DNA from: Ignavibacteriales bacterium
GTDB lineage: Bacteria > Bacteroidota > Ignavibacteria > Ignavibacteriales > Ignavibacteriaceae
Direction: 5' to 3'
Length of the DNA stretch: 64,000 nucleotides
Assembly (NCBI GenBank): GCA_020061465.1
Contig: JAGUYG010000004.1
Coordinates: 1 to 64,000 of the forward strand
A program made the position numbers and the translations under genes. Numbering within the stretch: the first letter of the stretch is position 1; each line of letters begins with the position of its first letter. The notes beneath the pieces were generated by a model. It ran no database searches and had not been told where the DNA came from. It saw only the letters and a program-made list of their open reading frames with translations. Below are positions 1 through 64,000 of this stretch, in pieces.

Positions 1-177
1 CGCTCGTAATTTCAAATATTTCATATAAATCGAATTGACGAATTCGGATCACTCTGTTCCAATACAAAATCATCGATTGATCGCGCAGTTCAATTTTTTG
101 CGTAAGGTAACTAATTAATATTACGTGTCACAACCGCAAGCTGTATCAGGATCGGCTTACTAAGAACAAGTGCAATC

Positions 178-2931
178 TTACTTTACCAAAAAAGCCTTAA
201 CTATTTCATCCGTACGCTGTAAAGCCTCGGAAATCTTTGTTACATCCTTTCCTCCGGCGGTTGCCATGTACGGTCTGCCGCCGCCGCTGCCGCCTACGAC
301 TTTAGCAATTTCACCGACTATTTTGCCCGCATTCAATTTCTTTTCCTTTATTAGATCATCGGTTACCACACAAACTATTGCCGCCTTCCCTTCAATTGCT
401 GATATCAATACTCCAACACCGCCTTTTATTTTGTTTCGCAGCTCATCGCCGAAGGATTTCAACTCATCCATAGTTTCAGCGTTTACTTTTGCTTTATAAA
501 TCTTAATGCCGTCTATGCTGGATGAAACAGAAAGCAGTGAATCAAGCTGTTCGATCTTCTCCCTAAATTTTAAAACGGAGATTTCTTTTTCCAATTTCTT
601 TTTGGCTTCGAGCAGCTCATAAATTTTTTGGTCTGCTTGCTTAAGCTGACTAAGCTGCTGATTCAAATATTGCTCGATGCCTGCACCCGTTATCGCTTCA
701 ATTCTTCTTATACCGCTTGCAATTGAAGCTTCGCTGATGATTTTGAACAAACCGATTTCAGAAGAATTATGTACATGCGTACCGCCGCAAAATTCTGTAG
801 TGAAATCACCGAACTGTACTACATTTACTTTGTCGCCGTACTTATCGCCGAAGAACATCAACGCACCCATTTTCTTAGCTTGTTCAAAGGGAATGTTGCG
901 GTGATGCTGTAAAGGTAAGCTAAATCTTAATTGTTCGTTTACCAGTGTTTCAATCTCTTGAATTTCAGTTTGACTTAGCTTCGCATAGTGAGTAAAGTCG
1001 AAACGCAGTCTATCAGGTCCAACATAAGAGCCTGCTTGATGTACGTGTGTACCTAAAATTTTTCTTAATGCGGCATGAAAGAAATGCGTAGCCGTATGAT
1101 TGCGCATTATATTCCATCGGCGTTTTTCATTGACTTTTGCTATTACTTCTTTCCCGGGCTTTAGGATTATTCCTTCAAGCGGTTCAACAATGTGTACGGT
1201 TTTGCTTTCTACTTTTGTAACATCAACTACCTCAGCGTTATTGCTGTCAATTATTAAGTCTCCGAGATCGTCAATCTGCCCGCCGGCTTCTACATAAAAA
1301 GGAGTTTTATCTAAAATGATAAGATCGGCATTGCGTTCTTTTTTGTATCCGATAATTCGAGCATTTGAGGAAAGCTCGTCATAACCGGTGAATTCCGAAG
1401 CCTGATCTTTCGGCAGTTCAAATGAGTTAAGATCTGCAATTGCAATGTTAACCGAAGCGAATTTTTCTTTAGATGATTCTCTTCCGCGCTGCCTTTGCTG
1501 CTCCATTAATATATTGAAGCCTTCTTCGTCAATGGAAAATCCTTTTTCGCGAGCCATAACGTTAGTAAGGTCAACCGGAAATCCGTATGTATCATAAAGT
1601 TTGAATACGTCATCTCCGCTCATAACCGGGTTTGAATTTAGCTGCTCTTGGGTGGTTTTTTCATCCCACTGCGAAAGATAGATTTCCATTACCGAAATGT
1701 TGTCTTCTCTTCTATTCACTTTTATTAAATAATCATTTTTTAGAACGTCTTTACCATCCGAAACATAATATGCATCGCCGTATTTCTTCCGTAAGAGTTC
1801 GGTTATGTGCAGAGTAACAATTTCGTTAAATAAATCTATTCCTCTATCCAGCGTTACATTGAAACTTTCTTCTTCTGCTTTAATTATTTTTTCAATGTTG
1901 GATTGATTAATTTTTATTTCCGGAAAGACTTCTCCAAAATTTTGCACGACTACATTTACGAGCTTATAAAGAAACGGCTCTGTCAAGTTTATTTTTCTTC
2001 CATATCTGGAAGCTCTTCTTAAAATTCTTCTTAACACATAGCCGCGTCCCTCATTCCCCGGAACCGCTCCGTCTCCGATTGCAAAGGTGAGAGTACGAAT
2101 ATGGTCGGCAATAACACGCATAACGATTTGCACTTCGGCAGCATCGTACTTTTTCCCGCTGATAATTTCTATTTGATTAATAATCGGAGTAAATACATCG
2201 GTATCATAATTAGAGCTTTTCTTTTGGAGAACTGCGCACACACGCTCAAAGCCCATACCGGTATCAACGTGTTTTGCGGGAAGTTCATGAAGCTTTCCGG
2301 TTTCATCGCGGTTGTATTGAATGAAGACGAGATTCCATATCTCAATACATTCGGGCGTTCCGGCATTTACATATTGGGGATTATCATAATCGTCGGTTAA
2401 ATTGATGTGGATTTCAGAACAGGGACCGCAGGGTCCAGTTTCGCCCATTTCCCAGAAGTTATCTTTCTCGTCAAATCTTAAAATATGTTTGGGATTTATT
2501 TCTGTTTTTGTTTTCCACAGTTCAAACGCTTCGTCGTCGGTTCTATAAACAGTTGCCCACAATCTTTCTTTTGGAAGTTTCCACACTTCGGTTAAAAGCT
2601 CCCACGCCCACTCAATTGCTTCTGCTTTGTAGTAATCGCCGAAGGACCAATTGCCCAACATCTCAAAAAAAGTGTGATGATAAGTATCGTATCCTACTTC
2701 TTCAAGATCGTTATGTTTTCCGCTTACGCGTATACACTTTTGCGTATTTGCTGCACGTTTGTAATCTCTCGTACCGGTTCCTAAAAAAACATCTTTAAAT
2801 TGATTCATCCCGGCATTGGCAAACAATAATGTGGGGTCGTCAAACGGAACCACCGGTGCACTGCTGACTATTCTATGATCCTTACTCTTAAAAAAATCGA
2901 AAAATTGTTGCCTTATTTCGTTTGAAGTCAT
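178..2931 (-). CDS. alaS: Alanyl-tRNA synthetase
   Basis: Charges tRNA-Ala with alanine in the cytoplasm and edits mischarged Ser/Gly. The frame is open to 3054, but the family's N-terminus starts at MTSNEIRQQFFDFF, preceded by an AAGG ribosome-binding site 5-9 bases upstream, so I place the start at 2931 (917 aa, normal bacterial length). The catalytic domain fills the first half (FFEMLGNWSFGDYYK, CGPCSEIH). The editing domain has the metal-binding HTATH (H612, H616) and CGGTH (C715, H719) motifs, and the C-terminus carries the coiled-coil and DHHA1-like region rich in glycine (GGSGGGRPYMATAGG). All key residues are present. It stands alone; downstream sequence to the window edge shows no gene. 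Identity is secure. Confidence 0.97.
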   Translation of the reverse strand: MTSNEIRQQFFDFFKSKDHRIVSSAPVVPFDDPTLLFANAGMNQFKDVFLGTGTRDYKRAANTQKCIRVSGKHNDLEEVGYDTYHHTFFEMLGNWSFGDYYKAEAIEWAWELLTEVWKLPKERLWATVYRTDDEAFELWKTKTEINPKHILRFDEKDNFWEMGETGPCGPCSEIHINLTDDYDNPQYVNAGTPECIEIWNLVFIQYNRDETGKLHELPAKHVDTGMGFERVCAVLQKKSSNYDTDVFTPIINQIEIISGKKYDAAEVQIVMRVIADHIRTLTFAIGDGAVPGNEGRGYVLRRILRRASRYGRKINLTEPFLYKLVNVVVQNFGEVFPEIKINQSNIEKIIKAEEESFNVTLDRGIDLFNEIVTLHITELLRKKYGDAYYVSDGKDVLKNDYLIKVNRREDNISVMEIYLSQWDEKTTQEQLNSNPVMSGDDVFKLYDTYGFPVDLTNVMAREKGFSIDEEGFNILMEQQRQRGRESSKEKFASVNIAIADLNSFELPKDQASEFTGYDELSSNARIIGYKKERNADLIILDKTPFYVEAGGQIDDLGDLIIDSNNAEVVDVTKVESKTVHIVEPLEGIILKPGKEVIAKVNEKRRWNIMRNHTATHFFHAALRKILGTHVHQAGSYVGPDRLRFDFTHYAKLSQTEIQEIETLVNEQLRFSLPLQHHRNIPFEQAKKMGALMFFGDKYGDKVNVVQFGDFTTEFCGGTHVHNSSEIGLFKIISEASIASGIRRIEAITGAGIEQYLNQQLSQLKQADQKIYELLEAKKKLEKEISVLKFREKIEQLDSLLSVSSSIDGIKIYKAKVNAETMDELKSFGDELRNKIKGGVGVLISAIEGKAAIVCVVTDDLIKEKKLNAGKIVGEIAKVVGGSGGGRPYMATAGGKDVTKISEALQRTDEIVKAFLVK

Positions 2932-3060
2932 ACTTACCTTGCTATTTTTAAGGCTCAAAGATAATAAATTGATTCTTAAGCATAAACCCGCTGTAGATTG
3001 CACAAAAAAATCAATGGTGAAGAATACGCTAAAAATTTCAGACACGAATTTCACGAATTA

Positions 3061-3078
3061 TCCGAAGGATCCTTTGGA
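3061..3078. repeat. 18-bp palindromic element
   Basis: TCCGAAGGATCCTTTGGA, one base short of a perfect palindrome. It sits between alaS and the histidine kinase, inside a run of direct/inverted CACGAATT-type sequence, as if dropped into it. Member of the dispersed family described in the findings. Confidence 0.8.
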
Positions 3079-3195
3079 CACTAATTCAAATTCGTGAACA
3101 TTAGTGTTCATTAGTGGCTAAGATTAACATTTGTTAAACTATAAATTTGATTGTTTAAAAAGAGAATTGCTAAAGGGGAAAATCAAAAAACTTAA

Positions 3196-6100
3196 TTATG
3201 ATTTCTTGCTGATAGGAATAACAACGCTAATTGAAGTGCCTAAATTCGGGTAACTTTCAATTTCCAAATTTCCGCCGAGTATTGCTGCGCGCTCACGCAT
3301 ACCGATTAACCCAAATGTTTTTTCACCCTTCTTTTCATCGCTCGAAAAACCTTTACCGTTGTCAATAATTCTCATAAAGAAATTCTTTTCATCGCGGTTA
3401 ATTTCAATCTGCACGTGAGTAGCGCCAGAATGACGCGCAATATTCGTCAATGCTTCTTGAAATATTCTGAATATAGCGATTGACTCATCCCGTCCGATTT
3501 CGAGTTCGATATCAAGACCTTCTAAACTGCATTTGATACCCGTGTTTGTTTCAAACTCTTGCGCTTGCCATTCCAATGCGGATATTAATCCTAAATTATC
3601 AAGCACTTCGGGTCTTAATTCTGTAATTAGTTTTCTTACACTTTTTACAGAACTATCAATAATTTCTTTCATGCCTTCAATTTCGCTTTGAATCGAATCA
3701 ATATCTATTGAAGAAATACCGGCAGAAATGCTTCTGCCCAATAAAGTCAAATTCATTTTTAAGGAAGTAAGCACCTGCCCTAATTCGTCATGTATTTCTC
3801 TTGCAATGGAAGCACGTTCCTCTTCGCGAACTGACTGCAAATTTGCGGCAAGTGCGCGCAATTGTTCGCGGCTTTCACGAAGATTATCCTCGGCTTTTTT
3901 CCTTTCCGTTACATCGTTTGCCAGTACAAGTCTTGCTTTTCTGTCTGCAAACACAACATCATGAGAAACAATTTCAACATCTATAATTTCTCCGCTTTTT
4001 TTCTTATGCTTCCAAACGCCTGCTTTTCTATAACCCGCTTCATGCTCTTTAACAAATTTTTCAAGTGATTCAACTTCGTCGGGCGGACGGATATCTTCTA
4101 TTGTCATTGTTAAAAAATCTTCCCGTGAATAACCGTAATTATTAACGGCAGCTTCGTTAACCGTAAGAAACTCAAAGGTATCCGAATCGTATACCCACAT
4201 CGGCAGAGGATTGTTAAGAAATAATAGCCTGTATCTTTCTTCCGATTTCCTTAATGCTTCTTCGGCTTCAAGCCTGCCCGTTAAGTCCAGAACTATTGCC
4301 AGGAATATACGTTTAAACGGAAGCTCGATTAATTGAAGATTAACTTCGACAGGATAGCGGGTTCCGTTTGCGCGTAAGTGTTCGGTAATAAATACCAGCT
4401 TTTCTTTTTCATGTTTAAGGAGCGGCTCAATTAATTTTCTGAATGATTCTTCATTAAACTCGGGCTTAATATTTACAGGAGTCATATTCATTATTTCGTT
4501 GGAAGAATAGCCTAAATTTTTCACGGCACCTTCATTAACAAATGTGAACTGAAGAGTTTTTGCATCGAAAATATAAATCTCGTTTACGCTTGCTTCCAAT
4601 ACAGTTAATAGCTGAAACCGTTCTTCTTCATATAATTTTCTTTCCGTTACGTCTGTTGCCAACACTAAAACAGTTTCTACTTCCCCCCTGTCGTTGAATT
4701 CGGGAATGATACGTGATTCAATGAATTTCTTCCCTTCGGGCAGCTCTAAATCGAATTTTGTTAAATTTTCTTTTCCGGTTTTAAACACTTCGGAGATAGC
4801 ATTTAAATTAAGTGTTGAACTTTTCGTTAATTCAATCTTGTCAATCTTTTTTCCAATTATGAAGGAAGGATCTAATCCCGTCAATCGTTTTATTGCAGGA
4901 TTAACGTAAAGGCATTTCAAATTTTCATCCACCCGCGCTATTATATCGGGCGTATTTTCAACTAAAGCTCTGAATTCCGCTTCTCTTTTGCGTAAGGTTT
5001 CTTCTGCATTTTTTCTTTCAGTAATCTCTTCAATAAAAATTTCCGCTTGTTTTTCAAGCTGGTTTATTAAGTTTTCATTTTCGAGTGCAACTGCTATATG
5101 ATTTGCCACAATTTGAAGATGCTCAAGGTCGCGTTCGGTAAAATGAATCATGCGTTCCGACGTATAAATACCGATAATACCGGTTACTCTGTTATCTATC
5201 AGCATCGGGGCGCCGGCATACGAGATAAAATTATTCGGCGTTTTATTAAATTGATCCCCGTCTTTTGTTAGAGGATGTACACCCGTATCTTCTATTGCTA
5301 AAGGTCTGCGGCTGCTTAAAATTTCTTTTGCTATTCCAACATTAGCAGGAAAAGTATTTCTTAATATTTCGGGGGGAACACCTCTTGCAGCAAGCAAGGT
5401 TAAACTGTCATCTTCAAGCTTTCGAATAACGCATGCATCAACCCTGAATGTATCGCACACAAGTTCAGTGAATTTGTCAAGCTGTTTTCTTAATTGATTT
5501 GATGCTACGATTTCACATGTAACGCTGGCAATTAACTTTAACCTTTCGCTGTTAAAATTAATTTCTTCTTCAGCCTTTTTTTGTTCGGTGATGTCCGAAA
5601 TCATTGCCATTACCGCCGCAACATTTCCGTGTTCATCTCTAATAGGCGCAGTAGATAATCTAGCATAAAACTCCAAGCCGTCCTTTCGGCGTCGTACTAT
5701 TTCTTTTTCTTTTAATGATTCTCCTTTAATTACGCGTTCAAAATTTCTTTCGAAGTCTTTTTCTTTATCCGGAGAGAAAAAGCTATATGGTTTACCCAAA
5801 ACTTCTTCCGCCTTAAAACCAAAAAGTTTTTCAGCAGCAGAATTCCACAACTCTATTTTCTTTTCTTTGTTTAATTTAATTATTGCAACGGGTGATGCAT
5901 TGAATATTGCGCTCAGCTTTACATTGGCATCAATTAATTGTTCTTCGGATTTTTTAAATGATATCTCAAACTCTTTCTTTTGTGTTGAGTCAATTATTAT
6001 TCCTTCATAGTGAGTAATGCGTCCTTTGTCTCTTCTTACCCATGTCCAATCTTCTATCCATCTTACTTCTCCTGATTTTGTAAGAATGCGATATTCTTGT

Positions 6101-6966
6101 TTAAATTCTTTATAACCGGCATTCGAATAGTGCATTACTTCTTGAGCTACTCTATCAAGGTCCTCCTTATATACGATATCCGCATAAAGTATTTTACCGG
6201 TTAAAAACTCATCCGGTTCATAGCCCCATTGGCGTACATTTTCCGAGACAAAATCAACAGGCCAATTTTCTTCTGCTTTCCATAAGAAGGCGACGGCAGG
6301 GCTTCGATTTATTATTTCATCCAACTCTTTGAGTTTTTCGATACTAAGCACCAATTCCCTTTTTGTTCTTTCATTAAAAAGAAGTATCAACCCGATTGCC
6401 GTAATTAGTGCAAGAACTGAACTGAGTAAAAATCCCCACGGTGCCAAGGTAAAATTTTCTCTCAATAAAGGATAATCTAGCTTGTGCAGCCCCCAAAGAA
6501 ACAGCGCCCAGCCGGTAATCTTAGCCGCTATCAGCTTTGATTCACTGCTTTTGAGAAATGAAATTCCTGCGAACATAAATACGAATGCAGTAAATAGAAT
6601 AGGAAGCATGCTAAGGAAATAAAACGGCAGTTTGAGTGCGGCGGCGCTTATTGACCAAAAGACTGCTATTGCCGCGATGTAAAAAAAGATGCGGGGAAAT
6701 TTCTTTTCAATGAATAAGTAAGTACCGTAGGAAATTAAGAGCGAACTGGCAGTCATAAATATATGGCTTAGCAAAATAAAATATTGCGGATAAGTACTTG
6801 TTTCACTTAAAAGCGAGGTTGATAATCTTGCGCAATACATAAGCCAGCCTAAAGTAAGGACTCCTATGTATTTTTTCTTTTCCTCTTTATAAAAGTAAGC
6901 ATAGATTAAGAAAAGAATCAGCGTTCCAATCAGGCTTGTAGTTATTGCAGGTATTAACCAGTTCAT
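3196..6966 (-). CDS. Membrane-bound multi-PAS/GAF sensor histidine kinase (HisKA_3 type)
   Basis: 1256 aa. Residues 1-200 hold about seven hydrophobic membrane segments. They are followed by PAS domains at roughly 215-335 and 340-460, a GAF domain near 475-645, and three more PAS domains near 660-1030. A NarL/DegS-type dimerisation domain has the phospho-acceptor in REIHDELGQ (H1059), and an HATPase domain (EALTNIARHSG, DNGKGF, GLIGMRERA) ends the protein. It should autophosphorylate in response to an intracellular or membrane signal and pass phosphate to a LuxR-type response regulator. No regulator is encoded nearby, so it is an orphan kinase here. The ligand cannot be told from sequence. 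No strong ribosome-binding site precedes the ATG, but the membrane region fits a start at this position. Confidence 0.93.
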   Translation of the reverse strand: MNWLIPAITTSLIGTLILFLIYAYFYKEEKKKYIGVLTLGWLMYCARLSTSLLSETSTYPQYFILLSHIFMTASSLLISYGTYLFIEKKFPRIFFYIAAIAVFWSISAAALKLPFYFLSMLPILFTAFVFMFAGISFLKSSESKLIAAKITGWALFLWGLHKLDYPLLRENFTLAPWGFLLSSVLALITAIGLILLFNERTKRELVLSIEKLKELDEIINRSPAVAFLWKAEENWPVDFVSENVRQWGYEPDEFLTGKILYADIVYKEDLDRVAQEVMHYSNAGYKEFKQEYRILTKSGEVRWIEDWTWVRRDKGRITHYEGIIIDSTQKKEFEISFKKSEEQLIDANVKLSAIFNASPVAIIKLNKEKKIELWNSAAEKLFGFKAEEVLGKPYSFFSPDKEKDFERNFERVIKGESLKEKEIVRRRKDGLEFYARLSTAPIRDEHGNVAAVMAMISDITEQKKAEEEINFNSERLKLIASVTCEIVASNQLRKQLDKFTELVCDTFRVDACVIRKLEDDSLTLLAARGVPPEILRNTFPANVGIAKEILSSRRPLAIEDTGVHPLTKDGDQFNKTPNNFISYAGAPMLIDNRVTGIIGIYTSERMIHFTERDLEHLQIVANHIAVALENENLINQLEKQAEIFIEEITERKNAEETLRKREAEFRALVENTPDIIARVDENLKCLYVNPAIKRLTGLDPSFIIGKKIDKIELTKSSTLNLNAISEVFKTGKENLTKFDLELPEGKKFIESRIIPEFNDRGEVETVLVLATDVTERKLYEEERFQLLTVLEASVNEIYIFDAKTLQFTFVNEGAVKNLGYSSNEIMNMTPVNIKPEFNEESFRKLIEPLLKHEKEKLVFITEHLRANGTRYPVEVNLQLIELPFKRIFLAIVLDLTGRLEAEEALRKSEERYRLLFLNNPLPMWVYDSDTFEFLTVNEAAVNNYGYSREDFLTMTIEDIRPPDEVESLEKFVKEHEAGYRKAGVWKHKKKSGEIIDVEIVSHDVVFADRKARLVLANDVTERKKAEDNLRESREQLRALAANLQSVREEERASIAREIHDELGQVLTSLKMNLTLLGRSISAGISSIDIDSIQSEIEGMKEIIDSSVKSVRKLITELRPEVLDNLGLISALEWQAQEFETNTGIKCSLEGLDIELEIGRDESIAIFRIFQEALTNIARHSGATHVQIEINRDEKNFFMRIIDNGKGFSSDEKKGEKTFGLIGMRERAAILGGNLEIESYPNLGTSISVVIPISKKS

Positions 6967-7084
6967 ATTAAAATAAAAATTGTTTTACTTATAAGTATGC
7001 ACTATTAAATAATAAAATCTAACCTAAGATATTTGTCCAAAGGATTCATTCGAAAAATTTTAATTGTAAGTAAAAAACAAATAA

Positions 7085-7134
7085 TCCGAAGGATCCTTTG
7101 GACAAATCCCAAATTATCCGTAGGATCCATAGGA
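7085..7134. repeat. Two adjacent 18-bp palindromic elements
   Basis: 7085-7102 reads TCCGAAGGATCCTTTGGA and 7117-7134 reads TCCGTAGGATCCATAGGA, an intact palindrome with compensating changes (GTAGG/CCATA). The compensating change suggests the inverted symmetry itself is maintained or was copied as a unit. Confidence 0.75.
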
Positions 7135-7263
7135 CAAATAATATCCAAAGAACAAATTCAAGAATTCAAACCTTATATCAACCTGCTTTTTGATTCTCCG
7201 TAGGAAAAGGTAAATCGGACAGTAATAAACAAAATTACAAGGTTGACAAAAAACAAAGTGTTC

Positions 7264-7360
7264 TGTCATTTCGCCTGCCTGCTGCAGGCAGGAGGGAGTC
7301 TTCGACTGAGAAATCTTTACGCTGGATGCTAAAATTAAGATTTCTCCTCCGGAAATGACA
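7264..7360. repeat. Inverted repeat of the TCATTTCG...GAAATGACA type
   Basis: Outer ends TGTCATTTC (7264-7272) and GAAATGACA (7352-7360) are complementary, as are GAGAAATCTT and AAGATTTCTC inside, with a CCTGCCTGC/GCAGGCAGG stem near the left end. Related sequence recurs at 30595-30650 and 37950-37987, so it is a dispersed stem-loop repeat and not a gene part. Confidence 0.65.
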
Positions 7361-7547
7361 ACTTTACTATTTACACAGTTTCGATCCTTAGGATAGCCAC
7401 ATTTAGAAATTTTCTTCACAATTAGTTCTATAAAAAATTCTAAGAACTATAACCGTAAGACGAAAAACGGAATACAAATCACGCTGCCGGAAGTGATCAC
7501 ACTACTGCTTTTTAAGTTATCGTACTAATGATTATTTTTTCGATCAA

Positions 7548-9335
7548 ATGAAACTACTACTTTCATACCTCGAAAACTACTGGAAATTTGTATTACTTGC
7601 TCTCCTTTTAGCGGCAATAAATCAAATTTTTTCTATGCTCGATCCATACATTTTCAGAATTGTGATAGACAAATATGCAACAAGATTTGCTGAATATACA
7701 ACCGGCGAATTCTTTAAAGGCGTGGGATTGCTGTTGTTGGCTGCGGTAGGAGTTGCGTTTGTATCCCGTGTAGCAAAAAATTTCCAGGATTATTACGTAA
7801 ACGTTATCACTCAGCGGCTGGGTGCAAAAATTTATTCTGACGGAATAAGCCACTCACTTAAGCTTCCCTATTCTTTGTTCGAAGATCAGCGAAGCGGACA
7901 GACATTGGGTACTCTTCAAAAAGTACGAACCGATGTTGAAAAGCTTATCGCCGCAGCAATCAATACATTATTTACTTCAATTGTCGGGATTATCTTTGTA
8001 ACCGTTTATGCTTTTTATGTTCATTGGATTATAGCTCCGGTATTTTTAGCTGCAATTCCTACACTCGGTATTATAAGCTCAAAATTAAGTAAGAGAATTA
8101 AAAAGGTTCAAAAGCAAATAGTTGGTGAAACAACCGCTCTTGCAGGAACAACAACAGAGTCGCTTAGAAATATTGAGCTGGTAAAAAGTCTCGGACTGGG
8201 TTCGCAGGAAATAAACCGGCTTAATACTACTACCGATAAAATTCTTCGGCTTGAATTAGGAAAAGTAAAATACTTACGAATACTAAGTTTCATTCAAGGC
8301 ACTGCGGTTAATTTTATTAGAACGTGTATAATGTTTCTGATGCTGTATCTTATTTTCATTCAGCAGATAACTATCGGTGAATTTTTCTCTTTGCTTTTTT
8401 ATTCGTTCTTCATATTTGGTCCGCTGCAAAGTTTAGGCGAGATAATAAATATTTATAGAGAAGCCGAAGTTTCGCTCGAAAATTTTAATTCGATTCTGGA
8501 AATGCCGCTCGAAGCCAAACCGGCATTGCCTTATGAAATTTCATCCATCCGGTCGCTTGAGTATAAAAATGTTTCGTTCAAACATAAAAGTTCTACAAGA
8601 CATGCATTGGAGAATATTTCATTCAAAGCTGAAATGGGAGAGACCGTAGCATTTGTTGGTCCTTCCGGTTCTGGAAAAACGACGCTGGTAAAATTGTTAG
8701 TTGGGCTTTACACTCCTGTTAAAGGAGAAATATTTTATAATGGAGTATCCGGCAGCCGTATTGATTTCGATAGACTAAGAGAGAAGATTGGTTTTGTTAC
8801 ACAGGATACGCAGCTCTTTTCCGGCACGCTGAAAGAAAATTTACTTTTTGTTAATCCAAATGCAGCGGACGAAGAATGTTTAGATGTACTTCATAAAGCT
8901 GCTGCCGGAAGTCTGCTTGCAAGAGCCGATAAAGGGTTGGACACTTTGATAGGCGAAGGCGGCGTTAAAGTTTCAGGCGGCGAGAAGCAGAGAATTTCAA
9001 TTGCACGCGCATTGTTGAGAAAACCAGACTTGCTCGTTTTTGATGAAGCAACCTCCGCACTTGATTCTTTAACCGAAGAAGAAATCGGCACAACGATTCG
9101 CGAAATTTCGAGCCGGAAGGATATAATAACAATACTTATTGCGCATCGTTTATCAACCGTAATGCACGCAGATAAAATTTACGTGCTTGAAAAAGGCAAT
9201 ATAATTGAAGCCGGTACTCATCCTGAATTGATTGAAAGAAATGGATTGTATTATGCAATGTGGCGCCAGCAAATAGGTGAAAAGGAATTTGTGGATGAAA
9301 ACGGAAATAAAATTTCCATGAGAGGTAATTTTTAA
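7548..9335 (+). CDS. ABC transporter, fused permease-ATPase (MdlB/MsbA-like exporter)
   Basis: 595 aa half-transporter that should form a dimer in the inner membrane and export a lipid, peptide or drug using ATP. Residues 1-300 form the six-helix ABC transmembrane domain. The ATPase domain has Walker A GPSGSGKTT (from residue 371), a Q-loop (TQDTQLF), the signature VSGGEKQR, Walker B LLVFDEATSALD (D499, E500) and the H-loop AHRLS. All catalytic residues are intact. It is a single gene, transcribed divergently from the histidine kinase. The substrate cannot be inferred from the sequence. Confidence 0.93.
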   Translation: MKLLLSYLENYWKFVLLALLLAAINQIFSMLDPYIFRIVIDKYATRFAEYTTGEFFKGVGLLLLAAVGVAFVSRVAKNFQDYYVNVITQRLGAKIYSDGISHSLKLPYSLFEDQRSGQTLGTLQKVRTDVEKLIAAAINTLFTSIVGIIFVTVYAFYVHWIIAPVFLAAIPTLGIISSKLSKRIKKVQKQIVGETTALAGTTTESLRNIELVKSLGLGSQEINRLNTTTDKILRLELGKVKYLRILSFIQGTAVNFIRTCIMFLMLYLIFIQQITIGEFFSLLFYSFFIFGPLQSLGEIINIYREAEVSLENFNSILEMPLEAKPALPYEISSIRSLEYKNVSFKHKSSTRHALENISFKAEMGETVAFVGPSGSGKTTLVKLLVGLYTPVKGEIFYNGVSGSRIDFDRLREKIGFVTQDTQLFSGTLKENLLFVNPNAADEECLDVLHKAAAGSLLARADKGLDTLIGEGGVKVSGGEKQRISIARALLRKPDLLVFDEATSALDSLTEEEIGTTIREISSRKDIITILIAHRLSTVMHADKIYVLEKGNIIEAGTHPELIERNGLYYAMWRQQIGEKEFVDENGNKISMRGNF

Positions 9336-9561
9336 ACAATAATTTTAATTCGAGAGAATTCCAATTTGTCTTGATTTTCACTTTAATATAAAATCAATAT
9401 TTTCATTACAACAAATCTCATGCTTCCTTGCATTCATGCAGCCATGCAATTGTGTAATCATGCATCCATACGCCCTTTCATTCTTTCATTTCATCAAGTT
9501 TATCGAGAATCCATTTCCCCATTTTTGTATCAAACGTAACAACAAATTGAAAGGATTTTAA

Positions 9562-10008
9562 GTGAAGAGAAATATTTTAGCGGCACTGGTATTAGCAGTT
9601 GTGTTTTTAGGCTGCAGCAATAACATGGCTAACGATAATTTAAAATGGGAAGACAACCTCGAAACTGCGTTACAGAAGGCTAAGCAGCAAAACAAAGCTG
9701 TGCTTGTTAATTTTACCGGAAGCGATTGGTGCATCTGGTGTCAGCGTTTAAGCAACGAGGTTTTTTCAAAAAGCGAGTTCGAAGAATTTGCAAATGATAA
9801 TTTGATTTTAGTTAAACTTGATTTTCCGCGGACAATCGAGCAAAGCAACGAAACCAAACTATACAATAACAATCTCGCTCAAAAATTCGGAGTGAGAGGA
9901 TTTCCGACGATACTATTATTTAACTCATCAGGCAAACTAATTTTAAAAACAGGTTACCAGCCCGGCGGACCGATTAATTACGTTAACCATTTGAAAGCGT
10001 ACTTATAA
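9562..10008 (+). CDS. Thioredoxin-fold lipoprotein
   Basis: 148 aa starting at GTG, preceded by AAAGG. Residues 1-18 form a lipoprotein signal (VVFLGC, C18), so it is predicted to sit on the periplasmic side of a membrane. A thioredoxin-like domain follows with the redox pair in DWCIWC (C57, C60) and the cis-proline region RGFPTILLF. It resembles the DUF255/thioredoxin_7 group that reduces or handles disulfides of exported proteins. It is the first gene of the plus-strand accessory region. Its 3' end occurs twice more downstream as fragments (11120-11176 and 16633-16782), each followed by the same kind of repeat. Confidence 0.85.
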   Translation: MKRNILAALVLAVVFLGCSNNMANDNLKWEDNLETALQKAKQQNKAVLVNFTGSDWCIWCQRLSNEVFSKSEFEEFANDNLILVKLDFPRTIEQSNETKLYNNNLAQKFGVRGFPTILLFNSSGKLILKTGYQPGGPINYVNHLKAYL

Positions 10009-10624
10009 ATAATTACCTGAACCTTTCCCGAAAGCCTTCGGGATCGTTCCGACAAGGCTGCGCGTGCTCTATCGCATGTAAACCTTGAAGGTTGCTCTAC
10101 AAACACAGCCTGCAACAACAGGGTTTTTCAAGCTCTCACACCTCCACCTTCTTGATGTCCACAAAAAATTTACTTAAGTTTTGCACGAGCAGATGATATT
10201 GTGCTGTTAAACTTGTCCTCCTGCCTTACAAAAATAATCCAAATCAAAAAATTACCACTGTGACTCATGTGCCGCAGGTGCGCTTAGCTTTTAAGAATAA
10301 ATGTAAAATAAAACGTTTAGGAGTAAGATATAGCATTGCAACGCATCTTATAGCATTTTGTAACGATTAAAGTATTTACAAGAATTTCGTGGAAACACGG
10401 ACAAGACAACAACGATTTATATCGGTATTAGCAATAACTCCTTTATAATAATCAATCCGCTAGATGCCTCCTTATAAAAAAACAAAAGAAACCACGTAAT
10501 GATTAGACGAAAATAATTGCGTTTATCGGTCTAAATTTTGTATAATATCCATAAGAAATATTATAATTTGTTCATTAACAATGGTTAAGAGAAACTTTAT
10601 CACAGTAAAGAGCATGAGGTAATT
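10009..10624. repeat. Repeat unit R1 downstream of the thioredoxin gene
   Basis: No gene seen. The first 280 bases after the thioredoxin stop resemble those after its fragment at 16783-17045 and, less closely, 11177-11455. A 41-base stretch (10063-10103) is identical to 16811-16851. A 27-bp palindromic element (10026-10052) sits inside. The last 120 bases (10500-10610) resemble sequence before the genes at 11599 and 20145, ending in a GTTAA-type motif just before hicB. Confidence 0.7.
10026..10052. repeat. 27-bp form of the palindromic element
   Basis: An 18-bp near-palindrome (TCCCGAAAGCCTTCGGGA) followed by nine bases (TCGTTCCGA) that equal the right half of the 18-bp form. It interrupts AACCTT|CAAGG, a junction that is uninterrupted in the homologous repeat near 16795-16805. 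Confidence 0.75.
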
Positions 10625-10858
10625 ATGAGATTATTGAACTATAGAGTCTTACTAAGAAAAGAGCCGGAGGGTGGCTACACGGTAACTGTTCCTTCTCTTA
10701 CCGGCTGTGTTACCTACGGCGACACGATAGAAGAAGCGATCGATATGGCAAAGGAAGCTATTGAATTATTTATAGAGAGCTTAAAAGAGCATGGTGAAGA
10801 AATACCAACAGAAGAAGGAACTTTAGAATATACCCTAACGGTTGAGACGCATGCCTAA
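10625..10858 (+). CDS. hicB: HicB-family antitoxin
   Basis: 77 aa. The sequence has the HicB partial RNase-H fold signature: RVLLRKEPEGGYTVTVPS, then LTGCVTYGDTIEEAIDMAKE, and a C-terminal strand. It should bind and neutralise HicA, an mRNA-cleaving toxin. GAGG lies 6 bases upstream of the ATG. The stop overlaps the ATG of the following hicA remnant (ATGCCTAA), the usual arrangement of this operon. The hicA partner carries an in-frame stop, so this antitoxin may have no active target here or may act on homologues elsewhere. Confidence 0.92.
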   Translation: MRLLNYRVLLRKEPEGGYTVTVPSLTGCVTYGDTIEEAIDMAKEAIELFIESLKEHGEEIPTEEGTLEYTLTVETHA

Positions 10859-11075
10859 ACTGCCTTCACTTACTCCTAAGAAAATTATCAAGGTACTTGA
10901 ACGGAAAGGATTCGTATTGGATAGAACAAAAGGAAGCCATCATCTTTACTTAAATGCAGAAAAGAAGAGAAGAGTAGTTGTTCCTCTTCATAAAAAAGAT
11001 TTACCACCGGGAACGCTGCTTTAAATTTTAAAACAAGCAGGCATTAGTAAAGAGGAGTTGAGAAATCTCCTATGA
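10851..11075 (+). pseudogene. hicA: hicA toxin gene with in-frame TAA near its 3' end
   Basis: Reading from the ATG that overlaps the hicB stop gives MPKLPSLTPKKIIKVLERKG, then the catalytic-histidine region TKGSHHLYL and VVVPLHKKDLPPGTLL, then TAA at 11022-11024. The same frame continues without shift as ILKQAGISKEELRNLL and ends in TGA at 11073-11075, exactly the expected HicA C-terminus. The active-site histidine motif GSHH is upstream of the stop, so a 57-aa product lacking the last helix could be made. Either the toxin is inactivated by a nonsense change or a short form survives; I favour inactivation. Confidence 0.8.
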
Positions 11076-11119
11076 ATGATAAACTTCGTTTAACAGAGCG
11101 TATCCGGTTGTGGTGCTTC

Positions 11120-11176
11120 ATACTTCAGCCCGGCGGAGCGGTTAATTACCTCAACCACTTAAAAGCGTGCTTATAA
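11120..11176 (+). pseudogene. Fragment of the thioredoxin-fold gene (3' end only)
   Basis: Translates as ILQPGGAVNYLNHLKACL plus stop, against YQPGGPINYVNHLKAYL at the end of the gene at 9562. Nothing upstream extends the match. It marks a duplicated 3' end, not a working gene. Confidence 0.7.
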
Positions 11177-11193
11177 TGCATTACTAAAACCTT

Positions 11194-11211
11194 TCCGAAG
11201 GATCGTTCCGA
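11194..11211. repeat. 18-bp palindromic element
   Basis: TCCGAAGGATCGTTCCGA, inserted between AACCTT and CAAGGTT at the same place where R1 has the 27-bp form and R3 has nothing. Confidence 0.8.
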
Positions 11212-11598
11212 CAAGGTTGCTGCTGCTCTAGACGCTCGCAAATCTTGAAGGTTACTATGAAGAACTTTCGAACAGGCTGAAGACTTTTCTTCACATTCCT
11301 AACCCCAACTTACTTGACCTCCTCCAATAATTAATGTAAGTTATGCGTGAGCAGAAAATGCTGTCCTGTTAATCTTGTTTACTTGCCGAACAAATATTTT
11401 TCGAAGAAAGTAATTATTACTGTAATTCACCAGGTTAAGGTGCCCTTAAAAGGAAAATACGCGAAATCCCGATATACATCGGAAAAAGTTATTGCGTCTA
11501 TCTTACCAAATTTGGTATTATATACGTAATAGTTTTTTAATATTAATTCGTAATTACAATAGTTAGTTGCCATGTCCGCCAGCACGATTAAGTTTTAG

Positions 11599-12354
11599 GT
11601 GCCACAATTGACAGATCCAACATTTTGCAAGTCTATCTCTATTATCGTTCCTGCTTACAACGAGGAAAAGTGGATTTCCCACACACTGGAGTCTATCAAC
11701 CGGGCAAAGAATTTTCTCCGTGAACGAGGTGGTCTACCCGTGGAAATACTTGTCGCTGACAATGCAAGCACAGATCGAACCGTCGAAGTGGCACAGGCTC
11801 TGGAGGTACAGCTTGTCCACGAAACAATCCGTGGTGTTGCGAAGGTACGCAATACTGCAGCAAAAGCTGCGCGGGGCGATGCTCTAATTTTCATCGACGC
11901 CGATGTCACAGTTCCCGAAACTCTATTGTGGAGAATTTCTCAAGTCCTGTCAGATCCAGCTTGTATCGGCGGTGCGGTGGACACGAATTATCAACTTGCT
12001 AGAATTTCAGTCAAGGTTTACTTACAAATGTGGCGGGTGGTCGGGAAGCTGCTACGGATGGCTCAAGGAGCGGTGCAATTTGTTCATCGCGATGCTTTTT
12101 TCTCTCTTGGCGGATACGATGAAACGCTCTTTATGGGCGAGGACGTGGACTTCTATTGGCGTCTGAGAAAAAAGGCGAGAGAGCAAGGTTTACAAGTTTG
12201 TCTCATAGACGATGTTTCTGTCATTCCATCGTCTCGAAGATTTGACCAATGGCCACTTTGGCGGACACTTGTTTGGACAAACCCTGTTGTCGTTTTTTTC
12301 TTTCGTCGTCGAAAAGAATTTTGGGATGGTTGGTACCAACATCCAATTCGCTGA
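11599..12354 (+). CDS. Family 2 glycosyltransferase (cassette gene)
   Basis: 251 aa from a GTG start. It has a GT-A fold: ISIIVPAYNEE at the N-terminus, VADNASTDRT, the metal-binding FIDADV (D100, D102), and GGYDETLFMGEDVDFYWR as the acceptor and base region. It should transfer a sugar from an activated donor to an unknown acceptor; the tail is basic and aromatic with one weakly hydrophobic stretch (VVVFFF). Base composition is visibly more GC-rich than surrounding genes. An attC-like site begins 53 bases after its stop, which is how an integron cassette is built, so it was probably acquired that way. Donor and acceptor are unknown. Confidence 0.88.
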   Translation: MPQLTDPTFCKSISIIVPAYNEEKWISHTLESINRAKNFLRERGGLPVEILVADNASTDRTVEVAQALEVQLVHETIRGVAKVRNTAAKAARGDALIFIDADVTVPETLLWRISQVLSDPACIGGAVDTNYQLARISVKVYLQMWRVVGKLLRMAQGAVQFVHRDAFFSLGGYDETLFMGEDVDFYWRLRKKAREQGLQVCLIDDVSVIPSSRRFDQWPLWRTLVWTNPVVVFFFRRRKEFWDGWYQHPIR

Positions 12355-12407
12355 AATAGTCGATGCGATTGCCAATTCCAGACTCATAGACGTGCTGGCG
12401 TCCACAG

Positions 12408-12546
12408 GCACATAACAGCAGGCACTACGATGCTCGCTCATTTTGAAAATAGAATTAATGTGTTCGCTCCATTTGTTTTGCCACAGAAGAATTTGCCATT
12501 TGATTGCGGCAAAACAAACGGCGTAATGCCTGCACACGTTATGTGC
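12408..12546 (+). other. attC-like recombination site 1
   Basis: Outer inverted repeat GCACATAAC (12408-12416) / GTTATGTGC (12538-12546) is exact. Inner pair GCAGGCACTACG (12418-12429) / CGTAATGCCTGC (12522-12533) matches at 11 of 12. A further internal stem is TTTGTTTTGCC / GGCAAAACAAA. The single unpaired base on one side and five on the other between outer and inner arms match the imperfect symmetry of integron attC sites. It lies between the glycosyltransferase stop and the next gene. Confidence 0.85.
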
Positions 12547-12574
12547 AATATCATTCACATTATCGAGGGCACTA

Positions 12575-14050
12575 ATGGATAGACGATTGTTCATACTCTG
12601 CCTGTTTTTGAACTGTCTCCCTTTTATCCACGAAACACTTGGTCAACAGCTTTTATCTGTGCCACAGCGCATCACTGGCCCAGCCATTGAAGACTTCATT
12701 CTGGATGAACTTCAGCAACGGAAAATTGTGGTAATTCCCGAATGTCTATCTCACGATTCTTACGATGCTATTCAACTACCGCTGAAACTGATTCAACGCT
12801 GGCTTGCCAACGACCACCAGATCAAAGAGCTGGTTGTTGGATTGGAGCACGAAACGCCCGAGAAGGAACTCGATCTCATCCGAAGCAATCTTTACTACAC
12901 CGTTGAACGGTTTGCGACCATTTGTCCCGAAGGCTGGGGTTTGTTTTCAACGAGGCAACTCAACGAATACCTGTTCTACAGCAAGGTCATGGACCGAGCG
13001 TCTGATAGGTTTAGAATCTTCGGTTACGAAAACAGCTATCACTTCTACGACACCGAGCGAAAGAAATATCTTCTTCCCTCACAAGTAGATACAGTGACTG
13101 ACAAGCTCGAAAAGATACCCTACTTACAATCTACAGCGCCCATGGTTGTAAAGTATGCGTACTCTCGCTTCTTTCGCGACAATCTTTCTTTTAAAACTGT
13201 GCATGAGGAAATCGAGAAACACCCTGATGCCTGTTTCATCATCATCACAGGTAACGCTCATACGCTCAAAAAGTGGACATTTAATGAAACGGACCTTCAA
13301 ATACTCGATGCGTATAAGATTGACACCTCTCAGTATGCCCGCACACTCGGATCTTATCTCAAGGAAAGCTATCAGCCTCTATTTGTTCAATCGAGAGTCG
13401 ATACCGGTGTGAATACACCGACCCTTGTTCGGTACAACCCACACGGGTCAGACTCTGCGCTCTACAAATCCTTTTTCGCTGATTACTACTATGCAATGCC
13501 AAGCACCGATAGTACCAATATCGAAGAACCGCCCTTACTTGCCGTACCGTCTGCTTCCAATCTTTCTCTGCTCGCAAAGAAGAATTTCCAGTTTTACCCC
13601 AATGAGGAATTCACCAAAGTCGCTCAGAGTCTTCTCTATTTGTTTACCGGGATAATCCCCGAAGTAAAGGAGGACTCTCCAGGTCAAACTGGCTCTTGCA
13701 CATTCATCAATCCAACGACACAGATGCCGCTTGATCTTGCTACGTATGCGGATTCAACGTTGCGTTGGTATCGGGACGGGACTTTCATCCGCCGTGTGAA
13801 GAGAGCACCATCGGAGTATAATCACCGTTCGCTTTACCGGGGGATTTTCCGCATGATGAAGAAAAAGCAGTTTGATTCACTCTCTGTTTCGGAAGAAGCA
13901 CAACTCAGAGACTACCTATTGGCGGCCCTTTCCGTTATTGGCACGGTGGAAGAACAATATCTCGCTCGACAGTTGCTATCCGAAGAGTCTGACCGCACCA
14001 GAGATTACTATTTTTATTTCAAGAAATTTTATTCCAACCGATATGAATGA
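12575..14050 (+). CDS. Exported protein of unknown function (cassette gene)
   Basis: 491 aa. Residues 1-23 look like a cleavable signal peptide (LFILCLFLNCLPF, then a polar region near ETLGQQ). The mature part is soluble with no clear repeats. Two stretches, IVVIPECLSHDSYDAIQLP and FIIITGNAHTLKKW, recall the GxxH-type motifs of ChaN/TraB and erythromycin-esterase folds, but the likeness is weak and I do not assign a function. The gene is flanked on both sides by well-formed attC-like sites and its stop lies 3 bases before the second one, so it fills one whole cassette. GC content is higher than that of chromosomal neighbours. Confidence 0.8.
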   Translation: MDRRLFILCLFLNCLPFIHETLGQQLLSVPQRITGPAIEDFILDELQQRKIVVIPECLSHDSYDAIQLPLKLIQRWLANDHQIKELVVGLEHETPEKELDLIRSNLYYTVERFATICPEGWGLFSTRQLNEYLFYSKVMDRASDRFRIFGYENSYHFYDTERKKYLLPSQVDTVTDKLEKIPYLQSTAPMVVKYAYSRFFRDNLSFKTVHEEIEKHPDACFIIITGNAHTLKKWTFNETDLQILDAYKIDTSQYARTLGSYLKESYQPLFVQSRVDTGVNTPTLVRYNPHGSDSALYKSFFADYYYAMPSTDSTNIEEPPLLAVPSASNLSLLAKKNFQFYPNEEFTKVAQSLLYLFTGIIPEVKEDSPGQTGSCTFINPTTQMPLDLATYADSTLRWYRDGTFIRRVKRAPSEYNHRSLYRGIFRMMKKKQFDSLSVSEEAQLRDYLLAALSVIGTVEEQYLARQLLSEESDRTRDYYFYFKKFYSNRYE

Positions 14051-14053
14051 TAC

Positions 14054-14214
14054 TGCACATAACACGGCAAACAACGACACTCGCTCATTTGATATGACTA
14101 TGTTAAAGCTTAGTTCACAAATCAGTTGTGCTCGTTCCACCGTTTTGCTCACGGAGAATTTGTCATTTGATAGTTCGCAAAACGGCGGCGTTGTTTGCCG
14201 AAACGTTATGTGCA
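14054..14214 (+). other. attC-like recombination site 2
   Basis: Outer arms TGCACATAAC (14054-14063) / GTTATGTGCA (14205-14214) are exact complements. Inner arms CGGCAAACAACG (14065-14076) / CGTTGTTTGCCG (14189-14200) are also exact. Internal stem CCGTTTTGC (14140-14148) / GCAAAACGG (14177-14185). It shares TCGCTCATTTGATA and GAATTTG(C/T)CATTTGAT with site 1 or its remnants, so the sites are related. This is the clearest attC in the window. Confidence 0.9.
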
Positions 14215-14262
14215 AACCGGTGCTCATGGGAACAACTTCACACACCATTCCCGGGTAAGTTC

Positions 14263-14673
14263 ATGGAACCAAACATAATTCTATCAGATAGAACCAAACG
14301 ATTCTTCGGGTGGATTGGGTTAACGTGTCTGCTGCTTATAATCCCTGTGAAAGCAATCCGGTGGTCAGATGAGGCAATAGTCGCTTCGATCATTGTCGGC
14401 ATCGCCCCAAGCGCCCTTGGGCCTGCCGGGTTGTTGTTTCTTATCTTGTCGAGTTCAAATCCTCGGCTGGCACGTTTCACGCTTCTTCAAACGACAGTGA
14501 TTGTGGGTGTCATTGCCTTAGGACTTGAGTTCATTCAACTTATTCCGCGCCCCGGCATTCTGGCAAAAGTCCATTACACTTTTGACTGGTCGGACGTTGC
14601 TGCAACCCTACTCAGCGTCGCTGTTGGATATGCCGTTGCTCGCTGGTTAATTCATAAAAAAGGTAAGCCGTGA
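14263..14673 (+). CDS. VanZ-like membrane protein (cassette gene)
   Basis: 136 aa with four hydrophobic segments. The C-terminal part has the VanZ-like arrangement of a conserved E and Q (EFIQLIPRPG) followed by DWSDVAATLLSVAVGYAVA. The frame is open back to 14128, but that stretch lies in the attC site, so I start at the ATG at 14263. VanZ-like proteins are integral membrane proteins of mostly unknown role, some tied to glycopeptide tolerance; a resistance role is not shown here. It follows attC site 2 by 48 bases and is followed by the left half of another site. Confidence 0.72.
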   Translation: MEPNIILSDRTKRFFGWIGLTCLLLIIPVKAIRWSDEAIVASIIVGIAPSALGPAGLLFLILSSSNPRLARFTLLQTTVIVGVIALGLEFIQLIPRPGILAKVHYTFDWSDVAATLLSVAVGYAVARWLIHKKGKP

Positions 14674-15402
14674 TTACAACTTTTGCTCAGGCTTGCCCAT
14701 AACACACCGCATTACGACGTTCGCTTTCTGGAAAGGCGAATATGAAACGGAAAAGAATGGCTCAATGAAAAGTGTTCGCTCAATCCCGCTTGCCGTATAG
14801 GCGTCAACTTAAGGAAAGGAAATTACATAATATTAAAGATGATATATTAACAAAATCGAATGAAATACTAGAAAATTTGTTAATCCTCTACGAGGATTTT
14901 TGCATAAAAAGGAACTGTTTTTCTACAATAATTTGACCTCTCCGAAGGATCGTTCCGATATCCGAAGGATGCTTTGCACGAGGTTGTGTTCATAAAGAAA
15001 CATCGTAGATGTTTTATTATTGTAGTAACAAATTATTATTCCAAAACTACATCCTCGGAGAGGATGAATTATGATGATATTAAATTATTAGAGCCAAGCA
15101 ATTACAGTAGTTAAAAGGATTATATGGAAAATAAAGTTGACGCCCATGCGCTTGCCGGGGCTAATAATAAATGAGTTGTTGTAATAGGCAGCAAGCGTGA
15201 CGGCGTAGTGAAGCAAAACGTTAGCTGCAACCGCCAACAGCGATAGGGTGCATCACTCCCCTGTCGATTGGTAACGCACTGCTTTGTGACTGAGCATCGG
15301 TAATCAAACAGAAACAAAAGTCGAGTCAGAATTGCTAACATTATCCGGAGATATTCCGGCGATGATTGGTCAGATGCTGGCTTTCGAAAGGGAGAACTCA
15401 GA
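14674..15402. other. Gap holding a split attC-like site and a MITE-like repeat
   Basis: I see no gene. At 14695-14718 is an attC left half (CCCATAAC then ACACCGCATTACG). At 15204-15228 is a right half (GGCGTAGTGAAGC, AAAAC, GTTAGCTGC). Between them lies a repeat-rich block (about 14879-15066) related to the element at 30321-30446, with two palindromes at 14941-14958 and 14961-14978. The simplest reading is one attC site interrupted by later insertions, though the two halves pair only partly. Confidence 0.55.
14879..15066. repeat. MITE-like repeat block, copy 1
   Basis: Bounded by small hairpins AATCCTC-TAC-GAGGATT on the left and ATCCTC-GGA-GAGGAT on the right. It contains AACATCGTAGATGTTT (14999-15014) and ATTATTGTAGT, shared nearly base for base with 30372-30400 in the copy at 30321-30446. 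Two palindromic elements (14941-14958, 14961-14978) lie within. Confidence 0.6.
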
Positions 15403-15789
15403 ATGAAACGAGAAAAATTTGCCGAGAGATTTTTTCATAAGAAATTTCGCAATAAACCGGGCAGTTTTCCAATTGCTACTATCGCTTACTATGGTCCTGA
15501 TGACCAAACTGCCACTAAGGTCGCAGTCGGAATCATCGACCATAGGGACGAGGTTGTTGAACTCAAACGATGGTTGGTTCGAGATCAAGATGTTCGCATC
15601 GACAGAGCAATCAACAACGAGATTCTGTCCTTCATTAAAGAGCGAAATGTTAAACGTGTGGCAATAGCGGGAAGGATTATCGGTTGTCCGCACGAAGAGG
15701 GAATCGATTATCCGGAAGAATCGACTTGTCCACAGTGCCCATTCTGGGCTAATCGGGATCGATGGACAGGCGAATTGTTAGGCTCGTAA
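15403..15789 (+). CDS. Conserved hypothetical protein with CxH/CxxC cluster
   Basis: 128 aa, GGGAGA lies 8 bases upstream of the ATG. The N-terminal half is a basic alpha/beta region with a DHRDEV stretch. The C-terminus holds GCPHEEGIDYPEESTCPQCP, giving C95, H97, C109 and C112, a likely zinc or metal site, followed by FWANRDRWTGE. I recognise this as a conserved type of small bacterial protein but know no function. It stands alone between attC remnants and is probably a cassette gene. Confidence 0.72.
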   Translation: MKREKFAERFFHKKFRNKPGSFPIATIAYYGPDDQTATKVAVGIIDHRDEVVELKRWLVRDQDVRIDRAINNEILSFIKERNVKRVAIAGRIIGCPHEEGIDYPEESTCPQCPFWANRDRWTGELLGS

Positions 15790-16138
15790 AAGCATGCGCC
15801 ACCAAACGAATGTGAAGGGTATGTACAATTCAACGGGCTAAGATATAGCGGCTGCATCTAACAAGTATAACCATACCGCTCGCTGCTTGATAAGACAAAG
15901 TTGAAGCTTGGTTTAACAAATAGTAGTGTTCGGTTAACATTTTTTGCCCGGGTCCCGAAGAGATCAATTCGTTATTGGTATGTGACCTTCTCCACTAAAG
16001 AATGCGTCATTTGATGGCAGTGTTCGGCACTCAATTAGTGGCGGCAAAAGCAACGGTGTTGCTGCTGAAAACGTAATACGCAACGGTGGTGGCAACAAAT
16101 AGTAAAGTGCAGTATATTTGGAGAAAGTAGGAGAAATC
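15790..16138. other. Gap with a decayed attC-like site and a 59-bp direct repeat
   Basis: No gene. GTATAAC at 15865-15871 followed by CATACCGCTCGCTG looks like an attC left half. 15887-15945 is identical to 18789-18847, and similarity continues for about 45 more bases. At 16042-16081 GGCAAAAGCAACGG, TGTTGCTGCTG, AAAAC and GTAATACGC resemble the right half of site 2 with two changes in the core. Confidence 0.6.
15887..15945 (+). repeat. 59-bp direct repeat, copy 1
   Basis: Identical to 18789-18847. Both copies directly follow an attC left-half motif after a gene and both are followed by TCCCGAAG(A/G)GATCA. Identity over 59 bases in otherwise diverged surroundings points to recent copying or gene conversion. 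Confidence 0.85.
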
Positions 16139-16345
16139 ATGAGGCAAGTGGTTATCTATCCTGGAGAGGACAAGTACTGGGTTGCAGAATGTCCGAGTCT
16201 TCCAGGCTGCATTAGTCAGGGAAAAACGAAAGAAGAGGCAATTGCCAACATTCGGGAGGCAATCGAGGGTTACATTTCCGCCTTGAAGGAAGACAAGCTT
16301 CCCATACCGCCCGAAAAGTTTGAGACGATTCTTATTGCCATATGA
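16139..16345 (+). CDS. hicB: HicB-family antitoxin, second copy
   Basis: 68 aa from the ATG at 16139, which has GGAGA 6 bases upstream; the frame is open seven codons further upstream but without a site. The short HicB form begins MRQVVIYPGEDKYWVAECPS, with LPGCISQGKTKEEAIANIRE and a C-terminal strand. It differs strongly from the copy at 10625, so it is an independent acquisition and not a duplicate. Its TGA overlaps the ATG of hicA (ATGA). It should repress and neutralise its HicA partner, but that gene has an early in-frame stop. Confidence 0.9.
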   Translation: MRQVVIYPGEDKYWVAECPSLPGCISQGKTKEEAIANIREAIEGYISALKEDKLPIPPEKFETILIAI

Positions 16346-16563
16346 AATCCCTTCCACGGATTTCCGGTCGGAACTGTGTCAAAGCCCTTTCAAAAGTCGG
16401 ATTTGTCTAAAGAAGACAGCACGGCAGTCACATAATTCTTAGACGAGATAAGCCATTCGCCCAGTTAGTAGTGCCTGATCACAAGGAGTTGGATAGGGAT
16501 ACTTTACGAGCAATTATACATCAAGCTGGGTTGACGGTAGCGGAATTTGTGCGATTGACATGA
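16342..16563 (+). pseudogene. hicA: hicA toxin gene with in-frame TAA at codon 23
   Basis: Reads MKSLPRISGRNCVKALSKVG, F, V, then TAA (16408-16410), and continues in the same frame as RRQHGSHIILRRDKPFAQLV, then VPDHKELDRDTLRAIIHQAG and LTVAEFVRLT before TGA. In HicA this position is normally an aromatic/basic stretch leading to RQxGSH, so a single codon change (or nonsense mutation) explains it. The catalytic histidine (GSH) is downstream of the stop, so the toxin should be dead unless read through or restarted. Confidence 0.85.
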
Positions 16564-17263
16564 GTTATCGCCGCTAAAGAATGAATCGTTTAACAGCGGC
16601 TTCGAACATGTCATTTAGCCTGCATGATGAAAATGTACAACAACAATCTTTCACAACGATTTGGTGTGTTTGGATTTCCGACGATACTTTTATTAAACTC
16701 ATCAGGCAAATTAATATTAACTACAGGATATCAGCCCGACGGACCTGTTAATTACGTTAACCACATGAAAGCGTACTTATAATATCTTGAACCAAACCTT
16801 CAAGGTTGCTCGTGCTCTATCGCATGTAAACCTTGAAGGTTGCTCTACAAATACAGCCTGTAACAAAAGGGATTTTTCACGCTGCAGCTCCCTCAACTTA
16901 CTTGACCTCTCTTTAAAATTTTGATAAGTTTCCCGCGAGCAGATGGTGCTGTGCTGTTAAACCCGTTTACCTGCCTGAGAGAAATAATACAAATCAAAAA
17001 AATAACTGCTGTAACTTACCAGCCGAAGGTGCGCTTAAACTTTAAGATGAAAACTTGAAAAAGATTGAGTAACATGACCTAACCATTTTGATTGAAAGGC
17101 GAAGGCTATTAATTTTATAACCGAAATTCTTAAATATAGCATTAACGCTAAAGAACAAAATAAACGCCATTAAGGGTGTAAGGCGACATAAAAATGATAG
17201 TTGGCGGAAATTGCAAATAACTAAAGCAGCTTATATATTTAGTAAGCAACTCGGAGATTTGTT
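16564..17263. repeat. Repeat unit R3 and flanks
   Basis: Only a gene fragment is present (16633-16782). An inverted repeat CGCCGCTAAAG ... AACAGCGGC lies at 16569-16600. After the fragment, about 260 bases match R1 (41 identical at 16811-16851) and more weakly R2. The block ends with AAATAAACGCCATTAA (17158-17173), which recurs at 20009-20024. No palindromic element is present at the position where R1 and R2 carry one. Confidence 0.65.
16633..16782 (+). pseudogene. 5'-truncated copy of the thioredoxin-fold gene
   Basis: 49 codons translating as MYNNNLSQRFGVFGFPTILL, then LNSSGKLILTTGYQPDGPVN and YVNHMKAYL, against the last third of the protein at 9562 (YNNNLAQKFGVRGFPTILLF and onward, about 80% alike). 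The CxxC half is missing, so it cannot work as a redox protein. Confidence 0.85.
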
Positions 17264-17458
17264 ATGAGCAACAAAGAAAAAATTATTCAAGAACTTGAGC
17301 AGATTCCTGATATCTTCCTTGATGAAGCCCTGGACTTCATTCGCTATTTAAAGACCAAAACACTTCATGAGCGTCTGGAAACTGTCATTGCCAGCGAATC
17401 TTTACTTCAAAAGGACTGGCTTCGACCTGAGGAAGAAATAGCATGGCAAAATTTGTAA
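17264..17458 (+). CDS. DUF2281-type antitoxin-like protein
   Basis: 64 aa. The sequence KIIQELEQIPDIFLDEALDF, then IRYLKTKT, is the usual DUF2281 core that pairs with PIN or MazF toxins, followed by an acidic tail (WLRPEEEIAWQNL). It overlaps the next gene by 16 bases, as expected for a translationally coupled antitoxin-toxin pair. GGAG lies 8 bases upstream of the ATG. It should bind and inhibit the MazF-like protein downstream. Unlike the HicAB modules here, both genes of this pair are open. Confidence 0.82.
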   Translation: MSNKEKIIQELEQIPDIFLDEALDFIRYLKTKTLHERLETVIASESLLQKDWLRPEEEIAWQNL

Positions 17459-17775
17459 AAGGAGACGTGATTGTTTTACCATTTCCATTTTCTGATTTAA
17501 CGACTGCAAAACGACGCCCTGCACTAGTTCTTACCGCATTAGAAGGTGAGGATCTTATCTTGTGTCAGATAACAAGCAAAACGATTAAGGATTCATACGC
17601 TGTATCCATTGAAGATGAACATTTTGCAGAAGGTAGTTTAAGACAATCGAGTAACATTCGACCAAACCGAATATTCACAGCTAATAGTCATATAGTACTA
17701 TATAAAGTCGGTCATTTGAAAAACGAAAAAGTAAATGAGATCACTGAAAGAGTTATTCACATTTTACGAAGTTGA
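17443..17775 (+). CDS. MazF/PemK-family endoribonuclease toxin
   Basis: 110 aa. N-terminal KGDVIVLPFPFSDLTTAKRR, then PALVL, is the MazF/PemK beta-barrel signature; ILCQITSK follows with the conserved Thr/Ser, and SNIRPNRIFTAN supplies the basic patch. It should cut mRNA or tRNA at a short sequence when free of antitoxin. Length and motifs are normal for the family, with no disruption. The overlap with the upstream DUF2281 gene supports a toxin-antitoxin operon, the only apparently intact one in the cassette region. Confidence 0.9.
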   Translation: MAKFVKGDVIVLPFPFSDLTTAKRRPALVLTALEGEDLILCQITSKTIKDSYAVSIEDEHFAEGSLRQSSNIRPNRIFTANSHIVLYKVGHLKNEKVNEITERVIHILRS

Positions 17776-17957
17776 ATTTTGAACTTCCGCTAACAGCAGT
17801 AAAAACGTGAAATAAAAAATTGCTCTGCTCAAATTTTGGCAATAGTTAGTTATAATTTCCTCTGCAATTTTGTTTTTGCTACACACGATAAACGTCATGA
17901 ATTTCAATAAATTCATTAATACAATAGTTAGGCGCAACCTTCCCTATAGAGGATAGC
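17776..17957. other. Decayed attC-like region
   Basis: CCGCTAACAGCAGTAAAAACG just after the mazF-like stop resembles an attC left half, and ATACAATAGTTAGGCGC (17919-17935) resembles a right end with GTTAGGC. Inner arms pair only partly (GCAGTAAAAA / TTTTTGCTAC). A hairpin ATGAATTT-CAAT-AAATTCAT lies at 17898-17917. Confidence 0.45.
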
Positions 17958-18743
17958 ATGAACATTCTGACATACGTACCTTCTTTGCTTGCTGCGACTT
18001 TTATTGTCTTCTCAACCCCGAGTGTCTTGCACGCTCAAATCTTTAGCCTTCCTGACAGAATCAGAGATGCTAAACTATCTTCCTTATCTATTGAGGCACT
18101 CCAAGTTGACCAAGATATTAATAAGGTTAGACCTTCTTTGCTCGGTTCTGCATTCTTTGTGAAAAAGTCGGATGTCGCATACGCAATTACTAATGCTCAT
18201 GTGGTAGCTGCCCTTCGTAAGAATCAGCAGCTTCTAGTGGGCGCCAACCTTAAGCGAGGAAAAGCTTATCTCGAAGCAGAATTGGTCAAGGCAGATCATA
18301 CTATTGACGTCGCGGTACTCAAGCTAGGCAAGACTCTATTTAATTCAGGGGAGGAGATTGAATTCGACCAAGCGTTCGTCGGGGTCTCACTGTTTTCCCC
18401 CGATTCCCTGATCCAGGAGGGCGTACAAGTCCTCGTGATAGGTTACCCACTCAACATTGGGGTGGAGTCACTCGGCAACCAACCTGTGTCTCGAGTAGGA
18501 ATAGTTGCGCAATCAACTGGTCCTTTTGGTACGTTTCTAATTGACGGTATCGTCAGCCACGGTAATAGCGGCAGTCTAGTGTTCAAAGCAGAGACACTTC
18601 AACTCCTAGGTATGGTAATCGGTTTCAAGGGTGATAAAATTGACTTTGTAGATGAAACTGGCGCGCTCTTAGCTCGCCTGCCGCATAATTCAGGCCTAAG
18701 CTTGTGCATCTCTGCAAACAAGATCTTAGCTCTTATTCCATAG
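17958..18743 (+). CDS. Secreted trypsin-like serine protease
   Basis: 261 aa with a signal peptide ending near VLHAQ (residue 27). The chymotrypsin-fold triad is visible: H81 in AITNAHVV, D117 in DHTIDVAVL, and S204 in SHGNSGS. The oxyanion glycine precedes the serine. It has no PDZ domain and is shorter than DegP, so it belongs to the small HtrA-like/S1C group acting in the envelope or outside. Substrate unknown. It follows a GTTAGGC motif by 23 bases and is followed by an attC left-half motif, so it is probably a cassette gene. It appears intact. Confidence 0.88.
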   Translation: MNILTYVPSLLAATFIVFSTPSVLHAQIFSLPDRIRDAKLSSLSIEALQVDQDINKVRPSLLGSAFFVKKSDVAYAITNAHVVAALRKNQQLLVGANLKRGKAYLEAELVKADHTIDVAVLKLGKTLFNSGEEIEFDQAFVGVSLFSPDSLIQEGVQVLVIGYPLNIGVESLGNQPVSRVGIVAQSTGPFGTFLIDGIVSHGNSGSLVFKAETLQLLGMVIGFKGDKIDFVDETGALLARLPHNSGLSLCISANKILALIP

Positions 18744-18788
18744 GAAAAAAGGCGACGCCTTACAGGCATAACCATGACGCTCACACAT

Positions 18789-18847
18789 TTGATAAGACAA
18801 AGTTGAAGCTTGGTTTAACAAATAGTAGTGTTCGGTTAACATTTTTT
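18789..18847 (+). repeat. 59-bp direct repeat, copy 2
   Basis: Identical to 15887-15945; see that entry. Similarity continues to about 18892. Confidence 0.85.
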
Positions 18848-19069
18848 TCCGCGTGTCCCGAAGGGATCACTTCGTGATTGGTCTGTGTCCTTCGCCGCAA
18901 AAAAAATGAGTTTGTTAATAGCGGCGTCGGACACACATTTTTGAGATGCAAAAACAGCAGCGTAGATCCGCTAAACGACTTACGTTGTTTTGCTTAGCAC
19001 TAATGAATTTTTAAATTTGAAACGAAACTACTGTTTGACTATAATATTACCACTACAAAAATTATTTAA

Positions 19070-19240
19070 TTTATGAGGCGTATCTAAAAAGGTCTTATCC
19101 AAAGGATCGTTCCGATTCGGAAATTTTGTATTTGAATATTCTTTCCCGAAAGCATTCGGGATCCTTCGGAAATAATCGAAACATTTTCTTGATGAAAATA
19201 CCTTTTTTCGGAACGATCCTTCGGAAGAGAAGACTCATCT
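19070..19240 (+). repeat. Dispersed repeat, copy A, carrying three palindromic elements
   Basis: Homologous to the reverse complement of 29998-30118. It carries an 18-bp element at 19098-19115, a 27-bp form at 19144-19170 and an 18-bp element at 19208-19225. All three are absent at the matching places of the other copy, while the other copy carries one that is absent here. Confidence 0.8.
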
Positions 19241-19253
19241 ATAAATTTGAAAG

Positions 19254-19772
19254 ATGAATTCAGAAGAACTAAAAAATTTGCAAGCGCCATTGAAAGAAAA
19301 ATATCGTGCGCAACCCGAATCAGCATATATAACTCTTAAAGCAAGCGGAAAAATTGGTGAAGGCATTTCGTGCAAAGTAGAAACAGACAGAGCATTTGTT
19401 GAGGCAGGACTTCACAAAGCAACAGGAGGCACGGGAATATTGGCTTGTTCCGGTGATTTATTATTAGAGGCATTGGCAGCTTGTGCTGGAGTTACTTTGC
19501 AAGCCGTTTCAACTGCAATTGGTGTTGATATAAAAGACGGCACTGTAAAAGCGGAAGGTGATTTAGATTTTCGTGGGACATTAGGAGTTTCTAAAGAAGT
19601 TCCTGTTGGATTTATCTCAATTCGTCTTTCGTTTAACCTTGACACGGATGCATCGGAAGAACAATTGCAAACACTTGCAAAACTAACCGAAAGATATTGC
19701 GTGGTTTATCAAACGCTAACTAAAGGTGTGAATGTGGCAACATCATTTAACAAACAGCGGGTCCAAACATAA
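19254..19772 (+). CDS. OsmC/Ohr-family peroxidase-like protein
   Basis: 172 aa. The two family cysteines are present: C77 in ALAACAG and C149 in ERYCVVYQ, with C65 (LACSGDLL) in addition. The fold's helix and strands (GVDIKDGTVKAEGDLDFRGT, VGFISIRLSF) match. Such proteins reduce organic hydroperoxides or bind small thiol-reactive compounds in the cytoplasm. It is probably a cassette gene: its TAA stop lies within ACATAAC (19768-19774), which with the following CGGCAAATCA looks like an attC left half. Substrate not known; intact. Confidence 0.88.
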   Translation: MNSEELKNLQAPLKEKYRAQPESAYITLKASGKIGEGISCKVETDRAFVEAGLHKATGGTGILACSGDLLLEALAACAGVTLQAVSTAIGVDIKDGTVKAEGDLDFRGTLGVSKEVPVGFISIRLSFNLDTDASEEQLQTLAKLTERYCVVYQTLTKGVNVATSFNKQRVQT

Positions 19773-20144
19773 CCGGCAAATCATAAATGTAATTCGCTTC
19801 TACAAACGTGGACTGACTCTGCTTCGGACAGACAGCAAGGCAGCTCTTAACACAAGGTTAAACGCAATTTTATAAAAGGGGGCGACAATAGATAGTTAAT
19901 TGAAGGTCTATGATTCTATCAAACTTTAGTGCCGGGCGACAGGTTGGCGCTTCTAATGCCCCGCCTTCTGAAAGCCGCAAAACGATAAGACATTAAAACT
20001 AAAATCAAAATAAACGCCATTAACAGCGTAAATCTCTTAATACCATATAGAATTGATATACGTCATAAATAAAATGAATTTCAGTAATGAAATAGTTAGC
20101 CGCCATTGGCGTCCGTAATGATGCATCATCAATGAAGCAATGAT
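19773..20144. other. Gap between OsmC gene and methyltransferase gene
   Basis: No gene. It begins inside an attC left-half motif (19768-19784) and ends near AAATAGTTAGCCGCC (20090-20104), similar to motifs at 11556-11571 and 17921-17935. AAAATAAACGCCATTAA (20008-20024) recurs at 17157-17173. I find no clean pairing of the two ends, so this is a decayed or hybrid site. Confidence 0.5.
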
Positions 20145-20669
20145 ATGCTCAAAGTAATAATATTTGCAGTCGTGTCAGCCGGAATTATGTTCATATCCTG
20201 GACATCTCTGCGCAATCCACATTCTCATGGCTTTTGGCGTTTCTTTGCATTCGAATCTTTACTGATTTTGATCTTGCTGAATGTAGATTGCTGGTTTCGC
20301 GATCCCTTCTCTGTTAATCAGATAGTATCATGGCTGCTGCTTTTCTCTTCACTAATACTTGCCCTACACGGATTCTATCTCCTCTATGCAATCGGCAAAC
20401 CGAGAGGTGAACTCAATAATACCACTGTATTGATAACGCAGGGCGCTTACAAATACATTCGTCATCCTCTTTATGGTTCATTGCTGCTGTTAGGAGGCGG
20501 TGTGTTCTTTAAAAATCTTTCACTTCTTGCAGGTACCTTCTTTATATTGACAATTATTTTTTTAGTCGCCGCTGCTAAAGTGGAAGAACATGAAAACCTT
20601 AAAAAGTTTGGTCCTGACTATGCAGCGTACATGAAGACAACAAAGATGTTCTTTCCGTTTTTGTTGTAA
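20145..20669 (+). CDS. Isoprenylcysteine carboxylmethyltransferase-family membrane protein
   Basis: 174 aa with four to five hydrophobic segments. The conserved C-terminal motif ITQGAYKYIRHPLYGSLLLL and EEHENLKKFGPDYAAYMKTT place it in the ICMT/PEMT/NnrU-like superfamily of membrane S-adenosylmethionine-dependent methyltransferases. In bacteria the acceptors are mostly unknown lipids or proteins. It is the last gene of the likely cassette cluster. Downstream, 20670-20765 has a truncated attC-like remnant sharing TCCATTTGTTTTGCC with site 1. Confidence 0.82.
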   Translation: MLKVIIFAVVSAGIMFISWTSLRNPHSHGFWRFFAFESLLILILLNVDCWFRDPFSVNQIVSWLLLFSSLILALHGFYLLYAIGKPRGELNNTTVLITQGAYKYIRHPLYGSLLLLGGGVFFKNLSLLAGTFFILTIIFLVAAAKVEEHENLKKFGPDYAAYMKTTKMFFPFLL

Positions 20670-21064
20670 CAAGCTACAGCAGCGGGCATGATACTTTATC
20701 TTTTGATAGAAAACTTTCATTGCCTTCCATTTGTTTTGCCGCGAATTGGTTCGCTGCTCTAACGGCTGAAAATGAATCAATGATATCGTATTCTGTCTGA
20801 CAGTACGAAAATTTTTAAATAGCTATGAATTTCCAATAATTACTTTTACGCTAAATATTTGTATGTTAATTTTTTCAAAATAATTAATGATACGTAATTA
20901 AAAATCCTTAAAAAGTTTTTTAGCACCTTCTCCAGAAACTAAAAAGATTACTTGAGTTAGTTAGATAATATTCTTTAATTACTGCAAGTTAATAATCAAT
21001 ATTTATTCAGAAACAATGTACTGCAGGAAAAAAAGATACTATTGACAAACGGAACGAAAGCATA
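20670..21064. other. Gap at the right edge of the accessory region
   Basis: No gene. TAACAAGCTACAGCAGCG (20667-20684) and CGCTGCTCTAACGG (20751-20764) pair over GCAGCG/CGCTGC, and TCCATTTGTTTTGCCGC (20727-20743) matches attC site 1, so a shortened site seems to close the cluster. The rest is AT-rich and probably holds the promoter of the next two genes. Confidence 0.5.
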
Positions 21065-21229
21065 ATGAAATATGCAAACAGCAGCTTGAATGGAATACTT
21101 CCCGGACAACCTCCTGCAGGTAACCCGGGATATCAGATTGCTTTGATGAAGCAAGATTATTTTGCTGCCATCACGGAAAATGAATCCGTATTATTCGATT
21201 TAAAGGAGAGGTGCCATTGTGGGTTCTAA
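21065..21229 (+). CDS. Small hypothetical protein upstream of the Cys-cluster gene
   Basis: 54 aa, beginning MKYANSSLNGILPGQPPAGN and ending LKERCHCGF. Composition is coding-like (codon third positions, no low complexity), and the stop overlaps the GTG start of the next gene by 11 bases, suggesting translational coupling. No signal peptide or membrane segment. I do not recognise the family. It could be a spurious frame, so confidence is moderate. Confidence 0.5.
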   Translation: MKYANSSLNGILPGQPPAGNPGYQIALMKQDYFAAITENESVLFDLKERCHCGF

Positions 21230-22010
21230 TACACACACAATTCCCGGTATTTATAATTATTGCGATAGATGGTGCGAGAAGTGTAAATATACCAATCACT
21301 GCAGCTTATTCCTTACCGAAACACAATCCGAGGTTGATCTCATTTTAAGCGATGAGGATATAAACGATCCGGATGTTTATTCAAAAATCGTGAGAGATTC
21401 TTTGCATAAATCTTTTAACAAAATCCTAAATGAAAAGGATGATGAGAATATTGATAAGTATATTGATGATGATTTTTCGGAACGATCCTTTGGAGAAGAC
21501 GAGGATTTAATTGAGGACGAAGACGATTATGAAGATTATGAGGAAATAATTGCCGAAGAAAATAAGTTTAGAAACGCTGAACACACGCTTATTAAAAAAT
21601 CAGAAAAATTCTTTGATGACATTTTCGCATATCATGAAGTGAACGAAAATAAATTTGCTGAGATGAAAAAAACAGAAGACACCACCAATCCATTTCATCA
21701 AAGCTGGGACACTTTGTTTTGGTATTCTCCGCAAATACACATTAAGATAAGAATGTGCTTTTATTCGCTCGAAAAACTTAAACGGGATATCGTTAATGAA
21801 TTTGAAACTGAAATGATGAATGTAAACTCCCGGATTGCTTACACAGGCATGGAAAAAATTATTGAGGCTTTACGGCAACTTGCAGAGATTAAAACGGAAC
21901 ATGAACAGATTTTATTACTCCTTCTCAATTCTATGACACAAATAAAGGAAGAGTTTACCGAAATTTTCCCCGAAGCCGTTACATTCAAACGACCATATTT
22001 TGATGAGTGA
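21219..22010 (+). CDS. Acidic protein with N-terminal Cys cluster, unknown function
   Basis: 263 aa from GTG, with AAAGGAG upstream. The N-terminus YNYCDRWCEKCKYTNHCSLF has four cysteines (C15, C19, C22, C28), a likely zinc or Fe-S site. Residues 75-115 are extremely acidic (DDDF...EDEDLIEDEDDYEDYEE), and the C-terminal half is helical. Residues 87-92 (SERSFG) are encoded exactly by an 18-bp palindromic element at 21477-21494, set on a codon boundary within the acidic linker. I know of similar uncharacterised Bacteroidota proteins with the NYCDRWC start but no function. Intact apart from the insert. Confidence 0.8.
   Translation: MGSNTHTIPGIYNYCDRWCEKCKYTNHCSLFLTETQSEVDLILSDEDINDPDVYSKIVRDSLHKSFNKILNEKDDENIDKYIDDDFSERSFGEDEDLIEDEDDYEDYEEIIAEENKFRNAEHTLIKKSEKFFDDIFAYHEVNENKFAEMKKTEDTTNPFHQSWDTLFWYSPQIHIKIRMCFYSLEKLKRDIVNEFETEMMNVNSRIAYTGMEKIIEALRQLAEIKTEHEQILLLLLNSMTQIKEEFTEIFPEAVTFKRPYFDE
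21477..21494 (+). repeat. Palindromic element inserted in frame in a coding sequence
   Basis: TCGGAACGATCCTTTGGA, reverse-complement form of the intergenic elements. It starts at the first base of a codon (258 bases from the start codon) and adds six residues to the acidic linker without breaking the frame. Confidence 0.8.
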
Positions 22011-22139
22011 AGCACTAATTGCATCACCTGTGGTAAATTAAATTTTCAAAGCGGAAATCGAGAAAAATCAGAATAACTTCTTGTATAGTCGAACATAATT
22101 TATCATAATGCATATTCGTAACCGCGTTATATCATCACC

Positions 22140-24248
22140 TCAGCGGAGCAGCATCATTTTTCTATTTGCGGTGAATGTTCCTGCCTGAATTTTATAAATG
22201 TAAAACCCGCTTGCTAAACCGGGTGCATCTCCAAGGGATCCGGCGGAAAATTCAACCTCGTAAACTCCGGGTGCTTTTGGTTCATCAACAAGTGTTGCAA
22301 CCTGACGACCGAGCACATCGAATACCTTCAATACTGTATTAACTGTATTAGTTCCCTCATTTGACATTTGACCTTTGACCTCTGACGCAATCGTGAATCT
22401 AATTTTAGTGGCAGGGTTAAAAGGATTAGGATAATTTTGGTAAAGAACAAATTCGGTCGGGGCAATGTTTTTAATGTTTGCATCAATGAATGACCTCGTC
22501 CCGATTAATAACTTATAATTATTATGTTTTATGTGGGCAGGCATTTTTACCTGTGCATTCGCTGAAAGCTTAACGGCATTATTCAATCGTTCATCAAATA
22601 AGAACATTAAGTAATTTTGATCCAAATTTTTCCGTTCAACTTCAAGCGTTACATCTTGATCTGATATATTTTTAAACTCAAGATTATATGTCTGTCCCTC
22701 TCCTATTTCTGAGCGGGATTCTTTCATTAAATATTTATAATCGGTTGAGAGATGCTCGTTCCGGATAACTATTCTTGCCTCCTCAAAATCCCCCGGCGGA
22801 GCGAAATAGTCGCCAATATCGTAATCATCCGACGACTTGGGATTATAGCCAATAAACACTTTTGATTTTTCTTCGCCATCTAAATTAAGTGAAAACTTAA
22901 TATCGTTCTCACCCGATATTTGAATTTGATCTTCACCTGTTGATTTACCCAAAGTGCCATTCGGATCGTAAGGAATTTTCAGCGAAGTTAAGCCGCCGGT
23001 ATTATTGAAGTAATAACCTTTATATGGGAAAAAAGTTTGCACAGTATTCCATGTTCCGTCCCAATCATAGATAACGGTATTCACGCCTAAACCATTTGCA
23101 TTTCGTACATCCAGCCAGCTTGTACTTCTTTCAAACGGATTGGAGATAATATTCCACCCTGAATGCAGCGAGATTGAATAAGTATTATCTCCTGCCAAAT
23201 TCACGGTACTGACTTGCATGTTAACATTCACGGCATTTTTACTAAGCATCCAAAATCCGTTGCCGGGTTTGAACGCAAAGGTAGTTGAGCCATCATATTC
23301 TAACAAATAATTTTCGGCAGCACCATTATCATAATACACATTCCAATCTTGCTTTTGAGTTCCGGCTCCACTAACAACTTGCGAGACAGCATAATTAATA
23401 GATCCCGGCAGCCCTATCATTCTGTAATTTGATTGGGCAAGTCCGGCGAATGAAAAAGTTTTGTTAATGGAAAATGTAGTTGGATAGCTCGAACCGGAAG
23501 TAAATTTCTTTAATACAATATCATCTATAACCGCACCGCGGTACGTTCTTCCGTAGTTACTCTCATCGCTTTTAAATAAGAATGCAATATAAATTCCAGA
23601 CTTTCCGGTAAGGTTGCCTATAACCGGTACATTTTTCAAATCGAAGTTTTCGCTTATCCATTGAAATGTGGAGCTTGAATCGCTTTTAACAGTTCCATAA
23701 AAATAGATACCGTCCGAAGAGGCTAACCATCTTAATGTATCGTAAACCACTTCACAATCCAGAAAATAAATGAATTCTAGTACGGCATCTGAAGCATCGG
23801 ACAAATCGAATGGACCGTAAATCATCCATGTTCTCATATAATCAGGATATCCCGCACTCCATGTGCTTGATTCTGTACCGCCTGCGGCACAGTAACCCGC
23901 ATAGTGTATATTATCGCTTAGCAGGATTTTATCCCAATAAGCATCCGTATAGCCGTCCGCTGCATAAACATCCCATTCGTTTGGAAAGGTTCCCTCAAAA
24001 TCTTCCGTCTTAATATTTACCCAACCCTCCGGCGAAGCTATTGAGTTCCTGCTTTTAGAATCCGCATGTTCAATTGTTTTATTCGATTCAGAAGAAAAGC
24101 TTACTTTCACCAATCCCTTTTTGTCAAACACCTCGTAAATAATTTTATTTTCTTCCTGAGCGGATTTTTTTGTGTCTGATTGAGAATAAATCTGCAAGCT
24201 CAAAACCATCGTGAGAAAAGTAAGAAATTGTAAAACTATATTTTTCAT
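22140..24248 (-). CDS. Secreted protein with type IX secretion sorting domain
   Basis: 702 aa from the ATG at 24248, chosen because AAAGGAA precedes it and it begins a signal peptide (MKNIVLQFLTFLTMVL, cut near YSQS); the frame is open 24 codons further. Residues 35-245 resemble a MAM/jelly-roll adhesion module (FEGTFPNEWDVYAADGYTDA, WMIYGPFDLS). A middle beta-rich region follows, and the last 90 residues are a T9SS type A sorting domain (YQNYPNPFNPATKIRFTI, DVLGRQVATLVDE, ASGFYIYKIQAG, KMMLLR). It should be exported and anchored or released at the cell surface. It is the last gene of the minus-strand CHASE2-caspase operon, 61 bases after the caspase gene, and could be a partner or substrate of those peptidases. 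Confidence 0.88.
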   Translation of the reverse strand: MKNIVLQFLTFLTMVLSLQIYSQSDTKKSAQEENKIIYEVFDKKGLVKVSFSSESNKTIEHADSKSRNSIASPEGWVNIKTEDFEGTFPNEWDVYAADGYTDAYWDKILLSDNIHYAGYCAAGGTESSTWSAGYPDYMRTWMIYGPFDLSDASDAVLEFIYFLDCEVVYDTLRWLASSDGIYFYGTVKSDSSSTFQWISENFDLKNVPVIGNLTGKSGIYIAFLFKSDESNYGRTYRGAVIDDIVLKKFTSGSSYPTTFSINKTFSFAGLAQSNYRMIGLPGSINYAVSQVVSGAGTQKQDWNVYYDNGAAENYLLEYDGSTTFAFKPGNGFWMLSKNAVNVNMQVSTVNLAGDNTYSISLHSGWNIISNPFERSTSWLDVRNANGLGVNTVIYDWDGTWNTVQTFFPYKGYYFNNTGGLTSLKIPYDPNGTLGKSTGEDQIQISGENDIKFSLNLDGEEKSKVFIGYNPKSSDDYDIGDYFAPPGDFEEARIVIRNEHLSTDYKYLMKESRSEIGEGQTYNLEFKNISDQDVTLEVERKNLDQNYLMFLFDERLNNAVKLSANAQVKMPAHIKHNNYKLLIGTRSFIDANIKNIAPTEFVLYQNYPNPFNPATKIRFTIASEVKGQMSNEGTNTVNTVLKVFDVLGRQVATLVDEPKAPGVYEVEFSAGSLGDAPGLASGFYIYKIQAGTFTANRKMMLLR

Positions 24249-24309
24249 TTTCAAATTCCTTTTATGGTATTGTATTCTATAGAAATAACTCCAGCCCTTA
24301 TCTCTAATC

Positions 24310-25764
24310 TTAATCTTCATCTCTTTTTATAAAAATAAACTGCCCGCCTTCGTCATTGGCATCTCTTATAACCTGCAGCATCGGCGTTTGCTCTGAGTTA
24401 TTCGTTACGGCAACTCTAAACTCATTAAAAAGCTGACCGGCATCAAAATATTTTTTGTCGTTTTCTCTTAACGCTTTAATTAAATAATAAGTAAATATAG
24501 AATGATCGTCTCTTCCCGCATCGCTTACCTCCTCAACTCCACCTGAAGTTAGAGCTAAGCGGGATTGTTTTCGATATACTTCGCGATAGTATTTTTCCAT
24601 ATCGTTAGGATCAAATTTTATACTTTCGGTTCTTGAGCCTCTAAAAATGTCACCAGCAAAGCATGCATCGGTAATAAGTAAAGTATGTTTTGCCGGTATT
24701 CCGCTGACGAAAGTTTTAACATCATTGTTGGAAATGTAGTCCGCAACGGAATTTGTTTTTGCATCAACCGGGACCCAGTAACCTCTATTCAAGGCTTTGT
24801 TAAATTGACCGTGACCTGCATAAAAAATTAGCACGTTATCATCTTTAGTGGTATTCTCCGCAAGCCACTCGAATTTTTGGATGATATTTCTTCTCGTTGC
24901 TTCTTCGTCGAGAAGAGAGATAACTTCGTCAAAATGATAATCGCTGCGAAGAATACTCGCAACGCCTTCGGCATCATTCATTGCATTTCTTAATGGACGC
25001 CAATATCCATCGTAAGAATTTATTCCGATGACTAATGCAATATACCTGCCGGCAGTAATTACGTCTTCAAGCTTTCTTGTAATATAGAATGTATCTATTG
25101 TCGAATTGAATTTATTATCCACTGCTTTTATAATTACCGGATTATCGCCCACATGCAAAAATAAGCTTACATTAAACTCATTGTTTACCGAAAGTTTTGC
25201 CTTCTGATTGTTAACATAAACTTCTAATACGCCTGCCGGGTCAGTTGCAATACCTCTAATATTTGTCAGCTCGGTTTTTCGAACGACTTTAATTCCGCGC
25301 TGAACCTGCGGTTCGATTATAGTAATTTGCGGTCCGGTTTCGTCGAGGTCTGTAATAACATTAAATTGTATTTCAGATGAAACGTCTTTGAGGTTTGTTG
25401 CTTTTACAACTAAAACATTCATTCCGCTTTTAAGTTGCACGTTGGAGAAGAATAGATTATCCTGCAGCAATATTGCTTCATTACCATTAACCGTTATCAA
25501 TTTAATACCGGCAGCATCAAAAGCTTTTCCGCGCACGGTAAGAGCACTCTCCTTATGCTTTATCTCATTTGTCGGGGGGAGTACCGGATCCATTATTGTT
25601 ATTTGTGGACCGGTTTCAATTTTCTCGGTCGGCGGTGTAACAATTTCCTTTTTAGGCTCTTCTTTTTTCGGTATCAGTCTTCCCGGTTTTGTTGATCCGC
25701 TTATTTGAGCCAACAAAATTTGGGAGAAAAGTAAGAAAGCTAAAATTACCATTACCTTCTTCAT
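24310..25764 (-). CDS. Exported caspase-fold (C14) peptidase with two Ig-like modules
   Basis: 484 aa. A signal peptide (ending near LLAQ, residue 20) is followed by a Lys/Pro/Glu-rich linker, two bacterial Ig-like modules (about 50-135 and 143-230), and a caspase domain at 238-480. The His/Cys dyad is intact: H318 in FYAGHGQ and C368 in ITDACFAG. Clan CD enzymes of this kind usually cut after Lys/Arg or Asp; specificity here is unknown, though acidic residues at 365-380 would be compatible with basic P1. It is 20 bases from the preceding gene in the operon. Its export is notable because most bacterial caspase homologues described are cytoplasmic or lipid-anchored. Confidence 0.92.
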   Translation of the reverse strand: MKKVMVILAFLLFSQILLAQISGSTKPGRLIPKKEEPKKEIVTPPTEKIETGPQITIMDPVLPPTNEIKHKESALTVRGKAFDAAGIKLITVNGNEAILLQDNLFFSNVQLKSGMNVLVVKATNLKDVSSEIQFNVITDLDETGPQITIIEPQVQRGIKVVRKTELTNIRGIATDPAGVLEVYVNNQKAKLSVNNEFNVSLFLHVGDNPVIIKAVDNKFNSTIDTFYITRKLEDVITAGRYIALVIGINSYDGYWRPLRNAMNDAEGVASILRSDYHFDEVISLLDEEATRRNIIQKFEWLAENTTKDDNVLIFYAGHGQFNKALNRGYWVPVDAKTNSVADYISNNDVKTFVSGIPAKHTLLITDACFAGDIFRGSRTESIKFDPNDMEKYYREVYRKQSRLALTSGGVEEVSDAGRDDHSIFTYYLIKALRENDKKYFDAGQLFNEFRVAVTNNSEQTPMLQVIRDANDEGGQFIFIKRDED

Positions 25765-25784
25765 GTTGTTTCTCCGTTTAAAAA

Positions 25785-26282
25785 TTATGGTCTGTTCGGC
25801 GGAGTTGGAAAGCTGCTTACCGGCGGCGTGGATGAATCACTGCTGCTCTTTTTACCCAATACGAGAACAGCCGCCGTACCGCCAACTAAAGCGGCACCGC
25901 CGACAAACACATACCAGGGGACTCCGCCCCCTTCTACTATTTCTTTGGCAGTTACATCAAAATAAAAATCTTCACCGTCAAGCATCGCTTCTTCATCGGG
26001 AAGTAACGTCCAAACGATTCTGCATTTTTTATTTGCAAAATTTCCGGTTCCGATGTCTCCGCTTAAATCCTCCGGAACTAAGTTAAATCGAGAATCGCTT
26101 GTCCGCTTTAACACAATTCCGATTTCATATTCTTTGGCGTAGTCGCCTTTAAACTCATAGTAAATAAAAATTTTACCTTCAGAATAATCGAAGTTGGCTT
26201 GAATTTTTTCTTGTGCGGTTATCGCTCTGCTTAAAATCAGAACCGTAAAGCAGAACAAAATTTTAAATGAAATTTTCGTCAT
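25785..26282 (-). CDS. Small exported protein with C-terminal membrane anchor
   Basis: 165 aa. It has a signal peptide (LFCFTVLILSRAITAQ), a beta-rich domain (KIQANFDYSEGKIFIYYEF, YEIGIVLKR), and near residues 120-145 a glycine/alanine-rich hydrophobic helix (WYVFVGGAALVGGTAAVLVL) followed by a Ser/Pro tail. It is probably anchored in the inner membrane with the domain in the periplasm. I do not recognise the family. It lies between the papain-like and caspase-like peptidase genes (24 and 20-base gaps), so it is likely part of their complex, perhaps a scaffold or adaptor; that is inference only. Confidence 0.8.
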   Translation of the reverse strand: MTKISFKILFCFTVLILSRAITAQEKIQANFDYSEGKIFIYYEFKGDYAKEYEIGIVLKRTSDSRFNLVPEDLSGDIGTGNFANKKCRIVWTLLPDEEAMLDGEDFYFDVTAKEIVEGGGVPWYVFVGGAALVGGTAAVLVLGKKSSSDSSTPPVSSFPTPPNRP

Positions 26283-26306
26283 TTTTAATCTCCGAATATT
26301 TTAGAA

Positions 26307-27671
26307 TCATTCTAAGTGATTTATTTCTATTAAAATTGGTACGACTGATTTTCCTTTGCTGCGCGCCTTGAAACTAATTACATCGGATGATTGGAAATCA
26401 ATGTTTGCTTGATCAACTGTTTTATTGCCTAAAACTTTTATAAGACGTTCCCAAAACGTTCCTTCTTCCGATTCAACTTTCATCATAATATCTTTTAGAT
26501 CGAGACTCTCCTTTGAATAAAGAAAACAATAGTAAGAAACTCCCGATGTTTCATCCAACATGTTGTAGCTTTCTTCATCGGGAATTGCAACATTGTTTTG
26601 CCGGTAAGGAAGATAAGCGATCATTCTCTCGTCTAACGGAAATATTTGATACGTTTTGAATGTCAAGTCTGAACTGAATGCATAAACATAAGCCGGTTCG
26701 TTGTTTGAAATTCGCAGTTCGAAAAGAGTTCCGGCGTGATACGGATTTTTCATAGAAAAGTATTGACCGTTGAAAGTAACTTCCATTGCATCGCCATTGC
26801 TTTCGCGAAATTGCAAAGTGCCCGAAAGGTCCGGAATCTCCGGGTCGGGTTGAGATTTATCTATCATCTCAAAGGCATACTTACAGAAGAAATCGAAATC
26901 AGAGTAGCGAATCCATACAAAGCCATCTTTTCCCCAATAAGATCCCCAGCTATTTATAAGTTCAAACGATCCATCAAACTTTTTATCATCATAACCTATT
27001 ACTGTCATCCCATGACCTCTGCCCCAATTTTTATAATCGCCTTCTTGCGGCGTCCACACCTCTTCGGAATAACTGAATGAAGGCGGGCAATCGAAGGCTA
27101 TCACAATAGGTCTGCCTTCCGCTAAGCTTTTCTTAACGTACTTGGTTTTTTCAACCGTTCTTGCGGATGCAATTTCCCTGTATTCAATAATGCGGTAATT
27201 AATTGCCCTTAACTTATCCGAATCGGTTACTTCCCGTTCGCATTCATAACCGAATTCATCTAACTTTGCTGCGCCTTGGTCTCTAACAACATCTAATGCA
27301 TCAACAAGCGATGTTCCGGCATCGCAGCCCTTAACCATTCTTATTTGATTATAGACATACGAAGGGGAGAATGAATTTTCATCGATTATGTCTCCCAACC
27401 AATCATTTCGGATTGCTTCTAAAATTGTTCTTCCGGCATAAGCAGTTGCCCATCCCGCGCATGTTCCATAAGGTCCCTGGCTTTTTGGTGTAGGCGCATA
27501 TTTTTTAAGTGAAGCCGATGAAGGAAGATCGGCATAATCGCCGCGCATGAGGATTGCAGCAGTAGGACTATTTGCATATAGACTATCGTCCAGCAATAAA
27601 CCCATTCCGAATTCCTGCGGGTAAATATTAATGAGTAATAAAAAGAATATGATGGATAATTTGTTTATCAT
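26307..27671 (-). CDS. Exported papain-fold (C1) peptidase with DUF4384-like tail
   Basis: 454 aa with a signal peptide (IIFFLLLINIYPQ). The C1A catalytic set is complete: oxyanion Q65 and nucleophile C71 in SQGPYGTCAGWA, H220 in GRGHGMTVIGY, N240 in INSWGSYWG. Residues 280-454 form a beta-rich domain resembling DUF4384 (AYVYAFSSDLTFKTYQIFP, then proline-rich and VAIPDEESY), often found with surface or signalling proteins. No long pro-region is evident. It should be a periplasmic or surface cysteine peptidase. It lies 7 bases after the FecR-like gene and 24 before the small anchored protein, in the middle of the operon. Confidence 0.9.
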   Translation of the reverse strand: MINKLSIIFFLLLINIYPQEFGMGLLLDDSLYANSPTAAILMRGDYADLPSSASLKKYAPTPKSQGPYGTCAGWATAYAGRTILEAIRNDWLGDIIDENSFSPSYVYNQIRMVKGCDAGTSLVDALDVVRDQGAAKLDEFGYECEREVTDSDKLRAINYRIIEYREIASARTVEKTKYVKKSLAEGRPIVIAFDCPPSFSYSEEVWTPQEGDYKNWGRGHGMTVIGYDDKKFDGSFELINSWGSYWGKDGFVWIRYSDFDFFCKYAFEMIDKSQPDPEIPDLSGTLQFRESNGDAMEVTFNGQYFSMKNPYHAGTLFELRISNNEPAYVYAFSSDLTFKTYQIFPLDERMIAYLPYRQNNVAIPDEESYNMLDETSGVSYYCFLYSKESLDLKDIMMKVESEEGTFWERLIKVLGNKTVDQANIDFQSSDVISFKARSKGKSVVPILIEINHLE

Positions 27672-27678
27672 AGTTTAC

Positions 27679-28632
27679 TCACTGTTCTTTGTTATTATCT
27701 TGCAATAATTCGGCGGTTCTTACAAATAACTTGTTCTTGAGTAAAAATTTTGCGAACAGTTTTTTGTATTCCTCCGATTGAGGCGCCAACACATGTACTC
27801 TTTCAAATTGTTCTAAAGCGTAATTGTTTAAATCATTGTTTTCATAAAAGCCTGCAAGCGCTAATAAATTAAATGGAGTTATATTCGGTCCCATTTCATC
27901 ATTTATCAATTTTAAAGTATCTATTATCGAATATTTAATTTCATCCGAAAGAAAAATAACTGTGTTTGTATCGGATGTTACTTGAGAATTATTTTTATCC
28001 GCAATGAACCACTTATAAGCTATATCTTTACTCAGATTGAGTGATGAAGAATTTAATGTATAGATAGTATCGTTCACTAAATCCATATATATCAATGCGC
28101 CGTCACTATTCAATATACTTAATACATATTGCGCTGACTGCGGATAACTGTACCAGGAAAGCTTGATCGCCGAATCCATTATTTTAGTGAAGGCTGGTAT
28201 GGCACATTCTATATGATTGGGTTTTACTCTAACAACCGCCGCAATTGTTTTCATCTCCTTCTTTACGGATTTATCTTTAATAATTTCCTGAGCAACAAAG
28301 TTCGCAAATTTTTGTGTGACTGACTTTTTTGTTTCATTGATATTTCTCTCAAGTTCTGGAATATCAAAAGTTCCTTCGCTTAGAAGCTCCATTGTCCTGC
28401 CGTCTTTGTACATCAAGGCAGTGTAGCTGTTTTTATCCAAACGGATTCTGTAATTCCGGTTTAAGCTTTCGCCTATATGAATCTGATGCCAATTTTGAGA
28501 AGGAAGCGTACATCCATAAACCTTGCCGGAATACGTTAAGATTTTAAATAATTCTTGCTGTGCTAACGCTGTTATGCTAAATAAAAAAACAAGTACAATT
28601 AGTAGAAATATTTTTAAACGCTCATTATTCAT
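27679..28632 (-). CDS. FecR-like exported protein
   Basis: 317 aa with a signal peptide or N-terminal membrane anchor (FLLIVLVFLFSITALAQ). Residues 25-95 have a FecR-like beta pattern (LTYSGKVYG, IHIGESLNRNYRIRLDKNSY, MELLSEGTFDIP). The middle is beta-rich (a possible Ig-like fold near 140-215), and the last 80 residues are helical, TPR-like (LLALAGFYENNDLNNYALEQ). FecR-type domains usually pass or modulate envelope signals; pairs of CHASE2 and FecR genes are a known arrangement. Twelve bases separate it from the CHASE2 gene upstream. Role in the operon is inferred. Confidence 0.75.
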   Translation of the reverse strand: MNNERLKIFLLIVLVFLFSITALAQQELFKILTYSGKVYGCTLPSQNWHQIHIGESLNRNYRIRLDKNSYTALMYKDGRTMELLSEGTFDIPELERNINETKKSVTQKFANFVAQEIIKDKSVKKEMKTIAAVVRVKPNHIECAIPAFTKIMDSAIKLSWYSYPQSAQYVLSILNSDGALIYMDLVNDTIYTLNSSSLNLSKDIAYKWFIADKNNSQVTSDTNTVIFLSDEIKYSIIDTLKLINDEMGPNITPFNLLALAGFYENNDLNNYALEQFERVHVLAPQSEEYKKLFAKFLLKNKLFVRTAELLQDNNKEQ

Positions 28633-28643
28633 TGCGGTCTGAT

Positions 28644-29828
28644 TTAATTTTCCAATGATGGAAATATTTTGCTTACAAAGTTTTGATAGAGTTCTAAGGC
28701 TGTTGCAGTAAGAACTATAACCGCAAGAGCCAATGTTAAATTTATTTTATAATTGAAGTGATGATAAATCATTACTCCGGCGAATAGATTAATTAAAGTT
28801 ATCAGCAATATGTAAATTTTAGTTAAAGCTCCGAACCAATCCTTATAATTGCTCTTCAGATTGTGAATTATAAAGGCACTGACATAGCTAAGAATAAACG
28901 CAAACACGATGCTCATCCATGTGGGCATATTGTCAACATAATTTTTTCTGAGTATCATCGAAAGGATGTTTGCGTGAATAACAACCCCGTACATATCCGG
29001 GAAAGATTTACCGGCATACCTTTCATTCAACGGAGTAAAATAAATATCCTCAAGAGTTTTATTGTTTAGATCTGTTCCCATAAAACCTATCAGCACTATT
29101 TTATTTCTTAAGAATTCAAGATTCTCTTCGCCCGATAAAACCTGATCGGCATCGAGGTAATAGAATCTGTTAAAATTGCCTGTATAATTTATTTTTTCAA
29201 TTCCTTTCTGCCGGTTCATCAAGTACCGGTAAGCATCGGTATCATATATTTCAACAACCTTTGAAGCCAAAGCAGGAATAATGGATCCGTTTACTTTTGA
29301 TAACGGTCTAAAATCTCTTATGGTTTTAAAGCTCACCTTATCATCATTCGGAAGGTTCGCAAAACCGTTTGTAGAATATTTACTGAAAAGACTTAATGAG
29401 GTTATAAGTGTATCATAGGTATCATTCGTTTCATCAAATTTATCCAATTTACTTACCAGCACTAAATTATTGCATTTGGAAAAAGCGTCTGCTAAAACGG
29501 AATCGCAGAAGCTTTCTTTTTCTTCCTGAAAAATTGCATCGATTGCTATTAAATAAGGATTATAAGAATTTATAACATTTATTTGATGAGCTATTTCCAG
29601 CCGTGAGAGATTGCCAATATTAACAAGAACGATGCTGGTATCTGCGGCAGGTTCTTCTCTAATTTTTGAGTAAACAATATCATAAACATCAAAATCGCTG
29701 ATAGCTTTTGCAACCGGATCGAGGAAAAGACAATTGAAAGGTATGAGCGACAATATTCCGATTAAAAGGAACATCATCAATGTTACTATTAAATATCTTA
29801 TGTGGTAGAAACTTTTCATACCTCTCAT
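28644..29828 (-). CDS. CHASE2-domain membrane sensor without output domain
   Basis: 394 aa. One membrane segment near residues 12-32, then a large extracytoplasmic CHASE2 domain (SIVLVNIGNLSRLEIAHQIN, LIAIDAIFQ, KIVLIGFMG, DMYGVVIHANILSMIL), then three membrane helices to the end. CHASE2 normally senses an unknown extracellular signal and drives a fused cyclase, kinase or phosphodiesterase; here nothing follows the last helix, so the signal must go to partner proteins. It is the first gene of the six-gene operon. A second possible start is the ATG three codons in (29819). Confidence in CHASE2 is high; partners are inferred from position. Confidence 0.9.
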   Translation of the reverse strand: MRGMKSFYHIRYLIVTLMMFLLIGILSLIPFNCLFLDPVAKAISDFDVYDIVYSKIREEPAADTSIVLVNIGNLSRLEIAHQINVINSYNPYLIAIDAIFQEEKESFCDSVLADAFSKCNNLVLVSKLDKFDETNDTYDTLITSLSLFSKYSTNGFANLPNDDKVSFKTIRDFRPLSKVNGSIIPALASKVVEIYDTDAYRYLMNRQKGIEKINYTGNFNRFYYLDADQVLSGEENLEFLRNKIVLIGFMGTDLNNKTLEDIYFTPLNERYAGKSFPDMYGVVIHANILSMILRKNYVDNMPTWMSIVFAFILSYVSAFIIHNLKSNYKDWFGALTKIYILLITLINLFAGVMIYHHFNYKINLTLALAVIVLTATALELYQNFVSKIFPSLEN

Positions 29829-29997
29829 AAATTCTTTAATAATATTGAGAATTAAATCGGAAAAGAATGATTAAAGCAGCAGAAATGTTGTAATGATCGG
29901 GAAGAAGTGTAGAAGAATCCGGGAACGTTTGAATAGCCCTCATATAAATCCCAATCTTTATTTATACAAAACTTAAATAAGATTTCTGCTTAAATCA

Positions 29998-30118
29998 ATG
30001 AGTCTTCTTTAAAAAGGTATTTTCATTTCCAAAGGATCGTTCCGAAAGGAAATGTTTCGATTAATAAGAATATTCAAATACAAAATTTCCAAAGAAAACC
30101 TTTTTGGATACACCTCAT
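29998..30118 (-). repeat. Dispersed repeat, copy B, with one palindromic element
   Basis: Reverse complement matches 19070-19240 once the palindromic elements are taken out. It carries an 18-bp element at 30028-30045 (TCCAAAGGATCGTTCCGA) where copy A has none. Confidence 0.8.
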
Positions 30119-30320
30119 TATATGAATAATTTGGTTTGCCAAACCCGAAGGGTTGATATTATTATAGAAGGGACAAAGAAAAAAAAATCAACTCCAAAGG
30201 AGTGATATTGAATAGTAAAAAATTATGAGAATAATGTCATCCCCAGGGGTTTATATTTCTTAAATCCGAAAACTTTTTCAAATGAACCTTCGATCAAATG
30301 AAATTCAACAGACTTGAAAA

Positions 30321-30446
30321 TTTTATAAATCCTCTATCCAAAGGATGCTGCGCACAATGTCAATTCGTACAAAACATCGTAGATGTTTAATTATTGTAGT
30401 CGGTTTCTAATAAAAAATTAGAAATCCTTGTAGAGGATTTATAAAA
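30321..30446. repeat. MITE-like element with 16-bp perfect terminal inverted repeats, copy 2
   Basis: Ends TTTTATAAATCCTCTA (30321-30336) and TAGAGGATTTATAAAA (30431-30446) are exact complements. Inside are a variant palindrome (30337-30354, TCCAAAGGATGCTGCGCA), ACATCGTAGATGT, ATTATTGTAGT and a hairpin TTCTAAT-AAAAA-ATTAGAA. At 126 bp with no open frame it fits a small non-autonomous element; no flanking target duplication is obvious. Confidence 0.7.
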
Positions 30447-30827
30447 TTCCATTGATTTTGCGCTCATCCCCCTCAGTAGTTGTATTTTATTTGTTTCTTG
30501 GCGAACCCCTTATCTTCTCCCCTTCCGGGAAGGGGAGAACGATACTCTTTAAAAGAAAAAGTAATACCGGAAGTTGTAAGAAAATCGGGAAATGTCATTT
30601 CGCCTGCCTGCACAAAGCTTCGTAATAGGCAGGCAAAATATCTTTAATGATCTCATGCATTCATGCACCCTACCGCTCCTTATTTCATTTAGTAATATCA
30701 ATTGAAAATAAAATTTTTCATTACGTATAACTTTCAACCTTTTCCATTTGATGAACTTGCCTTAACTTTGCAGAGGCGATTGATTGATTTATCTTACAAA
30801 AATCAGAAACTTACTTTAAGGAAACCG

Positions 30828-31172
30828 ATGAAAACTATTGACAAGATCGAATTAAACTCAAATCAGAAGAAGGCTCTTAACGAGCTCAATAAAAAACTTA
30901 AATCAAATTTTGATATTGTTGAGACCATCATTTTCGGTTCTGCAGCTAGGGGAGAAATGGATAGTGAATCGGATTTAGATCTGCTGATAGTTACCGCTAA
31001 AATTCTCGATAGAACAACGCGGCATCAAATTACCGACATTGTTTGCGAAATTAATTTAAAATACGATACTAACCTTTCGACGTTGGTTGTAGATAAAAAA
31101 TCCTGGGAAGAAGGCATATACTCGATACTGCCAATTCATGATGAAATACTTAAAGAAGGTGTTTTGTTATGA
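30828..31172 (+). CDS. MNT-type nucleotidyltransferase (antitoxin of MNT/HEPN pair)
   Basis: 114 aa from the ATG at 30828, preceded by AAGGAA; the longer open frame to 30702 lacks a site. The minimal nucleotidyltransferase motif GSAARGEMDSESDLDLLIV is complete (G37, S38, D49, D51). In MNT/HEPN systems this enzyme AMPylates or otherwise modifies the HEPN RNase to silence it. It overlaps the HEPN gene by 4 bases (ATGA), so the two are translated together. The pair is intact, in contrast to remnants of the same kind at 34183-34533. Confidence 0.88.
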   Translation: MKTIDKIELNSNQKKALNELNKKLKSNFDIVETIIFGSAARGEMDSESDLDLLIVTAKILDRTTRHQITDIVCEINLKYDTNLSTLVVDKKSWEEGIYSILPIHDEILKEGVLL

Positions 31173-31570
31173 ATATTTCCGAAAACCATTCACAAGTTGT
31201 ACGCTATTGGTGGAACAAAGCAGAACACAGTATTGAATCCGCACAGCGTGAGCTTGATGCCGGGGAACTCAGTTATGCAATGAATCGTATTTACTATTCT
31301 GTATTTTATGCGGTAAGTGCAGCTTTATTGGAACGCGGTTTAAGTTTCAAAAGGCATTCAGGTGTACGGCACACTTTTCATCGTGAATTTATTAAATCGG
31401 GTTTGATCGAATCAGAATGGGCTAAGTTTTATGATCGCTTATTCGAAGATCGTCAAGAAGGCGATTATATGGCATTAATTACTTTTGAGCGGGAATATGT
31501 CGAGAAGCAACTGATTAAAGGTAGAGAATTTCTTGAACAAATTCGTCCTTTTATAAATTCGCTCAAATAG
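31169..31570 (+). CDS. HEPN-domain protein (putative RNase toxin)
   Basis: 133 aa, all-helical. It has the HEPN pattern AEHSIESAQRELDAGELSYA then MNRIYYSVFYAVSAALLE, and RHSGVRHTFHREFI near the middle, followed by a long C-terminal helix. HEPN partners of MNT enzymes are RNases or RNA-binding toxins. The canonical RxxxxH is not unmistakable; RHTFH is the candidate. Length and coupling to the MNT gene fit a toxin-antitoxin system. Intact. Confidence 0.85.
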   Translation: MNISENHSQVVRYWWNKAEHSIESAQRELDAGELSYAMNRIYYSVFYAVSAALLERGLSFKRHSGVRHTFHREFIKSGLIESEWAKFYDRLFEDRQEGDYMALITFEREYVEKQLIKGREFLEQIRPFINSLK

Positions 31571-31710
31571 TTCAGCAAGCAATAAAGAAGTCTGATCGAT
31601 TTACTTTGCTTGTTAATCTTCCTTTTCCATTTCCCAAACTTGCCTTAACTTTACAGTAAAATTAATTTAATACCTCAAATGCAAGTTTAACAACAATTTA
31701 AGGAAGCATC

Positions 31711-34092
31711 GTGCTCAATAAAGTATTACTCTATATTCTATTAACGCTAACTACAGCCACTCCTCAGGTTATTTCCGATCTAATTCAACCTGTAAATCTT
31801 CAACAAGATGAAACGACGAAAGTTTTAATCAGCGACATGTTTTACTCTGAAGACTATTCGATTGAATTCCTCCCCGATACGCATGTATATGTAACATTCG
31901 ATGCAAAAGCAAATGAAATATTTTTCACTCCCAAAAATAATTTTTCGGGAATTGGTCTTGTCTCCTTTAAGTTAAATAATGAGCAGTATGAAATTCCTAT
32001 TAAGCTTATCAAAAGAAAAAAATATCTATTTACTTATAAACCCAATCCCGAAGATCGGCAAGTAAATCTTTTCGGTCAGTTCAATAGCTGGGATCGTTCT
32101 AATCTTCCGATGAAAGATGACAACGGCGACGGAGTGTTAGAGTTAAAAATTCCACTCGATGCGGGCAGATACGAATATAAATTTTATGTGGACGGTAAAG
32201 AATTGATTGACCCGGAAAATCCGGTAAAAGTATCTAATGGTATGGGCGATTTTAATTCGGTAAGAATAATTGAAGAAGAACCTTCGGCTAAAATATTTAT
32301 TCATGTTTTAAGTGCGGAAAAAACAAGCGATGCATTGATGCTTAAGTTTTATCTTGAACACCCGGATAAAAGTTTTAATGTAAGCAAACAAGATATTACA
32401 GCTCTATTCGATAACCGCAGCTATCCATCAGAGAATATCAGCCTAAACGGAAAAGAAATAACTCTTACTGTTAAAGGAGAAATGTTAGATGGAAATCACT
32501 CAATAAGAATTGCAGTTAGCTTATCAGGAAACGTTTCGAATATTCAAACAGTAAAGATACAGAACGGTAATGTAGCCGGTTCAAACAAATACCGAACTTT
32601 AAATGATCAAATAATCTATGCATTAATGATCGATAGGTTTAAAAACGGCGATACTTCGAACGATGCACCGATTGCACACGATTCGCTATTCTTTCCGGCA
32701 AATTATCAGGGCGGAGATCTGCAGGGCATTATCGATAAAATTGAAGAAGGATATTTTAGTTCGCTTGGAGTTAATACTCTTTGGGTATCGCCGGTGATCG
32801 AAAATACTAATAATGCATATCGAGAATATCCGCCGCCGCATCGTTACTACTCAGGGTACCACGGTTACTGGCCTGTTCACCCGACAAACGTTGAAGAAAA
32901 ATTCGGCAACATGGAATTGCTGAAGAAGCTTGTTAAAACTGCTAATGCAGATGAATTGAAAGTGCTGTTAGATTTTGTGGCTAATCATGTTCACATAGAG
33001 CATCCGTTTTGGGCAGAGCACAGGGATTGGTTCGGCACACTCGAATTGCCCGACGGAAGAAAAAATTTGCGCCTTTGGGATGAACACAGATTAACCACCT
33101 GGTTCGAACCTTATATGCCTTCATTCGATTATGTTAGTTCTACAGAAGCGCTTGAGTATATGACCGACAATGCGGTTTGGTGGTTAAAAGAATCCGGTGC
33201 GGATGGCTTCAGACACGATGCGGTTAAACATGTTCCCAATGAGTTTTGGCGGCTGCTTACTAAAAAGCTGAAAAGCGAAATTGAAATCCCCGAACAGAAA
33301 AGAGTTTATCAAATCGGTGAAACTTTCGGAGGAATTGACCTAATAAACTCTTATGTTAATAACGGACAGCTAAATGCGCAGTTCAACTTTAATCTTTATG
33401 ATGTTGCATTACCGACTTTCCTTGATGACAGCGCTTCGTTCAAGATGCTTGATTATCAAATGCAAAAAAGTTTTCAGGTTTTTGGATTTATCAATTTAAT
33501 GGGAAACATATTAAGCAGTCACGATAAAATTCGCTACATGGCTTATGCAGACGGCGATCTTGAAATAAATGACAGCAGAGCAGGAGAAATTGCATGGACA
33601 AATCCGCCGCAGGTTGATAATCCTTCAAGTTATGATAAATTGAAAATCCACCTTGCTTATTTACTTACAATTCCCGGAATCCCTGTAATTTATTACGGTG
33701 ATGAATTCGGCATGACAGGAGTTGCTGATCCGGATAACAGAAGAATGATGAGATTCAACGATCAATTAAACAAATATGAAAAGCAAACTCTGATGGAAGT
33801 AAGCAAATTGATTCACATTAGGAAAGATCATCCGGCTTTGCGTTACGGTGATTTCTTTACTTTGCAAGCCGACAAAAATATTTATGCTTATTTACGCTCG
33901 GATATGAATGAAAGAATACTAACAATCGTCAATAAAAGTTCAAAAGAACAAAACCTGGAATACATTCTTCCGGGAATGTATAAAGTAAGTAAAGTAAAAG
34001 ATATTATCAGCGGAAGAGAGTTTGAGGTTAATAACAACAAACTAAATCTAAATGTTGGTGGAATTGGATATTTGATTTTAAAGCTGGAGTAG
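31711..34092 (+). CDS. Secreted GH13 alpha-amylase-family enzyme
   Basis: 793 aa from GTG with AAGGAA upstream. Signal peptide (VLLYILLTLTTATPQ). Residues 105-190 form an AMPK-type carbohydrate-binding E-set module (VNLFGQFNSWDR, GRYEYKFYVDGK), with another beta domain to about 290. The GH13 barrel has nucleophile D503 (DGFRHDAVKH), acid/base E537 (YQIGETF) and D605 (LSSHDKIRY), with LDFVANHVHIEHPFW as region I; a C-terminal beta domain ends it. It should hydrolyse alpha-glucans such as starch, pullulan or cyclodextrins outside the cytoplasm. No transport genes lie beside it. Confidence 0.93.
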   Translation: MLNKVLLYILLTLTTATPQVISDLIQPVNLQQDETTKVLISDMFYSEDYSIEFLPDTHVYVTFDAKANEIFFTPKNNFSGIGLVSFKLNNEQYEIPIKLIKRKKYLFTYKPNPEDRQVNLFGQFNSWDRSNLPMKDDNGDGVLELKIPLDAGRYEYKFYVDGKELIDPENPVKVSNGMGDFNSVRIIEEEPSAKIFIHVLSAEKTSDALMLKFYLEHPDKSFNVSKQDITALFDNRSYPSENISLNGKEITLTVKGEMLDGNHSIRIAVSLSGNVSNIQTVKIQNGNVAGSNKYRTLNDQIIYALMIDRFKNGDTSNDAPIAHDSLFFPANYQGGDLQGIIDKIEEGYFSSLGVNTLWVSPVIENTNNAYREYPPPHRYYSGYHGYWPVHPTNVEEKFGNMELLKKLVKTANADELKVLLDFVANHVHIEHPFWAEHRDWFGTLELPDGRKNLRLWDEHRLTTWFEPYMPSFDYVSSTEALEYMTDNAVWWLKESGADGFRHDAVKHVPNEFWRLLTKKLKSEIEIPEQKRVYQIGETFGGIDLINSYVNNGQLNAQFNFNLYDVALPTFLDDSASFKMLDYQMQKSFQVFGFINLMGNILSSHDKIRYMAYADGDLEINDSRAGEIAWTNPPQVDNPSSYDKLKIHLAYLLTIPGIPVIYYGDEFGMTGVADPDNRRMMRFNDQLNKYEKQTLMEVSKLIHIRKDHPALRYGDFFTLQADKNIYAYLRSDMNERILTIVNKSSKEQNLEYILPGMYKVSKVKDIISGREFEVNNNKLNLNVGGIGYLILKLE

Positions 34093-34182
34093 AATGTGTT
34101 TTTAAAAATAGAAATTTTGAATTTTTAATTCTTTTATTTTTGTTTGTAATAATTGTAAATAAATAAATCGATGAGGGAAAAA

Positions 34183-34472
34183 ATGAGCTGCCAAATTGAG
34201 GCGGTAGAGATACTTAAAAATGCAAAACCAAATCTGATATCTAAATATCCAATAAAAAACTCGCTGTTTTTGGATCTGTGAGCAGAAAAGAAGATAAGGA
34301 AGGCAGCGATATAGATATATTGGTTGAATTCGATCGCGCTGATGGGATGAAATTTATACATCTTTGCTCCGAACTTGAAAAGCTTTTGAATTAGAAGGTC
34401 GACCTGGTATCAAGAAACGGAATAAAAGAAAAGTACTTCAAAATAATTGAACCGGAGTTAATCTACGTTTAA
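34183..34472 (+). pseudogene. Decayed MNT-type nucleotidyltransferase gene
   Basis: Starts MSCQIEAVEILKNAKPNLIS, then needs a frame change near 34262 to read LAVFGSVSRKEDKEGSDIDI, LVEFDRADGMKFIHL and SELEKLLN, then an in-frame TAG (34393-34395), then KVDLVSRNGIKEKYFKIIEP and stop. The GSVSRKE...SDIDI motif is the nucleotidyltransferase site. One frameshift and one nonsense codon make it inactive. Confidence 0.8.
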
Positions 34473-34533
34473 GCGGTCAGATAAACTTTTGTTGGAAGAT
34501 ATATTAGAAGCAATGACATTTTTATGTCAGTAG
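34471..34533 (+). pseudogene. Remnant of a HEPN (DUF86/HepT-like) gene
   Basis: Reads KRSDKLLLEDILEAMTFLCQ then TAG, directly after the nucleotidyltransferase remnant. RSDKLLLEDILEA is the usual start of HepT-type HEPN proteins that pair with such MntA-type enzymes. Everything after about 20 codons is lost. Confidence 0.6.
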
Positions 34534-34654
34534 CAACTGAAGAAGCAAAAAAAATCATCACTCACCGTCTGCTTTAGCTGACGGATAAAGAAAGAGAAGA
34601 AAACCATCCCGGCTTTCCAAAGGATTTATGGATAGCCACAAAAGGAATATTATT

Positions 34655-34980
34655 AGGGCTATCCCTAGATCCCTTTGGGAAAGCCCCTCTGTGTTTTGGG
34701 GATTTGTTGATCCGTTCGCTTTCCAAAGGAATCCCTTTGGGAGAAGCGAACGGTAAGTGAGGATCTGTAAGAATTTTACTTCATCACTTGCCGTCGGTTT
34801 TAACAAACGGAATTAAAACTTTAAACACTTTTTGGGACTTTAGCGCCTTTAAAAGAATTATTTAGGGTTATCCGAAGATTCCGCTGTGAAAGCCCATTTA
34901 TGTTTTGAGTTTTTTATTCCGTTCGCTTTCCATAGGAATCTTCGGGAGAAGCGAACTATAAGTGAGTTAACTAAAATAAT
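34655..34980. repeat. Two tandem copies of a ~115-bp hairpin repeat
   Basis: Copy 1 (about 34655-34775) and copy 2 (about 34863-34980) share AGGG(C/T)TATCC, GAAAGCCC, TGT(G/-)TTTT, then CCGTTCGCTTTCCA(A/T)AGGAAT, GGGAGAAGCGAAC and AAGTGAG. The arms CCGTTCGCTT / AAGCGAACGG form a stem in copy 1; the pairing is shorter in copy 2. Confidence 0.55.
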
Positions 34981-35096
34981 TTTTTTCACTTACCTTCAGC
35001 TTGAGGCATATAAAAGGTATTGTTTTTATTTTTCATTATAATGACATTTGAGCTATATCATTAGCAGTTATAGTCAAATAAAAATATGATTAAAGA

Positions 35097-35615
35097 ATGA
35101 CATCCAAAAAATTTCTAAATGCTTTAGCAAATGGTAATGTTGATGTGATTAAAGAATTTCTCGACATTCTTTCTAAGCCGAATATCTCTTATTGTGTGAT
35201 AAGAGGACTTGCAGTAAATGCTTATGCAGAGCCTGTAGTCAGCATGGACTTGGATTGAGTTCTGACATTAGCAGATACAGAAAAATTAATTAAAGAAACA
35301 GCACAGAAATTCAAAATGGAAATACTTCCTAATAGTATTAATCTAACCCATCCTCAATCTAACTTGCGAATTCAACTACAGACTGATACAAGATATCAAC
35401 AGTTTATTGCAAATGCTGTTGATAAGCAAGTTTTGGGTTATGATATGAAGGCTGCTAAACTGGAAGATGTACTTCAAGAAAAATTGTGGGCATATCAGGA
35501 TCAAGAAAGACGAAAGAGTAAACGTCAGAAAGACCTTGCAGATATTATGCGGCTTGTTGAAACTCATTCACATCTCTATGATTTACTGCTGCACGAAGTT
35601 AAAGAAATGTTTTAG
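35097..35615 (+). pseudogene. Nucleotidyltransferase-like gene with in-frame TGA
   Basis: The frame from ATG at 35097 gives MTSKKFLNALANGNVDVIKE, then YCVIRGLAVNAYAEPVVSMD, LD, TGA (35256-35258, codon 54), VLTLADTEKLI and on to a normal stop at 35615 (172 codons). The RGLAVNAY...DLD motif is that of nucleotidyltransferase-fold proteins allied to AbiEii-type toxins, where a hydrophobic residue follows the catalytic DLD. A single base change explains the TGA. The later part (from 35316) is still open and could be made alone, but lacks the active site. Confidence 0.75.
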
Positions 35616-35684
35616 AATAAATTCTACGAATGGATTTCTTATTTGCTTAGCCAATGAATCGGATAATAAAATGAGGTATTCGAA

Positions 35685-36098
35685 ATGAAAAGAGTAACAT
35701 CTCTCGGCGGAATATTTTTTAAGTGCAAAGACCCGGATAAGGTAAAAGAATGGTATTCAAAACATTTCGGATTTAATACGGATGAATATGGGACTACATT
35801 TGAGTGGCGGCAGTCTGGTGATCAAACAAAAAAAGGATTTACGGTATGGAGTCCGTTTAACGATGCCACAAAATATTTTGAGCCGTCGGAAAAAGAGTTT
35901 ATGATAAATTATCGTGTTGAAAATCTTGAGCAGCTTGTTGAAGAATTAAAAAAAGAAGGTGTTACGATAGTGGATGAAATAGAGGTTTATGATTACGGAA
36001 AGTTTGTTCATATCATTGACATCGAAGGAAACAAAATTGAATTATGGCAGCCTAACGATGTTGAATATGAAAAGATAATCGGTGCAAAAGTGAAATAA
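35685..36098 (+). CDS. VOC-superfamily (glyoxalase/bleomycin-resistance fold) protein
   Basis: 137 aa. It has the paired beta-alpha-beta-beta-beta modules of the vicinal oxygen chelate fold: TSLGGIFFKCKDPDKVKEWY at the start and VHIIDIEGNKIELWQP at the end, the latter giving the usual metal-ligand glutamate. Such proteins bind or act on small metabolites with a divalent metal. No substrate can be inferred. It stands 33 bases before a membrane protein gene on the same strand and may be co-transcribed. Confidence 0.86.
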   Translation: MKRVTSLGGIFFKCKDPDKVKEWYSKHFGFNTDEYGTTFEWRQSGDQTKKGFTVWSPFNDATKYFEPSEKEFMINYRVENLEQLVEELKKEGVTIVDEIEVYDYGKFVHIIDIEGNKIELWQPNDVEYEKIIGAKVK

Positions 36099-36131
36099 CA
36101 AAATGTTTTATTTTTTTAGAAGGAAAAAAGA

Positions 36132-36500
36132 ATGGCAAAACTATCTATTACTTTTGGTGCGATATTAATTTTATTGGGGTTAATAAGTTATTTCGGAATC
36201 AGCAGCGAGAGTATAACTGCATTGATACCGGCTTTTCTCGGCGTTCCTGTGCTGATACTTGGCATTGCCGCTCTCAATGAAAAGTACTTAAAACATTCCA
36301 TGCACGCCGCAACTGTTTTAATGCTGCTCGGGTTTTTGGGGACATCAGTACGTGTGCTGCCGGTAATTTTCAGCGGTGATGAGATAAAAAATCCGGATGC
36401 GGTAAAAGTTCAGCTTATAATGGCATTAATATGTTTGGTATTCTTACTACTTGCTGTTAGATCATTTATTGATGCAAGGAGAACAAGAGAAGATAGGTAG
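36132..36500 (+). CDS. Small four-helix membrane protein
   Basis: 122 aa with four hydrophobic segments (about 4-25, 30-48, 58-78, 92-112) and a basic C-terminus (RSFIDARRTREDR) that should face the cytoplasm. AGAAGGAA lies just upstream of the ATG. Function unknown; proteins of this size and topology are common and uncharacterised in Bacteroidota. Confidence 0.8.
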   Translation: MAKLSITFGAILILLGLISYFGISSESITALIPAFLGVPVLILGIAALNEKYLKHSMHAATVLMLLGFLGTSVRVLPVIFSGDEIKNPDAVKVQLIMALICLVFLLLAVRSFIDARRTREDR

Positions 36501-36534
36501 TTTGATTAATTAGAAGCATAAATAAAAGGACTAC

Positions 36535-37869
36535 ATGCTAAGAAATAAAATTATCTTATTAATTCTTTCATGCTTAATATTTTTATCTTGCGGGAAAGAA
36601 GAAAAACCGGCAGCGAATAAAGAATTGGAAATTAAAATGAATTCAATCGCAGAAGCTTACGTAAAATTAATTTTAGGCATAGGGCAGTATGATCCGGATT
36701 ATGTTGATGCTTATTATGGTCCTGAGGAATGGAAAAAAGAGATCGCTTCAAAATTTAAAAGCGATTCATTATCACTTGATTACTTAAACGCAGAAGCTAA
36801 TAATCTATTAGATGAGCTTGAATTGTTAAGCTCTTTCAAAGCGAATGAAATTGAAACTTTACGATACAGATATTTATACAAACAATTATTAGCAGCTAAA
36901 ACAAAAATATTCATGCTTTCCGGCGGAACGCTAAGTTTCGACGAAGAAGCAAAATCACTTTATGATGCCGAAGTTCCGGTTCACAGCGAAGAGTATTTTC
37001 AAACAATTCTAAATGAATTGAATAATCTGCTGCCCGGAAATGGAACGCTTGCCGAAAGATTGGAAGATTTTAAAAAGGAATTTATAATTCCGAAAGAAAA
37101 AATCGATACGGTATTCATGGCAGCAATTGCTGAATGCCGCAAGAAAACACTTCAGCATATTGCTTTACCAAAAGGTGAAAGTTTTACGGTTGAATACGTA
37201 ACGGGTGAACCATGGGGCGCTTATAATTGGTATAAGGGTAACAGTTACAGCTTAATTCAGGTGAACACCGATTTGCCAATTTATATAGACCGCGCTGTTG
37301 ATTTAGCTGCACACGAAGGGTATCCCGGTCATCATGTTTACAATGCGCTTCTCGAAAAGAATTTAATGAAAGAGAGAGGATGGATAGAATTTTCAATATA
37401 TGCTCTCTTTAGTCCGCAATCGCTTATTGCAGAAGGGACGGCTAATTACGGAATCGAAATGGCATTCCCGGGAGAATCAAGAATTAAATTTGAAAAAGAA
37501 GTTCTCTTTCCGTTAGCAGGATTGAATCCCCAAAAAGCCGATAAGTATTATGAAGTTCTTAAGCTTACTTCTAAATTAAACTATGCAGGAAACGAAGCTG
37601 CAAGGAATTATCTTGACGGTAAGTGGAATAAAGAAGAAACTCTCAACTGGCTGATTAAATATTCGCTGATGACAAAAGAGCGGGCGGAAAGATATTTAAA
37701 ATTCATCGAAAAGTACCGAAGCTATGTCATTAATTATAATTTAGGTAAAGATATTGTTGCTGCTTACATAGAACGAAGCAGCGGCACAGTGAAGAACGTT
37801 GAAAGAAGATGGAAATTGTTTGAGAAACTCTTATCTACTCCGCAAACACCTTCGGGTTTGAAGAAATGA
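36535..37869 (+). CDS. DUF885 lipoprotein (putative metallopeptidase)
   Basis: 444 aa with a lipoprotein signal (LILSCLIFLSCGK, C19). The DUF885 core motif is present as DLAAHEGYPGHHVYNALLEK (H260, E261, H265, H266), a zinc-peptidase-like HExxxGHH arrangement, followed by a downstream IAEGTANYGIEMAF that supplies the third ligand. It should be anchored on the periplasmic side of a membrane. Family members are thought to be peptidases, but activity is rarely shown. It is 34 bases after the membrane protein gene on the same strand. Confidence 0.87.
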   Translation: MLRNKIILLILSCLIFLSCGKEEKPAANKELEIKMNSIAEAYVKLILGIGQYDPDYVDAYYGPEEWKKEIASKFKSDSLSLDYLNAEANNLLDELELLSSFKANEIETLRYRYLYKQLLAAKTKIFMLSGGTLSFDEEAKSLYDAEVPVHSEEYFQTILNELNNLLPGNGTLAERLEDFKKEFIIPKEKIDTVFMAAIAECRKKTLQHIALPKGESFTVEYVTGEPWGAYNWYKGNSYSLIQVNTDLPIYIDRAVDLAAHEGYPGHHVYNALLEKNLMKERGWIEFSIYALFSPQSLIAEGTANYGIEMAFPGESRIKFEKEVLFPLAGLNPQKADKYYEVLKLTSKLNYAGNEAARNYLDGKWNKEETLNWLIKYSLMTKERAERYLKFIEKYRSYVINYNLGKDIVAAYIERSSGTVKNVERRWKLFEKLLSTPQTPSGLKK

Positions 37870-38078
37870 AAGCTAATTTGGAAAATCAAGAACGATTTAT
37901 TATTAAACGAGAAGAAATTTAGACCTAATCTCCAGAGGATCCGGTGGTAAAGATTTCTCAGTCGCTCCGCTCCTTCGAAATGACAATTCTGAGTTTTTAC
38001 ACAACCTCGATTATTCTGATTACATAGTCTCGATCCCATGGGTGGATTCTTAAGTATTGTTAGAAAACAAATTGAATT

Positions 38079-38702
38079 TCACCAGTTGCCTGGTTTATAA
38101 ATATTTGTGTGGGGAATCGGATTAGGCATTTGGGAAGTTTTTAATATTCCATGTCTGATTCTTTTGATAAAATCTGCATGTTTCATAAGCTCCTTTGATG
38201 GATGACCTTTTCCTGGTATAATTAAACCAAGCAATTTATTTGAGTGATGCTCCTTAACAAGTTTCATCGACTCAGCTATATCGCTGTCATTCGAAACAAC
38301 AACTCCGCAGTCGTAGTTATTCAACCAGGCATCGTTAAGGAGATGTACTGCGATGTTTACATCGGAACCTTTTTCCTCAGTCCTTATTATTTTTACAGCC
38401 CGCCTATTTTCGGAGGGATCGGCTAATGGGGCATAAACTTCATGTGTTAAAAAATGTCCATAAAATATTTTAATCTCAGGAGTAATTGATTTCAGTGCTC
38501 TCAGATATGTTTGTTGTTTTATCGGTTTTTGAGAGTTGTATTTCCCCGAAACTAGCGCAGTAAAATATTTAATTTCTATAGCTTGATTATTTGGTGAAAG
38601 CAGTTTTTGGAAAAGTGATTTCAAATCAAGCCATTTATAAGGTGTGTTTTTTACGGCACGGTAATAAAAATTAAATCCATCTATATAGATAATAGTACGC
38701 AT
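38079..38702 (-). CDS. NYN-domain (LabA/DUF88-type) PIN-like nuclease
   Basis: 207 aa from the ATG at 38702, where the conserved MRTIIYIDGFNFYYRAVK begins; the open frame to 38822 is not conserved in type. Acidic residues of the NYN/PIN-like active site are visible: D8 (IDGFN), the region EEKGSDVNIAVHLLND, and GVVVSNDSDIAESMK. It probably cuts structured or aberrant RNA. It stands alone. A perfect hairpin AGAGTCACCGAAGTGACTCT lies at 38731-38750 just upstream of its start and could influence expression. Confidence 0.87.
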   Translation of the reverse strand: MRTIIYIDGFNFYYRAVKNTPYKWLDLKSLFQKLLSPNNQAIEIKYFTALVSGKYNSQKPIKQQTYLRALKSITPEIKIFYGHFLTHEVYAPLADPSENRRAVKIIRTEEKGSDVNIAVHLLNDAWLNNYDCGVVVSNDSDIAESMKLVKEHHSNKLLGLIIPGKGHPSKELMKHADFIKRIRHGILKTSQMPNPIPHTNIYKPGNW

Positions 38703-38730
38703 TAATTCCAAATTTAGATTTAAAAAAGCA

Positions 38731-38750
38731 AGAGTCACCGAAGTGACTCT
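38731..38750. promoter_or_regulatory. 20-bp perfect palindrome upstream of the NYN gene
   Basis: AGAGTCAC-CGAA-GTGACTCT, 29 bases upstream of the start codon. It could be an operator or a 5' UTR hairpin, or only another dispersed hairpin repeat; the sequence does not decide. Confidence 0.4.
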
Positions 38751-38949
38751 GCGCCCTTGATCGAAACCGAAGGGGTGGTTAATAACCTTTGTAAATATAT
38801 ATTTTATGCAAAAGATAAGCAACCAAAATTTTCATCTCTGTTATTAACAGAATAGTAAATCTACATGAGTTACTGATATTAATTTTAATCTTTTTCTAAC
38901 GTATTAATCGGCATATCAGCTTCAATGCTTTTCGGAGAAAATACTCACT

Positions 38950-39978
38950 CTATTTAAAGAGGCTTTTTAAAAGCCCATGCTTTATCAATTCAAATACAGA
39001 TTTATCTATAATTATCTCATCAAAAATTTCTCTTATTACCCTCTCATTTATTCTTTCGAAATCTTTTTCAAGCGGAGTGATTATTACACCGCCCAAATCT
39101 ACCGCAGCCGCACTAATTAAATAATGTTTTTCTTCTTCAGCAAAATAGTGTGATGACCTGTGCTTCTTTCTCGGAAACAAAAGCACTCTCCAGCCAAATT
39201 CATCTTCATAAAAAGCTAAAATGTTCATCATCGGCTCTTCGCCTTCTTCATAATAAGAAAGCAAAATATTATACAGTAAATTAAAACTCGAAACAATAAG
39301 ATTAGATTCATTCGATTCGAAAGAAAAAAAGCGGCGTAAACCGTCATCAATTGCCTCTATGATCAATTTGTCTGACTCAAACAATGTATTTCCGTATTCG
39401 TTTTTTATGCTATGAAAATCATTATCAATAGGCATGAAATATTTTGAGCCTGCCTGGAAATGTAAGTGGTCCGGTGCCGAAGCGCCGCACTTTGGACCAT
39501 TATAAAAAACAGTAAAATGCTTTGATGTTTCTCTGCTTAGAGAAAGAAGTACATCAAACGATTCTTTTATAGTTTGTGCCTTATGTTCAACATGGGGTAT
39601 GGTAAGATGCCGCGGAAATATTGGAAACGGATTACAGAGAATCAAATAATCGTCCTTGTAATTTATTGCTCTTTGTTCCGGCGGAAGATTTGGTATGCAT
39701 AAAAAACATTTTCTTTCGTTAATGGATTTAGGATCAACTTTAGCTGAGCTTGAAACAATTCTGCCGGGATTAAATTGAACTTTTATTTTGTAACCATCAA
39801 AATAAAATTCTTTTGTTTGAACGCTTGAAAGCGATGCGTAACCTTCAATCAACTGCGTCCACGTTTGATTCTGCTGCTCAAATAATTTAAGCGAGGCGGT
39901 TCCGTAATCGCCTTGTGCAACTAATTCGGCAATCTCCCCGTTATTTAGAATAAAATCATTCGGCAATTTCAATCTCAA
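38950..39978 (-). CDS. DUF4922 / HIT-superfamily phosphorylase-like protein
   Basis: 342 aa. It has the HIT-type active-site motif DHLHFQAG preceded by GPKCGASAP, and upstream CFLCIPNLPPEQ with paired cysteines, as in the GalT/Apa1/VTC2 branch that transfers or removes nucleoside monophosphates from sugar phosphates. DUF4922 proteins in Bacteroidota often sit beside a glycosyltransferase gene, as here: the GT2 gene ends 31 bases upstream on the same strand. The two may act on the same sugar nucleotide. The exact reaction is unknown. Confidence 0.85.
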   Translation of the reverse strand: MRLKLPNDFILNNGEIAELVAQGDYGTASLKLFEQQNQTWTQLIEGYASLSSVQTKEFYFDGYKIKVQFNPGRIVSSSAKVDPKSINERKCFLCIPNLPPEQRAINYKDDYLILCNPFPIFPRHLTIPHVEHKAQTIKESFDVLLSLSRETSKHFTVFYNGPKCGASAPDHLHFQAGSKYFMPIDNDFHSIKNEYGNTLFESDKLIIEAIDDGLRRFFSFESNESNLIVSSFNLLYNILLSYYEEGEEPMMNILAFYEDEFGWRVLLFPRKKHRSSHYFAEEEKHYLISAAAVDLGGVIITPLEKDFERINERVIREIFDEIIIDKSVFELIKHGLLKSLFK

Positions 39979-40009
39979 ATTTTTGTTGTTAATGAAAGCA
40001 GCAGGAGAA

Positions 40010-41488
40010 TTACTTTTTCATTGCATTAAATCTTTGACGGGCTAAAACTTCAAAGCTTCTTATCCTGTCCTTATAGAAATTGTTCGCATTTAGTCTTTCG
40101 ACCGACAATGCTGCATCCGAATTACCTTCCCATCTTCTGCACATATAAATCGGCTCATAAATTCTTCCGATTTGATATCTTCTTGAAATTGCCAGCCCTA
40201 GAGCATAGTCTTCTCCATAGCTTACATTTGGAATCTTAATTTCGCGTAGAACAGGAGTATAAAAAGCACGCGGTGCACCTAATCCATTAATTCTTAGTGC
40301 ATTGTTTCTTCCATTTTCCGGCGTCCATTCTTGATGGTCAATTAGTCCCGGGGGAATTTCAATTAAATTCACATCGGTCAAAGTATAAGAACCTACTACC
40401 ATTGCGCATTTTTCTTTTTTGAATACGTCAACAATTTTATGAAGTGTGCTCTCATTTGGATAGACGTCATCGCTGTCAAGCTGTACGGCATATTTGCCGC
40501 AGTATTTGCTGTGCGCACCTTCATTCCAGCAGCCGCCTATGCCAAGGTCTTTCCTTTCGGGAATTATGTGAACAACTCGCTTATCTTTTTCAGCAAATGA
40601 TTTGATTACTTCGGTAGTGCCGTCATTCGAATAATTGTCAACCACAATAAGATTAAAAGGAAAATTTGTTTTTTGCTTTAGCACCGAAGCAATTGCATCA
40701 CCTATTGTTCTAACGCGGTTTTTAACAGGTATTATAACAGATGCTTCAAATTCGAATTGAACGTCTGTGTCATTTACTTCTTCAAATTGCGGCTCTAAAT
40801 ATGTACCAATTTTTTTTAGGTGTTCGGTTACAGCTTTTTCCATTTCAATTTGAACGTTACGATTCTTCGGATTTACATAATCGAATAATTTCTCGCCTGA
40901 TTTGCGCGTATCAACCTCAACAGTGGAATAAAGATATTCGGGAATTCTAATTAAAGAATAGCTTCTTGAAATTGATAAACGTAAATCGTAAAGACCTGCA
41001 AAATCATAATTCGTCTGCAAATTTTTCACATAGTCCATTATGGCATCTGTTCTGATAAGAAGAAGTGGACCGAAATCAAAATCATCCCGCAAGCTTCCTA
41101 CTTGATAATCAATTACGGGGTGTGCTGAGCGCAGGTTGTTCTTTATTTCATAATAATCGGAATAAACCAAACCGGCTGAACAATCCTGTGCAACTGAAAC
41201 AAATCTCTCTAATGCAAACTGTCCGAATTCAACCAAAGTTTCTTGTGTTAGAAATAGAATGAATTTGGTTACCGAGTGATTATTTAAGGATTTAATTGTA
41301 TTGGTAGAAAAAAGAGAATCAATTTTAATTACCTCACAATTATCAATTTTTGTTTTGACCTCTTTTTGTGTCAACAAATAAACTTTTTCAACCAATCCGG
41401 TTTTAATCAATTCATTTATGGTTTTTTGTGTATAATCATTACCACTGAAAGGTAAAAATGCGGTTATCATAGCTGGTATCCCACTCAT
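40010..41488 (-). CDS. Family 2 glycosyltransferase
   Basis: 492 aa. The GT-A domain lies in the second half: [34 protein letters not shown] and the DxD-like LDSDDVYP, with later GAPRAFYTP and [14 protein letters not shown] as acceptor site. The first 240 residues look like a second, degenerate nucleotide-binding half (LTQEVKTKID region, [10 protein letters not shown]). Paired with the DUF4922 gene downstream, this is a recurrent gene pair. A possible alternative start is the ATG at 41470. Acceptor unknown. Confidence 0.87.
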
Positions 41489-41529
41489 TTATTTTGAAAA
41501 GAACTTTTGTAAAATTACTTATAATGAAA

Positions 41530-41550
41530 AGAAGATTCAAAGAATCTTAT
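41530..41550 (-). terminator. Possible terminator of the TonB receptor gene
   Basis: AAGATTC-AAA-GAATCTT hairpin at 41532-41548; on the minus strand it is followed by CTTTTCATT, a modest T-rich tail. It lies 14 bases after the receptor stop. Weak evidence. Confidence 0.4.
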
Positions 41551-41561
41551 TTTGCCTTGAA

Positions 41562-43547
41562 TTAATATTTTAGTGTAATTCCGGCTTTAAATGCCCGTCC
41601 TTCTGAGGGAATTCCCCACTGCGAATAATGAAGACGATCAAATAAATTATTAACGCGAAAAAATACTTCGGTTTCAAACGTTTCGTAAAATTTAATTATA
41701 TAAGCTACCCGCAGGTTTATAAGAAAATAATCCGGCAGCCTTTGGAAGAATAGGTTTCCTTCGCGAAGCCCAAATTCTTTCATCAAGCTTTGAAATTCTA
41801 AAAGTGTTTCAATACCACTAAAAGGCTCTATATTAATTTGAGCAAACGAAATTACCTGAGGCTTATATTCAAGTGTATCATTGAATGAATTGTTTTCATC
41901 TTTCCCTTTAGCACTCAGATAAGATAGATGAAAGTATATTGACGTAATTTTATTCAGGATAAAATGCGATGAGAATTCAGCGCCGAACATTCTAATAGAT
42001 TCTTTATTTATACGCATAAATTGGCGTTCGGGCAATGTCTCGCGTGTAATGCCTTCTTTTAAATATGAAACGAAAAGTGTTAAGTCTGCTTTTCCCTGCT
42101 TAAACATCTTGTCAATTCCGGCTTCAACTGAATAAGCTGCTTCGGCACGTAAAGCGGGATTTGGCACAAATCTTCCCAATGCACCCGAATAGGCTTCACG
42201 CAATGTGGGAAATCTTGTTTTCTTACCCAAAGAGAAATGCAGCGAAGTGTTTCTATCGAATGAATAAACAAATCCCGTCATTAAATTGAAATCGGAAATA
42301 CTGCCTCCTGCAGTATAAATTCCGGTCTTCGGTGTTTCAGAAACATCATAGCTGATGCCGGAGGTGAATGTTAACTTTTCGAAAAAATGCTCATACTCTG
42401 CTGCAGCACTAATCACATTTTGGGCATAAAGAACTTCAGCATAATCGGCTGATTTTATTCTTTCCTCATGAGTTGTTGAGTAACCGGTAAGTGCCGCTTT
42501 TATCAATGAATTATTATTAAGCAATAATGTTAATGCGATCTTTCCATTGATTATAAAATCTTTACCTATTTCTGTGTCATCTATTGCAGTAAAATAAATA
42601 TCGTTATACTGATCTATTTTGCTTTTTAAATTTGTAAGTAAAAAGGCAAAATCAATTTTGGGATTGACACCGTTAAATGAGTAATCCCCGGTAACGGATG
42701 CGGTAAAAAGTTTCCATTCAGGGTATCGCCAGTATCTGGGATTTGTAACGTACATTTCCGGAGCAACACCTTTTTCGGTATTAATGTATAGAGCAGAAAA
42801 ACCGAGTCCCCCTTCTCTTGAAAAATTATAATTAAACTTTCCAAAAAAATTAAATAATTTTTTATCGGTATTTATTAAAGTTTTATCTGCACTATATAAA
42901 CCGGCATCAAGAGAGGCTGGTAATGAAATACCATCCTTCTGGTCATAAGACGAAGCGAGAAAAAAATTAATCTGCTCGGTACCATCGTAATATAAAACGG
43001 AATAGTTTTGAAGATTTTTATTTCCAATTGAAAATGAAAGTTTGATTTTTCTTCGTGCATAGGAATAGTTTTCAGAGTTCAAATTAATTACTCCGGAAAT
43101 TGCATTAGCACCGAGAAGAACAGAAGCAATTCCTTTCACTGCCGTAATTTCTCCGATTGTATTTGAAGGAATTAAACTGAGGTCAATTCTATTATCCCAA
43201 GGAATATTGAGTGGAAGTCCGTCTAAAAGAATTGACACCTGCCTTTCACCTGCACCCCGCATATAAAAATTGCTTTCACCGCGGGAATTGGTTTGCACTT
43301 TTACTGATGGAATTAATTTGCCAAGGTCGCTTACGGTGACAGGGTCGGAACTTTTAATCTCTTTTAAACTTATATGATTAACAACTTTAGCTTCAACTTC
43401 CTTGCCCCCCTTAATGGTTATTTGGTCAAGACGATATGTTTTTATTGAATCTTCCTGGCAGAATACAACCCGAGAGAAAATGAAGAAAGTAAGAAGAGTA
43501 ATTTTCAATTTAATTGCTGTTAAATGAGTTAAGAATCTTATCTCCAA
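41562..43547 (-). CDS. TonB-dependent outer-membrane receptor
   Basis: 661 aa, or about 648 if translation begins at the inner TTG at 43508, which directly precedes the signal peptide (KITLLTFFIFSRVVFCQ). Residues 35-165 form the plug (ITIKGGKEVEAKVVNHISLK, KLIPSVKVQTNSRGESNFYM, ILLDGLPLN, VLLGANAISGVINLNS). The rest is a 22-strand barrel with aromatic termini, ending in the typical F-rich strand (GRAFKAGITLKY). It should import a siderophore, vitamin or oligomer using TonB energy. No transporter partner or riboswitch is visible beside it, so the ligand is open. Both candidate starts are TTG. Confidence 0.9.
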   Translation of the reverse strand: MEIRFLTHLTAIKLKITLLTFFIFSRVVFCQEDSIKTYRLDQITIKGGKEVEAKVVNHISLKEIKSSDPVTVSDLGKLIPSVKVQTNSRGESNFYMRGAGERQVSILLDGLPLNIPWDNRIDLSLIPSNTIGEITAVKGIASVLLGANAISGVINLNSENYSYARRKIKLSFSIGNKNLQNYSVLYYDGTEQINFFLASSYDQKDGISLPASLDAGLYSADKTLINTDKKLFNFFGKFNYNFSREGGLGFSALYINTEKGVAPEMYVTNPRYWRYPEWKLFTASVTGDYSFNGVNPKIDFAFLLTNLKSKIDQYNDIYFTAIDDTEIGKDFIINGKIALTLLLNNNSLIKAALTGYSTTHEERIKSADYAEVLYAQNVISAAAEYEHFFEKLTFTSGISYDVSETPKTGIYTAGGSISDFNLMTGFVYSFDRNTSLHFSLGKKTRFPTLREAYSGALGRFVPNPALRAEAAYSVEAGIDKMFKQGKADLTLFVSYLKEGITRETLPERQFMRINKESIRMFGAEFSSHFILNKITSIYFHLSYLSAKGKDENNSFNDTLEYKPQVISFAQINIEPFSGIETLLEFQSLMKEFGLREGNLFFQRLPDYFLINLRVAYIIKFYETFETEVFFRVNNLFDRLHYSQWGIPSEGRAFKAGITLKY

Positions 43548-43661
43548 TTAAAAACAAATTGTTTATTTAATAAATGCAGAAACGCAAATGGCATTATTTT
43601 TTACAAAACGAGATACTTTTAGATTTGTTAAATTTTTACAACAATAAGCCGGGCTGTATCA

Positions 43662-44099
43662 CTATTCGCCAAGCTTAAATCTTATCCTAAGCACACCGTC
43701 TTCGTAGCTTGTGGAAATAATTTTAAATGATCCGATCTCTTTTGATGAATTAACATGAAGCCCGCTGCAAGGGCAAGCATCGTAATTACCTATTTTAATA
43801 ATTCTAATAGTATCGCCGGCATCTTCCGGCAGCCGCTCCAGTACAAAAAATTTTTCGGCTTCTTCTTTGCTAAGATATTCTTCATGCACACTTAAATCTG
43901 ATTGAATAATTTCATTCACTTTATTTTCGATTGCTTTTATTTCATCATCGGTTAAATTTCTATCGAACCAATAATCGCATTTGGATTTCTTCTTTTCAAT
44001 GTGCGCGCTGAATGAACGTCCTCTGTTGAACATCCTTACCATTGTTTGATTAAGAATATGCTCAGCCGAGTGCATGCGGGGATCATATTGTTTGCTCAT
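43662..44099 (-). CDS. AlaX-type trans-editing protein
   Basis: 145 aa, homologous to the editing domain of alanyl/threonyl-tRNA synthetases without a catalytic half. The metal site is complete: HSAEH (H10, H14) and CSGLH (C111, H115). It should deacylate mischarged tRNA, most likely Ser-tRNA-Ala or a related species, in trans. It ends 7 bases from the next gene's range and is close to the nitroreductase gene on the same strand, with which it is probably co-transcribed. Intact and of family length for the short AlaX class. Confidence 0.87.
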   Translation of the reverse strand: MSKQYDPRMHSAEHILNQTMVRMFNRGRSFSAHIEKKKSKCDYWFDRNLTDDEIKAIENKVNEIIQSDLSVHEEYLSKEEAEKFFVLERLPEDAGDTIRIIKIGNYDACPCSGLHVNSSKEIGSFKIISTSYEDGVLRIRFKLGE

Positions 44100-44106
44100 T
44101 GCATCA

Positions 44107-44619
44107 TTACCATTTATTATAATGTATTTTTTTGCTCAGAAATCTTTCGCCGGCTTCAGGATTTTCATCAGAATATCCTAAAGAAACAAGTGCGATAGGG
44201 ATAATGTGTTCGGGAAGCTCGAATTTTTTCTTTACACTCTCTATAACTTCTTGCAGAGGATAAATTGCAATCCAGCAAGAGCCTAAGCCAAATTCGTGTG
44301 CAGCTAAAAGAATATTTTGAATAGCGGCAGAACAATTTTGAACTATATAATCAATGTTCTGTTCTATTTTATTATCTCCACAAACCAACAAAGCAGCTTG
44401 TGCTTCTTTTAGAATATCAGTTCCGTGCGGTATGGCTTGAATTGCTTTTTGCATAGCTTCTTCGGTATTGATAACTACGAAATCCCATGGCTGTAAATTC
44501 ATTGCTGATGGCGCATACATAGCGGCACGCAGAATTTTATCTATCTTATCTTTTTCAACTTTATCCGACTTATATTTTCTAATACTTCTTCGTGTAAGTA
44601 AAGCATCCATTGTATTCAT
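44107..44619 (-). CDS. Nitroreductase-family flavoprotein
   Basis: 170 aa. Flavin-binding features are clear: ALLTRRSIRKYKSDKVEKDK at the N-terminus, AAMYAPSAMNLQPWDFVVI, GLGSCWIAIYP and IIPIALVSLGY. FMN-dependent enzymes of this group reduce nitro compounds, quinones or enones with NAD(P)H. GGGG upstream of the ATG supports this start. It precedes AlaX by 7 bases on the minus strand. Confidence 0.9.
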   Translation of the reverse strand: MNTMDALLTRRSIRKYKSDKVEKDKIDKILRAAMYAPSAMNLQPWDFVVINTEEAMQKAIQAIPHGTDILKEAQAALLVCGDNKIEQNIDYIVQNCSAAIQNILLAAHEFGLGSCWIAIYPLQEVIESVKKKFELPEHIIPIALVSLGYSDENPEAGERFLSKKIHYNKW

Positions 44620-44687
44620 TCGTTATCCCCTTTCAATTTATTTGAATCAAAATTTGAAGTCACCTTAATTTTTATAACACATCATGT

Positions 44688-45887
44688 TTAAAATAAATTT
44701 GAAATTATTTCATAAGCTCCGATATATGTTCCTATTATACTTCCGGTGCCTGCCAATAAAAATACGAGCAAAACTTTAAGCAGCTTATTGTGCCACCACA
44801 TTTTAATTTTGCCGGCATCATCAATCACAGAATGAATTTCACTTACTAATGGAGGCTGATAATACACTTGCACAAATGCGGCAATATATCCAGCGCCAAT
44901 AACCGGACTTAAACTTGTAAACGGCGCGGCAAAGAATGCAGCAATAATTGTAAACGGATGACCTGCTGCAAATATTGCCCCCAAACTGCTCGGTATACCG
45001 TTGGCTAATATCCAATAAAGAAAGTTGCTGCCGGCTTCATTCAATCCTTTGTTAAAACCAATGTAAAGAAGCGAACCGACTATGATAGCCGGTACCAGCC
45101 AGCCAATCCACTTCATCCAGGTCGAAGCTGATGGAATTACCTCTATTGCCGATAAATCAATTTCGCCGCTTTCATCATTTAAAATGTGTTTGATTCCTTC
45201 AATATGTCCCGCTCCTACAACAGCCACTATTTTATTGCCATCCGTATTTTTTATTTTTTGAGCAAGATATTGGTCGCGTTCATCAACGATTACTTTCTTA
45301 ATTACAGGCATTACTCTGCCTAATTCACTCATCATTTCAGTTAGAAGGTCTTTCTGCTTTAGCTGTTCTAATTTTTCATCGGTTATCTCCACATTGTTAA
45401 AAATGCCGGCAAGACCTGATGAAACAAATTTCAATTTTTGAAAGAAAGACATTGAGTTCCATGCACGTTTAAGCGTAATTCGTACATCTCTATCGCAAAG
45501 ATCAAATGCGATATTATGCTGTTGAGCAGTACTAACTGCTTGAAGCAATTCTACACCCGGTACCACACCTAATTTTTCACCAAGTTTTTTTTGATAGGAT
45601 GCTAATAATAAATTTACAATTAGCGTAGTTAATTGTTTTTCGCGTATTACAGTTTTTAAGTCAAGCGATTCCCATCGTTTTTTTTCCGAAAGAGCTTTGA
45701 ATCTTTGTTGATCTAATTCAACACAAACCTTATCCGGCAATTCTTTTTCGATAACTGTTTTAACTAAGTCAGCCGATGCTTTTGAGATATGTGCTGTGCC
45801 TAAGAGAATGTATTGTTTATCATTCCTGAAAAGTATGTGAACATCGGAAGGATATTCCTTAACCTGCATCAACTCTTCTTCCGGCAA
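44688..45887 (-). CDS. TraB/PrgY-family membrane protein
   Basis: 399 aa from TTG with AGGAG about 8 bases upstream; an ATG at 45869 is the alternative. Residues 15-245 form the TraB/GumN-like domain: ILLGTAHISKASADLVKTVI, the paired KVCVELDQQRF and IVAVVGAGHIEGIKHIL (GxxH motifs). The C-terminal third has about four membrane helices (IGWLVPAIIVGSLLYIG onward). PrgY members bind and inactivate a peptide pheromone in enterococci; the role elsewhere is unknown, and a peptidase-like function is often suggested. Stands alone. Confidence 0.87.
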   Translation of the reverse strand: MPEEELMQVKEYPSDVHILFRNDKQYILLGTAHISKASADLVKTVIEKELPDKVCVELDQQRFKALSEKKRWESLDLKTVIREKQLTTLIVNLLLASYQKKLGEKLGVVPGVELLQAVSTAQQHNIAFDLCDRDVRITLKRAWNSMSFFQKLKFVSSGLAGIFNNVEITDEKLEQLKQKDLLTEMMSELGRVMPVIKKVIVDERDQYLAQKIKNTDGNKIVAVVGAGHIEGIKHILNDESGEIDLSAIEVIPSASTWMKWIGWLVPAIIVGSLLYIGFNKGLNEAGSNFLYWILANGIPSSLGAIFAAGHPFTIIAAFFAAPFTSLSPVIGAGYIAAFVQVYYQPPLVSEIHSVIDDAGKIKMWWHNKLLKVLLVFLLAGTGSIIGTYIGAYEIISNLF

Positions 45888-46173
45888 AATATTTTCTCCT
45901 TTACCTTAAATAATTTTGGATGTAATTTGCAGACGAAAAAGTGCTCAGAATTATTTGCGATTTATCAATCTGCTGATTTGAGTTATTAACACTCACTTGT
46001 TACTTAATTTACAACCGTATAAAGTTAAAATTGGGATTACGGAACAAGCGGCTGTAAAAATTTTGAGAGGAAATTTAAGAAAATTTACAGACAGATGAGT
46101 TCCGTCATTCTGATATTTTTGAAATCATCAAAGATCCATGAAAGACCGAAATTTATAAAAAAAGGAAAAAGAG

Positions 46174-47160
46174 ATGTTCTCATCTTTAATAAACAGTAAA
46201 AAAAGAATTTGCCGCGCTTACTTTTTAGCCTGTATATTGACAGGAATAATAATTTTATTAACCGTATCAGCATTTTTAAGCAACGAGGAAGCAGTCGGTT
46301 TAAACAAGCAAAGCAAGATAATATCAAATGAAAAAATGACAGGAATGATGGTTATTTCACCAAAGATTCCAGATCAAATGAGCTTTGCCGGTGAAAGGAC
46401 GCCGCTTGAAAAATTTGATGTTAGAGAACGAATAGACAGGGAAATGATAGTGAACACCTACTGGCATTCAGCAACAATATTGACGATGAAAAGATCGAAC
46501 AGATGGCTTCCCGTGATAGAGCCTATTCTGAAAAAGAATCAAATTCCCGAAGATTTCAAGTACGTGGTTTTAGTTGAGAGCGGATTGCTTAATTTGATTT
46601 CTCCAGCAGGCGCAACAGGATTTTGGCAGTTCTTAAATTCAACCGCTAAAGAATATGAATTAGAAGTGAATGACGAAGTAGATGAAAGATATAATGTGGA
46701 AAAATCTACCGAGGCGGCGTGCAAGTATATAAAAGCAGCTTACGATTCTTTTGCAAGCTGGACAATGGCGGCTGCCGCATTTAATATGGGTATAAGCGGA
46801 CTTCGCCGTCAAGCCGAAAAACAAAAAACTAATGATTATTACGATCTGCTTCTGAGTGAAGAAACATCTCGATATATTGCAAGGGTTTTAGCCCTTAAAG
46901 AAATTCTTTCAAATCCCGTGGAATATGGTTATTTTATAAATACCAATGAGCTATATCCGAAATTATTATTCAAGGAAATTGAAGTGCACAAAACGATTAA
47001 AGATTTAACAGAATTTGCTTTTGAGAGCGGGATAAGCTATAAAACGTTAAAGACTTTCAATCCATGGCTGAGAGGTGATAAGCTGTCAATCAAAAATGGT
47101 AAAGTGTATAAGATTAAAATTCCTATCGGGGATGGTATTGAAACCGTTAAGCTTGAATAG
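46174..47160 (+). CDS. Lytic transglycosylase (MltD-like, SLT domain)
   Basis: 328 aa; AAAGGA lies 7 bases before the ATG. It has a membrane/signal segment (AYFLACILTGIIILLTV). The Slt domain (about 105-225) shows KYVVLVESGLLNLISPAGAT with catalytic E135, GFWQFLNSTAKEYEL and ASWTMAAAAFNMGISGLRR. A C-terminal LysM-like stretch (SGISYKTLKTFNPWLRGDKL) should bind peptidoglycan. It cleaves the glycan strand leaving a 1,6-anhydro end, in the periplasm. Divergent from the TraB-family gene. Confidence 0.9.
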   Translation: MFSSLINSKKRICRAYFLACILTGIIILLTVSAFLSNEEAVGLNKQSKIISNEKMTGMMVISPKIPDQMSFAGERTPLEKFDVRERIDREMIVNTYWHSATILTMKRSNRWLPVIEPILKKNQIPEDFKYVVLVESGLLNLISPAGATGFWQFLNSTAKEYELEVNDEVDERYNVEKSTEAACKYIKAAYDSFASWTMAAAAFNMGISGLRRQAEKQKTNDYYDLLLSEETSRYIARVLALKEILSNPVEYGYFINTNELYPKLLFKEIEVHKTIKDLTEFAFESGISYKTLKTFNPWLRGDKLSIKNGKVYKIKIPIGDGIETVKLE

Positions 47161-47237
47161 AAATTCTCTTTAGAATACGAAAGATTCGTCAACTAATTTT
47201 TCGAAAATTTGGCAATAATATATTGGGGATTAAAAAC

Positions 47238-48335
47238 ATGATAATAAAGCTAAAAAATTTTTATACATGCTGTATTCTTGTTTGCTTAATTTTATTCTAT
47301 TCCTGCGGTCCGAAAAATGCTTTCTTAACCGAAAGTCACATTCTAAATATCATTTCGAAAGTGGGATCTCTGATAGAAAGCAAAACCAATGATAAATCTC
47401 CAGGCTATGCGGTAATGATTATTAAAGACTCGGAAATAATTTATCTTAAAAATATAGGATTAGCCGATCTTGCATCTCATAAAGAAATAAATCAAAGCAC
47501 AGCATTCTATTTAGCATCGTTGTCTAAACAATTTACTGCAATGGCAATAATGATATTATACGAAAGAGGCGAATTGGTTTATGACGATCCGATATCCAAA
47601 TATTTTCCTGAGTTTCCGGATTATGGTAAAGAAATTACAATCAGAAACCTGCTTACACATTCTTCCGGCTTACGTGATCATTACGATGTGGTCGGAGTAG
47701 ATATTGATTCACTCACTAATCAAGATGTTTGGAACGTTCTCAAAACGCAGGACAGTTTGCAGTTTAAACCCGGCTCAAAAATGCAATATTCGAATTCCGG
47801 GTATGTATTACTTGCAATGTTAGTCGAAAGGATTACCGCTCAGCCTTTCAGCCGATTTTTAACTGAAAATATATTTGCGCCGCTCGAAATGAAAAATACT
47901 CTTGTTTATGATGAAAGAAAACCTTATATAGCAAACCGTGGAATTGGTTATATTCGAAACGATACAGGTTCGTTTTCCAGTTCCGATTATACATTATCCA
48001 CTACAGGGGCTGGAGGTATGTATTCTACTCTGGAGGATCTCTATAAATGGGATCAAGCGCTCAATTCCGAAAAATTGGTAAAAAATGAAACTTTTGAGGA
48101 TGCACTTTCATCCTTTTTAACGATTGACAGGAATAAAACTAACTACGGATTCGGCTGGATGTCGAATGAATACGAGGGAATTGACTACCACTATCATACA
48201 GGCTCCTTAAAGGGATTTCGAAACATAATTTTGCGGATTCCGGAACATCAGTTTACCTTTATCGTCTTATCCAATGCTGGTGAGCATCTGCTGACAAAAG
48301 AGCATTTTTCCGATTTATTTTTTCAAATACCGTAA
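47238..48335 (+). CDS. Beta-lactamase-fold serine hydrolase (lipoprotein)
   Basis: 365 aa from the ATG at 47238, with GGGGA about 9 bases upstream; the frame is open to a TTG at 47223. Lipobox in LILFYSCGPK. Class C/DD-peptidase signature: SLSK (S94, K97), YSN (Y184, S185, N186) and a late HTGSLKGF replacing KTG. It is a membrane-anchored periplasmic enzyme, more likely a peptidase or esterase than an antibiotic-degrading lactamase. It follows the lytic transglycosylase by 77 bases on the same strand, fitting a cell-wall role. Confidence 0.88.
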   Translation: MIIKLKNFYTCCILVCLILFYSCGPKNAFLTESHILNIISKVGSLIESKTNDKSPGYAVMIIKDSEIIYLKNIGLADLASHKEINQSTAFYLASLSKQFTAMAIMILYERGELVYDDPISKYFPEFPDYGKEITIRNLLTHSSGLRDHYDVVGVDIDSLTNQDVWNVLKTQDSLQFKPGSKMQYSNSGYVLLAMLVERITAQPFSRFLTENIFAPLEMKNTLVYDERKPYIANRGIGYIRNDTGSFSSSDYTLSTTGAGGMYSTLEDLYKWDQALNSEKLVKNETFEDALSSFLTIDRNKTNYGFGWMSNEYEGIDYHYHTGSLKGFRNIILRIPEHQFTFIVLSNAGEHLLTKEHFSDLFFQIP

Positions 48336-48593
48336 ACAAAAATGAGCTGTCTTAGTATAAAACACCAAACTTGATAAATTTATAGACAAACGCCCTAATT
48401 GTAAAAAAATGAGAAAAATTGCTGGAATATGTGAATCTTACCGGATTATCTATAATCTAACTAAAAAATTAGATATAGACTGATTTTTTGACTTAACAAA
48501 TTCAGAATAAATTATTATTTTACTAGTCTAAAAAGTGCAAACTTTTTATAAATAATTAATAAACTATAGCAATTAGCTTAGGAGAATAAAAAA

Positions 48594-49451
48594 TTGAAGA
48601 TCACAAAGCAATTTACTAACCGGGAAAGTAAATCTTTAGATAAATACTTACAAGACATCGGAAAAGTCGATCTTTTAACTCCTGAACAAGAAATAGAATT
48701 AGCAAAACGGATAAAAAAAGGCGATCAGCAAGCTTTAGAAACCCTTACAAAAGCCAACCTCCGGTTTGTTGTGAGCGTTGCTAAACAGTTTCAAAACCAG
48801 GGTTTATCGCTAAATGACTTGATAAACGAAGGAAACCTCGGGTTAATAAAAGCCGCAAAAAGATTTGATGAAACCCGAGGGTTTAAGTTTATTTCTTATG
48901 CCGTTTGGTGGATTCGTCAATCGATTATGCAGGCAATTGCCGAGCAATCGAGAATGGTTCGACTCCCGCTTAACAGAATAGGTACATTGAATAAGCTGGG
49001 AAAAGCTTACTCCAAATTGGAGCAGGAATATGAACGAAAGCCAAATCCCAGCGAACTGGCTGCCGAATTAGACATGGATGCGGACGAAGTATCCAATACT
49101 TTACAGCTTTATGGACGCCATGTTTCGGTTGATGCTCCATTAAAAGAAGGCGAGGATAAAAATAGCTTGCTCGATATTATCGTAAACGATCAGCAGCCGT
49201 CACCCGACGGCAGCTTGATGCAGGAATCGTTGAAGAATGAAGTTGAAGACGTGCTTTCTACCTTATCTGAGAGGGAAGCTGAAGTTCTGAAATTATACTT
49301 CGGTATAAACAGTGAACACTCTGCAACTTTGGAAGAAATCGGTGAGCGGTTTAATTTGACAAGAGAACGCGTAAGACAGATTAAAGAAAAAGCTTTACGT
49401 AGTTTGAGATATGCTTCTAAAAGCAAAAACCTAAGAGTTTATTTAGGTTAA
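48594..49451 (+). CDS. rpoD: Primary sigma factor (sigma-70, short Bacteroidota/Chlorobi form)
   Basis: 285 aa from TTG with AGGAG 9 bases upstream. Region 1.2 ([20 protein letters not shown]), region 2 ([40 protein letters not shown]), region 3 and region 4 helix-turn-helix ([20 protein letters not shown]) are all present. The large region 1.1 of proteobacterial RpoD is absent, as is normal for this phylum. It directs core RNA polymerase to housekeeping promoters. A rho-independent terminator follows at 49473-49515. Confidence 0.95.
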
Positions 49452-49472
49452 TTGAAAGTTAATACAAACAAG

Positions 49473-49515
49473 ATTCCGTTTCTCCTTCCGAAAGGGAAAC
49501 GGAATTTTTTATTTT
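49473..49515 (+). terminator. Rho-independent terminator of rpoD
   Basis: Stem ATTCCGTTT (49473-49481) / AAACGGAAT (49497-49505) with an inner CCTTCCGAAAGG hairpin, followed by TTTTTTATTTT. It starts 21 bases after the rpoD stop. Confidence 0.85.
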
Positions 49516-49564
49516 AAACGATCCCTATTGATTAGCCTTCGTTGAAACGAAATTCCATCTCTTT

Positions 49565-49612
49565 TAAAAATAAAAAACAGACGGAAGGAAAGATTAAACA
49601 ACTTCCATCTGT
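49565..49612 (-). terminator. Rho-independent terminator of the HEAT-repeat gene
   Basis: ACAGACGGAAG (49577-49587) pairs with CTTCCATCTGT (49602-49612) with one mismatch. On the minus strand the stem is followed by TTTTTTATTTTT, 26 bases after the stop codon. Confidence 0.75.
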
Positions 49613-49637
49613 ATGGAATGCTCAAGTGGAACACAGC

Positions 49638-50153
49638 TTACTCCTCTTTATCAAATGAAATTTCGGTTAAAATTTTATAACTTTTATAGACTGTCGTTGG
49701 ATATTCGGTTAAAATTGCAAAGCTCATTCTTCTAACTCGTGGGTTCTCATCATATTTTGCCAATTTTTCTATTGCTCTCTTCCCCTGCTCATTACCCATC
49801 TTATAAAGGACTAATGCTATTAAAATTCTTGTTTCGGGATCGTCCTCTCTTGACAATTGATTGATCAACTCATTTTCTAAATCAGTAATATTATACTTTC
49901 CGGCAAAATATATAGAACTTCTTCTTAAACCAAGGTTGTCTGATTTTATTCCTTCGGCAAGGCTTTTTACAGCATTCGGAAATCGCGCAGTTTGGTTCTC
50001 GTACGATAATGAAGAATCGCGCTCATTTATTCCTTCGTTCACTTTAGAGATGCTATAAGCATTCAACTTAAAGCTTAAGCCGATGATCAGCACTAAGATT
50101 AAATAAGCTGCGATAAAATCATTTTTGCTGTTTACAATTTGTACCCGTTTCAT
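49638..50153 (-). CDS. Exported HEAT-repeat protein
   Basis: 171 aa with AAAGGAGG 5-6 bases before the ATG, one of the strongest ribosome-binding sites in the window. An uncleaved N-terminal helix or signal (YLILVLIIGLSFKLNAY) is followed by two to three HEAT-like helical pairs (NLGLRRSSIYFAGKYNITDL, RILIALVLYKMGNEQGKRAI, ENPRVRRMSFAILTEY). Such repeats act in protein binding. No partner is indicated. It faces rpoD tail to tail. Confidence 0.8.
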   Translation of the reverse strand: MKRVQIVNSKNDFIAAYLILVLIIGLSFKLNAYSISKVNEGINERDSSLSYENQTARFPNAVKSLAEGIKSDNLGLRRSSIYFAGKYNITDLENELINQLSREDDPETRILIALVLYKMGNEQGKRAIEKLAKYDENPRVRRMSFAILTEYPTTVYKSYKILTEISFDKEE

Positions 50154-50331
50154 TTTAGACCTCCTTTTAATTTTGTCATTTTATCTTCAAACTTTCTGAT
50201 CAAACTTAGTCCGAACAAATGTCAGCGTTGTCAATTGCAAGTAAATGAATGTCAAATTATGTCATAAGGGGGTATGATGGGTGGTTAAAAAAATGGATAG
50301 TCGAACAGAACAATTTTAAGGTGATATTTGT

Positions 50332-51369
50332 TTACTTCTTCCAAAACTTATTATAGTTTGTTCGCGTTACAATTCCTATTGGTCCTTGATAAATTCCCCC
50401 GTCAAGATATCCATCATAAACTCTTACGGCAATAATATTGCGTTGGTTTTTTTGTAATACTTCTTTAGGAATAACGTAAGCGCGTTGTTTCTGCCAATTA
50501 TCTCCGAGATTGACGCCAAACATATCCTCATAAAATTCACCTGTGTAGCCTACAAGTGAGCCGTTAATAAATATCTGGTCGAAATCATCTATTTTGCCTA
50601 AGAGCAGAACCAGTTCTTGATCCTGATATTCTTTAGGAAGTGTAAAATCTTTTCTATACCATGCAAAGCCGTCATAATGCGGAAAACCCTGATGTTCCCA
50701 AAAGCCCGGGACGATAATTGTGTGCCAATCGGAGTCGTCGAAATTATTGTCCTTAAATTCCGTCATATCGCCTAATGCAAATTTCCATTGACCGGCAAGA
50801 TTAATATCGAGAGGTATTTCATTTTCATTTATATAAATTCCAAGCTCGCCTGAAATTATCCCGCCTTCCAATTGAGAATCGTATACACGCACTGCTATTA
50901 AATTTTTTTCGTTTTTGCTCAATATATTTTCGGGGATGTAGTATTTCCGCTGAACATTGTAAGCTGTTACAAAAGCAGGCAGGAACGAACCGGAAAAACC
51001 GACTTTATAGCCGTTTATATATACCTCGTCAACATCGTCTATGTAGCCCAAATATAAATAAACACTTTTTCCTTTTAAGTCTTCTTTTACATCAAAATGC
51101 CGACGGTACCACGCGAAACCATTGTAACCGTGGAAGCCTTCATTTTCCCATGAAGAGGGGGCGTAAATTTCTTCCCAATTGCTGTCATCGTAATCAGGTA
51201 ATGCCCATTCTCTATTATCTCCGATTGAAAACTTCCAGTAACCTTTTAGATTTTGAATTCTTCTTCCTTCAATGGCATTGGTTTGAGGTTCTTCGCAACT
51301 TAAAAGTAGTAATGATACCACCGGCAAAAAGAATAACAGACAAAAAAATTTTTTATTAATCCAAACCAT
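50332..51369 (-). CDS. Lipoprotein of two tandem jelly-roll sugar-binding domains
   Basis: 345 aa from the ATG at 51369 (the frame is open to 51423). Lipobox in LLLLSCEE. Two homologous halves, about 30-185 and 190-340, each with GYWKFSIGD / GQWKFALGD, DSNWEEIYAPSSWENEGFHG / DSDWHTIIVPGFWEHQGFPH, FAWYRR / FAWYRK, VYINGYKVGFSG / IFINGSLVGYTG and AVRVYD. These are the galactose-binding-like fold found at the N-terminus of GH2 beta-galactosidases, without any catalytic domain. It probably binds glycans at the cell surface or in the periplasm. The repeat arose by internal duplication. Confidence 0.85.
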   Translation of the reverse strand: MVWINKKFFCLLFFLPVVSLLLLSCEEPQTNAIEGRRIQNLKGYWKFSIGDNREWALPDYDDSNWEEIYAPSSWENEGFHGYNGFAWYRRHFDVKEDLKGKSVYLYLGYIDDVDEVYINGYKVGFSGSFLPAFVTAYNVQRKYYIPENILSKNEKNLIAVRVYDSQLEGGIISGELGIYINENEIPLDINLAGQWKFALGDMTEFKDNNFDDSDWHTIIVPGFWEHQGFPHYDGFAWYRKDFTLPKEYQDQELVLLLGKIDDFDQIFINGSLVGYTGEFYEDMFGVNLGDNWQKQRAYVIPKEVLQKNQRNIIAVRVYDGYLDGGIYQGPIGIVTRTNYNKFWKK

Positions 51370-51584
51370 ATTCAATTTAATTTTAACAACAAACTTATAG
51401 ATAAATTCCTTCCCTGTGGTCAATTAATTGTAATGACTTGTAAAAAGATGTCACCGGTAAATATTTAGTAATCTCTATTGTATCACTCCATTAGTAAATG
51501 CAATCATTCGTCTTAAATTTAACGCAGCAGGAATTAATGCAAAATGAAGATCGATAAAGAATAGGATCGGTAGATAATATTAAG

Positions 51585-51620
51585 AAAATTAAAAGGGATG
51601 GGCGAGGCTCCCATCCCTTT
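51585..51620 (-). terminator. Rho-independent terminator of the MORN-like gene
   Basis: AAAGGGATGGG (51592-51602) / CCCATCCCTTT (51610-51620) is an exact stem with a 7-base loop. On the minus strand it is followed by TAATTTTCTT. It is 67 bases after the stop. Confidence 0.75.
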
Positions 51621-51686
51621 CAGCAATGTGTTGAAGTTATGTTTACCCTTCAGATTTTGTTATTGATGCCCTCCAATGTGATTTGT

Positions 51687-52232
51687 TTATGATGATTTTG
51701 TATTTTCAAAATCAATTTGATTAAGAATTTCATCTTTACGATAAATGATTTTAGTTTTCAATGAGCCATTAGGATTATAGCTTTCCCATTTACCCTCTTT
51801 CATTCCGTTTACATAAATGCCTTCTTCTTTTAAGCTGCCGTTTTTATAGTACCATTTCCACATTAAATAAGCTTTGTCGTCTTTAAAATATCCTTCGGAT
51901 TCAAGCTGACCATCGGGATAAAAATAATACCACTTTCCCGTGTAATTATTATCAATAATGTGCCCGTACATTTCAACATTTCCGTTTTGGTAGTAAAGGA
52001 TAAATTCTCCGTTTTTAATTCCGTTTACAACATCGTATTCCATAATTTTCCGTTGAACCGTATCGATCACTCTTCCTGTAAATGTGATTTTACTCCCGCT
52101 TTTATATAGCAGTCCATCATTCCGCAAAACGATTTCGTTCTTAATAGGTGCGATTTCATGCCTATCAATAATGATTAAGCCAAACATTATTGAAGCAAGA
52201 AAAATTAAACCGATTATAATTTTTTTATTCAT
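51687..52232 (-). CDS. MORN-like repeat protein (YwqK type)
   Basis: 181 aa. An N-terminal membrane helix (IIIGLIFLASIMFGLIII) anchors a domain of at least five MORN-variant hairpins: GIKNGEFILYYQNGNVEMYG, TGKWYYFYPDGQLESEGYF, MWKWYYKNGSLKEEGIYVNG, KEGKWESYNPNGSLK. Databases sometimes label this family a toxin-antitoxin system YwqK antitoxin, a name I consider poorly supported here since no toxin gene is adjacent. Function unknown; probably extracytoplasmic. Confidence 0.82.
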   Translation of the reverse strand: MNKKIIIGLIFLASIMFGLIIIDRHEIAPIKNEIVLRNDGLLYKSGSKITFTGRVIDTVQRKIMEYDVVNGIKNGEFILYYQNGNVEMYGHIIDNNYTGKWYYFYPDGQLESEGYFKDDKAYLMWKWYYKNGSLKEEGIYVNGMKEGKWESYNPNGSLKTKIIYRKDEILNQIDFENTKSS

Positions 52233-52558
52233 GTATTAAGTTATTTTGCCTTCATTAATAGCCCCCAACCTCAAGTTGGCAGCATAGCTATTGAATAATT
52301 CCCCAATCCTTATGCCAACTGTTAAATTCTTTAGAATGAACATTTACAACTTGAAGCGCTGTTTTAAATCGAGATTGTTATCATGGAATAAGACAAAATG
52401 GAGCGATTATTTCTTCAAAACTATAAGCAATTAGATTTCCCGTTGAATTTCAAAAAATTAATACCTTGTAACGTTTGAATTACTTATCTTTGTAACAAAA
52501 TTTCAATAGGTGTATTTACCGGCTGGAATATTAAAACGCAACCAAACCGAGGGGTGAA
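52233..52558. other. Divergent intergenic region
   Basis: 326 bases between the MORN-like and DUF3365 genes. A small hairpin CCAACCTCAAGTTGG is at 52266-52280, with a CCAACTGTT-type echo near 52316. It should hold two divergent promoters. No gene or repeat of the other families seen. Confidence 0.5.
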
Positions 52559-53149
52559 ATGAAAACTCTTGTCTTCTATTTCTGCTTCTTAATTTTTACG
52601 GTGCTCATTCTTTCTTCTTGTGGCGAAAAACAAAAGCAAATAACCCCGGCTCAAAAAGATGAGCTAAGCAAACTCTCCGCTGATTTTATGAAAACCCTTA
52701 AAGAAGTTCTAATAAAAGAAATGCAAACTAATGGTGCATTGGCTGCTGTTGGTGTATGTTCGGATACTGCGCAATCAATGACGAAGAAGTATGCGGACCA
52801 AAACGCATTATACTTAAAAAGGATTTCGCTGAAGAATAGAAATCCTAATAATTATCCTAACGAATTCGAAGCGAAAATATTAAATCTTTTCGAGGAAAAG
52901 CATAAGCAGGGGCAGCTTAAGCCTGATGAAGATTACACCGAAATAATTACAATTGACGGGAAAGATTATATACGCTATTTGAAGCCCATCTTTGTTCAAG
53001 CTGAATGTCTCACGTGTCATGGATTGGAAGAACAGATACCGCATGAAATAAAAACATTACTTGATGAGAAATATGAGAATGATAAAGCACGTAATTATTC
53101 AGCCGGTGATTTTCGGGGCGCAGTATCTATTAGAAAGCCGATAAATTAA
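52559..53149 (+). CDS. DUF3365 heme-type lipoprotein
   Basis: 196 aa with lipobox in LILSSCGEK. The DUF3365/Tll0287-like domain shows AVGVCSDTAQSMTKKYADQN, LKRISLKNRNPNNYPNEFEA and a covalent heme site AECLTCHG (C150, C153, H154) with LKPIFVQ before it. Such domains sense redox or small molecules in the periplasm; here it is a free-standing lipoprotein, so it may carry electrons or sense. Maturation needs a cytochrome c assembly system not in this window. Confidence 0.87.
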   Translation: MKTLVFYFCFLIFTVLILSSCGEKQKQITPAQKDELSKLSADFMKTLKEVLIKEMQTNGALAAVGVCSDTAQSMTKKYADQNALYLKRISLKNRNPNNYPNEFEAKILNLFEEKHKQGQLKPDEDYTEIITIDGKDYIRYLKPIFVQAECLTCHGLEEQIPHEIKTLLDEKYENDKARNYSAGDFRGAVSIRKPIN

Positions 53150-53453
53150 TTCAGTAAAGAATAATTAAACAGTAACCAAAAATATTTGTCAAATGACTCT
53201 TGGAGAAATTTTAATTGTGAATAAAGCACCAAATGACAAAACCCAAATAACAAATAAGAACCAAATACCAAATTCAAAATCATAAAAGCTTTTTGCCTTA
53301 AGATTTGGTTTATTGAGATTTGCGGAACGATCCTACGGAGAAAATTAGACATTATTTGTTATTTGTTTTTTGCGATTTGGGATTTTATATCTAAGAGATT
53401 TTTTATCAATTTAATTATTTAAAGAATCTAACAATAACCTTAGCTGGGGAAAT
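53150..53453. other. Gap with low-complexity sequence and one palindrome
   Basis: The sequence is rich in repeated CCAAAT/ACAAAT motifs, in which the open frame 53146-53352 is not a gene. A palindromic element variant, GCGGAACGATCCTACGGA, lies at 53332-53349. The promoter of the acyl-CoA ligase gene is presumably in the last 100 bases. Confidence 0.55.
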
Positions 53454-55169
53454 ATGAAAAAAGAAATAACCTTATACGAAGTTCCGGAAATATTTTCGGT
53501 TCAGGATATGCTCATTAAATCGGCGGGCAAATATTCGGATAAATTAGCCCTGCAAGACTTAGCGTCTACACCCATAAATCAAGTAACTTACAATCAACTG
53601 CTTGAAAATGTGCTTAAGTTCGGTCAGGCTCTAAAGAATTTAGGACTTAAAGAAAGATCTCACCTTGCAGTAATCGGCGAGAACCGCGTTCAATGGGGAA
53701 TTACCTTTTTAACCGCTATGTGTCACAACCTTGTTATAGTTCCGATTGACAAAAATTTAAGCACAAATGAGATAGTTAACATCATCCATGAATCTGATTC
53801 CGAAGCTATCGTATTTTCAGAAAGCTTCGACTCGATGCTTCGGGATAAAAAACATGCATTCAAAAAACTTTCTATTTACATCAGCATGGATTTGCCCGAA
53901 AGTAAAAACGGATTTTACTCGATGACAGAATTAATTAATAAAGCAGACAAAATTACTTCTAACGAATTGCCGAAAATTAATCCCGAGGATCTTGCGGAAA
54001 TTATTTTTACCTCCGGTTCGTTAGGCAGGGCGAAGGGTGTTATGCTTAGCCAAAGTAATCTTGTATCTAATTTAATGAACATGACTAAAATGCTGTTTAT
54101 TTATCCCGAAGATCGATTTCTTTCCGTGCTGCCTATTCATCATACTTATGAATGCACTTGCGGATTTCTATGTCCGGTTTACAGCGGTGCCTCGGTGCAT
54201 TATGCGCGTTCATTAAAAACAGTTTCCGAGGACTTGCAGAATGTTCATGCAACTTTTCTTCTTGGAGTTCCGTTATTATATGATAAAATGTTCAAGCGGA
54301 TTTCAAAAACTATCAGCGATGATAAAGTAAAATCTAAAATTGTTCCTCCTTTGGTTAAGATCAGCACATTCCTTGAAAAAACCGGGCTTAATGTTAAAAA
54401 GAAAATATTTAAAGAACTGCACGAAAAATTTGGCGGAGCAGTAAAAGTATTTATTGCCGGGGGTGCAGCTCCCGATCCTATGGTTGCTAAAGGGCTGCGC
54501 GAATTCGGATTTAATTTTATTCAAGGTTATGGCTTAACAGAAACGTCTCCGATTCTTACTCTTAATCAACTTGCTAATTTTAAAGATGATGCAGCCGGAT
54601 TACCGCTTCCCGGAGTGGAAATTAAAATTAACAATCCCGATAAGGATGGTATCGGTGAGGTATTTGCAAAGGGTACTAACATTATGTTAGGCTATTACAA
54701 AAATCAAAAGATGACCGAAGAAGTATTCGAAGACGGCTGGTTTAAAACAGGAGATCTCGGTTATATAGATAAGGATGGTTTTTTACATATCAGCGGACGA
54801 AAGAAAAATGTGATAATATCCAAACATGGCGAAAATGTTTTCCCGGAAGAGATTGAAGATATATTGAATCGCAGTCCTTATGTCCTCGAATGTCTTGTAT
54901 ACGGTGAGAAGGATGCAAAACATGATGAAATTATTGCCGCTCAAATTGTAGTAGATGCAGAGGCGCTTGTTGAATATTCGGAAAAGGAAGGTGTTCAAAT
55001 AACAAACGAATTAATAAATAAAATTATTTCTGAGGTAGTTAAAGAAACAAATAAAGAGCTTGCCGCTTACAAACAAATAAAAAAGTTTTATATTTGCGAC
55101 AAAGAGTTCGAAAAAACAACCACCCAAAAAATTAAGCGGTATTTAGTAAAAAAAGTATCTGAAGATTAA
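53454..55169 (+). CDS. Long-chain acyl-CoA synthetase (AMP-binding)
   Basis: 571 aa. Adenylate-forming motifs: EIIFTSGSLGRAKGVMLSQS (around residue 186, the phosphate loop), HHTYECTCGFLCPVYSGA, YGLTETSPILTL, GWFKTGDLGYIDKDGFLHIS and the C-terminal lysine region TTTQKIKRYLVKK. It activates a fatty acid with ATP to acyl-AMP and then acyl-CoA, or an acyl-protein in related cases. The loop TSGSLGRAKG differs from the common TSGTTGxPKG by Leu and Ala but keeps the lysine. Terminated by a hairpin at 55191-55213. Confidence 0.92.
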   Translation: MKKEITLYEVPEIFSVQDMLIKSAGKYSDKLALQDLASTPINQVTYNQLLENVLKFGQALKNLGLKERSHLAVIGENRVQWGITFLTAMCHNLVIVPIDKNLSTNEIVNIIHESDSEAIVFSESFDSMLRDKKHAFKKLSIYISMDLPESKNGFYSMTELINKADKITSNELPKINPEDLAEIIFTSGSLGRAKGVMLSQSNLVSNLMNMTKMLFIYPEDRFLSVLPIHHTYECTCGFLCPVYSGASVHYARSLKTVSEDLQNVHATFLLGVPLLYDKMFKRISKTISDDKVKSKIVPPLVKISTFLEKTGLNVKKKIFKELHEKFGGAVKVFIAGGAAPDPMVAKGLREFGFNFIQGYGLTETSPILTLNQLANFKDDAAGLPLPGVEIKINNPDKDGIGEVFAKGTNIMLGYYKNQKMTEEVFEDGWFKTGDLGYIDKDGFLHISGRKKNVIISKHGENVFPEEIEDILNRSPYVLECLVYGEKDAKHDEIIAAQIVVDAEALVEYSEKEGVQITNELINKIISEVVKETNKELAAYKQIKKFYICDKEFEKTTTQKIKRYLVKKVSED

Positions 55170-55190
55170 TTTTAGATTTGCTCAAAAAAA

Positions 55191-55213
55191 AGCCCGGTAC
55201 ATGCCGGGCTTTT
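55191..55213. terminator. Bidirectional terminator
   Basis: AAGCCCGG ... CCGGGCTT with a 4- to 6-base loop, A-run before and T-run after. It sits between the converging acyl-CoA ligase and the small lipoprotein genes and can serve both. Confidence 0.85.
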
Positions 55214-55252
55214 TGTAATTATTAAATCAAGCGGAAAAGGTTAGTTAGACTT

Positions 55253-55720
55253 CTATTCCCTTGCGTTCTCTAACAATTCTTTCAACTGCATTAGCAGTCC
55301 ATATCCTGTAGTATTTCTAAAGGGAGTCGAATCATATTCTTCTTCGCCGGTAATAATGGTAATTTCAGGGTTGTCTGTATTACCGATAAAATCCCCCGTT
55401 AATGGGATTGCAATTTTTTTAACGGGAAAAGTCCCAAATTCCTTTGTAGTAAATACAAATGGTTCATTGTAAATAATTTCTAATACTTCCCCTGAAGTTT
55501 TTAAATCTTCCAACCTATTCTCATCAAAATATAGTTTTAAAACTTCATCAATACCGCTAAAAATACTTTTAACCATCTCATTTACTTTTTCCTTTTCATC
55601 GGAAGCTAACTTATAATTGACGACCGCACCTTTATTATATAACATAATTTTCATATCAACATCTTCCTGTTTGCAGTTATAAATTGATATTCCTAAAAGA
55701 AGATAAAGTAAAAACTTCAT
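55253..55720 (-). CDS. Small lipoprotein of unknown function
   Basis: 155 aa from the ATG at 55720 (a TTG directly before it extends the frame). Short lipoprotein signal with C in GISIYNCKQE. The mature part has EKEKVNEMVKSIFSGIDEVL, then EIIYNEPFVFTTKEFG, TFPVKKIAIPLTGDFIGN and a glutamate-rich end. I do not recognise a family. No partner gene is evident. Confidence 0.72.
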   Translation of the reverse strand: MKFLLYLLLGISIYNCKQEDVDMKIMLYNKGAVVNYKLASDEKEKVNEMVKSIFSGIDEVLKLYFDENRLEDLKTSGEVLEIIYNEPFVFTTKEFGTFPVKKIAIPLTGDFIGNTDNPEITIITGEEEYDSTPFRNTTGYGLLMQLKELLENARE

Positions 55721-55776
55721 CAAGCTGTATCCTTACATTACATTTTAAATATCTAAAACAATGCACAGTAAAAAAA

Positions 55777-55803
55777 GACAAGCCGGAAAAGTGCCGGCTT
55801 GTC
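55777..55803 (-). terminator. Rho-independent terminator of the caspase-like lipoprotein gene
   Basis: GACAAGCCGG (55777-55786) / CCGGCTTGTC (55794-55803), exact, with a 7-base loop. On the minus strand it is followed by TTTTTT. It lies 24 bases after the stop. Confidence 0.9.
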
Positions 55804-55826
55804 TAATAATAGTTCACTAATGATAA

Positions 55827-57920
55827 TTATTTAATGGAAATATCATCCAGCAGTATGGCAGTATCATAAATGCTATCGCCCACATCGCCGGCTGCAAGAA
55901 TTAAAGTAATTCTCTTTCCTCTATATGCCGTAACATCGAAAGTCGAAGTTTGCCAGTCGGTCATATAAACGCCTCCCCTGTCGAATACAATCCCTGGAGA
56001 AACGCTTACTAGATTTCCAGGCGTAATATCATCGGGCGGATTATACCTTGCACCAAAATCTGCCGCAATTCCGTCTATTGTCTTACTCAAGAGAATATTT
56101 TCTGCGCCGTCTGGAGTTTTAATGATTATTCTAAAATAATCCTGGAATTGTGAGCCGATATACTCAAGGAATTCTTCAGATAAAAAATTCCATTTGACAG
56201 TTAATGTTGACTCAGTATTCTTCACTGTAAATGTTTGAAAGATGCTTCCGGTAGCGGTAGTGTACCCTAAGCCGGTAGAAATAATTCCCATGTAATTACC
56301 ACCGGTTGGACTTACGAAAGCAAGCTTGCTTATAACGCGACCGTCGCCGGCTTTTGTCCAGCCGTCAAGTTTACCGAACTCGAAATCGCCGTTTATGAGA
56401 TCATCAGGGTAATGTACGTCGTTGGCACCTTTTATTTCAAATGTAGCGTTAGGAGATTGCGGATCGGAACCTCCGATAAATGATTCACTGGTTGTTTTCA
56501 GATCTTTCGCTAAGCGCTTAACCGCAGAATCAGCAGCTAAAGCACAGAAGGTAACGTTAACAACTTTATTGAATCCGTAATAAGTTTTAGCCCCTTTTCC
56601 TATAAAAGCATTCTGAAGGTCGGCAGCAATTGTGCTTTCACAAGAACCGTTGAATATTACGCTGTTCGGAAACTTGCCTGCTAAGCCTGAAATGAACGGT
56701 GCGCGAATAGCATAAAGATCTTTTTTATTCTTTACACCGCCGGTAATAGAAATCGTAACATTCTTCCAAATAGCCAATTTCCCTGCCTTAAGCATTGCTT
56801 TATATTTATCTTTGTATGCAGTTGAATTGGTATCTACTATTTCGCCGGTACCGAACTCTTTACCACCCGAACCGTGGGTGTCGAATATCACTAAGCCATA
56901 AGCCGTCATATTTTCGAGAGCGCTTACAGTAGCGTTTTGATCGGTATAGGTAGTTATTTCAAATTCAAATTCGGTACTATTTAGGATGTTTACTAATGTA
57001 GGACGCATGTCAACAGGGAAATAAGATTCGAAAGGTGCGTAAATTAAAACATTTCTGTTTCCAATTATTTTTGGATCCAGCTCGGCATCGAACTTAGCCG
57101 CTTTCGAAATAGTTCTTGATGGTGCGAAATAAGTTCCTGTGGTTTGTTTTTCAACCGGGATGGATTTTGTTTTGCGTCTGTCGCCTTCCGGAACATAACC
57201 ACCTTTGGTATGTACGTTACCGTTTGCATCCTCAACGGAGACAATCATGCCTCCATATAAGCCGGATTTATATTTTATTCTGATGCTCGTACTGCCGTCG
57301 CTTTCTGCAGATTCTACTTCGGTTTGACTCTTAAGCCAATCCACAGTTTGGTTTATTGCAGTCGGCATGTTCTCAACATTTCCCGATAGGAATTCACTTA
57401 CCTTATCGGCAGCAGTGGTTTGTGTATTAACTATATCGTTAAATTCTTTTGATGTTAAATCCGAATAAACCTTTAAAGTTTTTACTGAAGTTGAACCATC
57501 ACCGGTTTGATCACCCTCTTTATACTTGGCATCAACTCTTAGCTTTACATCGCCAACAGAAGTTTCTGTGAGAGAGAAAATGCCGCTGAAGACATTGTCG
57601 CCAAGAATTTCATCTCCATTCGAAAGGTCTCCGTTATCGAAGAGAAGTCCTATTTCACCGATAGGCTTATTGTCGTTATCAACACGAACCAGTTTAACGC
57701 TTGAATCTACTAATGTAACATTAGCAGGTACAATCAATCGTACCAATAGTTCAGCGGCTTCATTAACGAATATTCCATCAGGAGTAATCGTAAATTCACC
57801 GATTGAAATTTCCCCCGGCGGGGGAGTGATGGGGGTTTCATCTTTTTTAGTGCAATTCTGCAGAAGGAAAGCTGTCAATAATATGACAATCAAAGAAGAT
57901 AAGGACGGATAGTTTTTCAT
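55827..57920 (-). CDS. Lipoprotein with caspase-like (clan CD) peptidase dyad
   Basis: 697 aa with GGAGGTG just before the ATG. Lipobox in LLQNCTKKD. An N-terminal beta domain (about 35-150: GEFTITPDGIFVNEAAELLV) is followed by a helical stretch, then an alpha/beta domain with YGLVIFDTHGSGG (H349) and SVIFNGSCEST (C427), the His and Cys order and hydrophobic-strand contexts of clan CD peptidases such as C11, gingipains and caspases. The last 190 residues form a beta-sandwich (DLINGDFEFGKLDGWTKAGD, ILLDDISIK). I infer a surface-exposed cysteine peptidase. It could be a non-catalytic relative; substrate unknown. Confidence 0.72.
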   Translation of the reverse strand: MKNYPSLSSLIVILLTAFLLQNCTKKDETPITPPPGEISIGEFTITPDGIFVNEAAELLVRLIVPANVTLVDSSVKLVRVDNDNKPIGEIGLLFDNGDLSNGDEILGDNVFSGIFSLTETSVGDVKLRVDAKYKEGDQTGDGSTSVKTLKVYSDLTSKEFNDIVNTQTTAADKVSEFLSGNVENMPTAINQTVDWLKSQTEVESAESDGSTSIRIKYKSGLYGGMIVSVEDANGNVHTKGGYVPEGDRRKTKSIPVEKQTTGTYFAPSRTISKAAKFDAELDPKIIGNRNVLIYAPFESYFPVDMRPTLVNILNSTEFEFEITTYTDQNATVSALENMTAYGLVIFDTHGSGGKEFGTGEIVDTNSTAYKDKYKAMLKAGKLAIWKNVTISITGGVKNKKDLYAIRAPFISGLAGKFPNSVIFNGSCESTIAADLQNAFIGKGAKTYYGFNKVVNVTFCALAADSAVKRLAKDLKTTSESFIGGSDPQSPNATFEIKGANDVHYPDDLINGDFEFGKLDGWTKAGDGRVISKLAFVSPTGGNYMGIISTGLGYTTATGSIFQTFTVKNTESTLTVKWNFLSEEFLEYIGSQFQDYFRIIIKTPDGAENILLSKTIDGIAADFGARYNPPDDITPGNLVSVSPGIVFDRGGVYMTDWQTSTFDVTAYRGKRITLILAAGDVGDSIYDTAILLDDISIK

Positions 57921-58256
57921 AACACCTCCGTTAAGTTTAAGTTAAAAACACAGAGTAAATATATCTATTTTCTGTACAAACAACGTTGAATTGCTCGAAA
58001 AGCAATTATTAAATAAAAATTCCTGTAAAAGAATTTTGAATTTATTTTTCCTGTACTACAATAATTTCCCGATAAATCTCTTACTACGCAATAACGCAAA
58101 TGAGTCAAATTTAAGTTGATATATTAAAAACATACTCACCTAAAAAGTAATCTTTCATTTAGCGGGAGTAAATTCGGAACAGTAATTTTTTATGAGCGCA
58201 AATTTGATTCTAAACTATATTGAGAGGATTACTATTTGCAACATAGCATCTTCATT
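57921..58256. other. Intergenic region with no recognised feature
   Basis: 336 AT-rich bases between two minus-strand genes. It contains neither an open frame of note nor any of the repeat families. The promoter of the caspase-like lipoprotein is expected here. Confidence 0.5.
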
Positions 58257-59414
58257 TCAAAAATGCAATTCAGCTTGAAAATAAATTGAGTGTGGATACA
58301 ACCAATATTCACTGTATTCATCACCGTAAGTGTATTGCAATCCCAAATGGACATATAAATTTCCGGTAAGCGAATATGATGCAGTCAAACCTGCAAATCC
58401 ACTTTTATCATCTAAATTTATATTGTTCGAAATTGATGCGCTTAATAGAGGCGTTAATAGATAGTTAGCACTGATTGCAAGATAATTCTGTCCGAGATTA
58501 ATTATTTCACCGGTTATAAATCTTAAATATTCATACTGAAGCTTATCGAACTTCCCTTCGCCGTTGTAGTGATACTCTATAAGTCCATACAGCTCCGATG
58601 TGAATTGGTTATCCAATCCAAGTATAAATTTATAGAACTTATCATTACCATCGTTTTCATTTACGGATAATATGCCTTCTGCCCTTAATCCCGCATCAAA
58701 AAAATTCCCGGCAAAATCCAATCCGGCAATCATTCTGTTATCAAAATATCCTGCAATTATTGCCGCATCATATTCATAAAAATTTGTTCTGAATCGAAAA
58801 GCCCCGTTGCTGTTCTTTAATTTTCTCTGCGGATTGAAGACTATATTCAAATCCGTAAAACTTCCGAAGAAATATGTAACGGTTAATGCATCTGCGCCAT
58901 CTTTTTCAATTTTGCTAAAGTTTGAAGAGCTGATTGGATTAAACATATCGGTGGGATTCCAAATTCTTCCGCTGCCCCAGGAAATTCTTTGTCTTCCAAT
59001 AGTAATATCTCCCCAATCGAATTCCTGTTTAAGATAAAACCTGTCAATAAAATGCGTTATAGTTAATTTTTCTTTTTTAACCGGCTGCCATTTAAGCTCA
59101 AATAATTGTCTTCGGTTTTCATTTGTAATAAAATCTAAAATTGATTCTTTATTTGAATAAAATAAATTTGTTTCGTGCTCTAAATTTATTCTTGCCCCAT
59201 CCCACAGATAGATAACAGGTCTTAAACGAAGCCGCGACAAATTTAAAAAACGATCTTCCATTTGAAAGAAAGGAATTTGATTTTGTTTTTTAGCTATGGA
59301 ATAGACAGGCAGTTCAACAGCATAACCGGAAAAGTTGAATTCAATTTGAGCAAAAGTGAATGTGTTCAGAAAAAGGATTGCACTTGCTAAACAGGATATG
59401 AGCCGGTTAAACAT
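58257..59414 (-). CDS. Beta-barrel outer-membrane protein of the ABC operon
   Basis: 385 aa with a signal peptide (ASAILFLNTFTFAQ). The rest alternates polar and aromatic residues in about 16 strands, with YLWDGARINLEHETNL, FDWGDITIGRQRISWGSG (a strong DUF1302-like or porin motif with WNPTDMFNP) and a C-terminal strand ending in F. It should be a porin or channel-like barrel. It lies 26 bases after the ATPase gene of the ABC system on the same strand, so it may be its outer-membrane partner. Ligand unknown. Confidence 0.82.
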   Translation of the reverse strand: MFNRLISCLASAILFLNTFTFAQIEFNFSGYAVELPVYSIAKKQNQIPFFQMEDRFLNLSRLRLRPVIYLWDGARINLEHETNLFYSNKESILDFITNENRRQLFELKWQPVKKEKLTITHFIDRFYLKQEFDWGDITIGRQRISWGSGRIWNPTDMFNPISSSNFSKIEKDGADALTVTYFFGSFTDLNIVFNPQRKLKNSNGAFRFRTNFYEYDAAIIAGYFDNRMIAGLDFAGNFFDAGLRAEGILSVNENDGNDKFYKFILGLDNQFTSELYGLIEYHYNGEGKFDKLQYEYLRFITGEIINLGQNYLAISANYLLTPLLSASISNNINLDDKSGFAGLTASYSLTGNLYVHLGLQYTYGDEYSEYWLYPHSIYFQAELHF

Positions 59415-59440
59415 AATATGTGGATTGAATTTTTACAGAT

Positions 59441-60118
59441 TTATTCTTCGTTTACAATCATGCCGTCTTTTAAAATTAAAAGCCGTTCAGCCTGCTCAAT
59501 TACCTGCTTATCATGCGAAGAGAATACGAACGTTATGTTTTTCTCTTTGTTCATTCTCTGCATTAATTCAAGCAGATGCTGCGCAGTTTTTGAATCGAGA
59601 TTAGCCGTTGGTTCATCGGCAAGAACTATGGCAGGATTATTAACAATAGCTCTAACTACAGCTACCCTCTGCTGCTGCCCGCCGCTCATTTCGTTAGGAC
59701 GCTTATGTGCTAATTCTTTAATACCTAATTCCTCCATAAGTGCGAGAGCTTTTTCTTCTCTTTCTTTTTCCGGAATGCCTTTCAGCATCATGCTGAATTC
59801 TATATTTTCTAACGCAGTTAGTACGGGTATCAGATTATAAGCCTGAAAAATAAATCCGAGGTTATTAAGCCTAAACTTTGATAACTCCGATTTGCTTTTA
59901 GTTGTTATGTCTTCATTTTGAAAATATACTTTGCCGTTAGTGGGTCTATCTAATGCGCCCAACAGGTTAAGCAAGGTTGTTTTACCTGATCCCGATGGTC
60001 CTGCAATTACAATATAATCTCCTTTTTTAATGCTGAGATTTATACCGCGTACCGCATGAACCGGGACACCGTTATCCTGATATATCTTAACTAAGTTTTC
60101 GGCTCTTAAAATTTCCAT
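59441..60118 (-). CDS. ABC transporter ATPase (LolD/MacB type)
   Basis: 225 aa. Complete ATPase: Walker A GPSGSGKTTLLNLL near residue 39, MSGGQQQRVAVVRA signature, VLADEPTANLDSKT Walker B, FSSHDKQV H-loop, and the N-terminal PVHAVRGINLSIKKGD typical of the LolD/MacB/FtsE group. It should power the two FtsX-type permeases upstream. Mechanical release of lipoproteins or pulling of substrates through the periplasm is the group's known role. A 186-base gap holding a hairpin repeat separates it from the second permease gene. Confidence 0.92.
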   Translation of the reverse strand: MEILRAENLVKIYQDNGVPVHAVRGINLSIKKGDYIVIAGPSGSGKTTLLNLLGALDRPTNGKVYFQNEDITTKSKSELSKFRLNNLGFIFQAYNLIPVLTALENIEFSMMLKGIPEKEREEKALALMEELGIKELAHKRPNEMSGGQQQRVAVVRAIVNNPAIVLADEPTANLDSKTAQHLLELMQRMNKEKNITFVFSSHDKQVIEQAERLLILKDGMIVNEE

Positions 60119-60304
60119 GTTATCTCTTATTCTTTCCCTTTATAATTTTCTTTAATATAGATCTGATAGATCAGCCTTTTGAGGCTAAAGCCCCTCTATA
60201 ATTTGCTTTATCATTCCGTCAGCTAAAGCTGACGGCAAGTGATGTATATTTAATTAACTAAATTACATACCTCAGATAACAACTAATTTTTATTTTAACT
60301 TTTT
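60119..60304. repeat. Hairpin repeat within the ABC operon
   Basis: Contains CCGTCAGCTAAAGCTGACGG (60215-60234, an exact palindrome) followed by CAAGTGA, preceded by GATCAGCCTTTTGAGGCTAAAGCCC. A similar GCTTTAGCTGACGG stretch is at 34570-34583. It may act as a weak attenuator between permease and ATPase genes or be only an inserted repeat. Confidence 0.65.
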
Positions 60305-61519
60305 CTACACATAATTTATTGCATAAACCGGTTCAAGCTTAACGGCTTTATATGCGGGATATAAAGCTCCTGCAACGGCAATCATCGGAATAATTATTAA
60401 AACACTTATTAAATTTTCGATAGATAGTACAGGATAAATAACCGCCCCTACACCAAAGGATTCCAATGCTTCGGAAAAAAGGCTGAAGTCTATACCTGTA
60501 AATGAAAGGGGGAGATGGACTAATAATCCGGCAGCAATACCAAGCAATGTTCCGATTATTCCGATGATCAATGCTTCAAAAATAAACATGAAATAAATTT
60601 GGTACGATTTCATTCCTGCAGCCATCAACACACCAATTTCTTGTATACGTTCAAAGACTGACATGAGCATAGTGTTTATTATCCCGAATATAAGCGCAAG
60701 CCCGATTATCAGATTTAATATCCACATAGACTCTCTATAAAGATCCATTTGAAAAATTAGCATCGGCAGCAAATCCTGATAAGATAAAACTTCATATTCA
60801 CTTCCCAGTTTAGCCGACAGTTCTTCTTTAACAGATGCAACGTTTTTATAATCATTAAGCATCATTGCAAATTCATTTGATTTATCATTCAACTCAAGCA
60901 TGCTTTGTGCGGTTTCAATCGGGACGTAAATAATAACTTTATCATAATCGGAACTTGCAGTTTGAAAAATTCCCGCAACTCTAAACATATCGGAGCCGAT
61001 ACTGCCCGAAGGAGTATTAGCCATAGCAACCACTTTATCTCCCAATCCAACGTCGAGCTTTTCGGCAAGCTTTTGCCCTATCGCAATATCTCTTTTCCCC
61101 GTGCCTAAAAAGTTACCTTCCTTAATATAACTGTTGATAACAGAAACTTCCTTTTCTGTTTCAGGTTGAATTCCATAAATAAAAACCCCGGCAGAACTAT
61201 TTGCGCTGCTTAGCAACCCGAAAGTTATTACTCTTTTAGTGTAGGCTTTTATTCCCCGGGTGTTGTTTACCGCTGCCTCAACCCTATCTGAATCTTCGAT
61301 ATAATTCTTAATTATCTTATTATCGTTAAATCCTTTTTTATGAATCTGAATGTGCAAAATATTAGAGCTTATTTGATTATCAAGCATTTGCCGAAGCATA
61401 CCGTTTGACAAACCATCCGATAAGATTACAGCAATCATTCCAACTATTACGGAACCGATTACTATCAGCGATCGCCGCTTATTCCGCCAAACATTTCGCC
61501 ATGCTAATTTAAATAACAT
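60305..61519 (-). CDS. FtsX/MacB-type ABC permease
   Basis: 404 aa with the four-helix FtsX layout: a first helix after a basic start (LAWRNVWRNKRRSLIVIGSV), a 200-residue periplasmic domain, then three helices (LNLIIGLALIFGIINTMLMS, then IQEIGVLMAAGMKSYQIYFM). It resembles LolC/LolE/MacB permeases that move substrates in the periplasm without carrying them through a pore. The first 20 residues nearly match those of the other permease, so the two probably form a heterodimer. It lies 33 bases after that gene. Confidence 0.9.
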   Translation of the reverse strand: MLFKLAWRNVWRNKRRSLIVIGSVIVGMIAVILSDGLSNGMLRQMLDNQISSNILHIQIHKKGFNDNKIIKNYIEDSDRVEAAVNNTRGIKAYTKRVITFGLLSSANSSAGVFIYGIQPETEKEVSVINSYIKEGNFLGTGKRDIAIGQKLAEKLDVGLGDKVVAMANTPSGSIGSDMFRVAGIFQTASSDYDKVIIYVPIETAQSMLELNDKSNEFAMMLNDYKNVASVKEELSAKLGSEYEVLSYQDLLPMLIFQMDLYRESMWILNLIIGLALIFGIINTMLMSVFERIQEIGVLMAAGMKSYQIYFMFIFEALIIGIIGTLLGIAAGLLVHLPLSFTGIDFSLFSEALESFGVGAVIYPVLSIENLISVLIIIPMIAVAGALYPAYKAVKLEPVYAINYV

Positions 61520-61552
61520 CTTGCGGACCCTTGTCGACGTGATAAATTAATC

Positions 61553-62776
61553 TCATGTATGTCTTATTCCTTTTAATGGCTCAAGCTTGTAAACTTTATA
61601 TGCCGGATAAAAACATGCTATAATTGAAATAATAACAATAGATAACGAAACGTTAAAAAAGATATGTGCATTTAACGAAGATTCAAGTCTCGGAACGAAA
61701 TTATACTCCTCATAAATACGGCTTAAATCACCGCCTAAAATTATGGGATTTTGTACGATGTAATAATTAACTGCATAGCCTAAAATATTTCCCAATATTA
61801 ATCCGATAATTGTAATCATAATTGTTTCGATGTAAACAAGCTTTACAAGGTTATGCTGGGGCATCCCGATCGATAATACCACTCCAAATTCTTTGAATCT
61901 TTCGGTAACCGACATTAGCACCGTATTTAAAATTCCGAAGGCAACTATTACGATTAAAATACCTAAGAAAAAAATTCCGCTTACATTATCAAATTCAATT
62001 AGCTGCTTAAGCTCGGGCAGAAGCTCCTCCCATAGAAGCATGCTCAATTCCGGGTCTGAAATTTTTTGCATTAAATCGCGTTTCAATATTTCAGCGGACT
62101 CTAATCCATCTGCATCAAAAGCTATAGCATTAATTCTATCATCCATCCCAAGCAAATGTTGAAGTGAGCTTAATCCTATGAATACAGCCATCCCGTCAAA
62201 TTCGCTCATGCCCATTTTAACAGTACCGGAAATTGTAAATTTTTGATTGCCAAGACTCCCGTCAAAGCCCTGGGAGAGAATGACAACTTCATCGCCGATT
62301 TTAGCATTTAGATTTTCTAACAGTTTAGCGCCAACAACAATTTGGTTTGAATTGTCCGAATCGAAAAATGTACCGGCACTTAGTTTATTGGTCACAGTAG
62401 TAACATTTTTTTCTGTGGAAGGAACGATTCCAAATAATGCCGCACCGAGTGAAGCATCTTTATAGCTAATTAAACCATCTGCATAAATTCGAGGTGTAAA
62501 TTTGTATGATTCTTCTTCCAGAATATTTTTGATGTCATTATCGAATACAAAACTATTGTTAAGGGAAGGATTATCGCGGTAGCCTGTTTTCTGAATTTGA
62601 ACATAAGAAGTAAATAGTTCAATAGCGGTTTTGTAATTTAAAGAATAAGTGCCTATCTGTATGCCGCGCATACCAATTGCCAGCAATGCGGCAAAAGAAA
62701 CGGCGGCAAGCGTAATAATCGAGCGCCGTTTATTCCGCCAAATATTTCGCCATGCCAGCTTTAGCAGCAGATTCAT
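61553..62776 (-). CDS. FtsX/MacB-type ABC permease
   Basis: 407 aa, same layout and start (LAWRNIWRNKRRSIITLAAV) as the permease after it. Periplasmic domain of about 230 residues; cytoplasmic ERFKEFGVVLSIGMPQHNLV between helices two and three, a coupling helix for the ATPase. It follows the LolA-like gene by 2 bases, so the two are surely co-transcribed. The gene pair most likely arose by duplication. Function as in the partner entry; substrate not proven. Confidence 0.9.
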   Translation of the reverse strand: MNLLLKLAWRNIWRNKRRSIITLAAVSFAALLAIGMRGIQIGTYSLNYKTAIELFTSYVQIQKTGYRDNPSLNNSFVFDNDIKNILEEESYKFTPRIYADGLISYKDASLGAALFGIVPSTEKNVTTVTNKLSAGTFFDSDNSNQIVVGAKLLENLNAKIGDEVVILSQGFDGSLGNQKFTISGTVKMGMSEFDGMAVFIGLSSLQHLLGMDDRINAIAFDADGLESAEILKRDLMQKISDPELSMLLWEELLPELKQLIEFDNVSGIFFLGILIVIVAFGILNTVLMSVTERFKEFGVVLSIGMPQHNLVKLVYIETIMITIIGLILGNILGYAVNYYIVQNPIILGGDLSRIYEEYNFVPRLESSLNAHIFFNVSLSIVIISIIACFYPAYKVYKLEPLKGIRHT

Positions 62777-62778
62777 TT

Positions 62779-63516
62779 TTAATTGCCTCTTTCAAGCTCT
62801 TGAAATGAAAAAATTCTTGGGGGAATTTTTATATCGAATTTCATGTCGACAACTTCCATTGCCGTATAACGTCCTTCTTTAGCTTTGTTATACATCGTCC
62901 ATTTTGAGGGCAGCAACCGACCGTGAAATTTTTTAACGTCCGAATAAACCAGATACCTTATTAAGTTTTCCTTTTCATCGTAGTATTGAACTACGGAAGG
63001 AAGGTAATCATCCATTCTTACCCAATAATAAATTTTTCCCCAAACAACGGGTGCATCCGGTTTGGGTTTCAGTTCTATTTTCCATGTCATCATGCCGTTT
63101 ATTTCTTCTTCGGCAATGATTGATTGATCATAGTCCCGGTTTAAATTTGATTCTCTCACTAAATCGTCATTGGTAAAATCGGATCCGTTCCATGATTGAA
63201 GCATCATTGAAGGAGGAATTTTGATTGTTGTTTCGGTATTGCGAAGATAGCTCCAAATTTCATTTCCAATCTTAAGCGTTTTATTACCTGCTTCTTTTTT
63301 GGGAGATTTCGTAATGATCAAAGCTTTTTCATTTCCCTGCCACCAGCTTTCCATTTCGAGCGTTCTTGTGAATTCGGGTGTTTTAATTGTCATTCTGATA
63401 ATTCCGTAGGCGGTTTCCCCTTTAACAGCGTCTTCTGCTCGTTTCAAAATTTCTTCGGCAGTTTGAGCAGCAAGGTTGGTTATCATGAAGGCTAGTAAAA
63501 ACAATAACTTTTTCAT
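62779..63516 (-). CDS. LolA-like periplasmic carrier
   Basis: 245 aa with signal peptide (LLFLLAFMITNLAAQ). The half-barrel LolA-type fold is suggested by TAYGIIRMTIKTPEFTRTLE, SWWQGNEKALIITKSPKKEA, KTLKIGNEIWSYLRNTETTI and VWGKIYYWVRMDDYLPSVVQ. The family is called outer-membrane lipoprotein-sorting protein. Sitting first in an operon with two FtsX permeases, their ATPase and a barrel, it may carry a lipid, lipoprotein or other hydrophobic compound across the periplasm. It is not the housekeeping LolA by sequence, so its cargo is open. Confidence 0.85.
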   Translation of the reverse strand: MKKLLFLLAFMITNLAAQTAEEILKRAEDAVKGETAYGIIRMTIKTPEFTRTLEMESWWQGNEKALIITKSPKKEAGNKTLKIGNEIWSYLRNTETTIKIPPSMMLQSWNGSDFTNDDLVRESNLNRDYDQSIIAEEEINGMMTWKIELKPKPDAPVVWGKIYYWVRMDDYLPSVVQYYDEKENLIRYLVYSDVKKFHGRLLPSKWTMYNKAKEGRYTAMEVVDMKFDIKIPPRIFSFQELERGN

Positions 63517-63788
63517 TTCAATCTCTGTTCTTAATAAAAAATCACACTTAAAAAATATCGAACTTTTTTTAGCTGCCCAAATAGTTTGTAAGATATTTTA
63601 TGCTAAATAGAAAATATTAAGGTAAAGGAAAACTCAATTAGAAATCAGCTATGTAAGCTGGAATACCTTTTCATTCAACATATAATATTTTGGAATTGAA
63701 GTTCATTCGGTATTCAACAATCCCCTCATAATAGGAGTAATGATTTGCTTTCCTTTTCTTATATTTGACAAAAATTTTTGGAGACAAA

Positions 63789-64000
63789 ATGAAACTGAAA
63801 TCTATTTTTTCCTTATTAATTATTTCGCTAACACTTTGGTCGTGCGCCGAAAAGGAAGAACCAAAAACCGAAACTCAAACCGGAACGGATGTTCACAAAG
63901 TTAAAGTTGAAGAAGCGTTAGCCGCCTCAAATTATACTTATCTGTTAGTTAGTGAAAATAATACTAAATACTGGATAGCCGTTCCCTCAATGCAGGTTGA
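63789..64000 (+). CDS. Small lipoprotein, 5' part only
   Basis: Runs off the window end. Lipoprotein signal (LIISLTLWSC, then AEKEEPKTETQT). The mature part begins VKVEEALAASNYTYLLVSEN and NTKYWIAVPSMQV, a stretch known from small OB-fold proteins of Bacteroidota with unknown function. GGAG lies 6 bases upstream of the ATG. It probably ends soon after the window edge. Confidence 0.75.
   Translation, partial: MKLKSIFSLLIISLTLWSCAEKEEPKTETQTGTDVHKVKVEEALAASNYTYLLVSENNTKYWIAVPSMQV

Follow-up and report, generated by a model that had tools for sequence, protein, structure and literature searches.

Receptor pairs of CHASE2 with an MtxA- or FecR-type protein are known, and so are bacterial caspases; the locus described here differs in linking an output-less receptor of this kind to exported proteases. 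In magnetotactic bacteria, mtxA precedes the gene of a CHASE2-adenylate cyclase (PMC4439547). Its product resembles the second protein of our operon in being a secreted beta/Ig/TPR protein encoded beside a CHASE2 gene, but the CHASE2 protein of that pair bears a cytoplasmic cyclase, whereas the operon combines an output-less CHASE2 with linked exported proteases. In Burkholderia, the BiofilmReg operon encodes a periplasmic FecR-LysM protein along with a CHASE2 histidine kinase; its output is this kinase and a response regulator, and it has no peptidases (PMC5192318). This case bears out the statement of the preliminary description that CHASE2-FecR pairs occur. A caspase fold is joined to a CHASE2 receptor in the Trichodesmium metacaspase-CHASE2 fusion (PMC3501461, PMC2853523), which differs in being one fused protein, represented by a single sequence, with a caspase predicted to be cytoplasmic, and in lacking a C1 enzyme, an MtxA-like partner and a T9SS cargo. 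The CHASE2 cyclases of Sinorhizobium are fed by an outer-membrane barrel, NsrA, a likeness to some of the ignavibacterial loci discussed below, but their output is cytoplasmic cAMP (PMC13001267). The literature searched, which covered few subscription papers, contained nothing joining CHASE2, FecR and caspase, CHASE2 and the CHAT domain, or T9SS sorting and caspases; this agrees, as weak evidence, with the earlier view that a two-protease sensor cassette is not a described system.

The operon consists of six ORFs, all on the minus strand, spanning positions 22140-29828 of the window, the 64-kb stretch of DNA that was analysed (Table 1). The ORF list returned the same coordinates as first noted, and the gaps, in operon order from CHASE2 to cargo, measure 11, 7, 24, 20 and 61 bases, the last presupposing that the cargo starts at the internal Met25 (24248) instead of the longest-ORF start at 24320. 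The preliminary account of six minus-strand genes with gaps of 7-61 bases is thus accurate. Pfam and NCBIfam confirm the CHASE2, C1 and C14 domains and two Ig-like modules, and the T9SS tail falls slightly below threshold. Each of the five non-CHASE2 proteins has an N-terminal hydrophobic leader followed by Gln, with the junctions YP/QEFG, LA/QISG, TA/QEKI, LA/QQEL and YS/QSDT. Gln after the cleavage point is the Bacteroidetes 'Q-rule' for substrates of signal peptidase I (PMC10653852), and the match to this rule upholds the signal peptides reported for all proteins but CHASE2 and places all five on the sensor's side of the membrane. Scans for promoters gave promoter-like sites at chance level, the terminator scan was likewise uninformative, and no RNA or tRNA elements were found in the window.

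Table 1. Features of the operon, in operon order, with the evidence for each
Feature	Position	Strand	Basis
CHASE2 membrane protein, 394 aa, no output domain	28644..29828	-	Pfam CHASE2, hydropathy, homologues
Secreted MtxA-like ('FecR-like') protein, 317 aa	27679..28632	-	AlphaFold, PDB structure match
Exported C1 papain-fold peptidase, DUF4384-like tail, 454 aa	26307..27671	-	Pfam, triad, PDB matches
Arg43 in LM-R-GDY before predicted mature C1 N-terminus	27543..27545	-	Candidate activation site
Small protein (165 aa) with signal peptide, Ig-like domain and TM 125-143	25785..26282	-	Homologues, AlphaFold, hydropathy
Conserved C-terminal tail FPTPPNRP of small protein	25788..25811	-	P161/P162/R164 nearly invariant in alignment A2
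Exported caspase-fold (C14) peptidase, two Ig-like modules	24310..25764	-	Pfam, invariant residues, PDB matches
T9SS cargo, 702 aa from likely start	22140..24248	-	Por_Secre_tail / TIGR04183, slightly sub-threshold
Cargo 'mid' domain, ~334 aa, constant part	22470..23471	-	Linked to small protein

The CHASE2 domain occupies residues 66-316 of the first protein (Pfam 2.9e-24, 86.4 bits against a cut-off of 26.3), and hydropathy gives one N-terminal hydrophobic segment (TM 13-31) and three C-terminal ones (303-321, 338-356, 362-380). As had been proposed, the protein has no fused cytoplasmic output domain (cyclase, kinase or phosphatase), since no second Pfam domain was found and the reading frame stops about 14 residues past the last transmembrane segment. 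All 11 homologues in alignment A5 also stop shortly past the third C-terminal segment, and a cytoplasmic domain is absent from every CHASE2 homologue seen (11 + 5 + 1). The receptor could nevertheless signal inward via an unlinked partner.

The name 'FecR-like', given earlier to the second protein, is better replaced. None of its 15 homologues matches the Pfam FecR domain at E 0.1, nor does any of the five Sphingobacteriales counterparts, and its fold is MtxA-like (Ig plus TPR). Behind the signal peptide, the AlphaFold model (pLDDT 84) comprises a beta domain (29-90), an Ig/Fn3 domain (148-227) and TPR-like helices (230-311), borders nearly equal to those of MtxA (25-110, 142-226 and 227-313; PMC4439547). 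The best PDB match of the model is the C-terminal domain of MtxA (4z29, E 5e-8; VIA Z 13.5 over 161 residues, the runner-up reaching 9.5). The protein shares with the MtxA type an Ig-like plus TPR C-terminal architecture, secretion and a gene beside a CHASE2 gene; identity to MtxA is only about 10%, and homology rests on fold and context. The ignavibacterial and Sphingobacteriales groups of these proteins align only weakly with each other (57% probability, E 1e-4), and part of that alignment covers the leader. MtxA is of equal length and has its domains in the same order; this likeness, taken with the published gene pairs, identifies the CHASE2-MtxA pair as a known sensor unit whose output differs here.

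The catalytic residues of the two peptidases, described from the outset as complete, are all invariant: C71/H220/N240 in 24 homologues of the C1 enzyme and the H318/C368 dyad in 25 homologues of the caspase. The caspase matches Peptidase_C14 (Pfam 3.5e-28), and its Ig-like modules are two Glucodextran_B domains. D264 and D366 are invariant as well, and all four caspase residues align with metacaspase positions in PDB structures; we take these two to be the acidic residues that form the S1 pocket in metacaspase structures. The enzyme accordingly combines the traits of orthocaspases and metacaspases, a His-Cys dyad with acidic residues at the basic-P1 positions. Orthocaspases cleave after basic residues (PMC6426788), and the operon caspase is predicted to cleave after Arg or Lys. 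Self-processing at the Arg conserved where the Ig region meets the caspase domain was considered and is not proposed: the Ig-only homologues L177 and L178 share the TRK/TRR end, and the residue could well be part of the Ig strand.

The C1 enzyme (Peptidase_C1, Pfam 1.4e-12) has cathepsin-type PDB matches. Its assignment as a C1 peptidase stands, and the DUF4384-like tail noted earlier stays below threshold (4.3e-4, 20.8 bits against 27). In this family a short region separates the leader from the mature enzyme, and 80 of 92 homologues carry an Arg at the column of Arg43 or at the next one, which makes Arg43 a candidate activation site. A correlation of this Arg with the presence of the caspase (p 0.026 uncorrected) was discarded, as it vanished among phylogenetically independent pairs.

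The small protein was aligned with 17 homologues (alignment A2). AlphaFold predicts its Ig-like fold confidently for about residues 30-115 only, and a structure search with the model found nothing beyond Z 6.4, every E being 0.001 or higher. The C-terminal tail has the family form FPxPPxRP; a genome-wide sorting tag ending in PPxRP was rejected for the source genome, which has a single TAA-stopped match. Relatives of the small protein also exist without C1, and one variant combines its Ig domain with an FGE-sulfatase domain in a single protein. With its start at Met25 the cargo has a proper leader, and its gene no longer overlaps that of the caspase. The type IX sorting signal first reported on the cargo is a borderline candidate: the scores of the C-terminal type A sorting domain lie slightly below the curated cut-offs (TIGR04183 9e-5, 22.4 against 23 bits; Por_Secre_tail 2.5e-4, 21.7 against 27 bits), the sorting-domain score of the cargo homologue L035 exceeds its cut-off, and the source genome (4.2 Mb, 122 contigs), which its nearest named relatives mark as that of an ignavibacterium, encodes SprA (SprA_N match 1e-45) and hence has a T9SS. 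The shortest cargo has 619 aa and the longest more than 4500, while the mid domain remains constant. In 24 of 32 places the small-protein gene has this domain no more than 16 kb away, mostly at 0.3-5 kb, and the places without it are mostly contig ends or short contigs. The small protein had been cast as an adaptor of the sensor; it tracks the cargo more than CHASE2, and given this proximity it is more likely the partner or anchor of the cargo.

The same proximity, together with SprA and the variable length of the cargo around its constant mid domain, would suit an alternative in which the cargo is processed at the cell surface, or set free there, by the caspase and the C1 enzyme, the small protein serves as an inner-membrane anchor and the sensor tunes expression or secretion. 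The gingipains and PorU belong to clan CD, like the caspases. Cargo and small protein are, however, found without a caspase (L182-L184, L186), and the C1-caspase pair is found without cargo or small protein in Sphingobacteriales, and we regard such T9SS-linked maturation as improbable.

A search for the C1 gene across relatives with a map of its neighbourhoods, which could have revealed the lack of any conserved neighbourhood, instead found the full order of CHASE2, the FecR/MtxA-like protein, C1, the small protein, the caspase and the cargo in seven relatives from three families of Ignavibacteria (L031, L032, L035, L036, L040, L041 and L042; the cargo of L031 is truncated by the contig end, and L032 carries one inserted gene). 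The first five genes keep this order in L047, and the succession of C1, small protein and caspase is kept in several further relatives. The operon-type CHASE2 family occupies 21 ignavibacterial places among 146 relatives. A gene for an exported clan-CD peptidase (caspase, CsgG-caspase or TPR-CHAT) stands beside 15 of these 21, C1 stands beside one at a contig end, and the remaining five have no peptidase beside them, three being accompanied by an outer-membrane barrel and two by nothing recognised. The barrel gene precedes CHASE2 in L169, L171 and L172. The peptidase is TPR-CHAT, followed by CHASE2 and FECR, in three loci (L174, L175, L176), and a CsgG-caspase is paired with CHASE2-FECR in one. 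CHASE2 and C1 co-occur in relatives with a Fisher probability of 9e-12, not corrected for phylogeny. In L051 and L054, C1 lies near a CHASE2 protein; that of L051 is fused to a SpoIIE-type phosphatase, an arrangement of CHASE2 with cytoplasmic output near C1.

Beyond Ignavibacteria, a pattern scan with tblastn confirmation recovered 438 C1 relatives in GTDB species genomes, and the best 80 of these 438 were kept; they belong mostly to Bacteroidota, with Thiotrichaceae and Sulfurovum in addition. A gene of the caspase cluster lies near C1 in 35 loci; the majority of these belong to the roughly 60 loci examined outside Ignavibacteria. Many Bacteroidota, for example Mucilaginibacter, have C1-caspase pairs without CHASE2. 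In Sphingobacteriales and relatives (Pedobacter, Solitalea, Sediminibacterium and a 'Flavihumibacter'), C1 is followed by caspases, an output-less CHASE2 and a FecR-like secreted protein. A strong CHASE2 orthologue occurs in six of 250 genomes of the order Sphingobacteriales, and in all six C1 shares its contig, at a distance of 2-21 kb. Further variants include caspase, CHASE2 and FecR-like genes in succession without C1 (L219), a CHASE2 and FecR-like pair adjoining a WD40-like caspase in the opposite orientation (L218), and C1, a lipoprotein-like gene, FECR and CHASE2, with no caspase detected beside C1 (L195, f30 lineage). On the C1 tree, the CHASE2 label requires six changes, at least three of them on strongly supported branches, which indicates that the C1-CHASE2 association was gained or lost repeatedly, in different gene orders.

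The core, an output-less CHASE2 with a secreted MtxA/FecR-like protein and an exported caspase, usually with C1, thus recurs in Ignavibacteria and Sphingobacteriales, and the preliminary notion of a cassette that joins a sensor gene to those of two exported cysteine peptidases is sustained: the cassette is conserved, and sensor and protease recur together in differing gene orders and with various types of protease. That unrelated envelope genes clustered by chance, to which the differing flanks of some loci might point, is hardly credible: the content is conserved in several lineages despite rearranged order, and the source genome has just one C14 gene and two CHASE2 genes, of which one stands by the C14 gene and the other (L206) is fused, as judged by eye, to a sigma-54-type regulator. 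Conserved neighbourhoods exclude it as an explanation. To describe the cassette as sensor-led goes too far, given the C1-caspase pairs without CHASE2 and the CHASE2 places without peptidase. Both kinds of case also speak for two independent units within one operon, placed together by a shared regulon instead of by direct control, a C1-caspase pair and a CHASE2-MtxA receptor signalling inward through an unlinked partner, as the function-studied CHASE2 cyclases do (PMC13001267). Under that reading the sensor-free pair would serve the maturation or quality control of envelope proteins. The absence of cytoplasmic domains from all CHASE2 homologues seen and the recurrent linkage with exported clan-CD peptidases of different types, in separate lineages, count against two units, which we consider doubtful though well short of negligible.

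The caspases of the CHASE2-bearing loci in Sphingobacteriales and relatives are present as 1, 2, 3, 4 or about 10 tandem genes, the largest array extending over L188 and L207. Such multiplication might be expected of a device for regulated cell death or conflict, in which an external signal fires exported caspases against the envelope of the cell or its neighbour, and a cyanobacterial review depicts a caspase-CHASE2 fusion as a death receptor (PMC7475262). PADLOC matched the caspase to its generic caspase model and returned no further match for the six operon proteins; a known anti-phage defence system was dismissed on this result. With caspases that are exported rather than cytoplasmic, an operon linked to a surface-cargo pair and no mobile context seen, a death device is very improbable.

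The conserved linkage of the genes is near certain. The tracking of the cargo by the small protein and the C1-caspase pairs without CHASE2 show that the operon joins three modules. We read the whole as an envelope sensor-protease module, a CHASE2-MtxA receptor in which exported proteases have replaced the cytoplasmic enzyme, and hold this reading equally likely to prove right or wrong. That the receptor controls the proteases, as the linkage, the missing output domain and the location on the same side of the membrane suggest, has about even chances. We infer the direction of the signal, the protease substrates, receptor control and the maturation of C1 by the caspase in the following scheme. 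A CHASE2 receptor with an MtxA-type partner would have lost its cytoplasmic output and become coupled to exported proteases on the same side. The two proteins would sense a ligand or the state of the envelope; sensing would license the caspase, with its Ig modules and the Ig/TPR domains of the partner as putative docking surfaces; the caspase may then mature the C1 enzyme by cleavage after Arg43, a cascade that is speculative; and in Ignavibacteria the proteases would act on, or with, a surface pair, the T9SS cargo with the small protein as its membrane-anchored partner. A broader proposition, that CHASE2-MtxA sensors form a general receptor class directly switching extracytoplasmic proteases (caspase, CHAT, papain) in a cascade that never enters the cytoplasm, with the caspase activating a papain-like zymogen at a conserved Arg, seems rather unlikely at present.

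To our knowledge, the ligands of CHASE2 are largely unknown, and few triggers are known for bacterial caspases. The locus links an output-less CHASE2 to exported caspases in isolated strains of Pedobacter and Solitalea, where the questions of ligand and trigger would become testable together. The occurrence of an output-less sensor beside two exported proteases in several lineages suggests that these bacteria convert an outside signal into protein cleavage in their outer layers. If true, this would be a bacterial instance of an outside signal leading to outside proteolysis.

Gene neighbours of the output-less CHASE2 receptor and its secreted MtxA/FecR-like partner (FECR) vary among loci of related genomes (L-numbers). 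Caspases with a CsgG/LpoB-like N-terminal domain adjoin or stand near the CHASE2-FECR genes at L034, L039 and L168, the CsgG part of the L039 caspase being assigned by alignment only. At L169, L171 and L172 the CHASE2 gene is preceded by a TonB/outer-membrane barrel gene (domain-tested at L169 only), and at L169 and L171 it is followed by FECR. The barrel-before-CHASE2 order recalls Sinorhizobium NsrA, which feeds CHASE2 cyclases. In one genome (G255), exported caspases stand in tandem between the papain-fold peptidase (C1) and CHASE2. At two loci, large exported proteins end in the Ig-TM-PPxRP module that the operon's small protein carries. The near upstream side of the operon is occupied by an MNT-HEPN toxin-antitoxin-like pair.

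Coordinates of features at the operon and at related loci
Feature	Location	Strand	Remarks
Large exported protein with Ig-TM-PPxRP C-terminus	L185 2-6568		at least 2188 aa
Large exported protein with Ig-TM-PPxRP C-terminus	L187 4884-6770		628 aa
Nucleotidyltransferase (NTP_transf_2) and HEPN genes	window 30756-31570	+	overlap by a few bases
Tandem exported-caspase genes, about 10	L188 and L207, G255 C96 325500-359000		one genome

Homologues of C1 outside Bacteroidota were found in Thiotrichaceae (L088, L092, L104, L118) and Sulfurovum (L087). The Thiotrichaceae homologues fall within Bacteroidota on the C1 tree, and this nested position suggests horizontal gene transfer. Downstream of C1 at L094, L103, L108 and L112 lie genes for a DUF6272-SiaC protein and an ion-channel-like protein, joined at L094, L103 and L112 by a downstream gene for a polyphosphate kinase-type protein; among the four loci, domain tests cover L094 only. 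Here the same peptidase occupies a signalling neighbourhood unlike that of the operon.
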